Origin: Gammaproteobacteria bacterium
GTDB lineage: Bacteria; Pseudomonadota; Gammaproteobacteria; Chromatiales; Chromatiaceae
Direction of reading: 5' to 3'
Assembly: GCA_009929855.1 (NCBI GenBank)
Contig: RZZN01000016.1
Location: forward strand, 1-64,000
Length of the DNA: 64,000 bases
Both the position numbers and the translations under genes were made by a program. Of this stretch, positions 1 to 64,000 are shown one piece after another (the first letter of the stretch is position 1; each line of letters opens with the position of its first letter). Under the pieces are notes generated by a model, which did not search any database, was not told the DNA's origin, and saw nothing but the letters and a program-made list of their open reading frames with translations.

Positions 1-84
1 CCTCAGGACGCCGAGCAGGCTCGCGATCTTCGGAGTCGAGAAATATTTTAACCCATTGTTCTGCATGAATAAAGCGGTTTCCGT

Positions 85-933
85 TCAGGCACTAGTTAGC
101 AAGACTGACTGTGCATTGGTGGGCTCGTTGGATGCTAATTGCATTGCGCGCAAAGTTGCCCTGTACTTTACGCACTGAAAAATCCCACGAAATATCTCTG
201 CTTCAGACACATTACTGCCTTTAACCTCAATTGCCAAACAAGAAACATCATTTTTCAGATAAACATCCAGGCTGTCGCCAGAGCTAAGGTTGTATTCATT
301 TTTTCCTTTAGGAAATTTTCCATAGCGGGAGAAAAACTTCGGATTGTTGGCAGCCCACTTTTTTAATGACTTATGCTGAGGACTCTCCGGATAACCGCCT
401 GCTACTTTAGGCATGCGAGGCAGTTTGATAGGGTCATCCTTATCTGCATCAACAAGAACAGACACCGGCTTTAATTGCTTAAAACCAAAGTACAAAGCAA
501 CCTTGTCCCAATAAATGTAGTCCCATACGAATTCCATCACTTCTTCAGCCATGCCATTCCGGTTGGCCTTGGTCATATTTTTCTTATAGTGCTTTTTAAA
601 ATAACGCTTAATAAACCCATCCACTCCGTCACCGGGAAGATGGGTTTGTTGGTTTACAACTATTCCGTTCACGGGAGGAACTTCGACACCCCATTCATCA
701 GACAGCTTTTCCATCATGTGGCCGATCTTGCCAACAGGCCAGCCATAGAGAGTCATGCGTGTCTTAATTTCCTCACCATGCCGTGCATTTAACTCTTCGG
801 CCAGCTGCTTGTAGGTAATGGTGCTGCCGTTCTTTGCTGCCCACAAAATAACAGGAAGCGCCAATCTTGCTATATGACTACCCCAGTTTTCGCCGTCGTC
901 AAAATACTCTTTAGCTGAAAATTCATCGCTCAT
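85..933 (-). CDS. PD-(D/E)XK nuclease-like protein, last gene of the six-gene DNA-processing/methylase operon
   Basis: 282 aa. The C-terminal third carries a restriction-endonuclease-fold signature: an acidic strand (SLDVYL, about residues 220-226), then EVKG (about 235-238), then a helix with Q-x-x-x-Y (QCVKY, about 250-255), the usual spacing of PD-(D/E)XK enzymes. The N-terminal half has a helix-turn-helix look (YKQLAEELN) and many basic residues, so it may bind DNA. Its ATG overlaps the TGA of the upstream methylase by 4 bases (ATGA), implying translational coupling. The gene is clearly more AT-rich than its neighbours, a sign of separate acquisition. It ends soon after the Q-x-x-x-Y helix, so it may be slightly truncated. 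The nuclease fold is seen in motifs only; the substrate and the link with the methylases are inferred. It is far too small for HsdR and has no helicase motifs. Confidence 0.75.
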   Translation of the reverse strand: MSDEFSAKEYFDDGENWGSHIARLALPVILWAAKNGSTITYKQLAEELNARHGEEIKTRMTLYGWPVGKIGHMMEKLSDEWGVEVPPVNGIVVNQQTHLPGDGVDGFIKRYFKKHYKKNMTKANRNGMAEEVMEFVWDYIYWDKVALYFGFKQLKPVSVLVDADKDDPIKLPRMPKVAGGYPESPQHKSLKKWAANNPKFFSRYGKFPKGKNEYNLSSGDSLDVYLKNDVSCLAIEVKGSNVSEAEIFRGIFQCVKYRATLRAMQLASNEPTNAQSVLLTSA

Positions 934-2453
934 GTGTTTTTATTCTCTATCAATAAGCCATCTAATGTTTCAGCCAATGAATCCATTTGCAACCAGAATG
1001 ATCTTCCGTCAGCTTGCCACTGATCCCATGAAGATTGCAGCGATACAGCGTCGCCATTGCTGTCGGTGGCAACTGCTGCGGCAATGCGCTTCACGTACAG
1101 CGGGATCGACAGGTTGCCCGCATTGGCGCCGATTTCGGCCAGGGTAGCGACCTTGGAAAAACCGGGCACATCCACAAAGGTCTTGTAAGCATCGAGAATG
1201 CGCTGCTGGTGCTCAGGCTTAAGAAAGCTCTGTGCCCGTTCCCTAGTGACCTCGTTCACCGCGTCGATGAAGATCACCTTGCCCTGGCGTGCGGCAGTCT
1301 TCTTGCGGTTGCAGATCACGATGCACGACTCCATCGGGGAGTTGTAGAACAGGTTGGGGCCCAAGCCGATGACGGCCTCGACCCAGTCCTGCTCGACCAT
1401 CTTGGCGCGCATGGACTGTTCTTCGTTGCGAAACAGCACCCCATGCGGCCAGAGTACGGCGCAGCGCCCCTTAGCGGTGAGGCTGGTCAGGATGTGCTGC
1501 TGGAACGCATAGTCGGCGCGACCCTGCGGCGGCGTGCCCAGTGAGTTGCGGCCCCACTTGTCACTGCCCCATGCCTCGCGGTTCCACTGCTTGATGGAGT
1601 ACGGCGGGTTGGCCAGGATCACGTCGAACTGGCGCAGGCGGTCGCCTTCGATGTGCTTGGGGTCGGCCAAAGTGTCGCCCCGGATGATCTCGAAGTCCTC
1701 CACACCATGCAGGAACAGATTCATGCGGGCGATGGATGAGGTGATGAGGTTGCGCTCCTGCCCGTAGAGCTTGAGCGTCCGGAACTCGCCGCCCGAGCGC
1801 TTCACTTCGTCCAGCGCCGAGATCAGCATGCCACCCGTGCCGCAGGTGGGGTCGTAGATTGACTCGCCCGCCTGCGGGCTGAGCAGTTGCGTCATCAGGT
1901 GGACGACGGTGCGGTTGGTGTAGAACTCGGCAGCCGTGTGGCCGGAGTCGTCCGCGAACTTCTTGATCAAGTATTCGTAAGCGTTGCCGAGTTCGTCCTC
2001 GGGCACATTGGCCACCGAAAGCGTCTGGGTGGAGAAGTGCTCGATGAGGTCTTTCAGCGTTTCGTCGGGCAGGCGTTCGCGGTTGGTCCAGGGGGCGTCG
2101 CCGAAGATGCCGTCGAGCAGATCCGGGTTGGCGGTTTCGATGGCGCGCATGGCCTTCTGAATGGCCGCGCCGACGTTTTTTGGTGCCTGGCGTACATCGT
2201 TCCAGTGAGCGCCTTGGGGGATCTGGAAGCGGTGGTTCTCCGCAAACTGGGCATAGGAGAGGTCGCCATTGGAGTTGGCCAGCGCCGCCTGGTATTCCTC
2301 CTCCCAAACATCCGACACGCGCTTGTAGAACAGCAGCGGGAAGATGAACTGCTTGTAGTCTCCCGCATCGATGAGGCCGCGCAGCAGCACAGCGGCACCC
2401 CAGAGGTAGCTTTCGAGTTCTTGTTGGCTGATGCGTTTGCCTGGGTGACTCAT
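930..2453 (-). CDS. Type I restriction-modification-like N6-adenine DNA methyltransferase (HsdM family), second of a tandem pair
   Basis: About 507 aa with the HsdM layout: a helical N-terminal domain (residues 10-150), then the N6-Mtase domain with SAM motif I DPTCGTGG (about residue 203) and catalytic motif IV NPPY (about 280). Both are intact, so the enzyme should be active. I place the start at 2453 rather than 2462: that ATG overlaps the TGA of the previous gene (ATGA) and sits 9 bases after a GGGGG Shine-Dalgarno run. The stop overlaps the nuclease start by 4 bases. It aligns with its upstream neighbour along most of its length, so the two are paralogues. No HsdS specificity subunit is visible, so how it finds DNA sites is unknown. 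Confidence 0.9.
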   Translation of the reverse strand: MSHPGKRISQQELESYLWGAAVLLRGLIDAGDYKQFIFPLLFYKRVSDVWEEEYQAALANSNGDLSYAQFAENHRFQIPQGAHWNDVRQAPKNVGAAIQKAMRAIETANPDLLDGIFGDAPWTNRERLPDETLKDLIEHFSTQTLSVANVPEDELGNAYEYLIKKFADDSGHTAAEFYTNRTVVHLMTQLLSPQAGESIYDPTCGTGGMLISALDEVKRSGGEFRTLKLYGQERNLITSSIARMNLFLHGVEDFEIIRGDTLADPKHIEGDRLRQFDVILANPPYSIKQWNREAWGSDKWGRNSLGTPPQGRADYAFQQHILTSLTAKGRCAVLWPHGVLFRNEEQSMRAKMVEQDWVEAVIGLGPNLFYNSPMESCIVICNRKKTAARQGKVIFIDAVNEVTRERAQSFLKPEHQQRILDAYKTFVDVPGFSKVATLAEIGANAGNLSIPLYVKRIAAAVATDSNGDAVSLQSSWDQWQADGRSFWLQMDSLAETLDGLLIENKNT

Positions 2454-3952
2454 TTCAGCCATCCCCCTTCAGTCATGACCTGCGCAAGCCGTTCTTCGGC
2501 CTCGCGGCAGCGGGTGAGCGCATCCTTGAACGCAGCGATCGCGTCGGGCAGCGGCGGGATGTCTTCTTGCAGAGGTGGCAAGACATAGCGCGAAATGTTC
2601 AGCGTCCAGTCCTCGGCTTTGATCTCGTCGAGGCTGACCACCCGGACCGCGTCCTGCACATCGGCAAAGCCGCGATACCAGTCGAGGATCTCGGCGGCGT
2701 GCTCGGGCTCTAGATAGTTCTGTGCGCGGCCCCGGCGGAACAAGCGCGACGCATCGGCGATCAGCACCTTCTTCTTGTGCTTGACCGGTTTGCGCTTGCG
2801 CAGCACCAGGATGCACGCCGCCAGCCCTGTGCCGTAGAACAGGTTGGGTGCCAGCCCGATCACCGCCTCGACCAGATCCATTTCCAGCAGCTTCTGGCGG
2901 ATGCTGCCTTCCACCCCCTTGCGGAACAGGGCGCCCTGGGGCAGCACTACGGCCATCCGGCCGCTGACGTCGGCCATCGACTTGACCATGTGCTGCACCC
3001 ACGCGAAGTCACCGCTGGACGAGGGCGGCAGACCGGCAAAGTTACGGCCGAAAGGATCGTTCAACCACAAATCCTCGCCCCACTTTTCCAACGAGAACGG
3101 CGGATTGGCGATGACGCAGTCGAACGTAGCCAGCCGATCGACCTCGAAGAAGGCCGGATTGCGCAGCGTGTCGCCACGCACCACCTGGAAGTCTTCGATG
3201 CCGTGAAGGAACAGGTTCATCCGCGCGATGGATGAGGTGGTGAGGTTCTTCTCTTGCCCGTACAGCTTGCCCCACAGCCGCTTCACGTCGCCGTGCATTT
3301 CTTTGACGTGCTGCACGGCTGCCAGCAACATGCCACCGGTACCGCAGGCTGGGTCGTAGATAGTCTCGGCTTCTTTGGGATCGAGCATGTCGATCATCAG
3401 CCGAACCACGCTGCGTGGTGTGTAGAACTCGCCAGCCTTCTTGTTGGTGGCGTCGGCGAACTTCTTGATCAGGTATTCGTAGGCGTCGCCAAGCAGATCC
3501 GAGTTGACGTTCTTGTTGCCGAACGGCAGCTTGGAGAAGTGCTCGATCAGGTCCTTGAGCAAGGCATCCGACAGCCGCTCCTTATTGGACCACTGGGCAT
3601 CGCCGAACACGCCGTACAGGGTGTCGGGGTTGGCCTTCTCGATCTCACGCATCGCGCGTTGTAGTGCGGTACCGACATTGCTGGCCTTGGTGCGAACGTC
3701 GTTCCAGTGGCAGTCTTCCGGGATCTGGAAGCGGTGCGACTCGGGAAACCATGCAAGCTGCTCGTCGCCGGTCTCATCAACGATCTCCTGGTACTCCTCG
3801 TCCCACACGTCGCAGATACGCTTGAAGAACAGCAGTGGGAAGATGTAGGTCTTGAAATCGGCCGCATCTACCGGGCCGCGCAGAATATTGGCGGATTCCC
3901 AGAGGTGACCTTCGAGCTGGCTGAGGGTGATTTGTTGGTCGCTCAAACGCAT
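2450..3952 (-). CDS. Type I restriction-modification-like N6-adenine DNA methyltransferase (HsdM family), first of a tandem pair
   Basis: 500 aa, with the same architecture as the following gene: helical HsdM N-terminus, motif I DPACGTGG (about residue 203) and motif IV NPPF (about 281). Having the two catalytic motifs at nearly the same residue positions in neighbouring genes supports a tandem duplication followed by divergence, or a heterodimeric pair. The gene lies 59 bases after the DprA-like gene and overlaps the next methylase by 4 bases. HsdM proteins transfer methyl from SAM to adenine N6 and normally need HsdS to recognise DNA; none is encoded here. Activity is likely from the motifs; partnership with the DprA-like and RecQ-like proteins is inferred from the operon. 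Confidence 0.9.
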   Translation of the reverse strand: MRLSDQQITLSQLEGHLWESANILRGPVDAADFKTYIFPLLFFKRICDVWDEEYQEIVDETGDEQLAWFPESHRFQIPEDCHWNDVRTKASNVGTALQRAMREIEKANPDTLYGVFGDAQWSNKERLSDALLKDLIEHFSKLPFGNKNVNSDLLGDAYEYLIKKFADATNKKAGEFYTPRSVVRLMIDMLDPKEAETIYDPACGTGGMLLAAVQHVKEMHGDVKRLWGKLYGQEKNLTTSSIARMNLFLHGIEDFQVVRGDTLRNPAFFEVDRLATFDCVIANPPFSLEKWGEDLWLNDPFGRNFAGLPPSSSGDFAWVQHMVKSMADVSGRMAVVLPQGALFRKGVEGSIRQKLLEMDLVEAVIGLAPNLFYGTGLAACILVLRKRKPVKHKKKVLIADASRLFRRGRAQNYLEPEHAAEILDWYRGFADVQDAVRVVSLDEIKAEDWTLNISRYVLPPLQEDIPPLPDAIAAFKDALTRCREAEERLAQVMTEGGWLK

Positions 3953-4011
3953 GGCCCTTCTGTATCGATGCCGTCACACCGCGGCTTGTTTTCTTGTTTG
4001 GTCTTCATCGG

Positions 4012-5421
4012 TTACTCGAACAGCCGTTTTTGCTTGACGACGTAGCCCGCAGGCTTCTTCTGTTTTTCCAATACACCTTCGTCGATCAAGCGCTGCAACC
4101 ATGCCTTGGCCTGAGCGTTGGATACATCCAGCGCAGCTGCCACTTCGGCGTCCTTCATCGGCGCACTCAAGAGTTGCTGAATCGCTGCGCGCACGGCAGC
4201 GAAGAGCACTTCGGCAGGGGTCGATTCCGGCTGCGCAGGTTCCTTGGCCTCGGCTAGCGGCGCCACCGCCTCTGGCGTGACTGGCGGCAGTTCTTCCAAT
4301 GCCGTAGCGGGTGGCTGCGCATCGGAAACAATGTCGACCGGTGCCGATGGCTCGCTCCCGGCCTGAGGCACTGGCGCGGCGTCGCCTGGCACGGGCGCCG
4401 TTGGCTTGGCATCAGCCGACGTTGGCTCTTCGTTCGAAAACAGCCCAAAACCAACCTGTGGGGATGCCGTCGGCGTTGGCATCGCCACGTTGAACACGTC
4501 CTCGAACGAATCCACGTCTTGCGGGTTCGGCCAGGGAAGTGCGCCTTTCTTGCGCAAACCATCCAATCCTGCGGAAGACTCGCCCGTCGATCGAATGAAG
4601 ACCGGGACAAATTTGAGTTTGTCGAGCTGCTCGACAGCACCCGCCCAAGTGCCGCCCTTGTTGAGGTCGGAACTGACCACCAGTGAGGTGTCTGCCAATG
4701 CATAAATCAGCTTGTTGCGCTGCATGGCATTGCCGACGTTGAACCCGGCGCTCGGGTCGTAGGGTGAAATCAGCACCAATTGGCCATCGAGCAATAGGTT
4801 TCGGTGCTCGCGGTTCATGGTGGTCTTTTCCAGACTGTCCGCCAGAACGCCACAGACTTTGCCTCCACCCTCCAAGGCACCACGCATGGCGGCCTGATCG
4901 ATACCTCTGGCGCCGCCCGAGACAAGCGTTCTCCCTGCTCGAGCGGCGAGTCGGCCAATTGCCATCGTGTATTCGATCAGGGAGTCGTCCACGTGACGCG
5001 AGCCGACGACGGCAAGTCCACCGGACTCCAGCAGACTCATATCGCCACAGCCATAAATGACCGCAGGAGCGTCTTCGCGCAGCCGGGCTTTCAATCGCCT
5101 GGGATACTCGGCATCGGCTCGGCTGACCACCCAAATGGCGCGCGCTTGCCAGCGCTCGATCACTTGGCTCAGCAGGAATCCGCGCCCCAACAGTTTCTCC
5201 AGCCGGCTCTCGTCAATCACCGGTTGGCACGCGCGTAGGATCTCAGCTGCGTCCGGGGACACGAGATCAGCAGGCTGACGCTGGATCTCGCGCAAGTGGC
5301 GGGCGAGACGTTTGTATTCACCAGGCGAGAGCAGATCCGATGACGCAGTGCCACGTCCGGCAATGAGCGGCGCCGTCAGCAGCAGGATCGCCTGGGTGTT
5401 GGGAGAGAGGACTGGCGTCAT
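4012..5421 (-). CDS. DprA/Smf-like Rossmann-fold protein with long Ala/Pro-rich linker and C-terminal winged helix
   Basis: About 469 aa. The core (residues 100-300) has DprA/Smf features: VGSRxxD (about 137), SGGARGID (about 167) and a QRNKLIxAL segment (about 232), but it departs from competence DprA between these motifs. A low-complexity Ala/Pro/Glu linker (about 312-405) leads to a winged-helix domain at the end. DprA proteins bind single-stranded DNA and load RecA; the same fold occurs in SLOG-type nucleotide-sensing proteins. I choose the ATG at 5421, which overlaps the TGA of the RecQ-like gene (ATGA); an upstream in-frame ATG at 5490 would overlap by 73 bases. The genomic context differs from housekeeping dprA, so a role in a defence-type locus is more likely. 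That role is inference. Confidence 0.85.
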
Positions 5422-7496
5422 TCGTCGTGCCCCGTTTGTGAGAGGGCCATCGGCCAAACCGCGCCACTGCCGCTTTTGCGCAGCAGCCATGCAGACACCG
5501 TCAGCGTCCAGCGCGAATCGACCATGTCATCCACCAAGAGGACTGGTCCGGGAGGAATGGGCTGACCGTTGAGTGCGAGCGAGCCATCAATGTTGCGCGC
5601 CTGTTGCGTACTGTTTGCCATCGTTTTTTGTTCGGGCCTTGCGTCTGTTTTTGCGATGACCATATGAAACGGCAGACCCAGCGCAGCAGCCAAGCGTTGC
5701 GCGAAATTCGGCACCAATTCGGGATGCCGAAGCGAAGGAACGCAGGTCACCCAGGTCGGGCTCGGCTGCGGATTCCACTCCTGAATCATCTTCACGCACG
5801 CAGCAACGAGATCATCGGAAAAGTGGCCGTCGTGGTATTTGCCCTGCCTAACCAGGCCGCCCCAACCGGCATCGCCCCAGACGCAGAGCGCATTGCCGGA
5901 TTCGGCCTGGTGGGCAGGGGCGATGAATCCCTTGACGCCGTACCGGGGCATTCCACCATCGGGCCATTTTTTCCGGGGCTCGATGGGCAATCTGGTTCGA
6001 CGAAGAAATTCGACGGCGGCTTTGACCAGTTCGGTATCCACGGTTGCAGGCAATGGCGGTAAGGCAGGCTCTGTGACAACACTTGGATCGCCGTCGAGCG
6101 CACTAATCAAAAAGCCCATGTGCTCACCAAACAGCAGGCTGACGTAGTCCTGCATCTGCTGGTGCTCGTCTCGCCGTAGCGCGGTGAGGCGTTCCGCTCG
6201 ATCCCAGAACGCTTCACTCAGCGTTGCCGCCGTGAGCTGCCACTTGCTGCCTTGCTTGGCGATGGGCGCCGGCGCTTCGAGGGAAAGCAGTGCAATCGTC
6301 TTGTCGACACGTCCTTTGCTCAGATTGACTCGGCTCAGCAGCTCGGGGACAGACAGCCCATTGGGCTCGTCTTCAAGCGCTCCCAGGACGTCGGCAACTT
6401 CTTGTCGGGTCGGGAAGGCACTCCGGATAAACCAGTCAGTGATGTCAGACTCTTCCTGACCACTGAGGAGTACTCCATACGCGGAGTCCAGTGCGCGTCC
6501 CGCGCGACCAACTTGCTGGTAGTAGGCGACGACCGATCCCGGCATTTGGTAGTGGATGACAAACGCCAAATCCGGCTTGTCGTAACCCATGCCAAGTGCC
6601 GTTGTGGCAACCAGCGCTTTGACTTGGTTGTTGAGCAGCGCCTGTTCAAGCTGTTCTCGGCGATCGCCGGTTTCACCTGTGTAGGCTTCCACGTTGAAGC
6701 CTTGGGTCTTCAGCCATTGCGCAACTTGATTGGCATCACGAACCGTCAGCGTGTAGATGATGCCGTGGCCCTGCAGCGTGGCCAGTTGTTCTGCCAGCCA
6801 GGCAAGGCGCTCGGCCTGGCTGGGTAAGCGGATCGTTTGCAGCGAAAGCGAAGTCCGATTCAAGTCGCCACGCGAGACATCCAGTTTCGGGCCCAGCACG
6901 GCAGCAAGGTCCTCCATCACGCGGTTATTCGCTGTTGCCGTGGTGGCGAGCAAGCGCAGGTTTGGCGGCAGCGTCTTGACGATCCGCTCCAGCAGGCGGT
7001 AGTGAGGACGGAAGTCGTGGCCCCAGTCGGAAATGCAGTGCGCTTCGTCGATGACCAGCATCGAGATCTGTGCGGCGATGCCGGCCAGAACCTGCGTGCG
7101 GAAGCGCTCGTTCGCCAGGCGCTCCGGCGAGATCAAGAGAATGTCGATCTCCCCCTTGGCCAGTTTGCCCTCGACTGCCGTCCAGTCGTCCATATTGTCG
7201 GAGTTGATGGTGGCTGCGCGAACCCCCATCCGCTCTGCCGCTGCGATCTGGTTTCGCATCAGCGCCAGCAGCGGCGAGATCAACAACGCAGGGCCGGCTC
7301 CGGCTTCCCGCAGCAACTTGGTCGCGATGAAGTAGACAAAGCTCTTACCCCACCCGGTCTTCTGCACGACCAGCAAGCGGCCTTTGCCTTCGACGATGTG
7401 ACGAATGGCATCTTCTTGGCCGTCGCGGAAAGTGGCATCGGCGCGTCCGGAGCCGATCCGGAGCAGTTCCAGCGCGCGTTTTGGGTCGTAGGCCAC
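5418..7496 (-). CDS. RecQ-like superfamily 2 helicase fused to a C-terminal ComF-type phosphoribosyltransferase domain
   Basis: 692 aa. Helicase motifs are clear: Walker A TGWGKS (about residues 46-51), DEAH followed by [11 protein letters not shown] (about 150), and QQVGRAGRA (about 330). The zinc-knuckle region expected in RecQ is present in outline but its cysteines are missing. After a winged-helix-like stretch the last 120 residues form a phosphoribosyltransferase domain: a QQxxN segment like that of ComFC, and the PRPP loop LLVDDMVDS (about 655). Starts at GTG 7496, one base after the stop of the gene before it, and overlaps the DprA-like gene by 4 bases. ComF proteins act with a helicase and DprA in DNA uptake, so this fusion beside DprA looks like a rebuilt competence processing unit. 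Biochemical activity of the PRTase part is not assured. Confidence 0.9.
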
Positions 7497-7497
7497 G

Positions 7498-7935
7498 TTA
7501 TTGCTCTCCCTTGTTTTGGTCGGGCGAGCGGTAGCCCGGCGCCAACACAGCGTTCTTGACGCCGTACAGCGCCAGGTGATCTTTCAGCCAGAGCCTGAAT
7601 TCGTAACCGCGAAGACTGTGGTCCGGAGAGCAGTCCACACTCCACTGCCGCAAGATGTATCCGGCGGTGGCAGCACGCAGCTTCATCCGCAGTGACCCAC
7701 GAACCATGCCGTAGTCCATCTCCGTAATTTCAGGACGGGGCTGGTCCGGGTGCGGCACCAACTCCAGCTCGACGATCCGGGTCCAGTGGATGTCTTGATC
7801 GCTCATTTCATGGGCCGCCAGTGGCTGGCCCTTGAGGACGATGGGGTGGCTGATCCGAGTGATGACGACCTTTCGGTTGGGCAACCCGCTTGAACGATTG
7901 TCCGATTTTCGAGGTCCGGGATCGTCATCGGCCAT
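7498..7935 (-). CDS. Hypothetical protein, first gene of the RecQ/DprA/methylase operon
   Basis: About 145 aa from the ATG at 7935. I do not recognise the family. The chain is mixed alpha/beta, rich in charged and aromatic residues, with no signal peptide, membrane segment or metal motif. Its stop is separated by one base from the GTG of the RecQ-like helicase, so it belongs to the same transcription unit. The start is uncertain: an ATG at 8011-8013 overlaps the stop of the preceding giant sensor gene, giving 171 aa, and a third at 7806 would give 102 aa. None has a good ribosome-binding site. The first 26 residues of the longest form look unlike protein, which is why I prefer 7935. Confidence 0.6.
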   Translation of the reverse strand: MADDDPGPRKSDNRSSGLPNRKVVITRISHPIVLKGQPLAAHEMSDQDIHWTRIVELELVPHPDQPRPEITEMDYGMVRGSLRMKLRAATAGYILRQWSVDCSPDHSLRGYEFRLWLKDHLALYGVKNAVLAPGYRSPDQNKGEQ

Positions 7936-8009
7936 AAAGTTGAGCGCGTCATCATGGTCGGGGGATCCGATCCGCGCTGGACAATCCATGATCCAGTGCA
8001 GCGAGCGCC

Positions 8010-11000
8010 TCATCGAAGCAGCTCGGCGATGCGCGCGCAGGTTCCGGCGAACACCTCGATCGGCTCTGGCCTCGCGAAATAGTATCCTTGGGCGTAGCGA
8101 AAACCCATCCGTCGCAAGAGCCGCAGCTGCTCGGCGGTCTCGACCCCTTCGGCCACGACCTCGATGTCGAGACTCTTCCCGATGGCCAGCATCGCCTCGA
8201 CCAATGCGCGATCATTGCCATCCTCGGTCATGTCGCGCACGAAGCCCTGGTCGATCTTCATGCAATCCACCGGGAAGTGTTTCAGATAGGACAGGGATGA
8301 ATAGCCGGTGCCGAAATCGTCGAGATAGACCAGAAACCCCTCAGCGCGGACAGCGGCCAACCAGGTCTTGGCGCGGTCGGTGTCTCCCAGGAACACGCTT
8401 TCAGTGATCTCCAGCGCCAATGATCTTGGTGGAAAACCCAGCCGACGCGCCGTCTCGCGCAGCAGCGCCGGGGGTAGACCATCGGGGATCTGACGGCCCG
8501 AGACATTCAACGAAAAATAGAGGTCTTGCCCCCAGGTCCGACAGGCGACGATCTGCCGGCCGACGGTTTCCAGGATCCAGTGACCGATCTCGTTGATCAA
8601 TCCGATGTCTTCGGCCAGCGGGATGAAGCTGTCGGGCCTGACCATGCCATGCTCGGGATGCCGCCAGCGCAGCAGTGCCTCGGCGCCCGCCAAGCGGTTT
8701 TCCCGCAGATCGATGATCGGTTGGTAGAAGAGGACCAGCTCCTGTTGGGGCAGCGCCAGGCGCAGATCATTCTCCAACCGCCGACGTTGCTCGGCCGCGG
8801 CGGCCAGTGCCCGGTCGAAGACACGGATCTCGTTGCCACCCTCGGCCTTGGCCTGCACGAGCGCCAGGTCAGCGTTCAAGAGCAAGGCCGAGATCTCGCC
8901 ATCGGCGTCGCGCGGGAAAAAGGCCATGCCCAGACTGGCATGCAACCTCAGCCCGGTGCCGCCGATCGGATACGGCTGGCGCAGGGCGACCAGGAGTCGT
9001 TGCGCCAACAGTCGGGCATCGTCAACCGGCTCGAGATTGGGCACGGCCAGGGCGAACCGATCGGCCTCGAGTCGCGCGACCAGCGCGTCTTCCGGCACGA
9101 TGGCCGTCAGCCGATGCGCGATCGTCTTGAGGACGCTGTCGCCTGCCGGCATTCCGAATCCGTGATTGATCCGCTTGAATTCATCACAGTCCAGGATCAT
9201 GAGCGCGAAACCGTCCAGTTCCTGGCGCTCGCAGGCTTGCGCCAGCTCGCGCACCCGCTGCTCGAAACCGGCCCGGTTGGCGATCCCGGTCAGCCGATCG
9301 ATGGTGGCGAGCTGCAAGGCCCTGGACTCATTCTGCACGATGGATTGGCGCAGCCGCAGGTTCTCGATGGAGACCGCCATGGGTCCACAGAGCATCGACA
9401 GGATGTCGATCCGCTCGGCGGTGAAGGCGGCTCGCAACAGCCGATTCTCCAACGCCAGGAAGGCCGTGACCCGCCCTTGCAGCAGGATCGGCAAGGCCAT
9501 CAGGGCGCAGCGCGCCAAACCCGCGAAATGCGGATCGTCCCTGAACCGACTGTCGATGACGGCATCATCCGAGATGATCGGCAGACGGGTATTGAGCCCG
9601 AGCTGAAAGACCCCGCTCGAGATGATCCCGCGCTCGGTGGCCGCCGCCAGGCTCATCGGCTCCAGCCGGTCTTGGCCGCGCAATCCGCCCGCCAAGCGCC
9701 AGGCTCCGGTCTCCTTCTCGATCAGCAACCAGGCATCGGTCGCCCCGGTCAGTTGTCCGACCAGGGCCATGACCCGCTCGGCCAGACGCTCCATCGAGGT
9801 CTCCGCCGTCAAGGCACGCGAGGCCCGCAGCAGCGCCTCGTGATCGAGCGCGTCGGCACGCTGGTCGCCGAGTGACGAGACCCGCACGGTATCCAGGACA
9901 GCGAGCCCCTCGCGCATCGCCTGTGTCTTGCCGTGCGCACCCCATCTCAGATAGAGGGTATGGGCCCGCGCCAGCAGCGCCCGCCCCGCATGGTCTTGAC
10001 CGTGACGCTGGTGAAAGCGACCCGCGCGCTCGGTGATCAATGCCTCGTGCCAGGGACGCTGGTGAGCACGCGCCCGGCGCATGGCCTGCTCGAAGGTCTG
10101 CAAGGCCGCCCAAGGCTGCTCGATCAGATCCAGCCGTTCGGCCTCGACCAGGTCATGGAGATGCGCGAAATTGACCGGCGCCGCGGCGGCGCGCTCCGCC
10201 AGCCAGGTCTGATGCAGGCTCAAGGTCTCCAAGAGTCGGGCGGCCTCGGTCGCGCCCGCGGCCGCGCGGATCTGGCCGATGAGTGCCAGCGCGCGCAGCA
10301 GGTGGGCCAGCGCGGAGGGATAAAAGCAGGCAATGTGTGGGGTGAGCGCCATCCCTGCCTCGGCATGCCGGATCAGACTCGCCTCCTCGTCGAAGAGCGC
10401 GGCGGCCAAGGCCCGGTAGATGTGGAAATAGGCTTGCGCCATGGCATTGCGCGCGATGTCGGCTTGGTGTGCCGTCTCAGTGAATTCGGCGTCATCGAAA
10501 CAGCCCGGTCGACTGGTCTGTCCGGCCAGTGCGCGCAGCAGCTGCCTGAAGCTGAGGAAGGATTGCTCGGCGTGCCGATTGCCTGTCTTGGCCGCGAAAC
10601 CCAGTGCCGCATCGGTCTCCGCCCGCATCGTCTCGAGCTGGGCGCAGGTATCGAGCAGCGCGGGCTGGGTCGTGAAAAAGGTATAGCAGCCCAGCTCCAG
10701 ATCGCCGCCGCGCAGACAGCCATCGAAGGCGGCGCGAGCATGGTCGATATCCTCGTTCAGTGGATTGAACCAGTGGCTGTTGAGCAGGCCGAATTGCTGA
10801 CGGGCGCGCGTGGTCTCGATCCCCGGCGCGCGCGCCTCTCCGGCGGCCAAGGCCATGCGGGCGGCCTGGTAGCCGGTCGCATAGTCGTTGCGGAATGCGG
10901 CGGTGCCGACGATGACCGAGCTGGCTGGATACAGGATGGCGGCGCAGAAGCCCTGCTCGATGGCCAGCCGCAGGGCCCGCAAGGCCACCCACAGGGCCAG

Positions 11001-13742
11001 CATCGGCTGATCGAAAAAGGCCGCCGGAATGACACGATTCATCAAGGCGGCGGCACCCAGGAGTCGCTCATCCGTCATGGGCGCGCTCTCGGGCAGGCGC
11101 TCCAGTGCGCCATCCGCGGCATGACGGTAGAAGGCCTCGATCTCCTGCTCCAGATGGGTCGTCAGATCCGCTTGCGGCAAGCCGACCCCCAGTCCATCCA
11201 GCATGGTGCCGGCGAGGCGGACCGCGTCGGCATAGCGGGTCCGATTCGACAGACTGGCAATCTGGATACCGGCGGATTCCACGAGCTGCACGGGCTCTCG
11301 GGCATGCGCCGCCAAGCGCGCGTAGACCTCGTCTGACTCGGCATGACGCGACAGACAGTAGAGCACCCGATGGAGCTCGACATGGAGGCTCAAGGCCGCG
11401 GCGGGCTGTTGCTCCCAGGCCTGGTCAGCGGGCGTGTCCGGACTCGTCAGTTGGTCGATGGCCAGGCGCAGAAAATGCTCGGCCGCGGCATAGGATCCAG
11501 CCAGACGGGCCTGCCGGGCGGCATCGCAGCAGAGCTCTCGGACACGCTCGCTCTCGACCGGCTCGAGGATCAAGGGTGCCGCTGCCGCATAGTGCTCGGC
11601 GGCGCTGAAGCGATGGTCCGGCGCCTCGCCGGCCAGCGCCAAACGCCTCGCCATGGCCAGATGGATCTGCTGGCGCTGCTCGCGAGCGCGCAATCGGTAG
11701 GCCGCCTGCTGCATCCTGTCATGCGCGAAGCGCACCGAAACCTCGGGATCGGCTCGATCGAAGCGGACGGCATGGGTGGTCTCCAGGACGCCCTGCTCCA
11801 GTGCCTTGGTCAGCTCGCGCGCGAGATCCGCCGCCGTCCTGCCGGTCGCCAAGGCGAGTCGACCCAATGTCCAGGCATGGCCCAAGCCGGCGGCCGCGAC
11901 CAGCAGATCGGCCACCGGCTCGGCCCATTCGGCCAGGCGCTCGGCGAGGAAATCGACGACGTTGGCGCTGACCGGGTAGGCGGCGATCGCCTCGGCATCC
12001 CAGCACCAGCGACCCTGACGCGGATCCGGCCAGAGTACGCCATCGTCGTGGAGGCGGTGGATCAGCTCGATGGTGAAGAATGGATTGCCGTTGGTCTTGG
12101 CAAAGACGCTGCTCGCCAGCGGTTGCGCCTCGTCCGGAGAGATCCTCAGCATCTCGGCGAGCAGGGTGTCGAGGTCAGCTCCAGTCAGGCTGGCGAGGGT
12201 CAGGGCAAGCGGCGGCTCGCCACTGGCGGTCGGCTGACGCAGGAGGCGCAGCAGCGGATGTTCGGCCTCAACCTCCTGGTCGCGATAGGCCCCGATCAAT
12301 AGCAGTCCGCTGAGCTCAGCGTCCCCCAGCACGTCAGTGATGAACTGCAAGGACGGCGCATCGGCCCATTGCAGGTCATCGAGAAAGACCACCAGTGGAT
12401 GATCGGGCCCGGCAACCACGCGTATGAGCGCGACCAAGAGTGCGCGCAGGCGCAACTGGTCCGCGATGGGCTCCAGCTCGGGTACGGGGGGGAGTGGACC
12501 CAGAAGCATCGCGAGCTCGGGGACGACCGCGAGCAGCGCGGCGGCATCCGATCCGAGGCCGGCCAGGATCCGCTCACGCCACTGGTCGACCCCTGTCCAG
12601 GGATCAGCCAGCAAGAGCTGGCAGAGCTGAGCCAGACTCCGCGCCGGAGCAAGGAAAGGGCGATCGGGCTGAAACTGCTCGAACTTGCCATGGATCATCA
12701 GACCCCGCCGTACGCTGACCGAGCGATGGATCTCTTGAATCAGTGAGGTCTTGCCGACGCCGGAATAACCGGCGACGAAGAGCCCACGCACGCCGCCTTT
12801 GGTCACCTCATCGAAGGTCGCCAGCAGGGTCTCAAGCTCGCGGTCACGCCCGTAGAGTCGGTGCGGAGGGCGTGGCGCGAGCGGTAAATCGCGGGTTTTC
12901 AGCTGGATGAGTGCCAGTGGCCGACCCTCGGCCAGCGCGAGACGCAGCTGACCCAGATCATGCGCCAGCCCCGCCGCGCTCTGATAACGCTCGTCCGGCT
13001 CCTTGGCGAGCAGCTCGAGGATCACCTCGGCGACGCGCGGATGCAGCCAGGGCGCGCGCTCCTGCGGTGGCTGCGGTGGGCGGGCCAGATGGGCATGCAT
13101 CAGCGCCAGCGGATCGGACTCATCGAATGGCGGGGTCCCGGTCGCCAGCGCATAGAGTGTGGCGCCCAGCGAATAGAGATCGGTGCGATAGTCGACCGGC
13201 CGATTCATCCGCCCGGTCTGCTCGGGGGAGAGATAGGCGGGGGTGCCGAGCACGCGATCGGGATGGGTGAATTCGGGGTGCTCATCGGCAAAGGTGGTGG
13301 CCAGATCGAAGTCGATGATCTGGACCTGCCAATCGTCCGGCCGGATCAAGAGATTGGTTGGGTTGATGTCTTTGTGGATGATGCCGCGCCCGTGCAGCGC
13401 CGCGAGCTGCTCAGCCAGCGCCTCGGCGATGCCGAGAAAGGTCTTCAGATCGACCCGGCCAAGTCGACCGGACTGCTCCAAGGTGACGCCACCGAAATCA
13501 GCGACGGCCAGCCCGTCGCCATCGAAGCGCACCAGCCGCGGCAAACCGGGGATCGTCAGCAGACGTTGCAGGATGTCGATTTCGTGATCCAGCGCCCCCC
13601 GGCCGGCATCGGCATTGCCCCATGCCTGCTTGACGATGAGCGGACCATGCACGGGATCGACCGTGCGCATGACCCGATGACTCAACCCCTGATAGATGAG
13701 GATCTCAGGACTCTGCCGAGGATCTTGATCCACACGATCCAT
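8010..13742 (-). CDS. Giant multidomain sensor: Ser/Thr kinase-like, AAA ATPase, helical repeats, GAF, degenerate GGDEF, EAL
   Basis: About 1910 aa. In order: a protein-kinase-like domain with HKDINPTN (about residue 122) and DFD in place of DFG; a predicted AAA/STAND ATPase with GYSGVGKTSL (about 326); roughly 800 residues of helical, TPR-like sequence; GAF (about 1310-1460); GGDEF (1475-1645), where the signature reads LEADR so cyclase activity should be lost; and EAL (1660-1900), where EALLR, LEITES, DDFGTGYSS and AEGVE are intact. The likely output is cyclic-di-GMP hydrolysis, controlled by ligand binding and perhaps phosphorylation. The protein is probably cytoplasmic; no membrane segment is obvious. 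Start is uncertain: 13742 and 13769 are both possible, 13928 less so. Its TGA touches the accessory operon, which runs in the same direction. Confidence 0.88.
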   Translation of the reverse strand: MDRVDQDPRQSPEILIYQGLSHRVMRTVDPVHGPLIVKQAWGNADAGRGALDHEIDILQRLLTIPGLPRLVRFDGDGLAVADFGGVTLEQSGRLGRVDLKTFLGIAEALAEQLAALHGRGIIHKDINPTNLLIRPDDWQVQIIDFDLATTFADEHPEFTHPDRVLGTPAYLSPEQTGRMNRPVDYRTDLYSLGATLYALATGTPPFDESDPLALMHAHLARPPQPPQERAPWLHPRVAEVILELLAKEPDERYQSAAGLAHDLGQLRLALAEGRPLALIQLKTRDLPLAPRPPHRLYGRDRELETLLATFDEVTKGGVRGLFVAGYSGVGKTSLIQEIHRSVSVRRGLMIHGKFEQFQPDRPFLAPARSLAQLCQLLLADPWTGVDQWRERILAGLGSDAAALLAVVPELAMLLGPLPPVPELEPIADQLRLRALLVALIRVVAGPDHPLVVFLDDLQWADAPSLQFITDVLGDAELSGLLLIGAYRDQEVEAEHPLLRLLRQPTASGEPPLALTLASLTGADLDTLLAEMLRISPDEAQPLASSVFAKTNGNPFFTIELIHRLHDDGVLWPDPRQGRWCWDAEAIAAYPVSANVVDFLAERLAEWAEPVADLLVAAAGLGHAWTLGRLALATGRTAADLARELTKALEQGVLETTHAVRFDRADPEVSVRFAHDRMQQAAYRLRAREQRQQIHLAMARRLALAGEAPDHRFSAAEHYAAAAPLILEPVESERVRELCCDAARQARLAGSYAAAEHFLRLAIDQLTSPDTPADQAWEQQPAAALSLHVELHRVLYCLSRHAESDEVYARLAAHAREPVQLVESAGIQIASLSNRTRYADAVRLAGTMLDGLGVGLPQADLTTHLEQEIEAFYRHAADGALERLPESAPMTDERLLGAAALMNRVIPAAFFDQPMLALWVALRALRLAIEQGFCAAILYPASSVIVGTAAFRNDYATGYQAARMALAAGEARAPGIETTRARQQFGLLNSHWFNPLNEDIDHARAAFDGCLRGGDLELGCYTFFTTQPALLDTCAQLETMRAETDAALGFAAKTGNRHAEQSFLSFRQLLRALAGQTSRPGCFDDAEFTETAHQADIARNAMAQAYFHIYRALAAALFDEEASLIRHAEAGMALTPHIACFYPSALAHLLRALALIGQIRAAAGATEAARLLETLSLHQTWLAERAAAAPVNFAHLHDLVEAERLDLIEQPWAALQTFEQAMRRARAHQRPWHEALITERAGRFHQRHGQDHAGRALLARAHTLYLRWGAHGKTQAMREGLAVLDTVRVSSLGDQRADALDHEALLRASRALTAETSMERLAERVMALVGQLTGATDAWLLIEKETGAWRLAGGLRGQDRLEPMSLAAATERGIISSGVFQLGLNTRLPIISDDAVIDSRFRDDPHFAGLARCALMALPILLQGRVTAFLALENRLLRAAFTAERIDILSMLCGPMAVSIENLRLRQSIVQNESRALQLATIDRLTGIANRAGFEQRVRELAQACERQELDGFALMILDCDEFKRINHGFGMPAGDSVLKTIAHRLTAIVPEDALVARLEADRFALAVPNLEPVDDARLLAQRLLVALRQPYPIGGTGLRLHASLGMAFFPRDADGEISALLLNADLALVQAKAEGGNEIRVFDRALAAAAEQRRRLENDLRLALPQQELVLFYQPIIDLRENRLAGAEALLRWRHPEHGMVRPDSFIPLAEDIGLINEIGHWILETVGRQIVACRTWGQDLYFSLNVSGRQIPDGLPPALLRETARRLGFPPRSLALEITESVFLGDTDRAKTWLAAVRAEGFLVYLDDFGTGYSSLSYLKHFPVDCMKIDQGFVRDMTEDGNDRALVEAMLAIGKSLDIEVVAEGVETAEQLRLLRRMGFRYAQGYYFARPEPIEVFAGTCARIAELLR

Positions 13743-13750
13743 ACCTGTGT

Positions 13751-14083
13751 CTACTTGTCGGCCCACCATTCTACGAGATCCCGAATCCGGCCAACAGGTG
13801 CCGAAGGGATTGGCCGACCGCGCCGTCGAGTCTCGACGCGGCCATCGCGTGACTCTGCGCGTCGGGGGGCCGGAATCAGGGGTCTGGCTTGATCCTGCCC
13901 ATGCGGACGCCGCAGCTTGTCCAACCACTCAGGTGGGGCCGCACGGCGAGCACGCGCCAGCATGATCTGGCGCAAGCGCGCGCGGATCTGCTCTAAGGGC
14001 AGATCTTGGGCGGGATCGATGACCTTGGGGATGGCCCAGTCGCCGCGACACCCAGCAGGAGCACACTCATCAATGCATACCAA
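13751..14083 (-). other. Possible small open frame in the 250-base gap before the giant sensor
   Basis: A 110-codon frame overlaps the 3' end of the membrane-protein gene and ends just before the giant sensor's start. Its middle (about residues 25-60) is amphipathic and Arg/Leu-rich with an EWLDKLR segment, which reads more like protein than a random GC-rich frame. No ribosome-binding site or family was recognised. It may be a small gene, a frameshifted extension of the membrane protein, or chance. Confidence 0.22.
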
Positions 14084-15249
14084 CCGTAGAATATCGTGGT
14101 GAAACGGCCAGACTCATATGAATGGAACAAGATGGCGATCAGTATGGGCAGGAGCAACATCCAACCACAGACCAAGGCCAGTTGCTGAGTGTCTCGCGCT
14201 CGCCATCCGAGATAGGAACCGACCATGAACAAGCATCCTGGGATGAGGATGCTCGCATAGGGAAGGATGTGCTCGTAGAGCTGATATCTTTGTTGGATCG
14301 CCAAGGGGGTGAACCCATCGAGATCCCAGAGCAGGAATGGCAGCGTGACCAAGACAAACCCCAACGCCACCCAAGAGCCGACTCCGAGCAATTCACGCCA
14401 TCGGTGGCGACCGATGAAATGGCACGACACGGGCACTAGGGTCAACCAAAACAGACCGCGCCAGGACAAGGCCACGCCCAAGACCAGCGCAAGCAGCCAG
14501 GCATTGCGTCGACCCGGATCTTGGATGAGCAAGAGCAATGGCAAGGAGACCCAGACCGCATTGGCCAAATGATCACCACCAGTGATGATCTCGGCGCTCA
14601 TCACAGGTGCCAGCACCAGTAGCCAAACCATGAACCTTGCCGCATCCTCACGGCTTCCCCAATACCACTCGAGCCCACGATAGGCAATGCCAAGGCTGAT
14701 CAATGACAGCCAAGCCGCTGATCCAAGCACCAGGATGACTGGCATGGCAATCATGAAGGCACCAGGCATGGGACCGATCGGATTACCCTCCGCCGGGCAA
14801 CCCGAGTGCACTCCAGACTGCGCGAAACAGTCATACGGGAACAGCCCGGAACGGATCGCGTCGACCCCGATGTCGATCGCCTCGTCGCGATCACTATGAA
14901 ATCCCAAGGCCCCTGAATCCGCCCGAGGATAGACAAGGATGAATGCCAGGATCAACAGGATGAACAAGGATCGCCAGAGCAGGGTCCAGGACAGGTTGGT
15001 ATTCCGCTGAGACCCACCAAGGTCAAGACGGTAGCCCGCGCCGAGATAGACCAGATAGCCAAGCAACAGGACGCACGCGACCCAGCCTGCCGATCCATTG
15101 TGAGACGGCATCATCACGGCGACGACCCGCTCCAGCACAGCCATTGTTGTCACCAGCAGCGCCAACAGAAAGGACAGCCGAGCCAGCTTGGTCGTCGTCG
15201 ATGTCTCGACGGGTTGCGCCTTGAATCCACCCATGCTGTCAAGCCCCAT
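13993..15249 (-). CDS. Polytopic integral membrane protein, possibly GT-C glycosyltransferase-like
   Basis: 418 aa with roughly ten hydrophobic segments from residue 25 onward. After the second helix pair is a soluble loop with HSDRDEAIDIG and SGLFPYD, an acidic first-loop pattern like that of polyprenyl-phosphate-dependent GT-C glycosyltransferases. That assignment is only structural resemblance; I do not recognise a specific family. An alternative ATG at 15234 is possible and has a GGGG run upstream. The gene stands between the giant sensor and a divergently transcribed protease, with no obvious functional link to either. The C-terminus ends in a short Pro/Ser-rich tail. Confidence 0.75.
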   Translation of the reverse strand: MGLDSMGGFKAQPVETSTTTKLARLSFLLALLVTTMAVLERVVAVMMPSHNGSAGWVACVLLLGYLVYLGAGYRLDLGGSQRNTNLSWTLLWRSLFILLILAFILVYPRADSGALGFHSDRDEAIDIGVDAIRSGLFPYDCFAQSGVHSGCPAEGNPIGPMPGAFMIAMPVILVLGSAAWLSLISLGIAYRGLEWYWGSREDAARFMVWLLVLAPVMSAEIITGGDHLANAVWVSLPLLLLIQDPGRRNAWLLALVLGVALSWRGLFWLTLVPVSCHFIGRHRWRELLGVGSWVALGFVLVTLPFLLWDLDGFTPLAIQQRYQLYEHILPYASILIPGCLFMVGSYLGWRARDTQQLALVCGWMLLLPILIAILFHSYESGRFTTIFYGWYALMSVLLLGVAATGPSPRSSIPPKICP

Positions 15250-15465
15250 TCAATCACCCACACATCCTGCAACCTCTTGTCCCGCAAGATGATCGCGCGC
15301 CACCCTCATGCAACGCGCAAATGCCGCGATTGCTGCTAGAGTTGATGAGGCGGGCACCATTCACCCGCGACCCGATCACCGGTACCCGTTGGCAGACCAA
15401 CGCCGGCTGGCCTTGAGCTCCAGCCTCGCGCATCACACCCAGATCCGCTCGAGAGGAGAACACTC

Positions 15466-18400
15466 ATGGAGCGCACCTTGAAAGTCTTCTGCTCGGGTCC
15501 CGAGCAGGATCGCCTTGCCGCACAGATCCCGGTGCTGGAGCGCTATGCCGGCTTCGTGCTGACCCGCCTGCCCGAGCAGGCCGCACAGGCGCTGGGCAGC
15601 CGCTACCCGCTGGAGGATATCACCGACCAATTCCAGATCCCGATCGGTGAGCGCCGGATCGATACCGACCTGCCCCGGGTCGAGGCCAGCGGACGGACCC
15701 GCACCCACCCGGACTACAAGGGCGAGCGTCAGCTGACCCCAGGCGAGCACCATTACCTGGTCCAGTTCATCGGCCCGATCAAGCCGGAATGGCTGACCGA
15801 CGTCGAGGCCGTGGGCGGTGGTCTGCGCGAGCCCCAAGCGGCTTTCAGTTATCTGGTCAAGGCCGATGAGCAGGGCATCGCCCGGATCGCGGCACTGCCA
15901 TTCGTGCGCTGGACCGGCCACCTCAGCCACCGCGACCGGATCGCTCCCTCCGCTCTCGCCGGTGCGGAGCGCACGGCGGACGAGGTCGGTGCCGAGCTGC
16001 CACGCACCCGAGTGCTGCCGGGGCTCTATTCGGTCTCATTCTTCGATCCAGACACACTCGAGCAGGCCCGAGAAGCGATCGGCGAGCTCGGCTTCCAGAT
16101 CCTCCAGGTCGATCCGAATACACGCATCATGATCGTTGAGGCGCCGGCGGCCAAGGGCCGACTCAAGGCCATCCGCGCACTCTCCGCCGTGCACGGGGTG
16201 CGCATGATCCGCGAGCAACGTCTCAAGCGCACCAGCAACGATATCGCGCCGCGCCTGATGGGCGCGACCCGCACGCTCAGCGCCAACGGGTTGGGACTCG
16301 ACGGCGCCGGTGAAACCATCGGCGTCTGCGACACCGGCATCGACACCGGCGACCCGGCCACCCTGCATGCGGATTTCCGTGGCCGGTTGGCCTGGGTGCG
16401 GAGCTATCCGATCGGGGACTCGTTCAGACCCTACATCGACAACCCCGGCGGCGACGACGGCCCGGCCGACCTCGACTCCGGCCATGGCACCCACGTGGCC
16501 GGCTCGGTGCTCGGGGACGGGACCGAGAGCCTGGGACTGAGCGGACTCGAGGGGCCGATCCGGGGGCTGGCCCATCAGGCACGGCTGGTCTTCCAAGCGG
16601 TCGAGCAGGAGATGAAATGGAAGAACCCCGCCTACTACCAAGAGATCGGACGCTTCCTGCTCGCCGGGATCCCGGACGACCTGGGGACACTGTTCGGCGA
16701 TGCCTATGACCATGAGGTCCGCATCCACTCCAATTCCTGGGGTGGCGGCGATCCGGGTGAATATGACGATCAATGCGCGCAGCTCGACCGCTTCGTCTGG
16801 GAGCACCCCGACTTCTGCGTGCTGGTGGCCGCCGGCAATGACGGGACCGATCAGGATGGCGACGGCCGGATCAATCCGATGAGCGTGACCTCGCCGGCCA
16901 CCGCCAAGAATTGCATCTGTATCGGTGCCTGCGAGAACGAGCGTCCTCGCTTCAACTCGGAGCGTTACGGTGACTGGTGGTCCAGCGACTATCCGGTGGC
17001 CCCCTACCACACCGATCCGATGGCGGACGATCCCGATCAGGTGGTGGCCTTCAGCAGTCGCGGCCCGACCAAGGACGGACGCGTCCGTCCAGATTTGGTG
17101 GCGCCCGGTACCTTCGTACTCTCCACCCGCTCGAGCATGATCGCACCCAACAACAACGCTTGGGCGGCCTTGGCGTCTTCGCGCAAGTACTTCCACATGG
17201 GCGGGACCAGCATGGCCACGCCCCTGGCCGCGGGCGCAGCGGCATTGGTGCGCCAATTCTTGCGCCGGGACCAAGACATCGCCAGCCCCTCGGCGGCCTT
17301 GATCAAGGCGGTGCTGATCGCCGGGGCACGGCGGCTGCCTGGGATCGCGGCCGCTGGCACCCAGCTCGATGACGAGCAGGGCTTCGGGCGGGTCGATCTG
17401 GACGCCAGCCTGGCGCCCCCCGCACCGGCACGGGCCCTGTATCTGGATCTGACCACTGGGCTCGCCACCGGCGAGGTCTGGTCACGAGAGCTGGAGGTCA
17501 CGAGCTCGGATGTGCCACTGCGGGTGGTCATGGTCTACAGCGACTACCCCGGCGAGCGTCTGGTGAACAACCTGAACCTGCTCCTGATCGGACCGGATGG
17601 GCGTCGCCACGTCGGCAACGGCGGTGGCGATGGAGCGCTGACCATGGACTCCACCAACAATATGGAGCTGGTCCAGATCCCGGTGCCCCAGCCCGGCACC
17701 TGGCGCATCGAGGTGGTCGCCTCGAACGTCCCCCGGCCTACCCAGCCATTCGCGATGACGATCATCGGCCCACTCGGCACCCACGATGAGGACGTCAACG
17801 CGCCCACGCCGATCCGCGCCGAGAGTCACCCCGAGCTCGCGATCCCGGACAATGATCCGGGCGGTGTCGCGGACGCGATCACACTGACCCATCCCGGCAA
17901 CCTGATCAGCGTCGCGGTGACCCTGGATATCCGTCACACCTACATCGGCGACCTGGTGGTCACGCTGATCGCACCCGACGCGACCCGGGTGATCCTCCAC
18001 AGTCGGCAGGGCGCCAGCGCGGACGATCTGCGCAAGCGCTATGACGTGCACAGCACAGCCGGTCTGGCAAGCCTGGCCGGCAAGCCGATCGCCGGTGCGT
18101 GGCGGCTGACGATCGCCGATCTGGCGCAACGCGACCTGGGGACGCTGCGCGGCTGGAGCCTGGAGATACTGCCGGAGGCCAGCGGCTGGGAAGAGCTGGC
18201 CGCGACCCCGGGCATCGGCATCCCGGACAACGACCCGCGGGGGATCTCGGACAGTCTGGTGACGACGCGCTCGGGAGTCATCAAGGAGTTGGAGGTCTCG
18301 GTGGACATCACCCATACCTGGATCGGCGACCTGAGGGTGACGCTGACCAGCCCATCGGGCACGACCGCGGTCATCCACCAGCGCAGCGGGGGCAGCCGGG

Positions 18401-18555
18401 ACAACCTGATCGAGCGCTATGACACTGCCGCCACCCCGGCCTTAGCGGCCTTCATCGGCGAGTCCGGACTGGGGAGCTGGACCCTCAGCGTCTCCGACCA
18501 TGCCGGGCGCGACCTCGGCAAGCTCAATGCCTGGGGTCTGCGGGTGCGCTGCTGA
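15466..18555 (+). CDS. Subtilisin-like S8 serine protease with two C-terminal proprotein-convertase P-domains
   Basis: 1029 aa. The catalytic triad is visible: Asp in CDTGID (about residue 284), His in SGHGTHVAG (about 339) and Ser in GGTSMATP (about 580), with the oxyanion Asn in AAGND. The first 260 residues resemble paired inhibitor-like prodomain repeats. Two P-domains (about 790-905 and 915-1028) share IPDNDP openings and TYIGDL/TWIGDL strands. No signal peptide or N-terminal membrane helix is seen, which is odd for an enzyme with P-domains, so it may stay inside or leave by an unconventional route. The start follows a good GAGAGGAGA ribosome site. Substrate unknown. Confidence 0.92.
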   Translation: MERTLKVFCSGPEQDRLAAQIPVLERYAGFVLTRLPEQAAQALGSRYPLEDITDQFQIPIGERRIDTDLPRVEASGRTRTHPDYKGERQLTPGEHHYLVQFIGPIKPEWLTDVEAVGGGLREPQAAFSYLVKADEQGIARIAALPFVRWTGHLSHRDRIAPSALAGAERTADEVGAELPRTRVLPGLYSVSFFDPDTLEQAREAIGELGFQILQVDPNTRIMIVEAPAAKGRLKAIRALSAVHGVRMIREQRLKRTSNDIAPRLMGATRTLSANGLGLDGAGETIGVCDTGIDTGDPATLHADFRGRLAWVRSYPIGDSFRPYIDNPGGDDGPADLDSGHGTHVAGSVLGDGTESLGLSGLEGPIRGLAHQARLVFQAVEQEMKWKNPAYYQEIGRFLLAGIPDDLGTLFGDAYDHEVRIHSNSWGGGDPGEYDDQCAQLDRFVWEHPDFCVLVAAGNDGTDQDGDGRINPMSVTSPATAKNCICIGACENERPRFNSERYGDWWSSDYPVAPYHTDPMADDPDQVVAFSSRGPTKDGRVRPDLVAPGTFVLSTRSSMIAPNNNAWAALASSRKYFHMGGTSMATPLAAGAAALVRQFLRRDQDIASPSAALIKAVLIAGARRLPGIAAAGTQLDDEQGFGRVDLDASLAPPAPARALYLDLTTGLATGEVWSRELEVTSSDVPLRVVMVYSDYPGERLVNNLNLLLIGPDGRRHVGNGGGDGALTMDSTNNMELVQIPVPQPGTWRIEVVASNVPRPTQPFAMTIIGPLGTHDEDVNAPTPIRAESHPELAIPDNDPGGVADAITLTHPGNLISVAVTLDIRHTYIGDLVVTLIAPDATRVILHSRQGASADDLRKRYDVHSTAGLASLAGKPIAGAWRLTIADLAQRDLGTLRGWSLEILPEASGWEELAATPGIGIPDNDPRGISDSLVTTRSGVIKELEVSVDITHTWIGDLRVTLTSPSGTTAVIHQRSGGSRDNLIERYDTAATPALAAFIGESGLGSWTLSVSDHAGRDLGKLNAWGLRVRC

Positions 18556-19096
18556 GGCTGGGCGAGCAGCAACGCACCCGCCCCTGGAGCTCGAGCGTCG
18601 CGACGGCGTCGCGTCGTCAGGCGGGAAGCACAGCGCATCCCGCCGAACCCCGTGACGAGGTTGCAGTCTCAGGAGCCGCATCCCGCCGAACCCCGCTCAG
18701 CGCTTGGAGAATGGCAACGCCCGCCACCGTCGTTCGAGACGGCCGGACAGAGTCCAATGGAATCACCCGTTCTCCGGGGACTCGAGCAGAACTTGATCGA
18801 TGGTGTCTTCGCTGTGCGGGGCTCGGAGTTGGGATCGAGGTCGGGTCAGGCGTGCAATGCCCATCCTGCCCTTGCCAGAGCCCGAGCCCGAGCCCGAGCA
18901 GGCAGAATGGCGCCAGTCCCAAGCACCGCGCCGACGCCAGCGTCCAAAGGGATCCCTGAGCGTCAGGGACTGAGCAAGACCCCTTTTGCCTTTATGATTG
19001 GCATCCAGTCCAAGATAAACCGGATTCACTGGAGCGGCGCGCAACGAGGCCGGTGCGCACATCCCGGTCGTCCGCTGACCAGGTCGAGGTTTACAG
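18556..19096 (+). other. 541-base intergenic region with short direct repeats and one hairpin
   Basis: No convincing gene. It holds two copies of a 17-base direct repeat (18635-18651 and 18678-18694), a GAGCCC hexamer run (18878-18900) and a perfect 7-base hairpin with a 3-base loop (18953-18969) that could end transcription from the protease gene, though no T-run follows directly. Promoter elements for the next gene were not identified. Confidence 0.5.
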
Positions 19097-19513
19097 ATGT
19101 CCGTACACTGCTTTACCTACGGCACGCTGATGTGCCCCGAGATCATGTCGGCGGTCAGCGGCCGCGCACTCGGAGGCGAGCCGGCAACACTCCTCGGTTA
19201 CTCGCGTCACGCGGTGCGTGACCAAGACTACCCCGGGATCAAGCCGGTCGCCGGCGCTCGCGTGCAGGGCGTGCTTTACCGAAACCTCGACACCCTGGCG
19301 CTCAGGCGGCTCGACGCCTTCGAGGGCGAGCAATATCAACGCGCAACCATCGAAGTGATCCTCCCCGATGGTCACCGGGTCAGCGCGGATACCTATGTGA
19401 TCAAGCCCGAGCATGCCTCGATCCTGCTGCCTGGCGAATGGGATTTCGACAGCTTTCTGGCTGTGGGAAAGGCGCGCTTCCAGTCGCGTTACCCGGGATT
19501 CTCCCGCATCTGA
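19097..19513 (+). CDS. Gamma-glutamylcyclotransferase / AIG2-like protein
   Basis: 138 aa with the GGCT-like fold signatures: FTYGTLM at the N-terminus, LLGYSRHAV, and VQGVLYR followed by LDAFEG, the acidic residue position used as general acid/base in this family. These enzymes cyclise gamma-glutamyl amines, releasing 5-oxoproline, but many bacterial members have no known substrate. It stands alone; neighbours give no pathway. Start chosen at the ATG right before VHCFTYG, after a weak GAGG-like site. Confidence 0.85.
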   Translation: MSVHCFTYGTLMCPEIMSAVSGRALGGEPATLLGYSRHAVRDQDYPGIKPVAGARVQGVLYRNLDTLALRRLDAFEGEQYQRATIEVILPDGHRVSADTYVIKPEHASILLPGEWDFDSFLAVGKARFQSRYPGFSRI

Positions 19514-19568
19514 TCCACCCCTCAGCCGAAACAGGACTCAACCCCAACAGCCGTCAGCTCCTTTACTC

Positions 19569-19610
19569 GAAACAGTGAAAAAAAGTTTCAGTTTCATTAA
19601 GTTGTATAAT
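19569..19610 (+). promoter_or_regulatory. AT-rich hairpin and consensus TATAAT box upstream of the binding-protein/GGDEF sensor gene
   Basis: An A/T-rich inverted repeat (19569-19580 with 19586-19595, 2-base bulge, 5-base loop) is followed by a perfect TATAAT at 19605-19610. No good -35 box lies at 16-18 bases. If TATAAT is the -10, transcription would begin within a few bases of the ATG at 19615, giving a leaderless message. The hairpin could instead end transcription of the preceding gene. Confidence 0.35.
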
Positions 19611-19614
19611 TGAC

Positions 19615-21786
19615 ATGATCGATACCCGCAAGAAAGCATGGTGCGCGCCGGACCCACCCGCCGACAGACGGACCATCTTTCTGCGACGACCACTCCCACG
19701 CGCAGATCGCGTCGGCGCCCATCGCCCGGTCCTGACTCGCGGCCATGCACGCGCCTGTGCGCTGCTCGGCGCGCTCGTCTGCGCGCTGGTCTGCGCGGGC
19801 CGGCCGGCCTGGGCCATGGAGATCGTCACGCTCCAGCTCAAATGGACCCATGCCTTCCAGTTCGCCGGCTATTACGCGGCACTGTCGCAAGGCTACTACC
19901 GCGAGGCCGGTCTGGATGTGCGTCTGCTGGAGGCGAGTCCAGGCATCGACCCGCTGGAATCCGTGTTGTCCGGCCAGGCCCAGTATGGTGTCGGGACCAG
20001 CAGTTTGCTCCTGGCCCGCCAGGCCGGTCAGCCAGTCGTGGTCCTGGCGGTGATCTTCCAGCACTCGCCGCTGGTGCTAGTGGTCCGTCCGGGGGATACC
20101 CCCGAGGGGATTGCGAGCATCCACGACATCGTCGGCAAGCGGGTGATGATCGAGCCGCAGTCCGATGAGCTGATCGCCTATCTGAAGCAGGAAGGCATCA
20201 CGCCCGATCAGTTTGTCCAATTGCCCCACAGTCACGACCACCAAGATCTGATCGAAGGGCGAGTGGACGCCATGAGCGCCTACGTCACCTATGAGCCCTA
20301 TTTTCTGGACCGTGCCGGGATCAAGTACAACACCTATACGCCACGCTCCGGCGGCATCGATTTCTTTGGCGACAACCTCTTCACCACCGAGCAGGAGCTG
20401 AAGGCGCATCCCGAACGGGTGCGGGCCTTTCGCGAGGCCAGTCTGCGCGGCTGGCAATACGCGATGGACCATACCGAGGAGATCATCGATCTCATCCTCG
20501 CCCAGTATTCCAGTGCGCATTCACGGGAATTCCTCGTATTCGAGGCCGAGCGCATGGCGTCGCTGCTGCGCGCGGACCTCGTGGACGTCGGCTACATGAG
20601 CCGGGGCCGCTGGCGCCACATCGCCGACACCTACGCGAACGTGGGCCTGCTCCCGCTCGACCTTTCGCTCGATGGCTTTCTCTATGATCTGGACAGACCC
20701 ACTGACCTGACCCGACTCTACATCGTGTTGGCACTCTTGGCCGTCTCGAGTGCCATTGCACTCCATATCTCGCGCGTCAATCGCCGTCTCGCCTTGGCCC
20801 TGGAGGAGAAGTCACGCAGCGAGGAGCGACACCGCATCATCTTCCAGACCACGGCCTCGGCGGGTGTCGTCTGGCGCGATGGCTTCATCGTGACCGACTG
20901 GAACCGCCAGGCCGAGGTGCTGTTCGGCTGGCGACGCGAGGAGGTGCTCGGCCGGAGCTTCGTCGATTTCCTGCTACCGGAGACCGCGCGCAAGCAGCTC
21001 ACACCAACCTTTGCGCAACTGTTGCATGAGAACATCTTGCCACATACCGTCAATGACAACCTGACTCGGGACGGCCGTCTGATCACCTGCGAGTGGTTCA
21101 ATGCCTGGCTGCCCGAGCGACCGGGCGCGCCGCACGAGGTCGTGTCGCTGGCCAATGACATCAGCGAGCGACGGCGTCTGGAAGAGGAGATCCGTCAGCT
21201 CGCCTTCTACGATCCGCTCACCCAGGTGCCCAATCGGCGTCTACTACAGGATCGTCTCGGTCGCGTCCTGGCCACGCGGCGGCGCCATGGCGGTCATGGC
21301 GCGCTCATGTTCCTCGACCTCGACAACTTCAAGCCGCTCAACGACACCCATGGCCATGCGGTCGGCGATCTCCTGCTGGTCGAGGTGGCGCGGCGGCTCA
21401 CCGCGTGCGTGCGCGAAACGGACACGATTGCCCGTTTTGGAGGCGATGAATTCATCGTTCTGCTCGACGAGTTGGATGAGGATCGGGCGCGGGCCATCGA
21501 GGATGCCGAGCACATCGCGCTCCAGATCCTCAACCGGCTGGCCGAACCCTACCGACTCACCGGCGTGGATGGCACGACCGCCATCGATCATCGGTGCACG
21601 GTGAGCATCGGACTGGCGCTGCTCGATGGCGACGCGGACGAGGAAGATGCCCTAAGGCGTGCCGATACCGCCATGTATGGCGCCAAGGAGGCCGGTCGCA
21701 ACCGCGTCATGGCCGATACCGGCTCACCCAGCGCGACCTTGGTCCGAGGCGACGAGCAGTCCCATCGCCGTCTGCATCCGCTCTAG
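19615..21786 (+). CDS. Periplasmic NMT1/THI5-type binding domain fused to PAS and active-looking GGDEF domain
   Basis: 723 aa. A signal sequence ends near AWAM (about residue 68) after a long basic N-region. Then comes an NMT1/THI5-like solute-binding domain (about 70-350; KWTHAFQFAGYYAA, IEPQSDELIAYL), a membrane helix (about 362-382), PAS (about 400-520) and GGDEF (about 525-695). The signature GGDEF is intact (about 603-607), so it should make cyclic-di-GMP. The layout implies a sensor that reads a pyrimidine- or thiamine-precursor-like ligand in the periplasm. Ligand is inferred from family resemblance only. The only in-frame ATG after the upstream stop is 19615. Confidence 0.92.
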   Translation: MIDTRKKAWCAPDPPADRRTIFLRRPLPRADRVGAHRPVLTRGHARACALLGALVCALVCAGRPAWAMEIVTLQLKWTHAFQFAGYYAALSQGYYREAGLDVRLLEASPGIDPLESVLSGQAQYGVGTSSLLLARQAGQPVVVLAVIFQHSPLVLVVRPGDTPEGIASIHDIVGKRVMIEPQSDELIAYLKQEGITPDQFVQLPHSHDHQDLIEGRVDAMSAYVTYEPYFLDRAGIKYNTYTPRSGGIDFFGDNLFTTEQELKAHPERVRAFREASLRGWQYAMDHTEEIIDLILAQYSSAHSREFLVFEAERMASLLRADLVDVGYMSRGRWRHIADTYANVGLLPLDLSLDGFLYDLDRPTDLTRLYIVLALLAVSSAIALHISRVNRRLALALEEKSRSEERHRIIFQTTASAGVVWRDGFIVTDWNRQAEVLFGWRREEVLGRSFVDFLLPETARKQLTPTFAQLLHENILPHTVNDNLTRDGRLITCEWFNAWLPERPGAPHEVVSLANDISERRRLEEEIRQLAFYDPLTQVPNRRLLQDRLGRVLATRRRHGGHGALMFLDLDNFKPLNDTHGHAVGDLLLVEVARRLTACVRETDTIARFGGDEFIVLLDELDEDRARAIEDAEHIALQILNRLAEPYRLTGVDGTTAIDHRCTVSIGLALLDGDADEEDALRRADTAMYGAKEAGRNRVMADTGSPSATLVRGDEQSHRRLHPL

Positions 21787-22218
21787 CCTATCGAGGATCA
21801 GTGCGCGAGCGTACTGAATCAGACCATTGAGCAAAGACAATCTGGGCAGGGCATCGTTCGCCCAAAGGAGCCCGGGCGTCCTCGCCCCGAGGAAGGAGAT
21901 GCAGGACACGCACCCCGAGGCACGGTGCTCATGGGGGCGTTGTACTTACCCGCGGGCCCGCGAAGATCCTCACTCGGGGCCTGGAGGCCCCGACTCCTCT
22001 GAGGTCTGGAGGCTCCGACTCCTTTGGGGTCTGGAGGCCCCGACTCCTCTGAGGTCTGGAGGCTCCGACTCCTTTGGGGCCATGGGCCCGATCCTCGCTC
22101 CGTTCGTCTCCCGCTCCGCTCGGCACGCGCCCTGCTTTGAGATGGCAGACGACCCGGTATACTCTGGCACGAGAAGCGCTTGACTCCATCAGCGCGGCAT
22201 GATGTCTCGAATCCATCC
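21787..22218 (+). other. 432-base intergenic region holding a tandem repeat block
   Basis: No gene is supported. Apart from the repeat block annotated separately (21981-22080), it is GC-rich unique sequence. Small frames on both strands across the repeat are repetitive and not credible as proteins. Confidence 0.5.
21981..22080. repeat. Tandem repeat: two 50-bp units, each made of two similar 25-bp sub-units
   Basis: Bases 21981-22030 and 22031-22080 match at 49 of 50 positions. Each 50-base unit is itself two related 25-base parts beginning CTGGAGGC and continuing CCGACTCCT, differing at a few positions, so the array is four 25-mers of alternating A/B type. It lies upstream of the BrkB-family gene. 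The near-perfect 50-base identity indicates recent duplication. Confidence 0.95.
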
Positions 22219-23613
22219 ATGAAGACGACCGAATCCCTCAATGAGCGCATCGACTCGCTGCTCTGGAGCCGCCCGCTCGATGCGCTGCCGCCTTGGCGTG
22301 CCGCACCGATCTGGGTCGGTCGTCTCATCTACGCCCTGATCCGCGACCTGACCCAGGGCTATCTCTCGCTGCAGGCGATGAGCCTGGTCTATACGACCTT
22401 GCTTTCACTGGTGCCCTTGCTCGCGGTGACCTTCTCGGCCTTGAAGGGATTCGGTGTGCACAATCAGCTCGAGCCCCTGCTCTTGAAGGCATTCGAGCCT
22501 CTGGGTGAGAGCGGCGTCGAGATCACCACGCTGATCATCGGCTTCGTCGACAACATGCGGGTGGGCGTGCTGGGATCGGTCGGGCTGGCCATCCTCATCT
22601 ATACAGTGATCTCGCTGATCCAGAAGATCGAGCAGGTCTTCAATTTCACCTGGCGTGTCTCGAAGCAGCGCTCCTTTGCCCAGGGGTTCAGCAAGTATCT
22701 GAGCGTCTTGCTGGTGGGTCCGCTGCTCTTCGTCTCGGCACTCGGACTCTCGGCCTCGGTCGGCGGCAATGCCTTCGTCCAATCGATCATCGCGGCAAAA
22801 CCCTTGGGCGATCTGTGGAGGCTGCTCGGCGAGCTCGGACCCTATCTGATGATCTCGCTGACCTTCGCCTTCTTCTATGTCTTCGTGCCCAATACCCGGG
22901 TCAAGGTCTCATCCGCGCTGGTCGGCGCGCTGATCGCTGGTGTGCTCTGGGTGGTGATCGGTGGGATCTTCGCCTCCTTCATGGCCAGCTCGACCCGCTA
23001 CATGGCGATCTACTCGAGTCTGGCGATCCTCATCCTGCTGATGATCTGGATCTATATCGCCTGGCTGATCCTGTTGGTCGGGGCGAGCATCGCCTTCTAT
23101 CATCAGCATCCGGAATATCTGGCGATCCGCTCGCATGAGCTGCGCTTGAGCAATCGTCAGCGCGAGCGGCTCACCTTGACCCTGGCCGGTGAGATCGCGC
23201 GCCGCTATGAGCGGGGTGAGCCACCCTGGAGCTGTGAGGCGCTCGCGCGGCACCTGGGGGTCCCCAAGACCAATGCCGAGCGGATGCTGGAGGTGCTCCA
23301 GCATGAAGGATTCCTGTTGCGCACACTGGATGATCCACCGGCCTTCGTCCCGGCACGCCCGCTGGGCCAAATCCCACTGAAGGCGCTCTTGGATGCGGCG
23401 CGTTGCTGGGAGGAGCGTGAGAGTGGTTGCCGCGGCACGCCGCCCGCGGGCGAGATCGGGCGAATCGAGCGGGCGATCGACCAGGCACTCGAGCAGGCGC
23501 TCGCGGGCTCGACCCTCGCCGACCTAGCGCGCGCGATGGCTGACCCGGCGACTGTGCCGTCCACCGATCCGGACTCGCCGAGCCGCGGGCCCGAGGGTGG
23601 GCCGCGGTGCTGA
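22219..23613 (+). CDS. YihY/BrkB family inner-membrane protein with C-terminal winged-helix domain
   Basis: About 464 aa. The N-terminal 280 residues show the six-helix BrkB/YihY pattern, with SLQAMSLVYTTLLSLVPLLA in the first helix region and FVPNTRVK before the last helices. Residues about 300-390 are a winged-helix segment typical of longer members. The family was once called RNase BN by mistake; its transport role is unknown. I start at the ATG 22219 before KTTESLNER rather than 22180. Its stop lies one base from the stop of the convergent alpha-E gene, leaving no room for a terminator between them. Confidence 0.88.
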   Translation: MKTTESLNERIDSLLWSRPLDALPPWRAAPIWVGRLIYALIRDLTQGYLSLQAMSLVYTTLLSLVPLLAVTFSALKGFGVHNQLEPLLLKAFEPLGESGVEITTLIIGFVDNMRVGVLGSVGLAILIYTVISLIQKIEQVFNFTWRVSKQRSFAQGFSKYLSVLLVGPLLFVSALGLSASVGGNAFVQSIIAAKPLGDLWRLLGELGPYLMISLTFAFFYVFVPNTRVKVSSALVGALIAGVLWVVIGGIFASFMASSTRYMAIYSSLAILILLMIWIYIAWLILLVGASIAFYHQHPEYLAIRSHELRLSNRQRERLTLTLAGEIARRYERGEPPWSCEALARHLGVPKTNAERMLEVLQHEGFLLRTLDDPPAFVPARPLGQIPLKALLDAARCWEERESGCRGTPPAGEIGRIERAIDQALEQALAGSTLADLARAMADPATVPSTDPDSPSRGPEGGPRC

Positions 23614-23614
23614 A

Positions 23615-24580
23615 TCATCCCTGCGATTGCGATTGCGTCTGGCCGTCCAAGGGGGGTGGAAACCAGGTGCTGGCAATCGCTTGGTGCAGATCACCGATCC
23701 CGACCTGAAGCCTGTCGATGAAGTGATGCAGCTGTAATTGATCGAGCTGCCAGGGTGCCGTGCTCGCGAGATCTTCGTCAAGGCGCCCGGCGACCTGCAA
23801 CGCGGAGTCGTGGCGCGGCAGCTTGGCGAGACTCACGCGCAGAGCTTCGACACAGTGTCCGACCGAGCGCGGAAAGACCTGGTTGCGAAACAGGAAGCGC
23901 AGCACAGGCGCGCGCTGGACCCGCACCTGCTCGCTGCGCCGATAGGCCTGATAGGCGGTCATGGACTTGAGCACGCTCACCCACTGGATCGTTTCGAATG
24001 GGCTCAGCTCGGTGGTCTGCCGCGCGGACAGCAGGTTGGCCGAGCGTACATCGATGATGCGAGTGGTCATATCGGCGCGCTCGAGGAAACGGCCGAGGCG
24101 CAGAAAATCGTAGCCCTGGTCATGGAGCATGGTGCCAGAGAGCAGTCCGGTCATGTTGTGGGCGCCTTGAATCACCCGCTTGAGATAGGCATGCCGGCCA
24201 CCCTTGGTCATCCCCTTGGCGAGATCCTCGCGGGCGAAGAGATAGATCTCGTTGAGCAGCTCCCAGCTCTCGCGCGGGATGAAATCGCGAATGGTGCGAC
24301 AGTTCTCGCGCGCCGCGGCCAGAGCGGAGAGGATCGAGCCGGCGTTGCGCTCGTCACCGATCAGAAAGCGCACCACCTGTCGCTCTCCATACTCCTTGAA
24401 GTGCTCCTCGAACAGCGCGTTCGCCCCCGTGATATCGACCAAGGGGCGCCAGCCCGGGGCGATGCCCTTCGGCAAGTCCAATAGCAGGTTGGCATTGACC
24501 GCGACGATGCGCGCCGTGTTCTCGGCCCGCTCGACATAACGGGCCATCCAGTAGATGTTTTCTGCAACGCGCGACAGCAT
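23615..24580 (-). CDS. Alpha-E domain protein (DUF403 family)
   Basis: 321 aa, nearly all helical, opening with MLSRVAENIYWMARYVERAE, the hallmark of the alpha-E family, and carrying FIPRESWELLNEIY further in. Alpha-E proteins are consistently encoded beside circularly permuted ATP-grasp ligases and are thought to be part of a peptide- or amide-bond-forming system. Here the ATP-grasp gene is 63 bases upstream in the same direction. A GAGGT site precedes the ATG by 8 bases. The molecular role is unknown. Confidence 0.93.
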   Translation of the reverse strand: MLSRVAENIYWMARYVERAENTARIVAVNANLLLDLPKGIAPGWRPLVDITGANALFEEHFKEYGERQVVRFLIGDERNAGSILSALAAARENCRTIRDFIPRESWELLNEIYLFAREDLAKGMTKGGRHAYLKRVIQGAHNMTGLLSGTMLHDQGYDFLRLGRFLERADMTTRIIDVRSANLLSARQTTELSPFETIQWVSVLKSMTAYQAYRRSEQVRVQRAPVLRFLFRNQVFPRSVGHCVEALRVSLAKLPRHDSALQVAGRLDEDLASTAPWQLDQLQLHHFIDRLQVGIGDLHQAIASTWFPPPLDGQTQSQSQG

Positions 24581-24643
24581 GGTCTGCGACCTCGGTGCTC
24601 GATGGGGGTTCGCCGTAGGGGACGCTGAGGATTGTTCGGCCGC

Positions 24644-26107
24644 TCAATCGCCGGGCTCGGGCGGCTCGGGCACGATCCAGGTGTCCTTGCTCCCCCCGCC
24701 CTGCGACGAGTTCACCACGAGTGAGCCCTTGCGCATCGCCACCCGGGTCAAGCCACCCATGGTCACCTGTTGACGCTCCGCCGAGAGGATGAAGGGACGC
24801 AAATCCACGTGCCGCGGCTCCAAACGTGAGCCGATGATGGTGGGGACGGTCGAAAGTCTCAGCGCCGGCTGGGCGATGTAGTTGCGGGGGTCGCGCTTGA
24901 TCCGCTCGGCGCACTGCTCGCGCTCGGCCTTGGTCGAGGCCGGACCGATCAGCATGCCGTAGCCGCCCGATTCGTTAGCGGGTTTCACCACCAATGATTC
25001 CATGTGCTCCAGTGTATAGGCCAGGGCATCCGCCTCCATGCATCGATAGGTCGGCACATTGGGGATGATGGGCTCGGCGTCCAGGTAGTAGCGGATCAGA
25101 TCGGGGACGAAGGCATAGACAACCTTGTCGTCGGCGACACCTGCGCCGGGTGCGTTCGCCAGCGCGACCCGCCCCGCCTTCCAAGCCCGCATCAGACCAG
25201 GAACACCCAGGGCCGAATCGGGCAGGAAGGCCTCCGGGTCGAGGAAAAGGTCATCGATCCGTCGATAGACGACATCGACCCGCTCCGGTCCATCGACCGT
25301 GCGCATGTAGACACAATCATCGCTGTCGACGAAGAGGTCGCGCCCCTCCACCAGCTCGCAGCCCATCTGCTGAGCCAGATAGGCATGCTCGAAATAGGCC
25401 GAGTTGTAGATGCCCGGCGTGAGGACGACCACCGTAGGATCATCGCCGGGTCGGGGCGAGAGCGCTGCCAGTGTGTCGAAGAGCTGGGAGGGATAATCGT
25501 CCACGGGCAGAGGTGCGTAATGCTCGAACAGCTCGGGCAGGACACGCTTGATGACCAGACGGTTCTCCAGCATGTAGGACACGCCCGAGGGCACGCGCAG
25601 ATTGTCCTCCAACACATAGAAGGTGCCGTCGGCATCGCGCACCAGATCGGAGCCGCAGATGTGCGCCCAGATCCCCAGGGGTGGATTCATCCCGACACAC
25701 TGCGGGCGAAAGTTCACCGACTTGGCCAAGACCTCGGCTGGTAGGATGGCGTCGCGGATCACGCGCTGCTCATGGTAGAGGTCATCGATGAAGAGGTTGA
25801 GTGCCTGCACCCGTTGGCGCAATCCAGCCTCCACCCGCGCCCACTCGGACTGCGGGATGATTCGCGGGATGATGTCGCAGGGCCAGGCGCGATCGATGGT
25901 CCCACCCTCCTCCGAATAGACGGTGAAGGTGATGCCCATCTCCTTGATCGAGACATTGGCCGCCTCTTGACGGGCCACCAGCTCGGCGGCGCCGAGGTCC
26001 TCGAGATCGGCAAGCAGGCCGGCGATCGCACGGTGGCCCTGACCACCACCAGAGACCAGCTCGTCATAGCACCCATTGGTCGGATCATCATTCCAATCAA
26101 TCGTCAT
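24644..26107 (-). CDS. Circularly permuted ATP-grasp ligase (DUF404/DUF407 family)
   Basis: 487 aa. Family hallmarks include TFTVYSEEGGTIDRAWP near the N-terminus, the ATP-grasp glycine-rich/lysine segment VVKPANESGGYGMLIGP, and MRKGSLVVNSSQGGGSKDTW at the end. ATP-grasp enzymes join a carboxylate to an amine through acyl-phosphate; this clade is proposed to build short peptides or tag proteins. It is paired with the alpha-E gene. The transglutaminase and Ntn-hydrolase partners often found with this pair are absent here, but a retropepsin-like protease gene lies just upstream in the same direction. Substrate unknown. Confidence 0.93.
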   Translation of the reverse strand: MTIDWNDDPTNGCYDELVSGGGQGHRAIAGLLADLEDLGAAELVARQEAANVSIKEMGITFTVYSEEGGTIDRAWPCDIIPRIIPQSEWARVEAGLRQRVQALNLFIDDLYHEQRVIRDAILPAEVLAKSVNFRPQCVGMNPPLGIWAHICGSDLVRDADGTFYVLEDNLRVPSGVSYMLENRLVIKRVLPELFEHYAPLPVDDYPSQLFDTLAALSPRPGDDPTVVVLTPGIYNSAYFEHAYLAQQMGCELVEGRDLFVDSDDCVYMRTVDGPERVDVVYRRIDDLFLDPEAFLPDSALGVPGLMRAWKAGRVALANAPGAGVADDKVVYAFVPDLIRYYLDAEPIIPNVPTYRCMEADALAYTLEHMESLVVKPANESGGYGMLIGPASTKAEREQCAERIKRDPRNYIAQPALRLSTVPTIIGSRLEPRHVDLRPFILSAERQQVTMGGLTRVAMRKGSLVVNSSQGGGSKDTWIVPEPPEPGD

Positions 26108-26488
26108 GGCTCAGGCTCACAGAGCAGATCGTGGGAAACACCGCATCACGAGGGGTCGCGACCCGGCTTGGCACAACCCGAGCCGCAAGACACCCTGTGA
26201 CCAAGGATGCCGCGGGCACGAGGCCCCCAGGGTCTGTCCATGGTCGGGATCGAATGGGCGCGGTCAGGATCTCGATGCTTGCTTAAGCAAACATCAGACC
26301 AACGATTAGAGCAGATCACTCCAGTGGGGGCAGGCGCCTCATGGACCTGGCAACGCGGATCTCATCGGCCCATGGCCCCGAGCGCGCGCGCGACCACTGG
26401 GATACTGGGACGCACCCTGACGGCGCACCGCCCCCAGATCCGCGATCGATAGGACCGCTCAGCGGTGATCTGGATCCACTCGATCCGC
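26108..26488. other. 381-base gap between ATP-grasp and retropepsin-like genes
   Basis: No gene, tRNA, strong promoter or terminator was recognised. The region is GC-rich with an alternating GC stretch near 26380. Its length argues against tight co-transcription of the protease gene with the ATP-grasp gene, although both read on the minus strand. Confidence 0.45.
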
Positions 26489-26983
26489 TCAACCCTCCGC
26501 CACCCGCGCGACGCCATAGGCCTCCCAGGCCCGGCGCACCCGTCCGGTGAGGTAGGAGTGCGCCGGATCGACCTGGGCCAGGCCCGCGAGCGCAGTGCGC
26601 CCAAGTAACATGCGAAACAACATGGTCTCGCGATTGGTCAGAGTGATCTCGATCGGCCAATCACGGCCGGCCAGGAGCAGCCGGGTCTGGATGACGAAGC
26701 GATCCTCGCGATGACCGCCCGAGTCGCTCACACGTCGCTGGTCGATGATCCGCGCCTCGCCATGCACGACCACGTCGGTGCGTCGCTGCAACGGATGGAT
26801 GCCGAAGCGCACATGGCGCTGGCCGCGGCGGCGAAAGTGGTCGACATAGAAGGCGTGCAGCGTCGAGGTGCGCGCACCCGTATCGATCTTTGCCTTGATG
26901 AGTGTCAAACCCAACTCGGGCAGCCCGATCCATTCGCGCCAACCCAATAGCAGTGGTGGCGAGACCTCGTCTGGAGTCGTCAT
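26489..26983 (-). CDS. Retropepsin-like, RimK-associated protease family protein (DUF785)
   Basis: About 164 aa. Carries KIDTGARTSTLHA, the single-domain aspartic protease motif with the DTGA loop, and the conserved ENxLxxREMxxRMLLGRxAL-type region near the end (seen here as TNRETMLFRMLLGR). Family members are encoded beside RimK or other ATP-grasp ligases and probably remove or edit peptide tags as homodimers. I start at the ATG 26983 because the preceding 21 codons look non-coding. Its neighbours downstream are an ATP-grasp ligase and alpha-E gene, consistent with that theme. Confidence 0.87.
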   Translation of the reverse strand: MTTPDEVSPPLLLGWREWIGLPELGLTLIKAKIDTGARTSTLHAFYVDHFRRRGQRHVRFGIHPLQRRTDVVVHGEARIIDQRRVSDSGGHREDRFVIQTRLLLAGRDWPIEITLTNRETMLFRMLLGRTALAGLAQVDPAHSYLTGRVRRAWEAYGVARVAEG

Positions 26984-27299
26984 CGTGTCGTGGGATCCTG
27001 TAGACTCATCGTTGCGATGCGGGCGGAGACCCACCCGAGCGGCCACCGACTCACAGCCGGTGCGAGTGACCTTGGACGCGCGGCGCGCGACTGGCCAGGC
27101 GTGTCCACAAACCCGCTCGTTTGATCGTCACTGATACTCATGGCGCGTCGGATCTCGCTGCTGCTCCACATGACAACGATGAACAGGCCGAATGACATGG
27201 CTGACAGCCACCACTGACACTGAGTCTCGAACGGGATCAATCGAACGTCTTCGAGCCCGACAGACCAGAGATCGCGCCAAATCAGCCCGGGAGAACCTC
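26984..27299. other. 316-base divergent intergenic region
   Basis: Separates the minus-strand retropepsin-like gene from the plus-strand exported protein. Promoters for both genes should lie here, but I see no convincing -35/-10 pair. A GGGAG ribosome site is present just before 27300. Confidence 0.4.
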
Positions 27300-28022
27300 A
27301 TGCGTAGACCCTTCCAGTCGACCCTCACACTAGCCCTGGCCCTCGGCCTGACCACGCCGGCCATTGCCGAACAGGGGACCGCCAAGATCCTGGCGCCCTG
27401 GGAGGCCAATGGCCAACTGTTCCAGGTCGCGGTGGACAAGGTCCAGTTCATCGGCACCTTCGAGGGCATCATGTACATCGAGCAGGGCGAGGGACTCCTC
27501 GATGCCGCACTCTTCACCTGCCCCTCGACCCAGATCATCCATATCTTGAGCAATCACCTCGATGGACACGGATTCTGCACCATCGAGAGCCCGACTGGCG
27601 ATTATATCTATGCCGAGTTCACCTGTGTCGGCGAGCCTGGATCCTGCTCCGGCAAGTTCAGCCTCACCGGCGGCACCGGACGCTTGGCGGGCATCACGGG
27701 TGAGAGCGACATCATCGTGCGCACCGCCTTGAGCGGGACCACGATCAACGAGGCCACGGGCGGAACCGTGTCGGCGGCGAAAGGGCTCGCGATCTGGCCA
27801 GAGATGCGTTTCGAGTTCCCCGGCAAGAGCGCCAAGGCGGGCATGCTCGGAACTGGTCCGGGGGCCAGCAGCGAGGCGAGCCCGGAAATCCAGTCGCCGA
27901 CGCCAGGGGCCGACTCGGGCGCGACACCCGGCGATGCGGGATCGGACGCGCCGATCAGCGACATGGCCTCGGACGCGCCGCCCAGCGCGACCGAGGACAC
28001 CGCAAGCCCGCCATCCGAGTAG
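27300..28022 (+). CDS. Exported hypothetical protein with Gly/Ala/Asp/Pro-rich tail
   Basis: About 240 aa. A standard signal peptide (RRPFQ then a hydrophobic run ending PAIA) precedes a beta-rich domain with four cysteines, likely disulfides in the periplasm, including FTCVGEPGSCSG, and a FSLTGGTGRLAGITG segment like that of allene-oxide-cyclase-type barrels. The last 60 residues are low complexity (Ala, Asp, Pro, Ser). I do not recognise a function. The ATG at 27300 follows GGGAGAACCTC; a longer frame upstream lacks coding character. Confidence 0.75.
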   Translation: MRRPFQSTLTLALALGLTTPAIAEQGTAKILAPWEANGQLFQVAVDKVQFIGTFEGIMYIEQGEGLLDAALFTCPSTQIIHILSNHLDGHGFCTIESPTGDYIYAEFTCVGEPGSCSGKFSLTGGTGRLAGITGESDIIVRTALSGTTINEATGGTVSAAKGLAIWPEMRFEFPGKSAKAGMLGTGPGASSEASPEIQSPTPGADSGATPGDAGSDAPISDMASDAPPSATEDTASPPSE

Positions 28023-28057
28023 GGATTTTCGAGCTCGGACGGCGGTTCATTCCACTG

Positions 28058-28076
28058 GCCGGGTGCGGCGCCCGGC
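28058..28076. terminator. GC-rich hairpin between convergent genes
   Basis: Perfect 6-base stem (28058-28063 with 28071-28076), 7-base loop, lying exactly between the ends of the exported-protein gene and msrB. No T-run follows, so termination strength is uncertain. Confidence 0.45.
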
Positions 28077-28483
28077 TAGGTCTCACCGCCAGGTGGCTCG
28101 AATTGCAGGGCGACCGAGTTGATGCAGTAGCGCAGTCCGGTCGGGCGCGGACCGTCGGGAAAGACATGTCCGAGATGCGCGCCGCAGCGTCCACAGAGGA
28201 CCTCGGTGCGCTGCATGCCATGACTTTGATCCTCCTCGGTCAGGACCGCATCGGCGCCAGCGGTCTGCCAGAAACTCGGCCAGCCGGTGCCTGAGTCGAA
28301 CTTCTCCGCGGCATCGAAGAGCGGATGCCCGCAGCACACGCAGCGGTAGATTCCGGGTGCCTTCCAGGCATGATATCGCCCGCTGAATGGAGGCTCGGTG
28401 CCTTTGCAGCGGCAGACATTGTATTGACTGGGCGTGAGTAACTCGCGCCACTCTTCATCGGTCTTATCGATCTCGAGCGCCAT
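28076..28483 (-). CDS. msrB: Peptide-methionine (R)-S-oxide reductase MsrB
   Basis: About 135 aa. Repairs the R-epimer of methionine sulfoxide in proteins. Visible are the family motif [12 protein letters not shown], two zinc-binding Cys-x-x-Cys pairs (CVCCG and CGRCG), GHVFPDGP, and the catalytic cysteine in [10 protein letters not shown] use the ATG 28483, preceded by GAGG at 6 bases, instead of the GTG two codons earlier. Single gene, with no msrA next to it. No signal peptide, so it is the cytoplasmic form. Confidence 0.97.
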
Positions 28484-28831
28484 GCTCACCTCGCTGCTAC
28501 TGAATCATCGACAGAGTCGTGCGGTTCACCCGCGCCGCCCCAGTAGGCTTGGGTCGTCATACCGCCAACACAAGCACAGACAGGGGGCGATGCTGGTCGA
28601 CCTGGCATGCCGGGGTGATCCCGATCGGCCTTGAGACCGTTCGGCACACACCACTATACTGACTCGAATGGTCGGGACGAGCACGTCCAGACGCGCTCGC
28701 CCCGACACAGATCCTGGAGCATCCCCGCGGTATGCGCGGTTTCGCCGGCCAACCCGTCCCGATCGCCCAGAGGCCGAGGTCCATCAGGTGCCGGTCAGTG
28801 CCGGCTCGCCGAGTTTCATTGAGTGAAGCCG
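28484..28831. other. 348-base divergent intergenic region with one good plus-strand promoter
   Basis: Between msrB (minus) and the Sco-like gene (plus). It holds the promoter annotated at 28631-28660 and about 160 bases of GC-rich leader after it. No open frame here is credible. Confidence 0.5.
28631..28660 (+). promoter_or_regulatory. Sigma-70-type promoter
   Basis: TTGAGA at 28631-28636 and TATACT at 28655-28660 with an 18-base spacer; each box matches consensus at five of six bases. It should start transcription near 28667, about 165 bases before the Sco-like gene, leaving a long leader. Confidence 0.6.
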
Positions 28832-29449
28832 ATGCTGCTGCGCAACCGTCACCCGCTTTGGATCCGCCTGATCCTGGTCCTGGGCGCCATCTCGCTGTTC
28901 GTCCTCTCCTATCAATGGGGCAACCAGTATCAGAGACGTCTCGCTGGGCCGCCGGTGATCAGCGGGATCCTGATCCAACCTCCGGCCAAGCTGCCCGAGA
29001 TCAGTCTCCAGGATGCACTGGGGCGGCCGTTCGATCAGGATGATCTCGACCCCGGCTGGACACTCATGGCCTTCGGTGACCTTGCGGGGGCATCGGGACA
29101 GCTTGCCGCGCAGCGACTCGGTGATGTCATGAACCGTGTCGCTGAGCGGCGCGTGCTGCGCGAGACACTCCGACTGGTCCTGGTGACGACCAGAGACACC
29201 CCTGGCCTGGCGCGCGAGCTCATGCGTCTGGTCCCCGCACTCGAGGTGCTCAGTGGCGAGCCGCGGCAGATCGCGCGGCTGCGCGAATCGATCGGACTCG
29301 GTGATGAACCAAACTCGGGTATCTTCGTGTTCGGCCCAGGCGGCTACCTGCTCGCCTTCATGCCGGAGGGCCAGTCCACCGCCGCGATCGCCGAGGATCT
29401 CGCGGCACTCCATGAGCGCGCCTTCACCCTGATCCCGCAGGACGCTTGA
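28832..29449 (+). CDS. Membrane-anchored Sco1/thioredoxin-fold-like protein lacking the metal-binding cysteines
   Basis: About 205 aa: one N-terminal membrane helix (residues 10-28), then a periplasmic domain reading like Sco1/SenC proteins (PEISLQDALGRPF; WTLMAFGDLAG where Sco has the CxxxC copper site; GIFVFGPGGYLLAF near the end). The copper-binding Cys pair is replaced by non-cysteine residues, so it cannot act as a standard copper chaperone or thiol reductase. Perhaps a degenerate paralogue that scaffolds oxidase assembly. I use the ATG at 28832; a GTG at 28823 is the alternative. The family link is by resemblance, moderately sure. Confidence 0.7.
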   Translation: MLLRNRHPLWIRLILVLGAISLFVLSYQWGNQYQRRLAGPPVISGILIQPPAKLPEISLQDALGRPFDQDDLDPGWTLMAFGDLAGASGQLAAQRLGDVMNRVAERRVLRETLRLVLVTTRDTPGLARELMRLVPALEVLSGEPRQIARLRESIGLGDEPNSGIFVFGPGGYLLAFMPEGQSTAAIAEDLAALHERAFTLIPQDA

Positions 29450-29568
29450 TCGACCCGTGCCGCTGCCGCCAGCGCCAGACCCGACCCCGCGGCGGCCTGA
29501 TCAAATACCGCATGCATCGCGGTCCGACCCTGCCGGGACCGTGAACACAGTTTAGAGGATCCCGATCC

Positions 29569-30465
29569 ATGAGCAACCGCCCGCTGCCACTGGCGTCCAG
29601 ACTCTTCGTCATCTTGCAGCACATCCTGCCACAACATACGCTCTCGCGACTCATGTATGCGCTGGCACGTGTGCGCTGGGGTCCGCTCAAGGATCTACTG
29701 ATCGGCCAGTTGGTGCGTCGCTACCACATCGATCTCAGCGAGGCCGCCGAGCCGAACCCGAGGGCCTATGATGATTTCAATGCATTCTTCACCCGCGCGC
29801 TGCGTCCTGGCGCGCGGCCGCTCGATGCCGATCCCCGGGCGGTCGTGAGTCCGGTCGACGGGCTCATCAGCCAGATCGGCTCGATCACCAGTGACCAGCC
29901 GATCCAGGCCAAGGGCGAGGATTTCACGATCGCGCAACTGTTGGGCGGGGACGAGGCACGCGCGCGCGCCTTCGCTGGTGGACGATTCGCGACCATCTAT
30001 CTGGCGCCCAGCGACTATCATCGGATCCACATGCCTGTCGCTGGGGCGCTCGAGTGGATGGGGCACATCCAGGGGCGGCTGTTCAGCGTCAATGCAACCA
30101 CCACCAGACTGGTCCCGGGTCTACTCGCCCGCAACGAGCGGGTCGTCTGTCAGTTCGAGACCGCGGCCGGCCGCATGACGATGGTCTTGGTGGGCGCCAT
30201 CTTCGTTGGCGGCATCGAGACGGTCTGGTCTGGAGAGGTCACCCCACGACGGATGCAAACCGGGGCGACGCACGACGCCGACCACCCGATCAGGCTGGAG
30301 CGCGGCGCCGAGATGGGACGCTTCAACCTGGGCTCGACCGTCATCCTGCTCTTCGAGCCCAGCCGGATCGACTGGGACGCGCGGCTCGTGCCAGGCTGCA
30401 AGATCCAACTCGGGCAGCGACTGGGGACGATCGGCAAGTCCACGGACCCGATACCCGAAACCTGA
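29569..30465 (+). CDS. psd: Phosphatidylserine decarboxylase proenzyme
   Basis: 298 aa. Converts phosphatidylserine to phosphatidylethanolamine at the inner membrane. Key features: FNAFFTRALRPGARP, SPVDGLISQIG, DYHRIHMPVAG with the charge-relay His, and the LGST self-cleavage site (about residues 254-257), where Ser becomes the pyruvoyl group. Length is normal for the proteobacterial enzyme. An AGAGGATCC ribosome site precedes the ATG. It converges on lolA, with a strong hairpin between them. Confidence 0.97.
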   Translation: MSNRPLPLASRLFVILQHILPQHTLSRLMYALARVRWGPLKDLLIGQLVRRYHIDLSEAAEPNPRAYDDFNAFFTRALRPGARPLDADPRAVVSPVDGLISQIGSITSDQPIQAKGEDFTIAQLLGGDEARARAFAGGRFATIYLAPSDYHRIHMPVAGALEWMGHIQGRLFSVNATTTRLVPGLLARNERVVCQFETAAGRMTMVLVGAIFVGGIETVWSGEVTPRRMQTGATHDADHPIRLERGAEMGRFNLGSTVILLFEPSRIDWDARLVPGCKIQLGQRLGTIGKSTDPIPET

Positions 30466-30558
30466 CAACCGACATCTCACGCACCGGAAGGGTGCGCGCG
30501 AGTCGCGCCCTGAGCCAGGATGGCGCATCCCACAGGCGTGTCGATTGAACCCCATGGA

Positions 30559-30594
30559 GCCCTGCGCGCGCGGCACGCTCCTCGCGCGCAGGGC
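30559..30594. terminator. Strong hairpin between psd and lolA
   Basis: Perfect 12-base inverted repeat (30559-30570 with 30583-30594) with a 12-base loop, between the converging psd and lolA genes. It could stop transcription from both sides, though no T-run is present. Confidence 0.6.
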
Positions 30595-30599
30595 GACAC

Positions 30600-31268
30600 T
30601 CAATCGAATGAGAGAAAATCATCCACGGCGCGCTGATCGATCTTGAACAGATCGGGGCTCAGCGGTGTATTTCGGGTGGTCGCGCTGAAATTCAGGCGGG
30701 TGGTCTGTCCGAAGCTGTCCTCCATGATGAGGCTCTCCAGACGGTCCTGTCCGAAACCCAATTCGATGCGCTGCACGTCGGTGTCCTGGGCCTTGGGAAT
30801 CAGCTCCACCCAATGACGCCCATCGGTACTGGCTATCTCGGCCGCGTCGAAGTGTGTCTCGATCGGCTCATCATTGGCCAGCAGCAGGGCCGGCGTGCCA
30901 CTCAGCGCGCGGCTCTGGCTTTGATGCGAGACCTGCTGGAGATCCAGGTCGTGCAGATAGACCCGCTTGCCGTCGGCGATGATGACCTGCCGATTGGGCG
31001 TGTCGTACTCCCACCGAAACCGTCCGGGACGCTGGAGATAGAGTGTTCCGCGCGACTCGCTCATGCGGGTACGCTCGGCATTGAAGGTGAATTGCTCGAA
31101 GTCCGCGCGCAGACTCTGGAGACCGGCAAGATAGGTGTTCACGCGCTGGGCGCCGTCGGCAAGCGCCGACCCGGCGCCAGCCAGACCCAAGGGTAGAAGG
31201 AGCAGGCACACGGCGAGATGGCGCTGGCGCCTCGCCCACCGTTTGGTGAGTGGCAGAGGTGATGTCAT
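30600..31268 (-). CDS. lolA: Outer-membrane lipoprotein carrier LolA
   Basis: 222 aa. Periplasmic chaperone that takes lipoproteins from LolCDE to LolB. A signal peptide ends near ALADGA (about residue 38). The mature part shows the family pattern: LQSLRADFEQF, GTLYLQRPGRFRWEYDTP and QVIIADGKRVYLHD. It follows ftsK on the same strand, the usual gammaproteobacterial order, with a 230-base gap in which no clear promoter was found. Confidence 0.96.
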   Translation of the reverse strand: MTSPLPLTKRWARRQRHLAVCLLLLPLGLAGAGSALADGAQRVNTYLAGLQSLRADFEQFTFNAERTRMSESRGTLYLQRPGRFRWEYDTPNRQVIIADGKRVYLHDLDLQQVSHQSQSRALSGTPALLLANDEPIETHFDAAEIASTDGRHWVELIPKAQDTDVQRIELGFGQDRLESLIMEDSFGQTTRLNFSATTRNTPLSPDLFKIDQRAVDDFLSFD

Positions 31269-31498
31269 GGATCAACCTGTTGTAAAGATTGTTGTGACTC
31301 GCGGCTCCTGCGCGACCTCGATCGGCGTGCGATCGGCGTGCGCTGGCCGCACGGTCGCGCCCCGTGGTGATCGGCTGTCAACATCTCTGGTCCCGCGCGC
31401 TGGCCGGGGCCGGGGGCTCGCGCGTGATCGCGACCCTGGCACCGAGCAGGCACGCTCAACGCCGTGACCGATGCGGCACACCGCCTGATTCAGGACGC

Positions 31499-33958
31499 TC
31501 AATCCTCCGGCGGAGGTGGTGCGAGAACCTCGCGGTTGCCATTGGTCTCGGCAGGACCGACGATACCGATCCGCTCCATCTCCTCGATCATGCGGGCGGC
31601 CCGGTTGTAGCCGATCTTGAGTCGACGCTGGACGCCGGAGATGGATGCGCGCCGGCTCTCGACGACGATTTGGACCGCATCGTCGAACAGAGGATCAGTG
31701 TCCTCGGTGTCGCCGCGCGGCTCCGGGTCGATTCCGGGGATCGCTTCGGTCGGCTCGCGCAAGACGTCATCGAGATAATCGGCGGTTCCGAACTGTTTGA
31801 GATAGTCGACCACACGATGGACCTCATGATCGTCCACGAAGGCGCCGTGCACGCGCTGCGGGATATTCCCACCCGGTGGCAGATACAGCATGTCGCCATG
31901 ACCGAGCAGCTGCTCGGCGCCCATCTGGTCGAGGATGGTGCGCGAGTCGATCCGCGAGGAGACTTGAAAGGCGATGCGTGTCGGGATGTTGGCCTTGATC
32001 AGTCCTGTCAGGACATCGACCGAGGGGCGTTGAGTGGCCAGCAGTAGATGGATCCCCGAGGCGCGCGCCTTCTGCGCCAAGCGCGCGATCAACTCCTCGA
32101 CCTTCTTGCCCACCACCATCATCATGTCGGCCAGTTCGTCGATGATGACGACGATATAGGGCAGATGCTCGAGCATGGGCACCTGCCCACCGGCCGCGGC
32201 GAGTGCATCGGCGCTGATGGTCGGGTCGGGGATCGGCTGTCCGGCCGCCGCCGCCTCGGCAATGCGCCGATTGTAGCCACCGATGTTGCGCACCCCGAGC
32301 TTGGCCATGAGGCGATAGCGGCGCTCCATCTCGCCGACACACCAACGCAGCGCATTGGCGGCTTCCTTCATGTCGGTGACCACCGGGGTGAGCAGATGCG
32401 GGATGCCCTCATACACAGAGAGCTCAAGCATCTTGGGATCGACCATGATGAGTCGCACGTCGCGCGGCTGTGACTTGTAGAGCAGGCTCAGGATCATCCC
32501 GTTGAGCGCGACCGACTTGCCCGATCCGGTGGTGCCGGCGATCAGTGCGTGGGGCATGCGGGCAAGGTCGACGACGACCGGCGCACCCGAGATATTGGTG
32601 CCCAACCCCAGGGTCAAGGGCGACTTGGCATCCTGATAGACCCCGGAGCTGAAGATCTGGCGCAAGAAGACGGTCTCGCGCTGCTGGTTGGGGATCTCGA
32701 TCCCGATCACCGACTTGCCTGGGATCACCTCCACCACTCGCACGCTGATGGTCGAGAGCGCACGCGCCAAGTCCTTGGCCAGTCCGGTGATCTTGCTGAC
32801 CTTGATGCCGGGCGCAAGCTCGAGCTCGAAGAGTGTCACGACTGGGCCTGGATAGACCGCGACCACCCGCACCGTCACACCGAAATCGGCGAGCTTGATC
32901 TCGACCTGCCGCGACAGCGCCTCGATCTGCGCATCCGAGTAGCCGCGTCCGCTCGGACGCGGCTGATCGAGCAAGGCGAGCGAGGGCAGCGTGATCTCGC
33001 CGGACGCCTGCGCGATCGCTCGCGGCCGGGGGTCGGCGACCGCCACCGCCGACGCGGGGATGGGCGGGTGCCATGGCTGCTCAGCCTGGGGTGCGCTGGA
33101 CTCGGGCTCCCGCGCATCCTCCGCCGGGGCCGGCGTGGGCTCGTGCATCGCCGCTAGAACACCTTGTGGCACACCAGTGAAGGGGCGGGGCGGGCGCGCA
33201 TCGGGCTCGGGGACCGCTGCGCCGGCCTCCCCCGCGTCCGGCTCGCCCGCGGGCGGATCGATCAGATTCAATGCCTTCGGCAAGGTCTCAGGCAGGCCGG
33301 GCGCGCTCGCTGGCCGGCGCGCGGCGAGTCGGGCCCGCGCGAGCCCCATCAGCAACGCGGAGGCCTGCAATGCAGCGTCTCCCAAGTGATCGACGAGCTT
33401 GAGGATCGAGACACCAGAGAACAGCGAGACCCCGGCGAGGAGCATGCCGCCGAGCAAGAGGTTGGCTCCGCCCCAATTGAAGGCATCCAGCATGCGCGAC
33501 CCGACCAGTAGACCCAGACCACCACCCGGCCCATTGGGTAGATGCACACTGAGTGTCCCGAGATGGACCGCCGCGAAGCCGCAGCCGGCGGTGATGATCA
33601 GGAGGAAGCCGAGCCAACGCCGCGCCAGGATCCAGGTCCGCGGCTCGACGTCCTCCTGACCGCGACCACGAAACACCAGCCACGCACTCCAGCCCACCAT
33701 GAGTGGGATCAGATAGGCGAAGAATCCCAGCAGGAACAGCGTCACATCGGCGAACCAGGCCCCCGCGCGCCCGGCGGCGTTGATGACCTCGGTGGTGTCA
33801 CCGACGAACGACCAACCCGGATCGTTGGGCGAATAGGTCAGGAGCGCCAACAGCAGATAGAGCGCCACGACAATGAGCGCCCACATCGCGCCCTCGCGCA
33901 GCGCGCGCTCCGCGTAATCACTGAACGTCAAATGCCCGTATCGTGTCGCCTGTGCCAT
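31499..33958 (-). CDS. ftsK: DNA translocase FtsK
   Basis: 819 aa. Pumps chromosome ends through the septum and activates XerCD at dif. There are four to five N-terminal membrane helices (residues 25-200), a Pro/Ala/Glu-rich linker (about 220-330), the RecA-like motor with Walker [10 protein letters not shown] (about 470) and Walker B IDELADMM (about 609), and a C-terminal gamma winged helix that reads KOPS DNA. The linker is short compared with E. coli FtsK. GGAG lies 7 bases before the ATG. Upstream is the end of the hox operon; downstream is lolA. Confidence 0.97.
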
Positions 33959-33996
33959 ATCTCACTCCAAGGTCGGCCTTCCATGATAACCCGACA

Positions 33997-34033
33997 GGCG
34001 CATCAGTGGGGCCATGCGCCTTGACGCATGGCC
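33997..34033. promoter_or_regulatory. Two mutually exclusive hairpins between hoxH and ftsK
   Basis: Hairpin A pairs 33997-34003 with 34014-34020 (7 perfect base pairs). Hairpin B pairs 34010-34018 with 34025-34033 (9 perfect base pairs, 6-base loop). They share bases 34014-34018 and cannot form together. Located in the 165-base spacer after hoxH and before ftsK. May terminate the hox message or act as an attenuator for ftsK. Confidence 0.4.
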
Positions 34034-34123
34034 GCAAGGTGACGCGGCGGAGCTCGACAGACACATTCGATGGAGCGCGCTCTTGTCCGATGAGCCAGCC
34101 ATGGGCGCGGCGCGCGGATCCGC

Positions 34124-35608
34124 TCAAGCACGGCACAGTCCATCACCGTCGCGCTGGAGACGCCCGATCCGCTCACCAGCGGCGTCGAGCAGCTCGATCT
34201 CGAGGGGCATCCGACCGAGGGCGTGGGTGGCGCAGGAGAGACAAGGATCATAGGCGCGGATCGCGACCTCGATCTGATTGAGCAGTGGCTCGGTCAGCGC
34301 TCGTCCATCGAGATGATCGCGCGCCACCCGGCAGATGGCCTCGTTCATCGCCTGATTGTTGTTGGTGGTCGAGACGATCAGGTTCGCCCGTGTCACCAAT
34401 CCATCGGGATCGATCTCGTAATGGTGGAACAGAGTGCCACGTGGGGCCTCGAGGACCCCGATCCCCAACTGGCGCGGCGTCCCGAGTCGACGCAGCTGGG
34501 TGCCCTGCAGATCGGGATCGGCGAGCAGCTCGCGGATCGCTTCAGCGCAATGCAGCAGCTCGATCAAGCGTGCCCAATGGGTGGTAAGCGCCGCTTGGAG
34601 TGGCCGACCCTCGCCGGCCGCGGCGAAATCCTGACGCTCCTGCTCGGCCAGCGGGGTATGGAAACCGTCACAGTTGTTGACCCGTGCCAAGGGGCCGACC
34701 CGATACCAGCCCTCTTCCGGTCCCAAGGCGGCGATGAATGGAAACTTCATGTAGCTCCAAGGCTTGATCTCCTCGCGTAGCAGCTCGGCATAGCCTTGGT
34801 CGGGCTGATGGTCGAACAGGGTCTCGCCCATTGGATCACGCGCGCGCAAGCCACCGTCATAGAGCTCGAATCCGCCATCCGGCGCGACCAGGCTGAGCGT
34901 ATTGGCCGCGACATTCGCGAAATGGTAATGATAGTCGGGGTTGCTCAGGATGATGCGCTTGATCAGCTGGACCGCCTGCTCGGCCCAATCGACGACCTGG
35001 TCGATGTCGGCCAGGAGGAGGTCGCGCTCGGCGAGGCTGACGTTCTTGTTGACCCCGCCGGGCAGCGCGCCCGTGCCATGGATCCGCTTTCCAGAGGTGA
35101 CTCGGATGACCTCCTGACCGTACTTGCGCAGCAGCACGCCTTGCTTGGCGATCTCGGGATGATCCTGAATGACTCCAACGATATTGCGGTGGGCGATCGC
35201 ATCATCGGTGCCGAACAGTAGATCCGGAGAGGACAGATGGAAGAAGTGCAGTGCGTGTGACTGCAACGTTTGACCCAGATGCATGAGTCGACGCACCTTC
35301 TCGGCGGTCGGTGGGAGCTGGTCGACCCCGACCAGCCGATCGCAGGCCTTGGCCGCCGCCAGATGGTGACTGACCGGACAGATCCCGCACAGTCGCTGCA
35401 CCAAGACCGGGAGCTCCCAATAGGGCCGCCCTTGGATGAAACGCTCGAAGCCGCGAAATTCGACGATATGCAGACGTGCCTGCTTGACATGATCCTCCTC
35501 GTCGAGCAGGAGCGTCACCTTTCCGTGACCCTCGACACGGGTCAGCGGCTCGATACAGACCCGTCGCAGTGTCTCGGGATGGCGAGCGGTCTCCAGTGGG
35601 CTGGTCAT
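34124..35608 (-). CDS. hoxH: NAD-reducing [NiFe] hydrogenase large subunit HoxH
   Basis: About 494 aa. Holds the NiFe active site: the N-terminal cysteine motif RLCGICPVSHH and the C-terminal DPCLSCATH, preceded by TRVEGHG. A C-terminal extension of about 30 residues follows the final His; it must be removed by a maturation protease (HoxW type), which is not encoded here. I set the start at the ATG 35608 with GAGGG 9 bases upstream; a longer frame begins at 35638. Last gene of the hoxFUYH operon, 54 bases after hoxY. Soluble: no signal or membrane segment. Confidence 0.96.
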   Translation of the reverse strand: MTSPLETARHPETLRRVCIEPLTRVEGHGKVTLLLDEEDHVKQARLHIVEFRGFERFIQGRPYWELPVLVQRLCGICPVSHHLAAAKACDRLVGVDQLPPTAEKVRRLMHLGQTLQSHALHFFHLSSPDLLFGTDDAIAHRNIVGVIQDHPEIAKQGVLLRKYGQEVIRVTSGKRIHGTGALPGGVNKNVSLAERDLLLADIDQVVDWAEQAVQLIKRIILSNPDYHYHFANVAANTLSLVAPDGGFELYDGGLRARDPMGETLFDHQPDQGYAELLREEIKPWSYMKFPFIAALGPEEGWYRVGPLARVNNCDGFHTPLAEQERQDFAAAGEGRPLQAALTTHWARLIELLHCAEAIRELLADPDLQGTQLRRLGTPRQLGIGVLEAPRGTLFHHYEIDPDGLVTRANLIVSTTNNNQAMNEAICRVARDHLDGRALTEPLLNQIEVAIRAYDPCLSCATHALGRMPLEIELLDAAGERIGRLQRDGDGLCRA

Positions 35609-35662
35609 GAGTGTCACCCTCGTGGCGCGGGGATGCATGGGGCGCGGCCGCCGCCCGCACCC

Positions 35663-36202
35663 TCAGTCATAGTGGATCTGCGTGTAGGCATAGTCGATCG
35701 GGCGCCCGTCCAACAGTGCGCTGAGGAAGGTCCAGATGGCATCGGCCGAGGGCGGGCAACCGGGCAGCACATGATCGACGGCGACCACCTCATGGATCGG
35801 ATGGACCCGATCGAGCAGCAGTGGGATCTCGGGGTCGTTCGGGATACCCGGACGCTCGAGACCGATCCCGTTCATGTAGGACTCACGCAGACACTCGCCG
35901 AGACTCACCTGATTGCGCATTGCGGGGATCCCACCGTTGACCGCGCAGGCGCCGAAGGCCACCAGGATCTTGCAGCGTCGTCTGATCTCGAGTAGCACCT
36001 CGACATTCTCGACATTGGCGACCCCGCCCTCGACCAGGGCCAGGTCGCAATCGCCGAAGGTCTTGATGTCGGTGAGCGGGGTCCGATCGAGGTCCACCCG
36101 CTCGACCAGATCCAGAAACCGCTCATCGATGTCGAGCAATGACATGTGACAGCCGAAACAACCACACAGCGAAGCGGTGGCGACACGGATCCTCGCGGCC
36201 AT
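35663..36202 (-). CDS. hoxY: NAD-reducing [NiFe] hydrogenase small subunit HoxY
   Basis: 179 aa, the short form of hydrogenase small subunit without a Tat signal, as expected for cytoplasmic HoxY. It carries cysteines for the single proximal [4Fe-4S] cluster: CGCFGCH near the N-terminus, FGACAVNGG in the middle and LPGCPPSAD near the end. Passes electrons from HoxH to the HoxFU diaphorase. Its ATG shares one base with the hoxU stop (TGATG), so the two are translationally coupled. Confidence 0.96.
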   Translation of the reverse strand: MAARIRVATASLCGCFGCHMSLLDIDERFLDLVERVDLDRTPLTDIKTFGDCDLALVEGGVANVENVEVLLEIRRRCKILVAFGACAVNGGIPAMRNQVSLGECLRESYMNGIGLERPGIPNDPEIPLLLDRVHPIHEVVAVDHVLPGCPPSADAIWTFLSALLDGRPIDYAYTQIHYD

Positions 36203-36936
36203 CAGTCCACCTCCCGCGCGGATTGGCGATTGCCCGGCGCGCGCGTATCACCCACGATGCTGATCGGCTCGCGATCATAGAGACGCCGACCAATCGGGGT
36301 CTCGTAACCGCGATGCTTGGGCAGGATGGCCCCGGTCGGACAGACCTGGGCCGCCTTGTCCTCCTTGGCGAAGGCCGAGTCACCCAGCTTGCCGCTCGGC
36401 GACTCGATCACCAGGTGACTGTCCAGACCTCGCCCGCTGATGGCGAAGACCCGCTTGCCATCATGATCACGGCTTGCGCGCACGCACAGCTCACAGAGGA
36501 TGCACCGGTTGAAGTCGATGATGACGTCCGGGTGCGAGGCATCGATCGATCGGCGTGGAAAGAAGTGGGTGAAGTGCGGCGTGAGCATGCCGACATAATA
36601 GGCGACGGCCTGCAATTGACAGTCACCGCTCTTCTCGCAGGCCGGGCACACATGATTGCCCTCGACGAAGAGCATCTGCAGGATGGCGCGGCGCGTCGCC
36701 TGGATCATCTCCGAGGCGCTGTCGACCTCGAGTCCCTCGCTGGCCGCGGCGGTACAGGCCGAGACCTGCCGCCCGCCGATGTCGACCACGCATACTCGAC
36801 AGCTCCCATGCGGCGCGAATTCGGGATTGTGACACAGGTGCGGGATATAGACCCCCGCGGCGAGCGCGGCATCCATGATGGTCTGACCGGGCGCGAAGGG
36901 GATCTCGCGACCGTCGAGCCTGAAGGTTCGGCTCAT
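36202..36936 (-). CDS. hoxU: NAD-reducing hydrogenase diaphorase iron-sulfur subunit HoxU
   Basis: About 244 aa, similar to the N-terminus of NuoG. In order: a [2Fe-2S] ferredoxin-like region with CHNPEF and SCRVCVVD, then HVCPACEKSGDC, then CILCELC and QVCPTGAI for [4Fe-4S] clusters. The start at 36936 makes a 4-base ATGA overlap with hoxF; the longer frame to 37131 is only read-through of hoxF. Works with HoxF as the NADH-oxidising half of the enzyme. Confidence 0.96.
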   Translation of the reverse strand: MSRTFRLDGREIPFAPGQTIMDAALAAGVYIPHLCHNPEFAPHGSCRVCVVDIGGRQVSACTAAASEGLEVDSASEMIQATRRAILQMLFVEGNHVCPACEKSGDCQLQAVAYYVGMLTPHFTHFFPRRSIDASHPDVIIDFNRCILCELCVRASRDHDGKRVFAISGRGLDSHLVIESPSGKLGDSAFAKEDKAAQVCPTGAILPKHRGYETPIGRRLYDREPISIVGDTRAPGNRQSAREVD

Positions 36937-38765
36937 GTCATTGCCTCCATCGTCTCGTGCAGAGTGGCGCCGGAGTCGGTGCGCCCGGTGAGTGCCCGCG
37001 CCTCGGACAAGGCGGCATCCAGGTCGAATGAGGGCGTATGGGTCTGGCTCGCCAGGCGTCGGCGATAGATCTCGGGGACCTTGTCCAAGGTGTCGAGCAC
37101 ATGGTTGGGCGCGGTATGACCGAGACCACAATAGCTGGCCCGACGCATCACCGCCCCGATATGACGCATCTCGGTCAGATCGTATTCGCTGCCCTGACCG
37201 GCCGCGACCTTCTCCACCAGATTGCGCAGCAGCGCGCCGCCGACCCGGCAGGGGGTGCAGAAACCGCAGCTCTCATGCGCGAAGAAGGCGGCAAAGTTGC
37301 GGACCATGTCGAGCAGGTCGCGATTCTGACCGAAGACCATGAATGAGCCCGCGGTCGGGAGGTCCTCGAAGGCGATGATACGGTCGAAGTCGGCCGGGGC
37401 GAGGGTCCGCCCCGCCGCGCCCGAGATCTGCACCGCCTGGACGCTCTCGGCACCGCAGTCGGTCAGGACCTGATGGATCGGGGTGCCGAACGGATATTCG
37501 TAGATGCCCGGACGGGCGCAATCACCGCTCACCGACAGGATCTTGCTGCCGGCCGACTGGTCGGTCCCCTCGCCGCGCAGCCAATAGCCACCCCACTGGA
37601 CGACCCGCGCGGCGGCCAGGAAGGTCTCGACATTGTTGACGACGGTCGGCTGATCATCGAAGCCACTGGTCACCGGGAAGGGCGGTCGCTTGCGCGTCAC
37701 GCCGCGCTTGCCCTCGAGCGACTCGATCAGGGCCGATTCCTCGCCGCAGATGTAGGCACCCGCGCCGAGATGGATCTCGATGTCGAAATCGAACCCCTCT
37801 CGACCGAGGATGGCGCGACCCAGGAGCCCGTCGCCACGGCGCCGACTCAAGACCGCTTCCAGATGTGGCAGCAGATAGCGATATTCGCCGCGCAGATAGA
37901 TGAAGCCACGACGGGCGCCGATGACACCCGCGCAGACCGTCATGCCCTCGCAAACCAGATCGGCATAGTCGGTGAGCAGGACGCGATCCTTGAAGGTCCC
38001 GGGCTCGCCCTCGTCGGCGTTGCAGACCACATAGCGCTCGGTGCCCGGCGCCTCCCGGCAGAAGCGCCATTTGAGCGCGGTGGTGAAGCCAGCGCCGCCA
38101 CGCCCGCGCAGACCCGAGCGCTCGACCTCCGCCAGCGCGGCCTGCGCGCCGTCATCGAGCAAACGACGCAGCGCCGCGCCATCGGTCGCCGCGTTGCTCA
38201 GCAGCAGACCGCGACGGCGGATGTTGCTGCTGACCCGAAACAGCTCGCCCGGCCAATGCGCGAGCGCGACGCCCTCCTCCACCAGGTCGGCGATCCGATC
38301 GATGCGCCCGGCATCCAGGTTGGTCACCGCCTGGCCGTTGACGAGGAGTGCTGGACCCTGATCGCACATCCCGGTGCAGGAGGCCAGACCGATGCTCACC
38401 CGCCCGTCCGCGCGGATCAGGTCATGCCCCCAGCCTGGCAGACCGTCGAGCCTGAGCCGACTCGCCAAGAGTCTGAGCAGACGCTGATTGCCCAACATCC
38501 GATCGGTGATGTTGTCGCTGAAGCGGATCTCGAATGCGCCCCGCGGGCGCGCGTGGAGGAAGGCGTAGAAGGCGATCGCGGCGCGCACTTGGGTCCGCGT
38601 CACGCCCAGTGCCTCGGCCAGCGCCTCCACCGCGGCGTCCGGAACGAATGAGAAACGCGACTGGATCCGGATCAAATGCTGCAGCAGATGACGTGGATCC
38701 CGGCCGTAGGTCGCGAGCGACTCCGCCACGTACCCCACGACCGTGGCGGCTGCGGATTCGTTCAT
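36933..38765 (-). CDS. hoxF: NAD-reducing hydrogenase diaphorase FMN/NADH subunit HoxF
   Basis: 610 aa. Residues 1-160 resemble NuoE but keep only the second cysteine pair (ASCTGMC); the first pair is missing, so this [2Fe-2S] cluster is probably absent, as in HoxF of the Ralstonia type. The rest is NuoF-like: GRGGAGF for NADH, NADEGEPGTFKDR for FMN and CGFCTPC for [4Fe-4S]. First gene of the operon; GAGG sits 6 bases before the ATG. No separate hoxE or hoxI is present. The enzyme couples H2 and NAD(H) in the cytoplasm. Confidence 0.96.
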   Translation of the reverse strand: MNESAAATVVGYVAESLATYGRDPRHLLQHLIRIQSRFSFVPDAAVEALAEALGVTRTQVRAAIAFYAFLHARPRGAFEIRFSDNITDRMLGNQRLLRLLASRLRLDGLPGWGHDLIRADGRVSIGLASCTGMCDQGPALLVNGQAVTNLDAGRIDRIADLVEEGVALAHWPGELFRVSSNIRRRGLLLSNAATDGAALRRLLDDGAQAALAEVERSGLRGRGGAGFTTALKWRFCREAPGTERYVVCNADEGEPGTFKDRVLLTDYADLVCEGMTVCAGVIGARRGFIYLRGEYRYLLPHLEAVLSRRRGDGLLGRAILGREGFDFDIEIHLGAGAYICGEESALIESLEGKRGVTRKRPPFPVTSGFDDQPTVVNNVETFLAAARVVQWGGYWLRGEGTDQSAGSKILSVSGDCARPGIYEYPFGTPIHQVLTDCGAESVQAVQISGAAGRTLAPADFDRIIAFEDLPTAGSFMVFGQNRDLLDMVRNFAAFFAHESCGFCTPCRVGGALLRNLVEKVAAGQGSEYDLTEMRHIGAVMRRASYCGLGHTAPNHVLDTLDKVPEIYRRRLASQTHTPSFDLDAALSEARALTGRTDSGATLHETMEAMT

Positions 38766-38778
38766 CGGCGCCTCTATC

Positions 38779-38812
38779 GGGACTGAACCTCGGGCTGTTC
38801 AATCCCAGTATA
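38779..38812 (-). promoter_or_regulatory. Near-palindrome next to a TATACT box in front of hoxF: candidate operator
   Basis: The arms 38779-38788 and 38797-38806 are inverted repeats matching at 9 of 10 bases around an 8-base centre. On the minus strand TATACT (38807-38812) ends directly where the repeat begins, so the repeat would cover the transcription start. No good -35 box is seen, suggesting an activator or an alternative sigma factor. The regulator is unknown. Confidence 0.45.
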
Positions 38813-38963
38813 GACCCGATCGGCTCGCCTGCTCGGACGCGCGTCGAGCGATCCTGGCACGCGGCATGGCGCGGCGCGTCCATCCCCTGCCACCGCCGCG
38901 GCGATGCGCTGGAGAGGCCGCCGCGCGAGAGCGAGCGCACCTTGGCGAGCACACCCGCCACCC

Positions 38964-38992
38964 TTGACAAGCCGCCGGATGGCACCTAGTTT
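38964..38992 (+). promoter_or_regulatory. Candidate promoter for hsp20
   Basis: Perfect TTGACA at 38964-38969 and, after 17 bases, TAGTTT at 38987-38992 (three of six matches). The extended CTTGACA resembles the start of heat-shock sigma-32 -35 boxes, but no CCCCAT-type -10 follows. The message would have a leader of about 85 bases. Confidence 0.4.
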
Positions 38993-39086
38993 TAATCATG
39001 TAGGCAGTCGTCAGATGCCTGCGGGTAAGCGCGGTTCGAGCGAACGCGCGAGACTGAGCATATTGCTCGATGACGAGGATATGACC

Positions 39087-39563
39087 ATGACGAACATCGA
39101 CTTTTCACCACTCTTCCGCTCCATGATCGGTTTCGATCGCATGTCGTCCGCGCTGGAGACGGCCTATCGGTCGGAGGCGGGCGGCTATCCACCCTACAAC
39201 ATCGAGGTGAGCGGCGAGAACGACTATCGCATCACCATGGCGGTGGCCGGTTTCACCGAGAAGGATCTGAGCATGGAGGTCAAGGAGAACATCCTGACCG
39301 TCGCCGGCGCACGCCCCGATGACGAGGACAAGGGGCAGACCAAGTTCCTCTATCGCGGCATTGCCAACCGCAGCTTCGAGCGCAAGTTCCAGCTTGCAGA
39401 CTACGTCCGGGTGCTGGATGCGCGGCTCGAGAATGGTCTGCTGCACATCGACTTGAGGCGCGAGATCCCGGAGGCGATGAAGCCTCGCAAGATCGAGATT
39501 CGTGGCGAGGGCAGCGGTCGTTTCATCGAGGCCGAGGCCACCAAGGAACCCGCCTCCGCTTGA
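39087..39563 (+). CDS. Small heat-shock protein, Hsp20 family
   Basis: About 158 aa. The alpha-crystallin domain covers residues 35-135 (YNIEVSGENDYRITMAVAGF; LHIDLRREIPEAMKPRKI) and ends with an IEI-type anchor motif (KIEIRG). Opens with NIDFSPLFRSMIGFDRM as in IbpA/HspC-like proteins. Holds unfolded proteins for refolding by DnaK/ClpB. I use the ATG 39087, about 8 bases after GAGG; 39081 is also possible. Followed by a strong terminator. Confidence 0.94.
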   Translation: MTNIDFSPLFRSMIGFDRMSSALETAYRSEAGGYPPYNIEVSGENDYRITMAVAGFTEKDLSMEVKENILTVAGARPDDEDKGQTKFLYRGIANRSFERKFQLADYVRVLDARLENGLLHIDLRREIPEAMKPRKIEIRGEGSGRFIEAEATKEPASA

Positions 39564-39626
39564 TCTTGACCGCGCTGCGCGATCCCTCGCGCTGGGCGCG
39601 GACGGGTCACCGATCAATCGAGGAGC

Positions 39627-39648
39627 AAGCCGGGCCACCGCCCGGCTT
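39627..39648 (+). terminator. Rho-independent-like terminator after hsp20
   Basis: Perfect 9-base stem (39627-39635 with 39640-39648) with a CACC loop, followed by ATTCATT. Lies between hsp20 and the DegP/DegQ gene, so the two are transcribed separately. Confidence 0.75.
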
Positions 39649-39666
39649 ATTCATTAGACACACACC

Positions 39667-41019
39667 ATGCGCTCTGCACCCATCCTCACACTCTGCGCTC
39701 TCTTGCTGGGGAGTACCGGCCCTGTCATGGCCGCCGTGCCGCTCGCGCTCGACGAACAGCCATTGCCGAGTCTCGCGCCCATGCTCGAGCGCACCCTCCC
39801 GGCCGTGGTCAACATCTCCACCATCACGCGGATCGAGACCACCGAGCACCCGCTACTGAGCGATCCATTCTTCCGCCATTTCTTCGACCTGCCACGTCGC
39901 TCACCACGCCAGGAGAGCAACAGCCTGGGCTCGGGGATCGTCGTCGACGCCCAGCAGGGTCTGGTCCTGACCAATCAGCATGTCATCGGCAAGGCGACCG
40001 AGATCCACGTCAGGCTGCATGACGGCCGCACCCTGACCGCCGAGCTGGTCGGCGCCGACAGCGAGACCGACATCGCCGTGCTGCGCATCCCGGCCGAGAC
40101 CCTCACCGCACTCCCGCTCGCCGATTCTGATCACCTCCGGGTCGGCGACTTCGTCGTCGCCATCGGCAACCCCTTCGGTTTGAGCCAGACGGTCACATCG
40201 GGAATCATCAGCGGACTGGGTCGCTCGGGTCTGGGGATCGAGGGCTACGAGAGCTTCATCCAAACCGATGCCTCGATCAATCCGGGCAACTCGGGTGGAC
40301 CACTGGTGAACCTGCGCGGCGAGTTGGTTGGCGTCAATACCGCGATCCTGGCCCCAGGTGGCGGCAATATCGGCATCGGTTTCGCCATCCCGAGCAACAT
40401 GGTCCGCGCGGTGCTCGAGCAGATCGTCGAGCACGGTGGTGTGCGCCGGGGCCTGTTCGGGGTCGCGGTGCAGGATCTGACGCCCGAGCTGGCGAGCGCG
40501 CTCGGCCTCACGCCACGCCCCGGGGCCTTGGTCAGTGGTATCGAGCCCGACTCGGCGGCCGCGGCAGCTGGACTGCGCGAGGGCGATCTCATCGTCACAC
40601 TCAACGGGGCCACCGTCAAAGGCGCCGACGATCTGCGCAATCGTTTCGGTCTATTGCGGGTGGGCTCGACCGTGGCGCTCGAGATCATCCGTGGCGGCAA
40701 GACCCGCCGCGTCAACGGGGTGATCGCCGATCCCTACCAGACCTTCGTCGAGGGTCGGCGCATCCATGCCAGCCTCGCCGGCGCGCTGATCGGCGAGCTG
40801 GATCGGCGCGCTGGCGTGCCAGCTCTCCCGGTCGGGACCGTCACGCGCGAGAGTGCCGCCTGGCTCGCCGGGCTGCGTGAGGGCGACCGCCTCCTTCAGG
40901 TCAATGGTCAACGGGTGGCGAGTCTCGCTGAATTGACCCGCGTGCTGAGCCAATCCGGCGAGCTCGTGAGCCTGCGGATCCAGCGCGGCGAAGCGCTGCT
41001 CATCCTCACACGACGCTGA
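39667..41019 (+). CDS. Periplasmic serine endoprotease, DegP/DegQ family
   Basis: 450 aa. A signal peptide ends near PVMAAVP (about residue 20). Trypsin-like domain with the triad His in TNQHVIG, Asp in SETDIAVL and Ser in NPGNSGGPL (about 211), then two PDZ domains (about 265-355 and 365-450), the second ending the protein. Degrades misfolded envelope proteins. The two PDZ domains fit DegP/DegQ better than DegS. A poor ribosome site precedes the ATG, but the signal peptide supports this start. Confidence 0.94.
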   Translation: MRSAPILTLCALLLGSTGPVMAAVPLALDEQPLPSLAPMLERTLPAVVNISTITRIETTEHPLLSDPFFRHFFDLPRRSPRQESNSLGSGIVVDAQQGLVLTNQHVIGKATEIHVRLHDGRTLTAELVGADSETDIAVLRIPAETLTALPLADSDHLRVGDFVVAIGNPFGLSQTVTSGIISGLGRSGLGIEGYESFIQTDASINPGNSGGPLVNLRGELVGVNTAILAPGGGNIGIGFAIPSNMVRAVLEQIVEHGGVRRGLFGVAVQDLTPELASALGLTPRPGALVSGIEPDSAAAAAGLREGDLIVTLNGATVKGADDLRNRFGLLRVGSTVALEIIRGGKTRRVNGVIADPYQTFVEGRRIHASLAGALIGELDRRAGVPALPVGTVTRESAAWLAGLREGDRLLQVNGQRVASLAELTRVLSQSGELVSLRIQRGEALLILTRR

Positions 41020-41056
41020 GGCGGCACGCTGCTTGGCCTCGGCGCCCGCCCGCGGC

Positions 41057-42094
41057 TCAGCGCGTCGTCCCCACGGCAGGCTCGTCGGCGAACCCGCTCG
41101 GGTTCGCCGACTGCCAGCGCCAGGTGTCGCGCACCATCTCATCGATCCCGAATTCGGCCTGCCAACCCAACTCGGCCCGCGCGCGACCTGGATCGGCATA
41201 GCAGACGGCGATGTCTCCGGGTCGCCGCGCGACCATCTCGTATGGAATCGGACGGCCGCTCACCCGCTCGAAGGCCGCGATCATCTCCAAGACACTGTAG
41301 CCACGTCCGGTCCCGAGATTGCAAACCGAGACACCGGCCGCGGTGTCGAGACGCCGCAGCGCCGCCAGGTGTCCGCGCGCCAGATCGACGACATGGATGT
41401 AGTCACGCACGCCCGTGCCATCCGGGGTCGGGTAATCGTTGCCGAAGACCCGCAGGCGCGGCAGCTTGCCGATCGCGACCTGGGCCATATAGGGCATGAG
41501 GTTGTTCGGGATCCCATTGGGATCCTCGCCGATGCGCCCACTGGGATGCGCCCCGACCGGATTGAAATAACGCAGCAAGAGGATCCGCCAGGCCATGTCG
41601 GCGCCCGCGAGATCGCTCAGCATCTCCTCGATGAAACGCTTGGTGCGGCCGTATGGATTGGTCGGCGCCAGCGCGGCCTGCTCGGTGATGGGGACGTGCG
41701 CCGGATCACCATAGACGGTCGCCGAGGAGCTGAACACCAAGCGCTTGACCCCGGCCGCAGCCATCGCCTGACAGAGACCGATGGTACCGCCGAGATTGTT
41801 CTCATAGTACTCGAGTGGATGCGCCACCGATTCCCCCACCGCCTTGAGCCCGGCGAAGTGGATCACCGCATCGCAGGGCCAGTCGCTGAAGATGGTCGCG
41901 AGCGCCGCTTGATCACGCAGATCGGCGCGGAAGAAGGTCAGTGGCCGACCGGTGAGCGCGCGCACCCGGCGCAGTGACTCCTCCTTGCTGTTGCTGAGAT
42001 TGTCGACCACCGCGACCTCCATGCCCGCGCCGAGCAGCTCCACACAGGTATGACTCCCGATATAACCGGCCCCGCCGGTGACCAGAATCCGCAT
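41057..42094 (-). CDS. galE: UDP-glucose 4-epimerase
   Basis: About 345 aa. Short-chain dehydrogenase fold with the NAD-binding GGAGYIGSH at the N-terminus, catalytic Ser-x-Ser/Tyr region SSSATVYG with NPYGRTK, and [11 protein letters not shown] downstream, all typical of GalE. Interconverts UDP-glucose and UDP-galactose for envelope polysaccharide. The ATG 42094 has AGAGGT 7 bases upstream and starts directly at the nucleotide-binding strand; the longer frame to 42115 is not needed. Confidence 0.96.
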
Positions 42095-42134
42095 CCGCTG
42101 ACCTCTTTCCATCATGGCTCGACCCAGGCGGGTC

Positions 42135-43178
42135 TCACAGTGGGCGCCGCGGCAGCGGCTGGACCGCGCGAAACCCGCCGGCCGCCAAGGTATCGGCGAT
42201 CACCGCCAGCTGGTGCCAGGGATCGACCCGGATCAGCCCCTTGATGGCCTGATCGACGAGCGCGCATTGCTGTAGCAGTGTCCGGAGCAGGGCCGGCGAG
42301 AGCCGTGCGAGCGCGCGCTCGATCGCCTGGGCACGCTGCGGTGGCAGGCGCGCGCCCGCACCATCCGCCAAGGGTGCGCCGCCGCGCGCCCTGGACTGCG
42401 CCGCGCTGGCCAGCATCCGCAGCTCCCGTGCCAGCACCCAGAGCACCAGGATGTCGGCGGTCCCTTCGGCGCGCAGGATCGCGAGCACCCGCTGGGTCCG
42501 CGCCCTGTCACCCAGCAGGGCCGCATCGGTGAGCGCGAACAGGTCGAAACGGGCACTGTCGCCGAGCGTCCCGAGCAGATCGGCCACCTCGAGCGGTCCC
42601 GGATCGCGCAGCAGACGCTGCTTCTCGACCTCCTGGACCGCCGCCAGCAGATTCCCCTCGGCTCGCTCGGCCAGCAGCTCGGCGACCCCGATGCCTGGCC
42701 GCAGACCGACCGAGCGCAGCCGCTCGGCGAGCCAGCGCACCAGCTCATCGCCCTTCAGTGGCCAGACCTGGATGAGCACCCCGACCGACTCGATCTGCTT
42801 GGCCCACTGGCTCGACAGCTCCTTGCGATCCAGGGCGGGGGCGATCATGAGCAACAGATTGTCCGGGCAGGGGCGCTCGCAATAGGCACGCAGCGCCGCC
42901 CCGCCCTCCTTGCCGAGCTTGGCCGTGCCGACACGCAGCTCGATCAGCTTGCGCGAGGAGAAGAGCGACATGGACGCGGCCGCCGCGCTCAGCAGCTGCC
43001 AGTCGAAACCGCCGTCCTGATCCAACACCTCGCGCTCGCTGAAGCCAGCGCGGCGCGCCGCCTCACGCACCAAGCGCGCCGCCTCGCCGAGCTGATAGGG
43101 CTCGTCGCCGCAGATCAGATAGAGCGGCGCGAGCGCGCGCGCGAGCGCATCCTGGAGCTGATTGAAGCGCAGTCGCAT
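42135..43178 (-). CDS. holA: DNA polymerase III delta subunit
   Basis: 347 aa, similar in length to E. coli delta. Opens with [10 protein letters not shown] and [16 protein letters not shown], the usual start of HolA, followed by a helical C-terminal collar domain. Delta opens the beta clamp within the clamp loader. The gene follows lptE by 13 bases, in the conserved leuS-lptE-holA order, and precedes galE in the same direction. Confidence 0.95.
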
Positions 43179-43191
43179 GGGCCGTGCGCCC

Positions 43192-43830
43192 TCAGTCCTC
43201 GGGTCTGGTCTCGCGCAGCACGGCGCGCAGACGCATCAGGATGCGGTCGGCGGCATCACGCGCGAAATCCTCGTAGATCATCGCCTCCTCCAGCTGCTTG
43301 CCCAGTACCTCGACATCCGGATTGTCGAAATTGCGCACCAGTTCGAAGGCTTGGCTCGGCACCACCTGCCCCCCGTCCGGACCGATCGCGTCGAAGCTCA
43401 CCAGATAGATCAGCTCGTAGGCCAGGACACGTCCGTTGGAGTCGACCGCCACCACCCGCGAGGTCCGTTGCTCGGAGAGGATGCGCAGGATGAGCTTGGC
43501 CTCGGTCGGCTTCTCGGTCACGCCCACGGCGGTGCCCGCCAACTGATCGAGCAGGGCCAAGCGGACCGCCGAGCCGCCCCCCGCCTGCACGTGCACGGGG
43601 CTGAGCTGCGCCGGGATCTCGACCGCTCCGCGCAGCTGAAAGCCGCAGCCGAGCTGAGCCAAGACGAGCGCGAGCAGGATCGACACCCACAGTGCGCGCG
43701 CCGCGCCAGTGCGCCGACCTGGAGCGCATCCAGGCGTCCCGGCGCCTCGCATGGACGCGCCGAGTGGCACGGGCGGCGGCGTCTTGCCAGCGCGGGCGCG
43801 CGGCGATTCGGGATCATCCAGGTGGCGCAT
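43192..43830 (-). CDS. lptE: LPS-assembly lipoprotein LptE
   Basis: About 212 aa. A lipobox LAQLGC follows a hydrophobic stretch; the mature protein starts CGFQLRGAVEIP, typical of LptE. Partners LptD in moving lipopolysaccharide to the cell surface. Start uncertain: the ATG 43830 lies 17 bases after leuS with GAGG 9 bases before it, giving an unusually long basic N-region of about 45 residues; the ATG 43752 gives a normal signal peptide but has no ribosome site. Confidence 0.92.
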   Translation of the reverse strand: MRHLDDPESPRARAGKTPPPVPLGASMRGAGTPGCAPGRRTGAARALWVSILLALVLAQLGCGFQLRGAVEIPAQLSPVHVQAGGGSAVRLALLDQLAGTAVGVTEKPTEAKLILRILSEQRTSRVVAVDSNGRVLAYELIYLVSFDAIGPDGGQVVPSQAFELVRNFDNPDVEVLGKQLEEAMIYEDFARDAADRILMRLRAVLRETRPED

Positions 43831-43847
43831 CCGTCTCGGCCTCACGA

Positions 43848-46511
43848 TCAGTTGGCGACGATGTTGACGAGCTTGTTCGGGACCAGGATGACCTTGCGCA
43901 CCTGGGCCGCGCCGATGAAGCGTTGCGCGTTCTCGCTCGCCAGTGCGGCGGCCTCGATCGCGGCCCGGTCGGCATCGGCCGGGACGCGCACGCTGTCCCT
44001 GACCTTGCCATTGACCTGAACCACATAGTCGATCATGGAGCGCGCGAGCGCGGACTCGTCGACCCTGGGCCAAGGCGCGCGCAGGATGTCATCGCCGAAG
44101 CCCAGGTCACGCCACAGCTGATGGGTCGCATGAGGCGCGATCGGCGCCAGCAAGCGCAGCAGGATACTCATGCCCTCGCGCATGAGCGCGGCGCGCGCGG
44201 GCACCTCGGGCGCGAGCTTGTAGAGCACGTTGACCAGGCTCATGCAGCCGGAGACGACCGTGTTGAACTGATGGCGCTCATAGTCGAAGCAGGCCTTCTT
44301 CAACAAAGAGTGGATCTCGCGACGCGTCGCGCGGCCAGTCTCGTCGAGCGCGTCCAGACTCGCCGTGATCTCGCCGGCCGCGCGCATGCCCTCGGACTCG
44401 CTCGCCGCCAAGGCCCACAGCCGCTTGATGAACCGGTAGGCGCCCTCGACCCCGTCGTCGCTCCACTCCAGCGACTGCTCGGGTGGTGAGGTGAACATGG
44501 TATAGAGACGAACCGTGTCAGCACCATATCGCTCGGTCAGTGCCTGGGGGTCCACCCCGTTGTTCTTGGATTTGGACATCTTCTCGACGCCACCGAAGGA
44601 CACCGGCTGACCGTCGCTCTTGAGCCGGGCACCGATCACGCGCCCCTTCTCGTCGCGCTCCACCACGACCTCGGCCGGATTGATCCAGGTCTTGCGCCCG
44701 TCGTCATCCTCGCGATACCAGGTCTCGGCGACCACCATGCCCTGGGTGAGCAACCGTGTGAAGGGCTCGTCGCTGCTGACCAGACCCTCGTCGCGCATCA
44801 GCTTGTGGAAGAAGCGCGCATAGAGCAGATGCAGCACCGCATGCTCGATCCCGCCAATGTATTGGTCGACCGGCAGCCAATAGTTGGCGCGCGCGTCGAG
44901 CATGGCGTCGGGGCTGTCGAACGAGCAATAGCGGGCGTAGTACCAGGAGGATTCGAAGAAGGTATCGAATGTATCGGTTTCACGGACCTCGCCATTGGGC
45001 AGCTGCGAGAATTCGGGCAACCGCTTCAGCGGCGAGCCCGCGCCATCGACCAGCAGATCCTCGGGCAAGCGCACCGGCAGCGCGGTCTCGGGACGGAGAC
45101 TCCCGTCCGGGCGCTGGACGACCGGGATCGGACAGCCCCAGTAGCGCTGACGCGACAGCCCCCAGTCACGCAGCCTGAAATTGACCCGTTTGTGACCCTT
45201 GCCGCGCTCGGCGAGCCACGCGGCGATGGCATCGAAGGCGGCGCCGCTGGTGAGCCGACTGAATGGACCGGATTCGATCAAGACACCCGGCGCGGCGAAT
45301 CGCTCATCCCAGGCCGACCAATCCAGGGCCGGGCGCGCCGGGTCGGCGGCCAGCGTGATCCGCGCGCGAGTCAGCGGCTCGCTGGTCTCGGCGTGCAGCT
45401 CGAGCCCGAGGTCGAGCCAATCCTCCGGGACGATCACCGGCCGGATCGGGATGCCGTATTTGTGCGCGAAATGAAAGTCGCGCTCATCGTGCGCCGGCAC
45501 CGACATGACCGCGCCCGTGCCATAGCTCATCAGCACGAAGTTGGCCGCGTAGATGGGCACCTGCTCGCCCGTGACCGGATGGATGGCGCTCAGTCCCAGC
45601 GGATGACCCTTCTTCTCCATGGTCTCGATCTCGGCCTCGGAGGTGCCGCCGCGGCGGCACTCGTCGATGAAGGCCGCCAACCCCGGCTGATCGAGCGCGG
45701 CGCGGCGCGCCAGTGGATGCTCGGCCGCCACCGCCATGTAGGTCACGCCCATCAGGGTGTCCGGACGCGTGGTGTAGATCTCCAGGGTCTCTTCCGAGCC
45801 CGCGATCCCGAAGGTCATCTCCACGCCCTCCGAACGCCCGATCCAGTTGCGCTGCATGGTGCGCACCTGCTCGGGCCAACCGTCCAGTCCGTCGAGCGCG
45901 TCCAGGAGCTCCTGCGCATAGTCGGTGATGCGCACGAACCACTGCTGGATCTCGCGCTTCTGCACTGGGGCGCCCGAGCGCCAGCCCTTGCCGTCGATGA
46001 CCTGCTCGTTGGCCAGCACCGTCTGGTCGATCGGATCCCAGTTGACGACGGCCGTGGAGCGATAGGCCAGGCCCTTCTCCATGAGCCGGGTGAAGAGCCA
46101 CTGCTCCCAGCGATAATAGTCCGGGTCGCAGGTCGCGAGCTCGCGCTCCCAGTCATAGCCGAAACCGAGCTGTTTGAGCTGGGCGCGCATGTAGTCGATG
46201 TTGGAGCGGGTCCAGCGCGAGGGTGGAATGCCCTTCTGGATGGCGGCGTTCTCGGCCGGCAGCCCGAAGGCATCCCAACCCATGGGTTGAAGCACGTTCT
46301 TGCCCAGCATGCGCTGATAGCGCGCGATCACGTCCCCGATGGTGTAGTTGCGCACGTGTCCCATGTGCAGCCGCCCCGAGGGGTAGGGGAACATGGAGAG
46401 ACAGTAGAACTTCTCGCGCGCGGGGTCTTCCACCGCCTTGAATGACTGTTGCTCTTCCCAATAGCGCTGTGCCGCGGTCTCGATCGCGCGCGGGTCGTAG
46501 TCGGTCTGCAT
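43848..46511 (-). CDS. leuS: Leucyl-tRNA synthetase
   Basis: About 887 aa class I synthetase. The HIGH-type motif is [10 protein letters not shown] (about residues 43-52) and the KMSKS loop is EKMSKSKNN (about 640). The editing domain lies between residues 220 and 420, and the C-terminal end NKLVNIVAN is normal. Charges tRNA-Leu. The start at 46511 ([10 protein letters not shown]) matches the family; the extra 82 codons upstream look non-coding. First gene of leuS-lptE-holA. Confidence 0.98.
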
Positions 46512-46843
46512 GGATGTCCAGCCTTGTCTCGTGATCAGGGCAGTTGGAGGCAGGTCACTGACGAATCGATCCTTACTCAGTGAGCGTGCAGCGCACGCCG
46601 ACACTCGTCGAGTCGCGACTCGGCTGACCGGTCGGTCATGGCTCACTCTGATGGCTAGGATACCGCAATGAGCGGACCAGCGGCAGGCGAGCGCGCCCGG
46701 TGACGCCCACCCGATCCCAGCCCACCGGTCCGGACGACCGCGGCCACCCCAGTGCAAATATCGCCGCCCAGGCCCCGGCGGCTATGCTCTAATTCGGCAG
46801 TGAGCCGCGCACGCGGACCGAGCTAACCGATCTGGAGACCATC
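46512..46843. other. 332-base divergent region between leuS and the YbeL-like gene
   Basis: Should hold promoters for both directions, but no consensus pair is clear. It includes a perfect 14-base palindrome at 46609-46622 and a second, GACCGGTC, at about 46626-46633, about 100 bases upstream of leuS. These may be protein-binding sites or leader hairpins. Confidence 0.4.
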
Positions 46844-47389
46844 ATGAGCGATCAAGACAAGGGCACCACGACCGACAAGCTGGTTGACGCCTATGAGCGA
46901 ATGCTCAAACAGGCCCATGATACGATCGAGCGGACCCGCGAGGGCCAGGTCCCCGGGGTCCGCGAGCTCCTCGAGAAGGCCCGCGACCAGATGGTCGAGC
47001 TCGGCGAGCTGACCCGCGAGGAGGCTCACAAGGTCTCGGAATACATCCAGCGCGACATCGAGGACGCGGCCACCTACATCGCCGATACCGGCCAGGATAT
47101 CGAGGATTGGTGGCATTTCGACCTGCAACTGATCGAGCAGCGCATGATGGACGCCTTCGCCAAGGTGGCCGACCAGACCAGCCTGCAGCTCGCCCAGTGG
47201 GCCGAGGTCGCACGCCAGCTGAGCCTCTATCAGGCCGGCGAGATCACCGGACCCGGCACGCTCGTGTGCGACCGCTGCGGCGCCGAGACCCATTTCATCA
47301 AGGCCGGGCGCATCCCGCCTTGCGCCGACTGCGGCGGTCTGAGCTTCAAGCGACGCACCAACGGCACCGAGGACAAGACCACCTCATGA
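46844..47389 (+). CDS. Zinc-ribbon protein of the YbeL/DUF1451 family
   Basis: 181 aa. A long helical, charged N-terminal region (DAYERMLKQAHDTIER; KARDQMVELGELTREEAHKVS) is followed by a zinc ribbon with CDRCG and CADCG near the C-terminus. In E. coli the relative ybeL also lies beside leuS. Function unknown. GGAG lies just before the ATG. Confidence 0.9.
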   Translation: MSDQDKGTTTDKLVDAYERMLKQAHDTIERTREGQVPGVRELLEKARDQMVELGELTREEAHKVSEYIQRDIEDAATYIADTGQDIEDWWHFDLQLIEQRMMDAFAKVADQTSLQLAQWAEVARQLSLYQAGEITGPGTLVCDRCGAETHFIKAGRIPPCADCGGLSFKRRTNGTEDKTTS

Positions 47390-47624
47390 GATGCGCGCGG
47401 CGTCGCGCCACGCGGCCATGCACGCAGCACGCGGACCCAGCGCCGTGACGGCATCGCCCGGCGACGCTCGCGCGTGCTGGAAATCGGGCCGCACGGCGCT
47501 TATAGTCGCCGTCGACAGAGGCCATTGGCATCATCGGCCTCGCGACGCGATCACGCGCGGGCTCCGCGGGCCTCGCCCTCGGCCAGCCGGCGTCACCAAC
47601 CCGACCGCCCATCGGAGAAGCTGG

Positions 47625-48716
47625 ATGGTCTTGCGTACCCCTTTGTATTCGGAACATGTGCGGCTCGGCGCCCGGCTGGTGCCCTTCGCTGGATGGGAGA
47701 TGCCGCTGCACTACGGCTCACAGATCCAAGAGCACCAGGCGGTGCGGCAGGATGCCGGGATGTTCGACGTCTCGCACATGCGCGCGATCGATCTGATCGG
47801 ACCCGACGCACTCTCCGTCCTGCGCCGGTTGCTCGCCAACGATGCCGCCAAGCTGACCGTGCCGGGCAAGGCGCTCTACAGCTGCATGCTCAATCCAGCC
47901 GGCGGGGTCGTCGACGATCTCATCCTCTTCCGTTTGGATGAGCTGGCATATCGCGCGGTCGTCAACGCGGCCACGACCGCCAAGGATCTCGCTTGGATGC
48001 ACCATCACCTCGCGGGTGAGCGGGTCGACATCCGCCCGCGCGAGGATCTGGCGATCATCGCCGTGCAGGGTCCGACGGCCCGCGACCGCACCGCATCCTG
48101 TCTGCCCGAGGCGCTGCGCGCGCGCGCGCTGGCGCTTGCGCCCTTCCATGGCGTCAGTGACGGTGATTGGCTGGTCGGACGCACCGGCTACACCGGCGAG
48201 GACGGCTTCGAGATCATGCTGCCACACACCGAGGCGCTCGCGCTCTGGAGCGCACTGATCGCGGCCGGGGTGCGTCCCTGTGGCCTGGGCGCGCGCGATA
48301 CACTGCGTCTGGAGGCCGGATTGAGCCTCTACGGACAAGACATGGACGAGTCGATCGGCCCGCTCGACGCCGGTCTCGCCTGGACCGTCGCCTGGACCCC
48401 CGAGACCCGTGACTTCATCGGCCGCCAAGCGCTGAGCGCGCGGCGCGACCATCCCGAGCGACTGGATCTCGTCGGTCTACTGCTGACCGGGCGCGGTGTG
48501 CTGCGGGCGCATCAACCCGTCCTACTCGAGGGGCGGATCATCGGCGAGGTCACCTCGGGAGGATTCTCGCCGACCCTCGAGCGATCGATCGGTCTGGCCC
48601 GCATCACCCCGGTGGATCGCGTCGAGTGCGCGGTCGAGATTCGCGGACACGCGGTCGCGGCGCGGATCGTCAAGCCCCCGTTCGTGCGTCACGGTCGAAT
48701 CCGTGTCACTCTATGA
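47625..48716 (+). CDS. gcvT: Glycine cleavage system T protein (aminomethyltransferase)
   Basis: About 363 aa. Transfers the methylene group from the lipoyl arm of GcvH to tetrahydrofolate and releases ammonia. Family motifs: FAGWEMPLHYG, MFDVSHM, RTGYTGEDGFE and GLGARDTLRLEAGL. The start at 47625 (MVLRTPLYSEH) has GGAG upstream; the longer frame to 47391 is unlikely. First gene of gcvT-gcvH-gcvPA. I looked for a glycine riboswitch upstream and saw none. Confidence 0.97.
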   Translation: MVLRTPLYSEHVRLGARLVPFAGWEMPLHYGSQIQEHQAVRQDAGMFDVSHMRAIDLIGPDALSVLRRLLANDAAKLTVPGKALYSCMLNPAGGVVDDLILFRLDELAYRAVVNAATTAKDLAWMHHHLAGERVDIRPREDLAIIAVQGPTARDRTASCLPEALRARALALAPFHGVSDGDWLVGRTGYTGEDGFEIMLPHTEALALWSALIAAGVRPCGLGARDTLRLEAGLSLYGQDMDESIGPLDAGLAWTVAWTPETRDFIGRQALSARRDHPERLDLVGLLLTGRGVLRAHQPVLLEGRIIGEVTSGGFSPTLERSIGLARITPVDRVECAVEIRGHAVAARIVKPPFVRHGRIRVTL

Positions 48717-48747
48717 CCAAGCCAAGCCTGATCCGAAGGAGCACATC

Positions 48748-49140
48748 ATGAGCCAAGTCCCCGGCGATCTGAGATACACCAAAAGCCATGAGTGGGTGAG
48801 AGACAATGGCGACGGCACCGTCACGGTCGGGATCACCGATCATGCACAGGATGCGCTCGGCGACATCGTCTTCGTCGAGACCCCCGAGCAGGGCCGCGAG
48901 GTCGCGGCCGAGGAAGGCTGCGCCGTGGTCGAGTCGGTCAAGGCCGCCTCGGACATCTATGCCCCGCTCGCCGGCGCCATCGTGGCCGCCAACCCACTGC
49001 TCGACGACACCCCGGATGCCATCAACAATGATCCCTATGGGGAGGGCTGGATCTTCCAGCTGGCACCGTCCGACCCGGGCGCGCTCGCGCTGCTCTTGGA
49101 CGCCGCCGCCTATCAACAAGTGGTCGCAGACGACGCCTGA
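48748..49140 (+). CDS. gcvH: Glycine cleavage system H protein
   Basis: 130 aa lipoyl-carrier protein. The lipoylated Lys lies in [12 protein letters not shown] (about residue 64). Opens with [12 protein letters not shown] and ends in the NDPYGEGW region, all normal. Shuttles intermediates between GcvP, GcvT and dihydrolipoamide dehydrogenase. A strong GAAGGAG site lies just before the ATG; 31 bases after gcvT. Confidence 0.98.
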
Positions 49141-49220
49141 GCCCTCCGGCCGCGACGCTCGGCGCGCCGCCATGCTCCGACCCGCGACCGCGGCGAATGC
49201 CGTCTCATCGGAATGACACC

Positions 49221-50621
49221 ATGCCATTCGTACCCCATACGCCGGAGGACATCGCGTCGATGCTCGCGACCATCGGCGCCAGCTCCATCGACGAGCTCTT
49301 CGACGAGATCCCACGGGAGCTGCGCGTCGGCGTGCTCGACGCCATCCCAACCGCGCTGAGCGAGATGGAGATCGGCCGGCTGATGCAGTCGCGCGCCCGC
49401 GCCGACGGTCAGCCACTCTGCTTCATCGGCGCTGGCGCCTATGATCACCATATCCCGGCCGCTGTCTGGCAGATCGCCGGCCGCGGGGAGTTCTACAGCG
49501 CCTACACGCCCTATCAGGCGGAGGCCAGCCAAGGCACCCTGCAGCTGCTCTACGAGTTCCAGTCCATGATGGTCGCCTTGACCGGTCTGGACGTCTCCAA
49601 CGCATCGCTCTACGACGGCGCCTCGGGCCTTGCCGAGGCGGTCTTGATGGCCGTGCGCGCGAACCGCAAGATCAAGTCCGAAAAGGTTCTCGTCCCGCGA
49701 TCCCTGCACCCGGCCTATCGCCGCACCCTGCAGAGCATCGTCTCCACCCAGAGCATCGAGCTGGTCGAGGTGCCGTTCGACCCGCGTGGCGGACACACCG
49801 CGATCGAGGCCCTGGATGCCCTGGCGGAGCAAGGCCCCTACGCCGCACTCGTGGTCAATCAGCCCAACTTTTTCGGCGTGCTCGAGGACGTCGATGCCAT
49901 GACCGACTGGGCACATGCCCGCGACGCCCTGGTCATCGGAGTCGTCAACCCGGTCGCACTCGCCCTGCTCTCCCCTCCCGGCGACTGGGGCAAGACGGGC
50001 GCCGATATCGCCTGCGGCGAGGCCCAGCCCTTGGGCATGCCGCTCGCCTCCGGCGGACCCTATGCCGGGTTCCTCTGCTGTCGTCAGGAATTCGTCCGTC
50101 AGCTGCCGGGGCGCATCGTCGGCCGCACGCTCGATCTCGACGGCAAACCGGGCTTCACCCTCACCCTCCAAGCCCGCGAGCAGCACATCCGGCGCAACAA
50201 GGCGACCTCGAACATCTGCACCAATCAGGGTCTGCTGGTCACCGCCGCGACCATCCACATGGCCCTCCTGGGCGCCGAGGGGTTGGAGCGTGTCGCCGCC
50301 GCCTGCCATGCCAACACCCGACGGCTCACGGAGCTGCTGTGCGCGGTGCCGGGCGTGGAGCCCCTGTTCGACCGTCCGATCTTTCACGAGCAGGCGCTGC
50401 GACTGCCGGCGCCCACGGTGGACGTCCTCCGCTCGCTGGCCGCGCACAACATCCTGGGCGGATTCGATCTCGGCGCGGAGTACCCGGAGCTCGATCCTGC
50501 GATCTTGATTTGCGCGACCGAACTGAGAACGGAGGACGAGATGCAGTCCTACGCGGGCGAGCTCGGGCGTAACGTCGCCGCGCGAACGCAGGCGCCGTGC
50601 CCCGCAAAGCCAAGGATTTGA
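49221..50621 (+). CDS. gcvPA: Glycine dehydrogenase (decarboxylating) subunit 1
   Basis: About 466 aa. N-terminal half of the split P protein; the other half is gcvPB, about 1.5 kb downstream. Motifs: [37 protein letters not shown] and [13 protein letters not shown]. Decarboxylates glycine with PLP bound by the partner subunit. Split GcvP is common in some Gammaproteobacteria; the two halves are normally adjacent, but here two genes separate them. Confidence 0.97.
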
Positions 50622-50687
50622 GCTCGATAGCTCTCGCCGCCCGATTCGGCGCCGCAGACCACGAATCACTCGCCACCGAGAAATGAG

Positions 50688-51446
50688 ATGCCCTACAGCA
50701 ACATCGAACAGATCACCCCCATCATGCAGGAGGTGAACAGAATCAGACCCCAAAGAATGCTTGACGTCGGCTGTGGCCTTGGCATTTACGGCATGCTGAG
50801 CCGCGTACAGCTAGACCTTTACTTCGATGAAAAATTTTATACCAAGATCTACCGCAAATATCGCGCGGCGAAGCGTTGGCCAGGAGTCACGATAGACGCG
50901 ATAGAGGGTTTCTCCGACTACCTGGATTACATTCCAGACTGGGTATACGACAATGTCGTCGTCGAGGACGCCATGACCGCTCTGCCAAAGATCGCAAGCG
51001 GTCACTACGATCTGACCCTCGCTTTGGCAATCATCGAGCACCTCGAGAAAGAGCAGGGCATCGCATTCGTAAACCATCTCAGACGTATCAGCAAAAGCGT
51101 CATAATCTCCGTTCCGAAAAATGTCCTACCCCAGGAGGGGCTGGACAATCCATTCGAGACTCATCGCTCAAACTGGAGCGAAGATGACTTCGTCGCTCTC
51201 GGTGCCACTCGCTTCTTGCCCCACCAATACGTCTGGATCGCGGTTTTTGACGAATCGTCTGCTCCACCATTCGAGATTCATGATCCGATGACCAACAGTG
51301 ATAGCGATGCGCGAGCGGAGGCGGTCGACCCATTACAAGTGGAGGCTATGTTTAAGAGATTGCTCGAGGGGCAAGAGCAAATAATCGGGGCACTGAGCAT
51401 CAAGAGACGGCTTGGGGTGTACTGGAGCAATCTACGAGGTCATTAG
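50688..51446 (+). CDS. SAM-dependent methyltransferase-like protein inserted in the gcv cluster
   Basis: 252 aa. Motif I reads [12 protein letters not shown] (about residue 24) and a later [13 protein letters not shown] segment fits a class I methyltransferase. Acceptor unknown. It is more AT-rich than the gcv genes around it and starts 66 bases after gcvPA, with only a weak GAG site. It resembles methyltransferases found in glycan or secondary-metabolite clusters. Its position splits gcvPA from gcvPB, suggesting insertion. Confidence 0.75.
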
Positions 51447-51501
51447 ACGCTCTGGAGCGCGCCTCGGAGCCAATCGTCTACTCACAATCTGGAGATTCGA
51501 A

Positions 51502-51999
51502 ATGTCTGTTACTGCACTGCAAGGCAACCCCGTCCAGCTCTCCGGTGACCTGCCCGCCGTCGGCAGCACCGCACCCGACTTCAAGCTGGTCGACAAGGAT
51601 CTCGGCGACAAGTCATTGGCCGATTTCGCCGGCAAGAAGAAGCTGCTCAACATCGTGCCCAGCCTGGACACGCCGGTCTGCGCGATCTCGACCAAGCACT
51701 TCAACACGTCCATGGCCGGTAAATCCGACGCCGTCGCCTTGGTGATCTCTGCCGATCTGCCCTTCGCCATGGGCCGCTTCTGCGGAGCGGAAGGCATCGA
51801 AAACGTCGTCGCGCTGTCCATGATGCGCTCGCGCAGTTTCGCGAAGGACTACGGCGTGCTTATCGAGGACGGCCCGCTCGCCGGCATCACCGCCCGCGCC
51901 GTCGTGGTTCTGGATGCCGACAACACGGTGGTCTACACCCAGCTCGTACCCGAGATCACTCAAGAGCCCGACTACGACGCGGCCTTGGCTGCACTCTGA
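51502..51999 (+). CDS. tpx: Thiol peroxidase Tpx (atypical 2-Cys peroxiredoxin)
   Basis: 165 aa. Reduces lipid and alkyl hydroperoxides with thioredoxin. The peroxidatic Cys is in [11 protein letters not shown] (about residue 60) and the resolving Cys in [11 protein letters not shown] (about 94), the normal Tpx spacing. GGAG precedes the ATG at 51502; the frame extending to 51412 overlaps the methyltransferase and is not used. Unusual location inside the glycine-cleavage cluster. Confidence 0.97.
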
Positions 52000-52013
52000 A
52001 ACGCGTTCTTTCC

Positions 52014-52124
52014 GAACCGCAAAGGCGCGACCGCTTTACGGATGGAGGCCGATCTCGGCACGACGACGGCGTCGCCGAGCCCCCCAATGCCGTCTCGAAT
52101 TGCGCCGCTGCGCCTTTGCGGTTC
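52014..52124. repeat. 111-base element with perfect 15-bp terminal inverted repeats between tpx and gcvPB
   Basis: Bases 52014-52028 are the exact reverse complement of 52110-52124. The 81-base middle holds a second hairpin with GC-rich arms around 52054-52080, so the whole could fold as a long branched structure in RNA or a cruciform in DNA. No target-site duplication is evident. It may be a miniature transposable element, a REP-type repeat or an attenuator before gcvPB. Confidence 0.75.
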
Positions 52125-52155
52125 CGACTCGATTCACTCACCGAAGCCGACTGCC

Positions 52156-53628
52156 ATGCTGATTCATGACCGCTCCAGACCCGGCCGCCGCGCCGCCGCG
52201 CAGGCACCGCTCGCTATGCCCGAGGTCACCGACATTCCGGCGGCGCTGCGACGTCGGAGCCGACCCATCCTGCCGGAGGTCTCGGAGCTTCAGGCGGTAC
52301 GCCACTACACACGGCTGTCGCAGAAGAACTTCTCGATCGACACCCACTTCTACCCGCTGGGCTCCTGCACCATGAAGTACAACCCGCGGGCATGTAATAC
52401 GTTGGCGATGCTGCCCGGATTCCTGGCGCGCCATCCGCTGGCACCCGAGTCCCGCAGCCAAGGATTCATGGCCTGTCTTTATGAGCTTCAGGAGATGCTC
52501 AAGGAGGTCACCGGGATGCACGCGGTCTCCTTGGCCCCCGCTGCCGGTGCCCAAGGCGAGCTGGCCGGCGTGGCCATGATCCGCGCCTATCACCTGGCCC
52601 GCGGCGACTTGGCCCGCACCGAGATCCTGGTCCCCGACGCGGCGCACGGCACCAACCCTGCCTCCGCGGTCATGTGCGGCTTCAAGGTCCGCGAGATCCC
52701 GACCGGACCCGACGGCGACGTCGACCTCGCCGCGCTCGAGCAGGCCGTCGGACCTCGGACCGCCGGCATCATGCTGACCAACCCGAGCACGGTCGGCGTG
52801 TTCGACCGCAACATCCAGGCGATCGCCGCGCGCGTCCATGCCGCCGGCGGGCTGCTCTACTACGACGGCGCCAATCTCAACGCCATCCTCGGCAAGGTCC
52901 GCCCGGGCGACATGGGCTTCGACGTCATCCACATGAACCTGCACAAGACCTTCTCCACGCCTCACGGCGGCGGCGGTCCGGGCGCCGGACCGGTCGGGGT
53001 GTCGGCGCGTCTCGAGCCCTATCTGCCAGTGCCAATGGTCGCCCATGACGGCAGCGGCTATCACTGGCTCGGCGAGCAGGAGCGTGCACACAGCATCGGG
53101 CGACTGACCGCCTTCGGGGGCAACATCGGGATCCTGCTGCGCGCCTATGTCTACGCCCGGATGCTGGGTCGCGAAGGCATGCAGCGGGTTGCCGAATTTT
53201 CGACGCTCAACGCCAACTATCTCATGGCGCGGCTGACCGCGGCCGGATTCGAGGCCGCCTATCCCCAGCGCCGCGCCAGCCACGAATTCATCATCACGCT
53301 CAAGCGCGAGGCCAGGGAGCTGGGGATCACCGCCATGGATGTGGCCAAGCGCCTGCTGGATTACGGCTATCACGCCCCGACGACGTATTTTCCTCTCTTG
53401 GTGCCCGAGTGTCTGCTGATCGAGCCGACCGAGACCGAGAGCAAGGAGGATCTCGATGGCCTGGTGGCGGCCTTGGTGGCCATCCGCGAGGAGGCGCGCA
53501 CCCAGCCGGAGCAGCTCAAGACGGCCCCACACACCATGCCGGTGCGCCGGCTCGATGACGTCCGCGCGGCACGCCAGCTGGATCTGGCATGGCGCCCCGC
53601 TCGACAGGACCAAGGCACGCATGGCTAA
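52156..53628 (+). CDS. gcvPB: Glycine dehydrogenase (decarboxylating) subunit 2
   Basis: About 490 aa, the PLP-binding half of the split P protein. The catalytic Lys sits in [16 protein letters not shown]; other motifs are [23 protein letters not shown] and [10 protein letters not shown] start at 52156 (LIHDRSRPG); upstream frame to 52042 would run across the inverted repeat. A good ribosome site is lacking. Overlaps dgkA by 8 bases. Confidence 0.97.
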
Positions 53629-53992
53629 GCAGCAACGCAGAGGCTGGCGGCGAGTCGTCTTCGCCTTTGGCTACTCGATGAAGGGCCTGAAGGCCGGTTT
53701 CGAGCTGGAAGAGGCCTTCCGACAGGAGCTGTTCCTACTGATCCCATTGATCCCGCTCGGCATCTGGCTGGGCGAGTCCCCGGTGGAGCGCGCCATGCTG
53801 GTGGGCAGTCTGCTGATCGTCCCCATCGTGGAGCTGCTCAACTCGGCGATCGAGGCCAACGTGGATCGCATCGGCATGGAGCGCAACGAGCTCTCGGCCC
53901 GCGCCAAGGACATCGCCTCGGCCGCCGTCTTCTCCAGCATCGTACTGGCCATCGTCGTCTGGGCACTGATCCTGCTGCCGAGATGGCTATGA
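53621..53992 (+). CDS. dgkA: Diacylglycerol kinase
   Basis: 123 aa inner-membrane enzyme with three helices. Visible: [16 protein letters not shown] and [16 protein letters not shown], the catalytic region of DgkA. Recycles diacylglycerol made in periplasmic glucan or LPS modification. The start overlaps the end of gcvPB by 8 bases, implying co-translation although the pathways are unrelated. Confidence 0.96.
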
Positions 53993-54040
53993 GGCAAGCC
54001 GCGGAGCCGCGTCGCACCACCCACCAATCCGGAACCTGTC

Positions 54041-54571
54041 ATGAGCACGCATGAGGCAAAGCAAGGCTTCCTGCCACTGCACATCGCCGTCCTGACCGTC
54101 TCGGACAGTCGCACCGAGGAGACCGACACCTCCGGGCGTCTACTCGTCGAGCGGGCCGAGGCGGCTGGCCATCGGATCGTGGCCAAACGGATCGTCGCGG
54201 ATGACGTCTACCGATTGCGCGCCGTCTTCTCGGACTGGATCGCCGATCCGGGAATCCAGGTCGTCCTGAGCACCGGCGGCACCGGCATCACCGGCCGCGA
54301 CAGCACACCCGAGGCCATCCTGCCGCTCCTCGACAAGCCATTGGATGGATTCGGTGAGCTGTTCCGCGGCTTTTCGCTCGCGGAGATCGGCACCTCGACC
54401 CTACAATCACGTGCCGTCGCCGGACTCGCCAACGGGACCTTCATCTTTTGTCTGCCGGGCTCGAGCGGGGCCTGTCGCACCGCGTGGGATCGCATCCTGC
54501 TCCCACAGCTGGATCGTCGCACACAGCCCTGCAATTTCGCCCAGCTCATCCCGCGTCTACTGGAGCGCTGA
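54041..54571 (+). CDS. moaB: Molybdenum cofactor biosynthesis protein MoaB
   Basis: 176 aa MoaB/Mog-fold protein with [24 protein letters not shown] and [23 protein letters not shown], typical of MoaB. Proposed to adenylylate molybdopterin before metal insertion. Followed 89 bases later by moeA and then moaD, a small molybdenum cofactor cluster. Confidence 0.93.
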
Positions 54572-54660
54572 GATCCGATGACTCACCCACTGACACCAGA
54601 CCATCGCCCGATCCGCTGGTCGCGCCACCAGGCACACGCGTCACTGGGAGAACGGATGAC

Positions 54661-55959
54661 ATGACACCCACACAGCAGACCGGTTGCGATTCGTCCGCAC
54701 ACGCCATGCTCGATCCGGATCAGGCCCTGGAGCAATTGCTCGCGCGCATCGAGCCGATCCGCGAGACCGAGACGGTGCCGCTCGCCGCCGCGCTCGGGCG
54801 GGTGCTGGCCGCGCCCCTGACCAGCGCGATCGATGTCCCGGGCTGGGACAACAGCGCCATGGACGGCTATGCGATCCGGCATGCCGATCTCGCCACCCAG
54901 GATGGACGGCTGCGCATCGCGCAACGCATCCCGGCCGGGGCCCACGGACATGCGCTCGCGCCCGCGACCGCCGCCCGGATCTTCACCGGCGCCCCGGTGC
55001 CCGAGGGCGCGGATACCGTGGTGATCCAAGAGCACTGCGAGGTCGTGGATGATTGGGTGCGCATCCCGCTCGACAGCACGCCCGGGGCCAACATTCGCCG
55101 CCGCGGCGAGGACATCGCGGCGGGCCGCGTGCTGATCACCGCCGGCACCCGGCTTGGCCCCCAGCATCTGGGGCTCGCCGCGTCGGTCGGCGCCAGCCAT
55201 CTGACGGTCGTGCGCCGCGCACGCGTGGCGCTCTTCTCCAGCGGCGATGAGCTGGTCATGCCCGGCGCCCCGCTGGGTCCCGGGCAGATCTACAACTCGA
55301 ATCGCTTCCTGCTCAGCGGACTCCTGCAACAGCTGGGTTGCGAGGTGATCGACCTGGGCATCGTCGAGGACCGACGCGCGGCCACCGAGCAGGCACTGCT
55401 GGCGGGGGCGAGCCAAGCCGATCTGGTGGTCGGCAGCGGTGGTGTCTCGGTCGGCGAAGAGGATCACATCAAGGCGGCGCTCGAGCGCGTCGGCGCGCTC
55501 GAGCTGTGGCAGATCGCGATCCGCCCCGGCAAACCGCTCGCCTTCGGCCGGATCGGGTCGATCCCCTTCATCGGCGCGCCCGGCAACCCGGTCTCGCTCT
55601 TCGTCACCGTCTGTCTGTTCGCCATCCCCGCGATCGCGCGCCGTCAAGGCATCCCGGGCGATCTGCGTCCGCGCCGACTCCAGGTCCGCGCCGGCTTCGA
55701 CTGGCCGCGCCCGGATCGGCGCCGCGAATTCCACCGCGCGCGCCTGCGCACGGGCGCCGATGGCACGCCCGAGCTGGAGGTCTTTCCCAGTCGTTCATCG
55801 GCGGTCCTGACCTCGGTCACCTGGGCCGATGGTCTGGTGGAGATTCCCAGCGGACGGCGCATCGAGCCTGGCGATCTCGTGGACTTCCTGCCATTCGAAG
55901 GATTGCTCGCCCCCACCCATGATGCTCGAGCAGCCCTGCCAATGGAGCATACGACATGA
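54661..55959 (+). CDS. moeA: Molybdopterin molybdenumtransferase MoeA
   Basis: About 432 aa. Inserts molybdate into adenylylated molybdopterin. The motifs DNSAMDGYAIR near the N-terminus, PEGADTVV, SSGDELV and GSGGVSVGEEDH are those of MoeA, and GNPVS(L) follows. The ATG 54661 is preceded by GGGAG. Its stop overlaps moaD by 4 bases (ATGA). Confidence 0.96.
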   Translation: MTPTQQTGCDSSAHAMLDPDQALEQLLARIEPIRETETVPLAAALGRVLAAPLTSAIDVPGWDNSAMDGYAIRHADLATQDGRLRIAQRIPAGAHGHALAPATAARIFTGAPVPEGADTVVIQEHCEVVDDWVRIPLDSTPGANIRRRGEDIAAGRVLITAGTRLGPQHLGLAASVGASHLTVVRRARVALFSSGDELVMPGAPLGPGQIYNSNRFLLSGLLQQLGCEVIDLGIVEDRRAATEQALLAGASQADLVVGSGGVSVGEEDHIKAALERVGALELWQIAIRPGKPLAFGRIGSIPFIGAPGNPVSLFVTVCLFAIPAIARRQGIPGDLRPRRLQVRAGFDWPRPDRRREFHRARLRTGADGTPELEVFPSRSSAVLTSVTWADGLVEIPSGRRIEPGDLVDFLPFEGLLAPTHDARAALPMEHTT

Positions 55960-56210
55960 TCGTCATTCGCTATTTCGCGCGTCTGCGTGAGCGACTCGGG
56001 CAGGACCAGGAGCGACTGGAGCGCCCGGCCGAGATCGGCTCGGTCGCGGACCTGCTCGTCCATCTGCGGCGCCGCGGCGAGCCCTGGGCCAGCGCGCTGG
56101 GAGAATCCGAGACCCTGCTGACCGCGGTCAATCAAGAGCTCGCTCGGCCAGACACGGCGCTGCGCGACGGTGACGAGGTGGCCATCTTCCCGCCGGTGAC
56201 AGGCGGCTAA
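55956..56210 (+). CDS. moaD: Molybdopterin synthase sulfur-carrier subunit MoaD
   Basis: 84 aa ubiquitin-like protein ending in the essential Gly-Gly (PPVTGG), which is activated and thiolated to donate sulfur to precursor Z. Start overlaps moeA by 4 bases. The partner moaE is not in the window. Confidence 0.95.
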   Translation: MIVIRYFARLRERLGQDQERLERPAEIGSVADLLVHLRRRGEPWASALGESETLLTAVNQELARPDTALRDGDEVAIFPPVTGG

Positions 56211-56318
56211 CGCACAGGCTGATCCCTGCGCGCGGCGACCGCCAACCCGCCAAAGACGTCCGCCGAGCGGTGCGATGGCGTAGAATGCGACCAATCACAT
56301 CGACAACACGGGAAAAAG

Positions 56319-56861
56319 ATGGAAACCTTTCGCGGCACCACCATTCTATCGGTCAGACGCGCCGACAAGGTCGTGATCGGCGGCGATGGCCAGGTCTCGC
56401 TCGGTCAGACCGTGATGAAGGGCAATGCCCGCAAGGTGCGCCGACTCTACAAGGGGCAGGTCATCGGCGGCTTCGCGGGCGCCACGGCGGATGCCTTCAC
56501 ACTCTTCGAGCGCTTCGAGGGCAAGCTCGAGAAGCATCAGGGCCATCTCACACGTGCCGCGGTCGAGCTTGCCAAGGATTGGCGGACCGATCGCATGCTG
56601 CGCCGCTTGGAGGCGCTACTCTGCGTGGCCGACGCGCGCGCCTCGCTCATCATCTCGGGCACCGGCGATGTCATCGAGCCCGAGCACGACCTCATGGCGA
56701 TCGGCTCGGGTGGAGCCTATGCGCAAGCCGCAGCGCGCGCACTCCTGGAGAACACCTCGCTCGGCGCGCGCGAGATCGTCGAGAAGGGCTTGAACATCGC
56801 CGCGGACATTTGCATCTATACCAACCATCAGCTGGTGATCGAAGAGCTCGATACGGTTTGA
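56319..56861 (+). CDS. hslV: ATP-dependent protease peptidase subunit HslV
   Basis: 180 aa proteasome-like peptidase. A six-residue propeptide (METFRG) precedes Thr-Thr-Ile; the first Thr becomes the catalytic N-terminal residue after processing. [34 protein letters not shown] and [13 protein letters not shown] are typical. GGGA precedes the ATG. Forms a dodecamer capped by HslU. Confidence 0.98.
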
Positions 56862-57095
56862 TCACTCACCTGCTCGGCATCATCCCAGTCGACACCGGCG
56901 CGCGTGCCACCCGCCCCGCCGCGCGCGACTGGGTCGGACCCGTGAGCGGGCAGGCCGCGGTCGGTCATCATGGGCCGCGACGGCCTCGAATCGACTGTGC
57001 AGGGTGCGATCCTTAAGCCGTCCGAGCAGGCGACTTGCTGACCACAACAGACCCGGCGGCCCAGATCGGGCAGCCCCTTCGACGGACAGATCGAG

Positions 57096-58427
57096 ATGTC
57101 GGAAACCACCCCCCAACGCATCGTCGCGGAGCTCGACAAGCATATCGTCGGTCAGGACGAGGCCAAACGTGCAGTGGCCATCGCCTTGCGCAACCGCTGG
57201 CGCCGCGCGCGGATCCCCGAGCCGATGCGCACTGAGATCACGCCCAAGAACATCCTCATGATCGGTCCGACCGGCGTCGGCAAGACCGAGATCGCGCGCC
57301 GCCTGGCGCGTCTGGCCAACGCGCCCTTCATCAAGGTGGAAGCGACCAAGTTCACCGAGGTCGGCTATGTCGGCCGGGACGTCGAATCCATCATCCGCGA
57401 GCTCGCGGACGTCGGCGTCAAGCTCGCCCGCGAGCAGGAGATGGCCAAGCTCGCCGGCCAAGCCGAGGCCGCCGCCGAGGAGCGCATCCTCGACGCACTG
57501 CTGCCGCCACCGAGTAGCTTCGAGGAGGAAAGCCGCGCGACCACTGGAGCGGGCACACGCGAGAAGCTGCGTCAGCGGCTCCGGGGGGGCGAGCTCGATG
57601 ATCGCGAGATCGAGATCCAGGTCTCCGCATCCCCGTTGGGCGTCGAGATCATGGCCCCGCCCGGCATGGAGGAGATGACCAGCCAATTGCAAGGACTCTT
57701 CCAAAACCTCGGTCAGGGCCGGATGAAGCGCCGCAAGCTCAAGATCCGCGACGCGCGCAAGCTGCTGCATGACGAAGAGGCCGCCAAACGCGTCAACGAC
57801 GAGGAGCTCAAGCTGCGCGCCATCGAGAATGTCGAGCAGAACGGCATCGTCTTCATCGACGAGCTCGACAAGGTGACTCGCCGCGGCGAGGGCTTCGGCG
57901 GTGCCGATGTCTCGCGCGAGGGCGTGCAGCGTGACCTGCTGCCACTGGTCGAGGGCAGCACGGTCTCGACCAAGCACGGGGCGGTGCGCACCGACCATAT
58001 CCTCTTCATCGCATCGGGTGCCTTCCATCTCTCCAAGCCATCCGATCTGATCCCCGAGCTGCAAGGCCGGCTCCCCATCCGGGTCGAGCTCAAGGCACTG
58101 ACCACGGATGACTTCATGCGCATCCTCACCGAGCCGGATGCCTCGCTGACCGACCAGTACCGCGCGCTCCTGGCCACCGAGGGGGTACGACTGGAATTCA
58201 CCGAGGACGGCATCCGTCGGATCGCCGAGATCGCCTGGCAGGTCAATGAGCGCACCGAGAACATCGGGGCGCGGCGTTTGCACACGGTCCTGGAGCGCCT
58301 GCTGGAGGATGTCTCCTACAACGCCACCGAGCTGGACCGGGTGACCGTCACCATCAATGGGGCCTATGTCGATCAGAACCTGGCGGGGCTCGCCGCCGAC
58401 GACGACCTGTCACGGTACATCCTCTAG
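57096..58427 (+). CDS. hslU: ATP-dependent protease ATPase subunit HslU
   Basis: 443 aa AAA+ unfoldase. Walker [10 protein letters not shown] (about residue 57), Walker B FIDELDK (about 252), an I-domain between, and the C-terminal SRYIL tail that docks in HslV. The gap to hslV is 234 bases, much wider than the usual few bases, so hslU may have its own promoter. Confidence 0.98.
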
Positions 58428-58442
58428 ACCACGAGAGCCATC

Positions 58443-58805
58443 ATGCCAACACCCACCGAGCTGAACCTGCATCAACACTCGCGCGTCCTCGAGATCACCT
58501 TCGATGACGGCGCACACTTCAACCTGCCCTGCGAATATCTGCGGGTCTATTCGCCATCGGCCGAGGTCCAAGGCCACGGGCCAGGCCAACGGGTCTTGCA
58601 GCTCGGCAAGGAGGATGTCGGGATCGATAAGATCGAGCCGGTCGGCCATTATGCCGTCTGTCTACATTTCGACGATGAGCACAACACCGGCATCTACTCT
58701 TGGGACTATCTCTACAGGCTTGGCTCAGAGCAAGAACAGCTGTGGCGGGAGTATCTCGCCGAGCTGGAGAAGGCCGGCCACACGCGCAAGACACGGCCGT
58801 CCTGA
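58443..58805 (+). CDS. DUF971 (gamma-butyrobetaine hydroxylase N-terminal-like) protein
   Basis: 120 aa with LEITFDDGAHFNLPCEYLRVYSPSAEV and YSWDYLYRLG, the conserved core of DUF971. In many Gammaproteobacteria it lies between hslU and ubiE, as here. Single-domain members are suspected to help iron-sulfur or scaffold functions, but the role is unproven. GAGAG precedes the ATG, 15 bases after hslU. Confidence 0.93.
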   Translation: MPTPTELNLHQHSRVLEITFDDGAHFNLPCEYLRVYSPSAEVQGHGPGQRVLQLGKEDVGIDKIEPVGHYAVCLHFDDEHNTGIYSWDYLYRLGSEQEQLWREYLAELEKAGHTRKTRPS

Positions 58806-59182
58806 GCGCCCCTGAGTACCAGGACTCATTCAGGATGACACCGCTGCCGGGCGTCCCGGCAGCGCCGGCTCACCCGCTCATCCCGATCCCGCCTGCCGAT
58901 CGTCAGCGGCGACCCCGCATCGAGCGAGCGTTCGCACCCTGCTCGACCCTTGCATGAGGCGCAGCCTCGGCTTTGTTGTAAACTACGCCAACGCTGACGC
59001 GAATGTCGTCGTATCATCCTGGGCCATCCCAGGGACGAGACCGCAAGGCAACAGAATCGACACAGGTTTCGACTTTCATCTTGCGTGAGGCCGCGCCGAC
59101 CCATGATCGCGATGCCCCGAGTCTCGGCTCGCGGACCACGGGGGTGATGCGGGGAACGCGGCTCAGTCAACGGGGACACATC
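58806..59182. other. 377-base gap before ubiE
   Basis: No gene. Contains the hairpin annotated at 58844-58864 and an AT-rich spot near 58975-58985 (TTGTAAACT) that could be part of a ubiE promoter, although no consensus pair with correct spacing was found. Confidence 0.45.
58844..58864 (+). terminator. Hairpin downstream of the hslVU-DUF971 unit
   Basis: Perfect 9-base stem (58844-58852 with 58856-58864) and 3-base loop, 38 bases after the DUF971 stop. No T-run follows, so it may be a weak or Rho-assisted terminator. Confidence 0.5.
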
Positions 59183-59932
59183 ATGTCCGACGAGAAAATC
59201 ACACATTTCGGCTATCAGCAGGTTCCGGTCGAGGAAAAGGCCTCTCGCGTGCGCGCCGTGTTCGACTCGGTCGCATCACGATACGATCTGATGAACGACC
59301 TGATGTCCCTGGGCATCCACCGCCTCTGGAAACGCCATACCATCGAGCTCTCGGGCGTGCGCCATGGCCAACGGGTGTTGGACCTGGCCTCCGGCACGGG
59401 CGACCTCGCCGAGCGCTTCGCCGGCATCGTCGGACCGGGGGGCGAGGTGATCATGTCCGACATCAATGCGGCCATGCTGCGCGAGGGACGCGAGCGCATG
59501 ATCAATCGCGGTCGGGTTGGCAATCTGCACTATGTCTTGATCAATGCCGAGCAGATCCCCTTCCCCGCCGACCACTTCGATTGTGTCACCATCGGCTTCG
59601 GTCTGCGCAACGTCACCCACAAACAGCGCGCATTGGAGGAGATGCAGCGGGTGCTGCGCCCCGGCGGGCGTGCACTGATCCTGGAGTTCTCCCATCCGCT
59701 GAGCAAGCCGCTGAGCAAGGCCTACGATCTCTATTCATTCTCGGTGCTCCCGACACTGGGCCGACTGGTCGTCAACGATCCCGAAAGCTATCGCTATCTG
59801 GCCGAGTCCATTCGGATGCACCCCGATCAGGAAACCCTGCGCGCCATGATGGAGACCGCCGGGTTCGAGCGTTGCGACTATTACAACCACAGCGGCGGGA
59901 TCGTCGCCATCCATCGAGGATTCAAGCTGTGA
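59183..59932 (+). CDS. ubiE: Demethylmenaquinone/2-polyprenyl-benzoquinol C-methyltransferase
   Basis: About 249 aa. C-methylation step of ubiquinone and menaquinone synthesis. [24 protein letters not shown], the SAM site [14 protein letters not shown] and GFGLRNVTH are typical of UbiE. GGGG precedes the ATG 59183. The stop overlaps the GTG of ubiJ (GTGA). Confidence 0.98.
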
Positions 59933-60570
59933 CAGAAGGCGTTCAGATCCCTGATGCCATCCTGGCCGTCATCGAGCAGACGGTCAATGGCTATATCCGA
60001 TTGGATCCCGAGGGCGCCACCGCGTTCGCGGCGCTGGATGGGCGGATCATCGGTATCGAGTTGGCGGGTTTCGGCACCCGCATCACCATCATTCCAAGTG
60101 CCCAACGTCTGCAGATCTTCGGCGATTACGACGCCACACCCGATTGTCTGATCCGCGGCACCCCGCTCGGACTCTTGCGCATGAACATGGCCGAGCACAA
60201 AGAGAGCCAGGTCATGCGTGGCGAGGTCGAGATCAGTGGTGACACCGCGCTCGCGCAGTCCTTCAGCCGCGCGCTCGCGGGACTGGAGATCGACTGGGAG
60301 GAGCAGCTCGCACGCATCATCGGCGACCCCTTCGCCCACCAGGTCGGCAACCAGGCTCGCGCGGTGAGCCAGTGGGGGCGCAAGACCTCCACGACCCTGA
60401 CCAGCGACCTGCAGGAATATCTCCAAGAGGAGGCGCGACTCTTGCCCAGCCGTGTCGAGGTCGAGGCCGTCCTGAACCAGATCGACATCCTGCGCGATGA
60501 CATCGAGCGCACCGAGGCACGCATCGAGCGTCTGACCCGTCAGCTCGCGAGGCACCGCCCACACCCATGA
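59929..60570 (+). CDS. ubiJ: Ubiquinone biosynthesis accessory factor UbiJ (SCP2 domain)
   Basis: About 213 aa from a GTG start overlapping the ubiE stop by 4 bases. The N-terminal sterol-carrier-like domain (residues 15-115; [15 protein letters not shown]) precedes a helical, possibly coiled-coil tail ([20 protein letters not shown]). With UbiK it is thought to organise the Ubi complex and hold the lipid intermediates. Position between ubiE and ubiB is diagnostic. Confidence 0.95.
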
Positions 60571-62228
60571 TCGGTTTGCGTCAGGCTCTGCGGCTCTTTC
60601 GTATCAATTGGGTTCTGCTGCGCCATGGTCTCGACGAGGTCATCCTGGCGACCCATCTCTTCCGCCCCTTGCGCTGGGTTCGCTATCTGACCCCCTGGCA
60701 TTGGCTCAGGCGCAATCTGCCCTCGTCCTACCCAGTGCGGGTTCGCCGGGCGATCGAGGATCTCGGACCCATCTTCGTCAAGTTCGGTCAGATCCTCTCG
60801 ACCCGACGCGACCTGCTCCCGGACGATCTAGCCGTCGAGCTGGCCAAGCTTCAGGACCGAGTGCCGCCCTTCGATGGGGCCACCGCCCAAGCGCTGATCG
60901 AAAAGGCCTGGGGCCGCTCGGTCGATGAGGTGCTGGACGCCTTCGATCCGGTCCCGCTGGCCTCGGCCTCGATCGCGCAGGTCCACACCGGGCGTCTGAA
61001 GGACGGCACCGAGGTGGTCGTGAAGGTGCTGCGCCCAGGGATCGAGCACACTATCCGTCAGGATCTCGCGCTCATGTACGCGGTCGCCCATCTGGCCGAG
61101 CGCTATTGGAAGGACGGCCGGCGCCTGCGTCCGGTCGATGTGGTGCGCGAATACGAGAAGACCATCTACGACGAGCTCGACCTGCAGCGCGAGGCCGCCA
61201 ATGCCTCATTGTTGCGCCGCAATTGGATCCACAGCGAGATGCTCTATATCCCAGAGGTCTACTGGGACTGGACGCGCCCTGGGGTCATGGTCATGGAGCG
61301 GATCTATGGCACACCGGTGAGCGAGGTCGCGCGACTCAAGGCCCAGGGTGTCAGCATGAAGCAACTCGGCGAGCGCGGCGTCGAGATCTTCTTCACCCAG
61401 GTCTTCCGCGACAATTTCTTCCATGCCGACATGCACCCCGGCAACATCTTCGTCGAACCATCCGGTCGCTATATCTCGATCGACTTCGGGATCGTCGGCA
61501 CCCTGACCACCGAGGATCAGCGCTATCTCGCCGAGAACCTACTCGCCTTCTTCGAGCGCGACTACCGACGGGTCGCCGAGCTGCACGTGGAATCCGGCTG
61601 GGTTCCGCCCGGCACCCGGGTCGACGAGTTCGAATCGGCCATCCGCACCGTCAGTGAGCCGATCTTCGAGAAGCCGCTCGCCGAGATCTCGTTCGGGCAC
61701 TTCCTGGTGCGACTCTTCCAGACCGCGCGTCGCTTCGACATGGAGATCCAGCCGCAGCTGGTCCTGTTGGAGAAGACCTTGCTCAACATCGAGGGACTCG
61801 GCCGTCAGCTCTATCCCGAGCTCGACCTCTGGACCACCGCCAAGCCCTATATGGAGCGCTGGATGAAGGACCAGATCGGGGTCAACGGCCTGCTCGATCG
61901 GACACGCAAAAACTTTCTCTCGGTGGCCGATCAGACGCCCGAGATCCCGCTGATGCTGTATCGGATCATCAGCAGTTATGACAAACAGTTGCGTGTGGCT
62001 GAGGCGAAAGCTGAAGGAAGACATCACCATGCGAAAAACCCTAGCGCGGTCACCATCGCCGCATCTGCTCACACCGTTCGAGCGATCAGTGGCGCCGCCC
62101 TCCTGATCTGCGGGACACTGATGCTATTGTTTGGTCCTGGTCCCTGGCTGCAACCAATAGCAGGGCTTTTCTTGGTCGCCGTCTGTTATTTGACGGGCAC
62201 TCTTTACCTCTATACGGCGGTCCGGTAG
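60567..62228 (+). CDS. ubiB: Ubiquinone biosynthesis regulatory protein kinase-like UbiB
   Basis: 553 aa atypical kinase (ADCK/ABC1). The KxGQ motif appears in [11 protein letters not shown], followed by SASIAQVH, the catalytic HADMHPGN and the metal-binding IDFGIVG. Two C-terminal membrane helices (about 500-550). Needed for ubiquinone production, probably by extracting lipid intermediates. Overlaps ubiJ by 4 bases. Confidence 0.98.
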
Positions 62229-62284
62229 AAGCTTCAGTCGGTCTTGCACTCATGAAGACTCTTGAGCACAGCCAGGAGGTCAAT

Positions 62285-62305
62285 ATGCTTGAACGAGTGG
62301 ACTAA
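62285..62305 (+). other. Six-codon mini-ORF with perfect Shine-Dalgarno upstream of the sulfotransferase-like gene
   Basis: AGGAGGT lies four bases before an ATG that reads MLERVD and stops, 36 bases ahead of the next gene. Such mini-cistrons can be leader peptides, the remnant of a lost gene, or chance. Confidence 0.25.
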
Positions 62306-62341
62306 TCAAGAGAATACGAACCCACCTAGAAAGGTAAAATG

Positions 62342-63391
62342 ATGAAGCTCATTTTACATATCGGCACGGAAAAAACGGCCACCAGTACCCTGCAATCCTT
62401 CCTCTATCGAAACCGTTCGGTCCTTGCAGCACAAGGCTATGCCCTGCTCGACTCTCCAACCAAGCCAAGCAATCGAGCAATTGCGGCTTTTTGTTTGGAC
62501 GAGGATGACCTCGATGATGATTATCTACAGGACATCAATATCAGAAACCTCGAGGAAAAGAGTTTATTCATTGCGAGGTTCAAGCAGGATTTCGACAACG
62601 AGATCGACTCCTTACCAGAAAATATTCACACCGTCATCATTACCAGCGAGCATCTCCACTCTCGACTGACAACAGAGGAAACGCTCACGCGGCTCAAAGC
62701 GTTACTTGATTGTCATTTCGATCACATCGACATCATATGTTATTTTCGCGAGCAGAGCGAAGTCGCAAGAAGCTTGTATAGTACCGCGATGAAAACAGGA
62801 CATACTCTGAGCTTCTCGAATTTCCTGAAAAGCGTTCACCCTCATCAACATTACTACAATTATTTCACCTTTTTCAAAAAATGGGAGGCCATATTCGGAA
62901 AGCACGCCCTACACGCCAGGATCTACAATCCCCAACAATTCATCAATCATGACATCAGGCAAGATTTTCTGACACTGCTTCCTCATTTCGATTCCTCAAG
63001 TTTACACTTCGATCATCAACATCTAAATGCAAGCCTTGGCAAGAATGGGTTGCAATTGTGTCGAATGGTAAACACGCGATGGTCGCGTTACAACCCTGAT
63101 GGCAGCCTCAACGCCTTGCGTTTCGCACTCGTGTCAGCAATCGAAAAAAGCAGGTTGGCCAGAGAAGGCTCACTCGAGGTCGATAATGCGTTCGAGATCT
63201 ATCAGATGTTCGATGAATCGAATATTCAATTCGCGAAATCTTTTCTTGGCACCAGCACAAATCCGTTCCCACCCCCGCCCGGCAGCACCGCATCTACCGA
63301 GGATCGGTCCTTCGCATTCGACGACGTCGAGGATCTGGTCGAGAAGCTACTTGATGCATGCGCCAAGAGTTCGTTCAGAGTAGACATCTGA
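62342..63391 (+). CDS. Sulfotransferase-like P-loop protein
   Basis: About 349 aa. The N-terminus LHIGTEKTATSTL is a PAPS 5'-phosphosulfate loop; a CYFREQSEVARSLYS segment (about residues 133-148) matches the 3'-phosphate loop of sulfotransferases. Acceptor unknown; relatives modify glycans or polysaccharides. Clearly more AT-rich than the ubi genes before it, with many Asn, Ile and Lys codons, suggesting transfer. ATG 62339 is possible one codon upstream. Confidence 0.8.
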   Translation: MKLILHIGTEKTATSTLQSFLYRNRSVLAAQGYALLDSPTKPSNRAIAAFCLDEDDLDDDYLQDINIRNLEEKSLFIARFKQDFDNEIDSLPENIHTVIITSEHLHSRLTTEETLTRLKALLDCHFDHIDIICYFREQSEVARSLYSTAMKTGHTLSFSNFLKSVHPHQHYYNYFTFFKKWEAIFGKHALHARIYNPQQFINHDIRQDFLTLLPHFDSSSLHFDHQHLNASLGKNGLQLCRMVNTRWSRYNPDGSLNALRFALVSAIEKSRLAREGSLEVDNAFEIYQMFDESNIQFAKSFLGTSTNPFPPPPGSTASTEDRSFAFDDVEDLVEKLLDACAKSSFRVDI

Positions 63392-63504
63392 CTGGTATTG
63401 TCGCTGCATCGTGAATCACTCGGTGCGCATCATTGCCAACAGGGACTGTTCACCATCCGAGCGGCGATACTCACTTCTTGACGATCACCTGGTGCATGGG
63501 ATGG

Positions 63505-64000
63505 TCACCGCGAGCCACGCCAAAAGCCTTGTTTGTCGTGCTCTTCCTGAAGCGACCCGCTGCTGGCACGCTGGTACGCGACCCACTTCGGAGTCTTTTC
63601 AATGCCATTCCAACGGGGGTCCGCATCCAAAAACTCCAATACCAGCTGGACAGCCGGCAGATGAACATCGTCGATCACCAGGATACCGCCCTGCCGCAGA
63701 CGTCCCGCGGCATAGTACCAATCGATGATCGGCGTCGGAAAACCGTGGCCGCCATCGATCAAGACGAGGTCAAGCTCGGTCCGAGGTAGAGTGGGTAGAA
63801 CCTCGTCGCTGAATCCCTGAATGAGTGTCAGATGCTCAGTCGAGATCCTTCTCTCCTGGCAATGCATCAGAAGATTGTCGACCTCGCTCTTCCAGGGTGC
63901 GATGCAGGTATGGTGTGTCCCGAGTCGGACAAAGAGCATTGTCGAGACTCCAAGTCCGGTCTCAAGCGTTCGCGACCCTTGGTCGCAATGTGCCGCGATG
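63505..64000 (-). CDS. SAM-dependent methyltransferase, 5' end cut by the window edge
   Basis: Visible part about 164 aa; the frame stays open to base 64000. Reading upstream of the first ATG gives LETGLGVST, the expected SAM-binding motif I, so the true start is beyond the window. Further in are LVLIDGGHGFPTP and QGGILVIDDVHLP, typical of the Methyltransf_24 type. Substrate unknown. Probably part of the same accessory region as the sulfotransferase-like gene, on the opposite strand. Confidence 0.8.
   Translation of the reverse strand, partial: IAAHCDQGSRTLETGLGVSTMLFVRLGTHHTCIAPWKSEVDNLLMHCQERRISTEHLTLIQGFSDEVLPTLPRTELDLVLIDGGHGFPTPIIDWYYAAGRLRQGGILVIDDVHLPAVQLVLEFLDADPRWNGIEKTPKWVAYQRASSGSLQEEHDKQGFWRGSR

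Follow-up and report, generated by a model that had tools for sequence, protein, structure and literature searches.

A known PsyrTA pair heading a probable type I restriction–modification operon at an insertion-sequence-broken contig end in a Chromatiaceae genome

Six minus-strand open reading frames (ORFs) lie close together at the start of the window, the 64,000-nucleotide stretch of DNA analysed here (positions 1 to 64,000 of contig RZZN01000016.1, assembly GCA_009929855.1, a gammaproteobacterium of the Chromatiaceae). They encode a RecQ-like helicase with a phosphoribosyltransferase (PRTase) domain, a DprA-family protein, two HsdM methyltransferases, a nuclease-like protein and a short product, and a sequence-only reading had proposed that they form one undescribed DNA-conflict system. 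Does the locus represent such a system, or known modules placed end to end? The supposed six-gene novelty is most likely the known PsyrTA pair heading a most likely ordinary type I restriction–modification (R-M) operon. The features of the locus are as follows.

1–94, no strand assigned: end of a multi-copy insertion sequence, which splits the nuclease-like gene and accounts for the break in the assembly
85–933, minus: nuclease-like gene, accessory, PD-(D/E)XK-like, its C-terminus removed by the insertion sequence
930–2462, minus: second hsdM (PF02384 3e-89, PF12161 6.2e-22, PADLOC MTase_I; NPPY and CGTGG motifs)
2450–3952, minus: first hsdM (PF02384 1.2e-98, PF12161 1.3e-24; NPPF and CGTGG motifs)
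3953–4011, no strand: junction of the PsyrTA and type I R-M modules, 59 bases
4012–5490, minus: PsyrA (RqlI-like), DprA-family antitoxin (PADLOC PsyrA 4.5e-142, PF02481 3.2e-35; likely start 5421)
5418–7496, minus: PsyrT (RqlH-like), toxin comprising a RecQ-type helicase and a C-terminal PRTase (PADLOC PsyrT 1.4e-281)
7498–8013, minus: remnant of a WYL-domain regulator (tblastn with the protein of Solimonas locus L104)

All six ORFs are present on the minus strand, and profile searches uphold the families named for them, namely a RecQ-like helicase with a weak PRTase, DprA and two N6_Mtase/HsdM_N proteins. The almost gapless packing claimed for the genes holds in part: the ORF coordinates yield a 4-base overlap between 85–933 and 930–2462 and a 1-base gap at 7497, and further 4-base overlaps join the two hsdM genes (with an ATG at 2453) and the DprA and RecQ genes (with an internal ATG at 5421), but 59 bases separate the DprA gene from the first hsdM. 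This gap coincides with the joint of the two modules. The genes are likewise all there but not all intact, the nuclease-like gene being interrupted and the ORF at 7498–8013 a remnant. A role in DNA conflict was rightly suggested, both halves of the locus being known defence modules.

As judged from their sequences, the RecQ–PRTase and DprA proteins are PsyrT and PsyrA (RqlH and RqlI), a known anti-phage toxin–antitoxin pair; the label 'undescribed' is not supported. The PADLOC match of PsyrT spans residues 2–691, near full length, and the protein carries Walker A, DEAH and PRPP-loop-like motifs; its PRTase domain alone gives a weak Pfam match (0.0077) below the cut-off. The gene of the DprA-family partner adjoins and overlaps that of the helicase–PRTase. 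According to the available text of PMC4670107, the toxicity of RqlH acts via the PRTase domain and RqlH is controlled by the binding of RqlI.

The two HsdM proteins, which are 52% identical to each other, have HsdM_N and N6_Mtase domains and belong to a tandem-hsdM family of type I R-M systems, of which a second operon, with hsdS and hsdR, lies on contig C8 of the same genome. This form differs from ordinary type I R-M in having two hsdM genes and, 5' of hsdS, a variable accessory slot that across tandem-hsdM loci holds an AlbA_2/Schlafen-type gene, the nuclease-like gene, other ORFs or nothing. Small ORFs in some of these slots have, by eye, a PIN-like look. None of the family's 11 further loci in the order contains PsyrT, PsyrA or the nuclease gene, and at three of the 11 (L212, L217 and L218) the available DNA holds no first hsdM.

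In the window the slot is occupied by the nuclease-like gene, whose product has a D...(D/E)xK core and a downstream motif, together a restriction-fold motif that does not vary among six aligned sequences; we take the downstream motif to be of the Q.VKY type. The protein has no Pfam, NCBIfam or PADLOC match and no significant PDB match, and one homologue gives a sub-threshold match to Tox-REase-9 (0.00063). Homologues are rare: two of 209 further genomes from the order have one, as do one of 368 others in the class and seven of 72,556 plasmids. Five of the seven plasmid loci were viewed: the first homologue is flanked by genes for a restriction endonuclease and a methyltransferase, another has a methyltransferase nearby, a third is close to Abi and restriction genes, a fourth has no annotated R-M neighbours, and the fifth locus is unannotated.

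The last residues and the stop codon of the nuclease-like ORF are supplied by the end of an insertion sequence. Bases 1–94 have 14 matches in the genome, including the window's own and two partial ones, with at least six at contig starts; the opposite end of the element was found at 17 places, and a terminal inverted repeat is common to the window-type end and a second kind of contig end. When the 17 flanks of the opposite end were scored against a profile of six nuclease homologues, the flank on contig C159 ranked best (184.9 bits, to position 278 of 288). It has a matching 2-base target duplication, continues the nuclease reading frame as far as an overlap with the start of hsdS, and leads into hsdS and hsdR. 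The runner-up, C409 (181.0 bits, to position 267), is just 3.9 bits behind on the profile and has no target duplication. The duplication alone is weak evidence, since C326 and C182 share it, and these two flanks reach position 262 only; C344 does not continue the reading frame. In all, 16 of the 17 flanks were dropped and C159 was kept. Three further contigs were also set aside: C40 and C50 have no end overlap with the window, and C35, which opens on the element end found at base 1 of the window, represents another insertion.

That C159 carries the locus on beyond the insertion sequence, giving it hsdS and hsdR, is strongly indicated by these comparisons, and the missing 3' part of the nuclease gene most likely lies on the same contig. 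The HsdS and HsdR encoded there pass Pfam, and this HsdR is 69.7% identical to that of C8 and at most 33.3% identical to three other HsdRs (five of the seven HsdR matches in the genome were compared). The earlier remark that no HsdS or HsdR is visible is true of the window, but the absence is an edge effect, because base 1 of the window is itself the end of a contig (G000:C357). It had also been reasoned that standard hsdS and hsdR genes just left of the window would make the locus ordinary type I restriction; such genes very likely do follow, on C159. The case illustrates how hsdS and hsdR can escape notice where a contig ends in an insertion sequence.

Taken together, the locus is very probably a composite defence operon of two known modules, type I R-M and PsyrTA. 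Beyond the observed gene identities, insertion-sequence end, recurrence and strand bias, this composite reading supposes that the modules are co-transcribed, that the two HsdMs act as a heterodimer and that some trigger couples the two layers. HsdMa and HsdMb would methylate adenine in a bipartite site under the guidance of the C159-encoded HsdS, and unmodified foreign DNA would be translocated and cut by the C159-encoded HsdR. The variable slot between hsdM and hsdS would have been filled by the accessory PD-(D/E)XK-like gene, later broken by the insertion sequence. PsyrTA would provide a second layer, in which the DprA-like PsyrA restrains the RecQ-like helicase with its genotoxic PRTase domain; PsyrT may be released in the course of infection, on blockage of restriction, or where restriction leaves single-stranded DNA to which PsyrA is diverted, and would then arrest the cell.

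The strongest alternative is that chance brought two unrelated modules next to each other within a defence island, where they share at most a promoter, a reading to which we give somewhat less than an even chance. It fits the situation in Solimonas sp. SE-A11, where a 3,848-bp block 91.5% identical to the window (blastn, L104) holds PsyrTA beside an unrelated type I R-M system, the similarity stopping at 3956, just short of the hsdM start in the window. It also fits the close relatives G117, G101 and G184, whose PsyrT is approximately 92% identical and in which no R-M gene adjoins PsyrTA in the DNA examined, the loci of G101 and G184 being at or near contig ends; in G117 an HsdR-like ORF lies 6.7 kb from PsyrTA on the opposite strand. 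Among the 20 PsyrT loci of the order, PsyrTA stands beside tandem hsdM at this one only. The uniqueness of this adjacency tells against a coupled operon, and the modules may be mere neighbours. PsyrTA is reported to be underrepresented overall in defence islands in a metagenome survey, in the portion of PMC10924106 available.

Against chance adjacency stands the pattern in a set of 103 PsyrT loci, made up of the best 80 of 592 relatives, 19 from the order and the first four plasmid matches viewed. A modification-system gene lies within 5 kb of PsyrT in 19 of the 103 (16/80, 1/19 and 2/4 by source) and in the DNA available for the other 84, a point against the composite reading, there is none; many loci are cut by contig ends, one locus is listed twice (as L042 and as L152), and L146/L156 and L150/L175/L186 are kin. 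Within that distance all 35 modification-system ORFs, a number that includes genes in two pieces (L039, L112), are on the strand of PsyrT and none on the opposite strand, and only three such ORFs occur at 5–10 kb. Chance adjacency is disfavoured because unrelated island neighbours should lack such a strand bias. It is equally at odds with three related loci, one from an E. coli plasmid and one each from Vibrio furnissii and Providencia heimbachae, that have the order hsdM-hsdS-psyrT-psyrA-hsdR, with PsyrTA in the hsdS–hsdR interval and gaps of at most 17 bases. The block hsdS-psyrT-psyrA-hsdR is found in 53 of 5,426 E. coli genomes; pglX-psyrT-psyrA occurs in a BREX plasmid locus and hmaB-psyrT-psyrA-hmaC in an Hma operon. 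PsyrT occurs in 13 plasmid records; among the 12 viewed (all but H14, which nearly duplicates H12), two are embedded in modification operons, and profiles gave no match to HsdM, HsdS, HsdR, PglX or PsyrA in the last eight. Pfam tallies of PsyrTA neighbours cover 55 of 66 upstream and 42 of 56 downstream; those omitted were shorter than 150 residues, a fragment of PsyrA or from the duplicate L042. On a quick tree, the 20 rows with a modification gene near and 31 well-flanked rows without one require 15 changes, an unshuffled count, and for type I against BREX/Hma rows alone 27/500 and 33/500 shuffles were equally clustered.

An unlikely reading is that the island is degraded and holds no working unit, its regulator truncated, its nuclease broken and hsdS/hsdR cut off by the insertion sequence from the promoter upstream. 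The insertion-sequence end within the nuclease gene speaks for it, as does the WYL remnant: the ORF at 7498–8013 matches residues 177–301 of a 301-residue WYL-domain protein (86%, tblastn), only the last 125 residues being homologous. The whole protein is present in Solimonas sp. SE-A11 (PF13280 WYL 1.2e-12 at residues 121–186), and the window retains little of the WYL domain itself. However, hsdMa, hsdMb, psyrT and psyrA are open, with motifs as expected in hsdM and psyrT, and hsdS and hsdR on C159 are open reading frames too.

A single undescribed six-gene system, for which the tight packing with three 4-base overlaps might speak, is highly improbable: the modules are found apart, right-family hsdS and hsdR genes exist in the genome, two of the six genes are remnant or interrupted, the nuclease gene is missing at each of 80 PsyrT loci taken from the genomes of other species (the best 80 among 592 relatives), and the full set, whose recurrence had been proposed as a check, is absent from all the order's remaining 19 PsyrT loci. 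The six-gene set did not recur in the loci compared, and what recurs in diverse bacteria is a looser link between PsyrTA and modification-based defence.

A likely false 'new system' is thereby removed for this window. The position of PsyrTA inside modification operons, above all hsdS-psyrT-psyrA-hsdR in E. coli, also suggests a testable trigger for PsyrTA. A broader and doubtful proposal is that PsyrTA serves DNA-modification defences as a general plug-in back-up that has repeatedly entered type I R-M, BREX and Hma operons, its DprA-like antitoxin sensing that single-stranded ends are present or that the host system has failed, such that defeat of restriction would free the PRTase toxin. In the available text of PMC12409345, protection by PsyrTA of strain NILS69 was undetectable under the conditions tested.

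No earlier account of PsyrTA embedded in an R-M operon was found in the literature searched, whilst R-M operons with embedded toxins are a known theme. Compared with PsyrTA/RqlHI, the two proteins here are identical in kind and order, but they are joined to a type I R-M operon, whereas rqlHI of ExPEC strain F11 is described in the same part of PMC4670107 as a stand-alone two-gene operon. DarTG2, reported in the accessible portion of PMC12255303 to lie within a type I R-M operon in enteropathogenic E. coli, PrrC in EcoPrrI and TgvAB in V. cholerae resemble the present case, as far as the sources available describe them, in placing toxin or second-layer genes inside or beside hsd, for example in the hsdS–hsdR interval. 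DarTG2 is a different toxin, and PsyrTA of the window sits 5' of hsdM; the PsyrTA of E. coli, Vibrio and Providencia, in contrast, occupies the same hsdS–hsdR slot as DarTG2.

The six minus-strand open reading frames (ORFs) at the left end of the window (a nuclease-like gene, 85-933; two hsdM genes, 930-2462 and 2450-3952; psyrA, 4012-5490; psyrT, 5418-7496; and a sixth ORF, 7498-8013) are ordinary defence components, wrongly read from sequence alone as a single undescribed DNA-conflict system; the part worth keeping is the recurring embedding of PsyrTA in modification-based operons. That sequence-only reading placed the ORFs and their spacings correctly, apart from the 59 bases that separate the first hsdM from the DprA gene, the gene families it named agree with profile searches, and it rightly recognised the defence nature of the components. 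The RecQ-PRTase fusion is the toxin PsyrT (PADLOC 1.4e-281, nearly full length) and the DprA protein its antitoxin PsyrA (PADLOC 4.5e-142, nearly full length), whilst the hsdM pair belongs to a type I family. RqlH/RqlI of extraintestinal E. coli is the same pair, and the main text of the paper on RqlH/RqlI (PMC4670107) holds no match to 'restriction' or 'hsd'.

PsyrT is found in 20 of the 210 Chromatiales genomes, own included (E 1e-60 or better), and PsyrA adjoins it at 18 of the 19 other loci, the remaining one being cut by a contig end. The six genes do not recur as a set, as neither the tandem hsdM nor the nuclease gene lies near PsyrT at any of these 19 loci; at one of them (L039), genes of another type I system flank PsyrTA. 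Excerpts of PMC4670107 describe rqlH as often lacking rqlI, especially in Gram-positives; at eight plasmid PsyrT loci (one archaeal, seven actinobacterial) profiles detected neither PsyrA nor HsdM/S/R/PglX. The symbiosis replicon pSymB of Sinorhizobium meliloti Ak57 (L185) carries a PsyrT 85% identical to the window's, with no PsyrA gene listed beside it; a PsyrA-like ORF is detectable.

The left edge of the window is an assembly break, since the window begins where contig C357 does, in a genome assembled into 414 contigs. That genome contains 14 matches to bases 1-94, two of them partial and at least six at contig starts, and a second kind of contig end occurs at 17 places. Because both share a terminal inverted repeat, they are read as the two putative ends of one insertion sequence, which lies inside the nuclease-like gene and provides its apparent stop. 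Contigs C35 (hsdS) and C23 (hsdM nearby) begin with the same end as the window. All 17 opposite-end flanks were compared as continuations of the nuclease-like gene and scored against a profile of six homologues of its product (288 positions). Only contig C159 joins a matching 2-base target duplication to a long open continuation; it also has the top score (184.9 bits, to position 278 of 288), a gain over the other flanks that is modest by itself. The C409 flank came second (181.0 bits to position 267, no target duplication) and C326 third (179.7 bits to position 262). On C159, hsdS begins within the continued gene and is separated by 2 bases from the hsdR downstream of it; HsdS and HsdR both pass Pfam. 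The contig is not among the hsdM-like DNA matches of the genome. When five of the genome's seven HsdR matches were compared (all but those on C35 and C50), the C159 HsdR shared 69.7% identity with the protein of contig C8 and at most 33.3% with the three others. Considered jointly, target duplication, open continuation, profile score and the hsdS/hsdR evidence make it very likely that C159 carries the other half of the operon. The hsdS and hsdR genes, which the sequence-only reading had named as evidence against a new system if they stood just left of the window, would then follow beyond the insertion sequence.

The nuclease-like protein had no significant family match in Pfam, NCBIfam or PADLOC, and its homologues are rare and scattered. 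Alignment of six sequences revealed an invariant GD..D...E.K core, standing before the insertion point, then a Q.VKY motif; the signature is one that we take to be PD-(D/E)XK, and the protein is read as a putative nuclease of this class. The two HsdM proteins, 52% identical to each other, both possess the expected motifs. A homologous operon on C8 is ordered hsdM-hsdM-(AlbA_2/Schlafen-type gene)-hsdS-hsdR, its first hsdM reaching near the contig end. Twelve of the 210 genomes, own included, encode a protein closely related to the second HsdM; among the 11 other loci of this family both hsdM genes are present at eight and hsdS at ten, those without them being mostly at contig ends. An AlbA_2/Schlafen-type gene adjoins hsdM or hsdS in five of the 11, hsdM is directly followed by hsdS in L214 and L216, and the remaining loci carry other ORFs at this point or break off. 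From these gene orders, the hsdM family is therefore a type I system in which the slot ahead of hsdS varies in content, and in the window the nuclease-like gene fills it. PsyrT, PsyrA and the nuclease gene were found at none of the 11 loci (tblastn, 1e-20). The AlbA_2/Schlafen-type gene between hsdM and hsdS on C8 (C8:8000-20005; L009 6778-8664) has a RecG-like C-terminal ATPase domain and is a second accessory of the slot. The genome holds many type I R-M loci, with seven HsdR N-terminal matches (C8, C20, C35, C50, C159, C179, C291).

A 3,848-bp match to Solimonas sp. SE-A11, at 91.5% identity, spans window positions 3956-7803 and stops just before the hsdM start at 3952. In Solimonas the genes after PsyrTA are an unrelated hsdM-hsdS-hsdR set, whose HsdM is only 27% identical to the window's; by sequence comparison, restriction operons have evidently exchanged PsyrTA as a unit. 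Directly upstream of psyrT, Solimonas encodes a 301-residue protein with a WYL domain at residues 121-186. The sixth ORF matches only residues 177-301 of it, its N-terminal portion and the greater part of the WYL domain being lost. BREX and CBASS have WYL regulators (excerpts of PMC12255303). Directly upstream of this remnant (8010-13928, minus strand) is a gene for a 1,972-residue protein with protein kinase, AAA ATPase, GAF, GGDEF and EAL domains, whose stop, by coordinates, overlaps a possible start there.

Among the best 80 of 592 PsyrT relatives in species genomes, HsdM/S/R-like genes were found at 10 loci by simple matching, PsyrA at 71, a regulator of the sixth-ORF kind at one and the nuclease gene at none. 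When these 80 and 23 further loci were profile-searched, HsdM/S/R, PglX, HmaB or HmaC lay within 5 kb of PsyrT at 19 of 103 (type I R-M at 12 of the 19) and no modification gene at 84. Within that distance 35 modification ORFs were on PsyrT's strand and none opposite; at 5-10 kb there were two and one.

Operons with embedded PsyrTA (annotated or profile-backed)
E. coli plasmid: hsdM-hsdS-psyrT-psyrA-hsdR
Vibrio furnissii and Providencia heimbachae: hsdM-hsdS-psyrT-psyrA-hsdR
Acinetobacter BREX: pglX-psyrT-psyrA-DUF262-pglZ
Hma, two Pseudomonas and one verrucomicrobial (L146, L132, L156): hmaB-psyrT-psyrA-hmaC

Scans of the directly adjoining same-strand genes put Methylase_S first among Pfam families upstream (4/55); downstream, five families of type I R subunits or related helicases tie for first place (4/42 each). 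In a quickly built tree with 95 PsyrT proteins, loci with modification genes are spread over several deep branches; their distribution takes 15 changes across 20 positive and 31 negative rows, a figure without shuffle control. Only two of 12 plasmid PsyrT loci examined are embedded. The hsdS-psyrT-psyrA-hsdR(start) block of E. coli is present in 53 of 5,426 complete genomes (identity at least 99%, coverage at least 80%), at 54 chromosomal places and one plasmid place, and one of 12 records listed from the 54 is interrupted by an insertion sequence. In NZ_CP124405.1 (3042051-3048005), IS3-type ISEc52 and a 'ComF family protein' are annotated inside the matched block. At L041 (7404-10994), an MmeI-like combined methyltransferase-restriction protein, 50 bases after PsyrTA, is another modification-based partner, outside the 19 of 103. 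Excerpts of a metagenome survey report PsyrTA as underrepresented in defence islands overall and, inside a defence island, as significantly co-localised with other defence families (PMC10924106).

In the PsyrTA literature searched, in part-text form and with thin subscription and bioRxiv coverage, PsyrTA is not described as part of a type I R-M or BREX operon; such embedding may already be published. A search joining RecQ, DprA, hsdR and hsdS gave nothing apparently related, and RecQ, DprA, PRTase and PsyrTA have no match in a 2026 BREX survey (PMC12839542). In such operons, type I R-M would cut unmodified DNA and PsyrTA would act as a second layer that arrests the cell. A plausible trigger would be DNA ends or single-stranded DNA arising when phage replicates or HsdR cuts, the DprA-like protein binding such DNA and PsyrT thereby being released. 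A related idea, with DprA as sensor and the PRTase as effector, is raised in excerpts of PMC9122126. We infer that type I R-M and PsyrTA may be coupled through this trigger. The original embedding paper is reportedly that of Payne and colleagues, which PMC11411939 cites. 'Guilt-by-embedding' is a published concept, and toxins or second defences inside type I R-M are already known: according to excerpts of the respective papers, in enteropathogenic E. coli DarTG2 has hsdS on one side and hsdR on the other (PMC12255303), PrrC is embedded in EcoPrrI (PMC12707154) and TgvAB is a further toxin or second defence embedded in type I R-M (PMC11411939).
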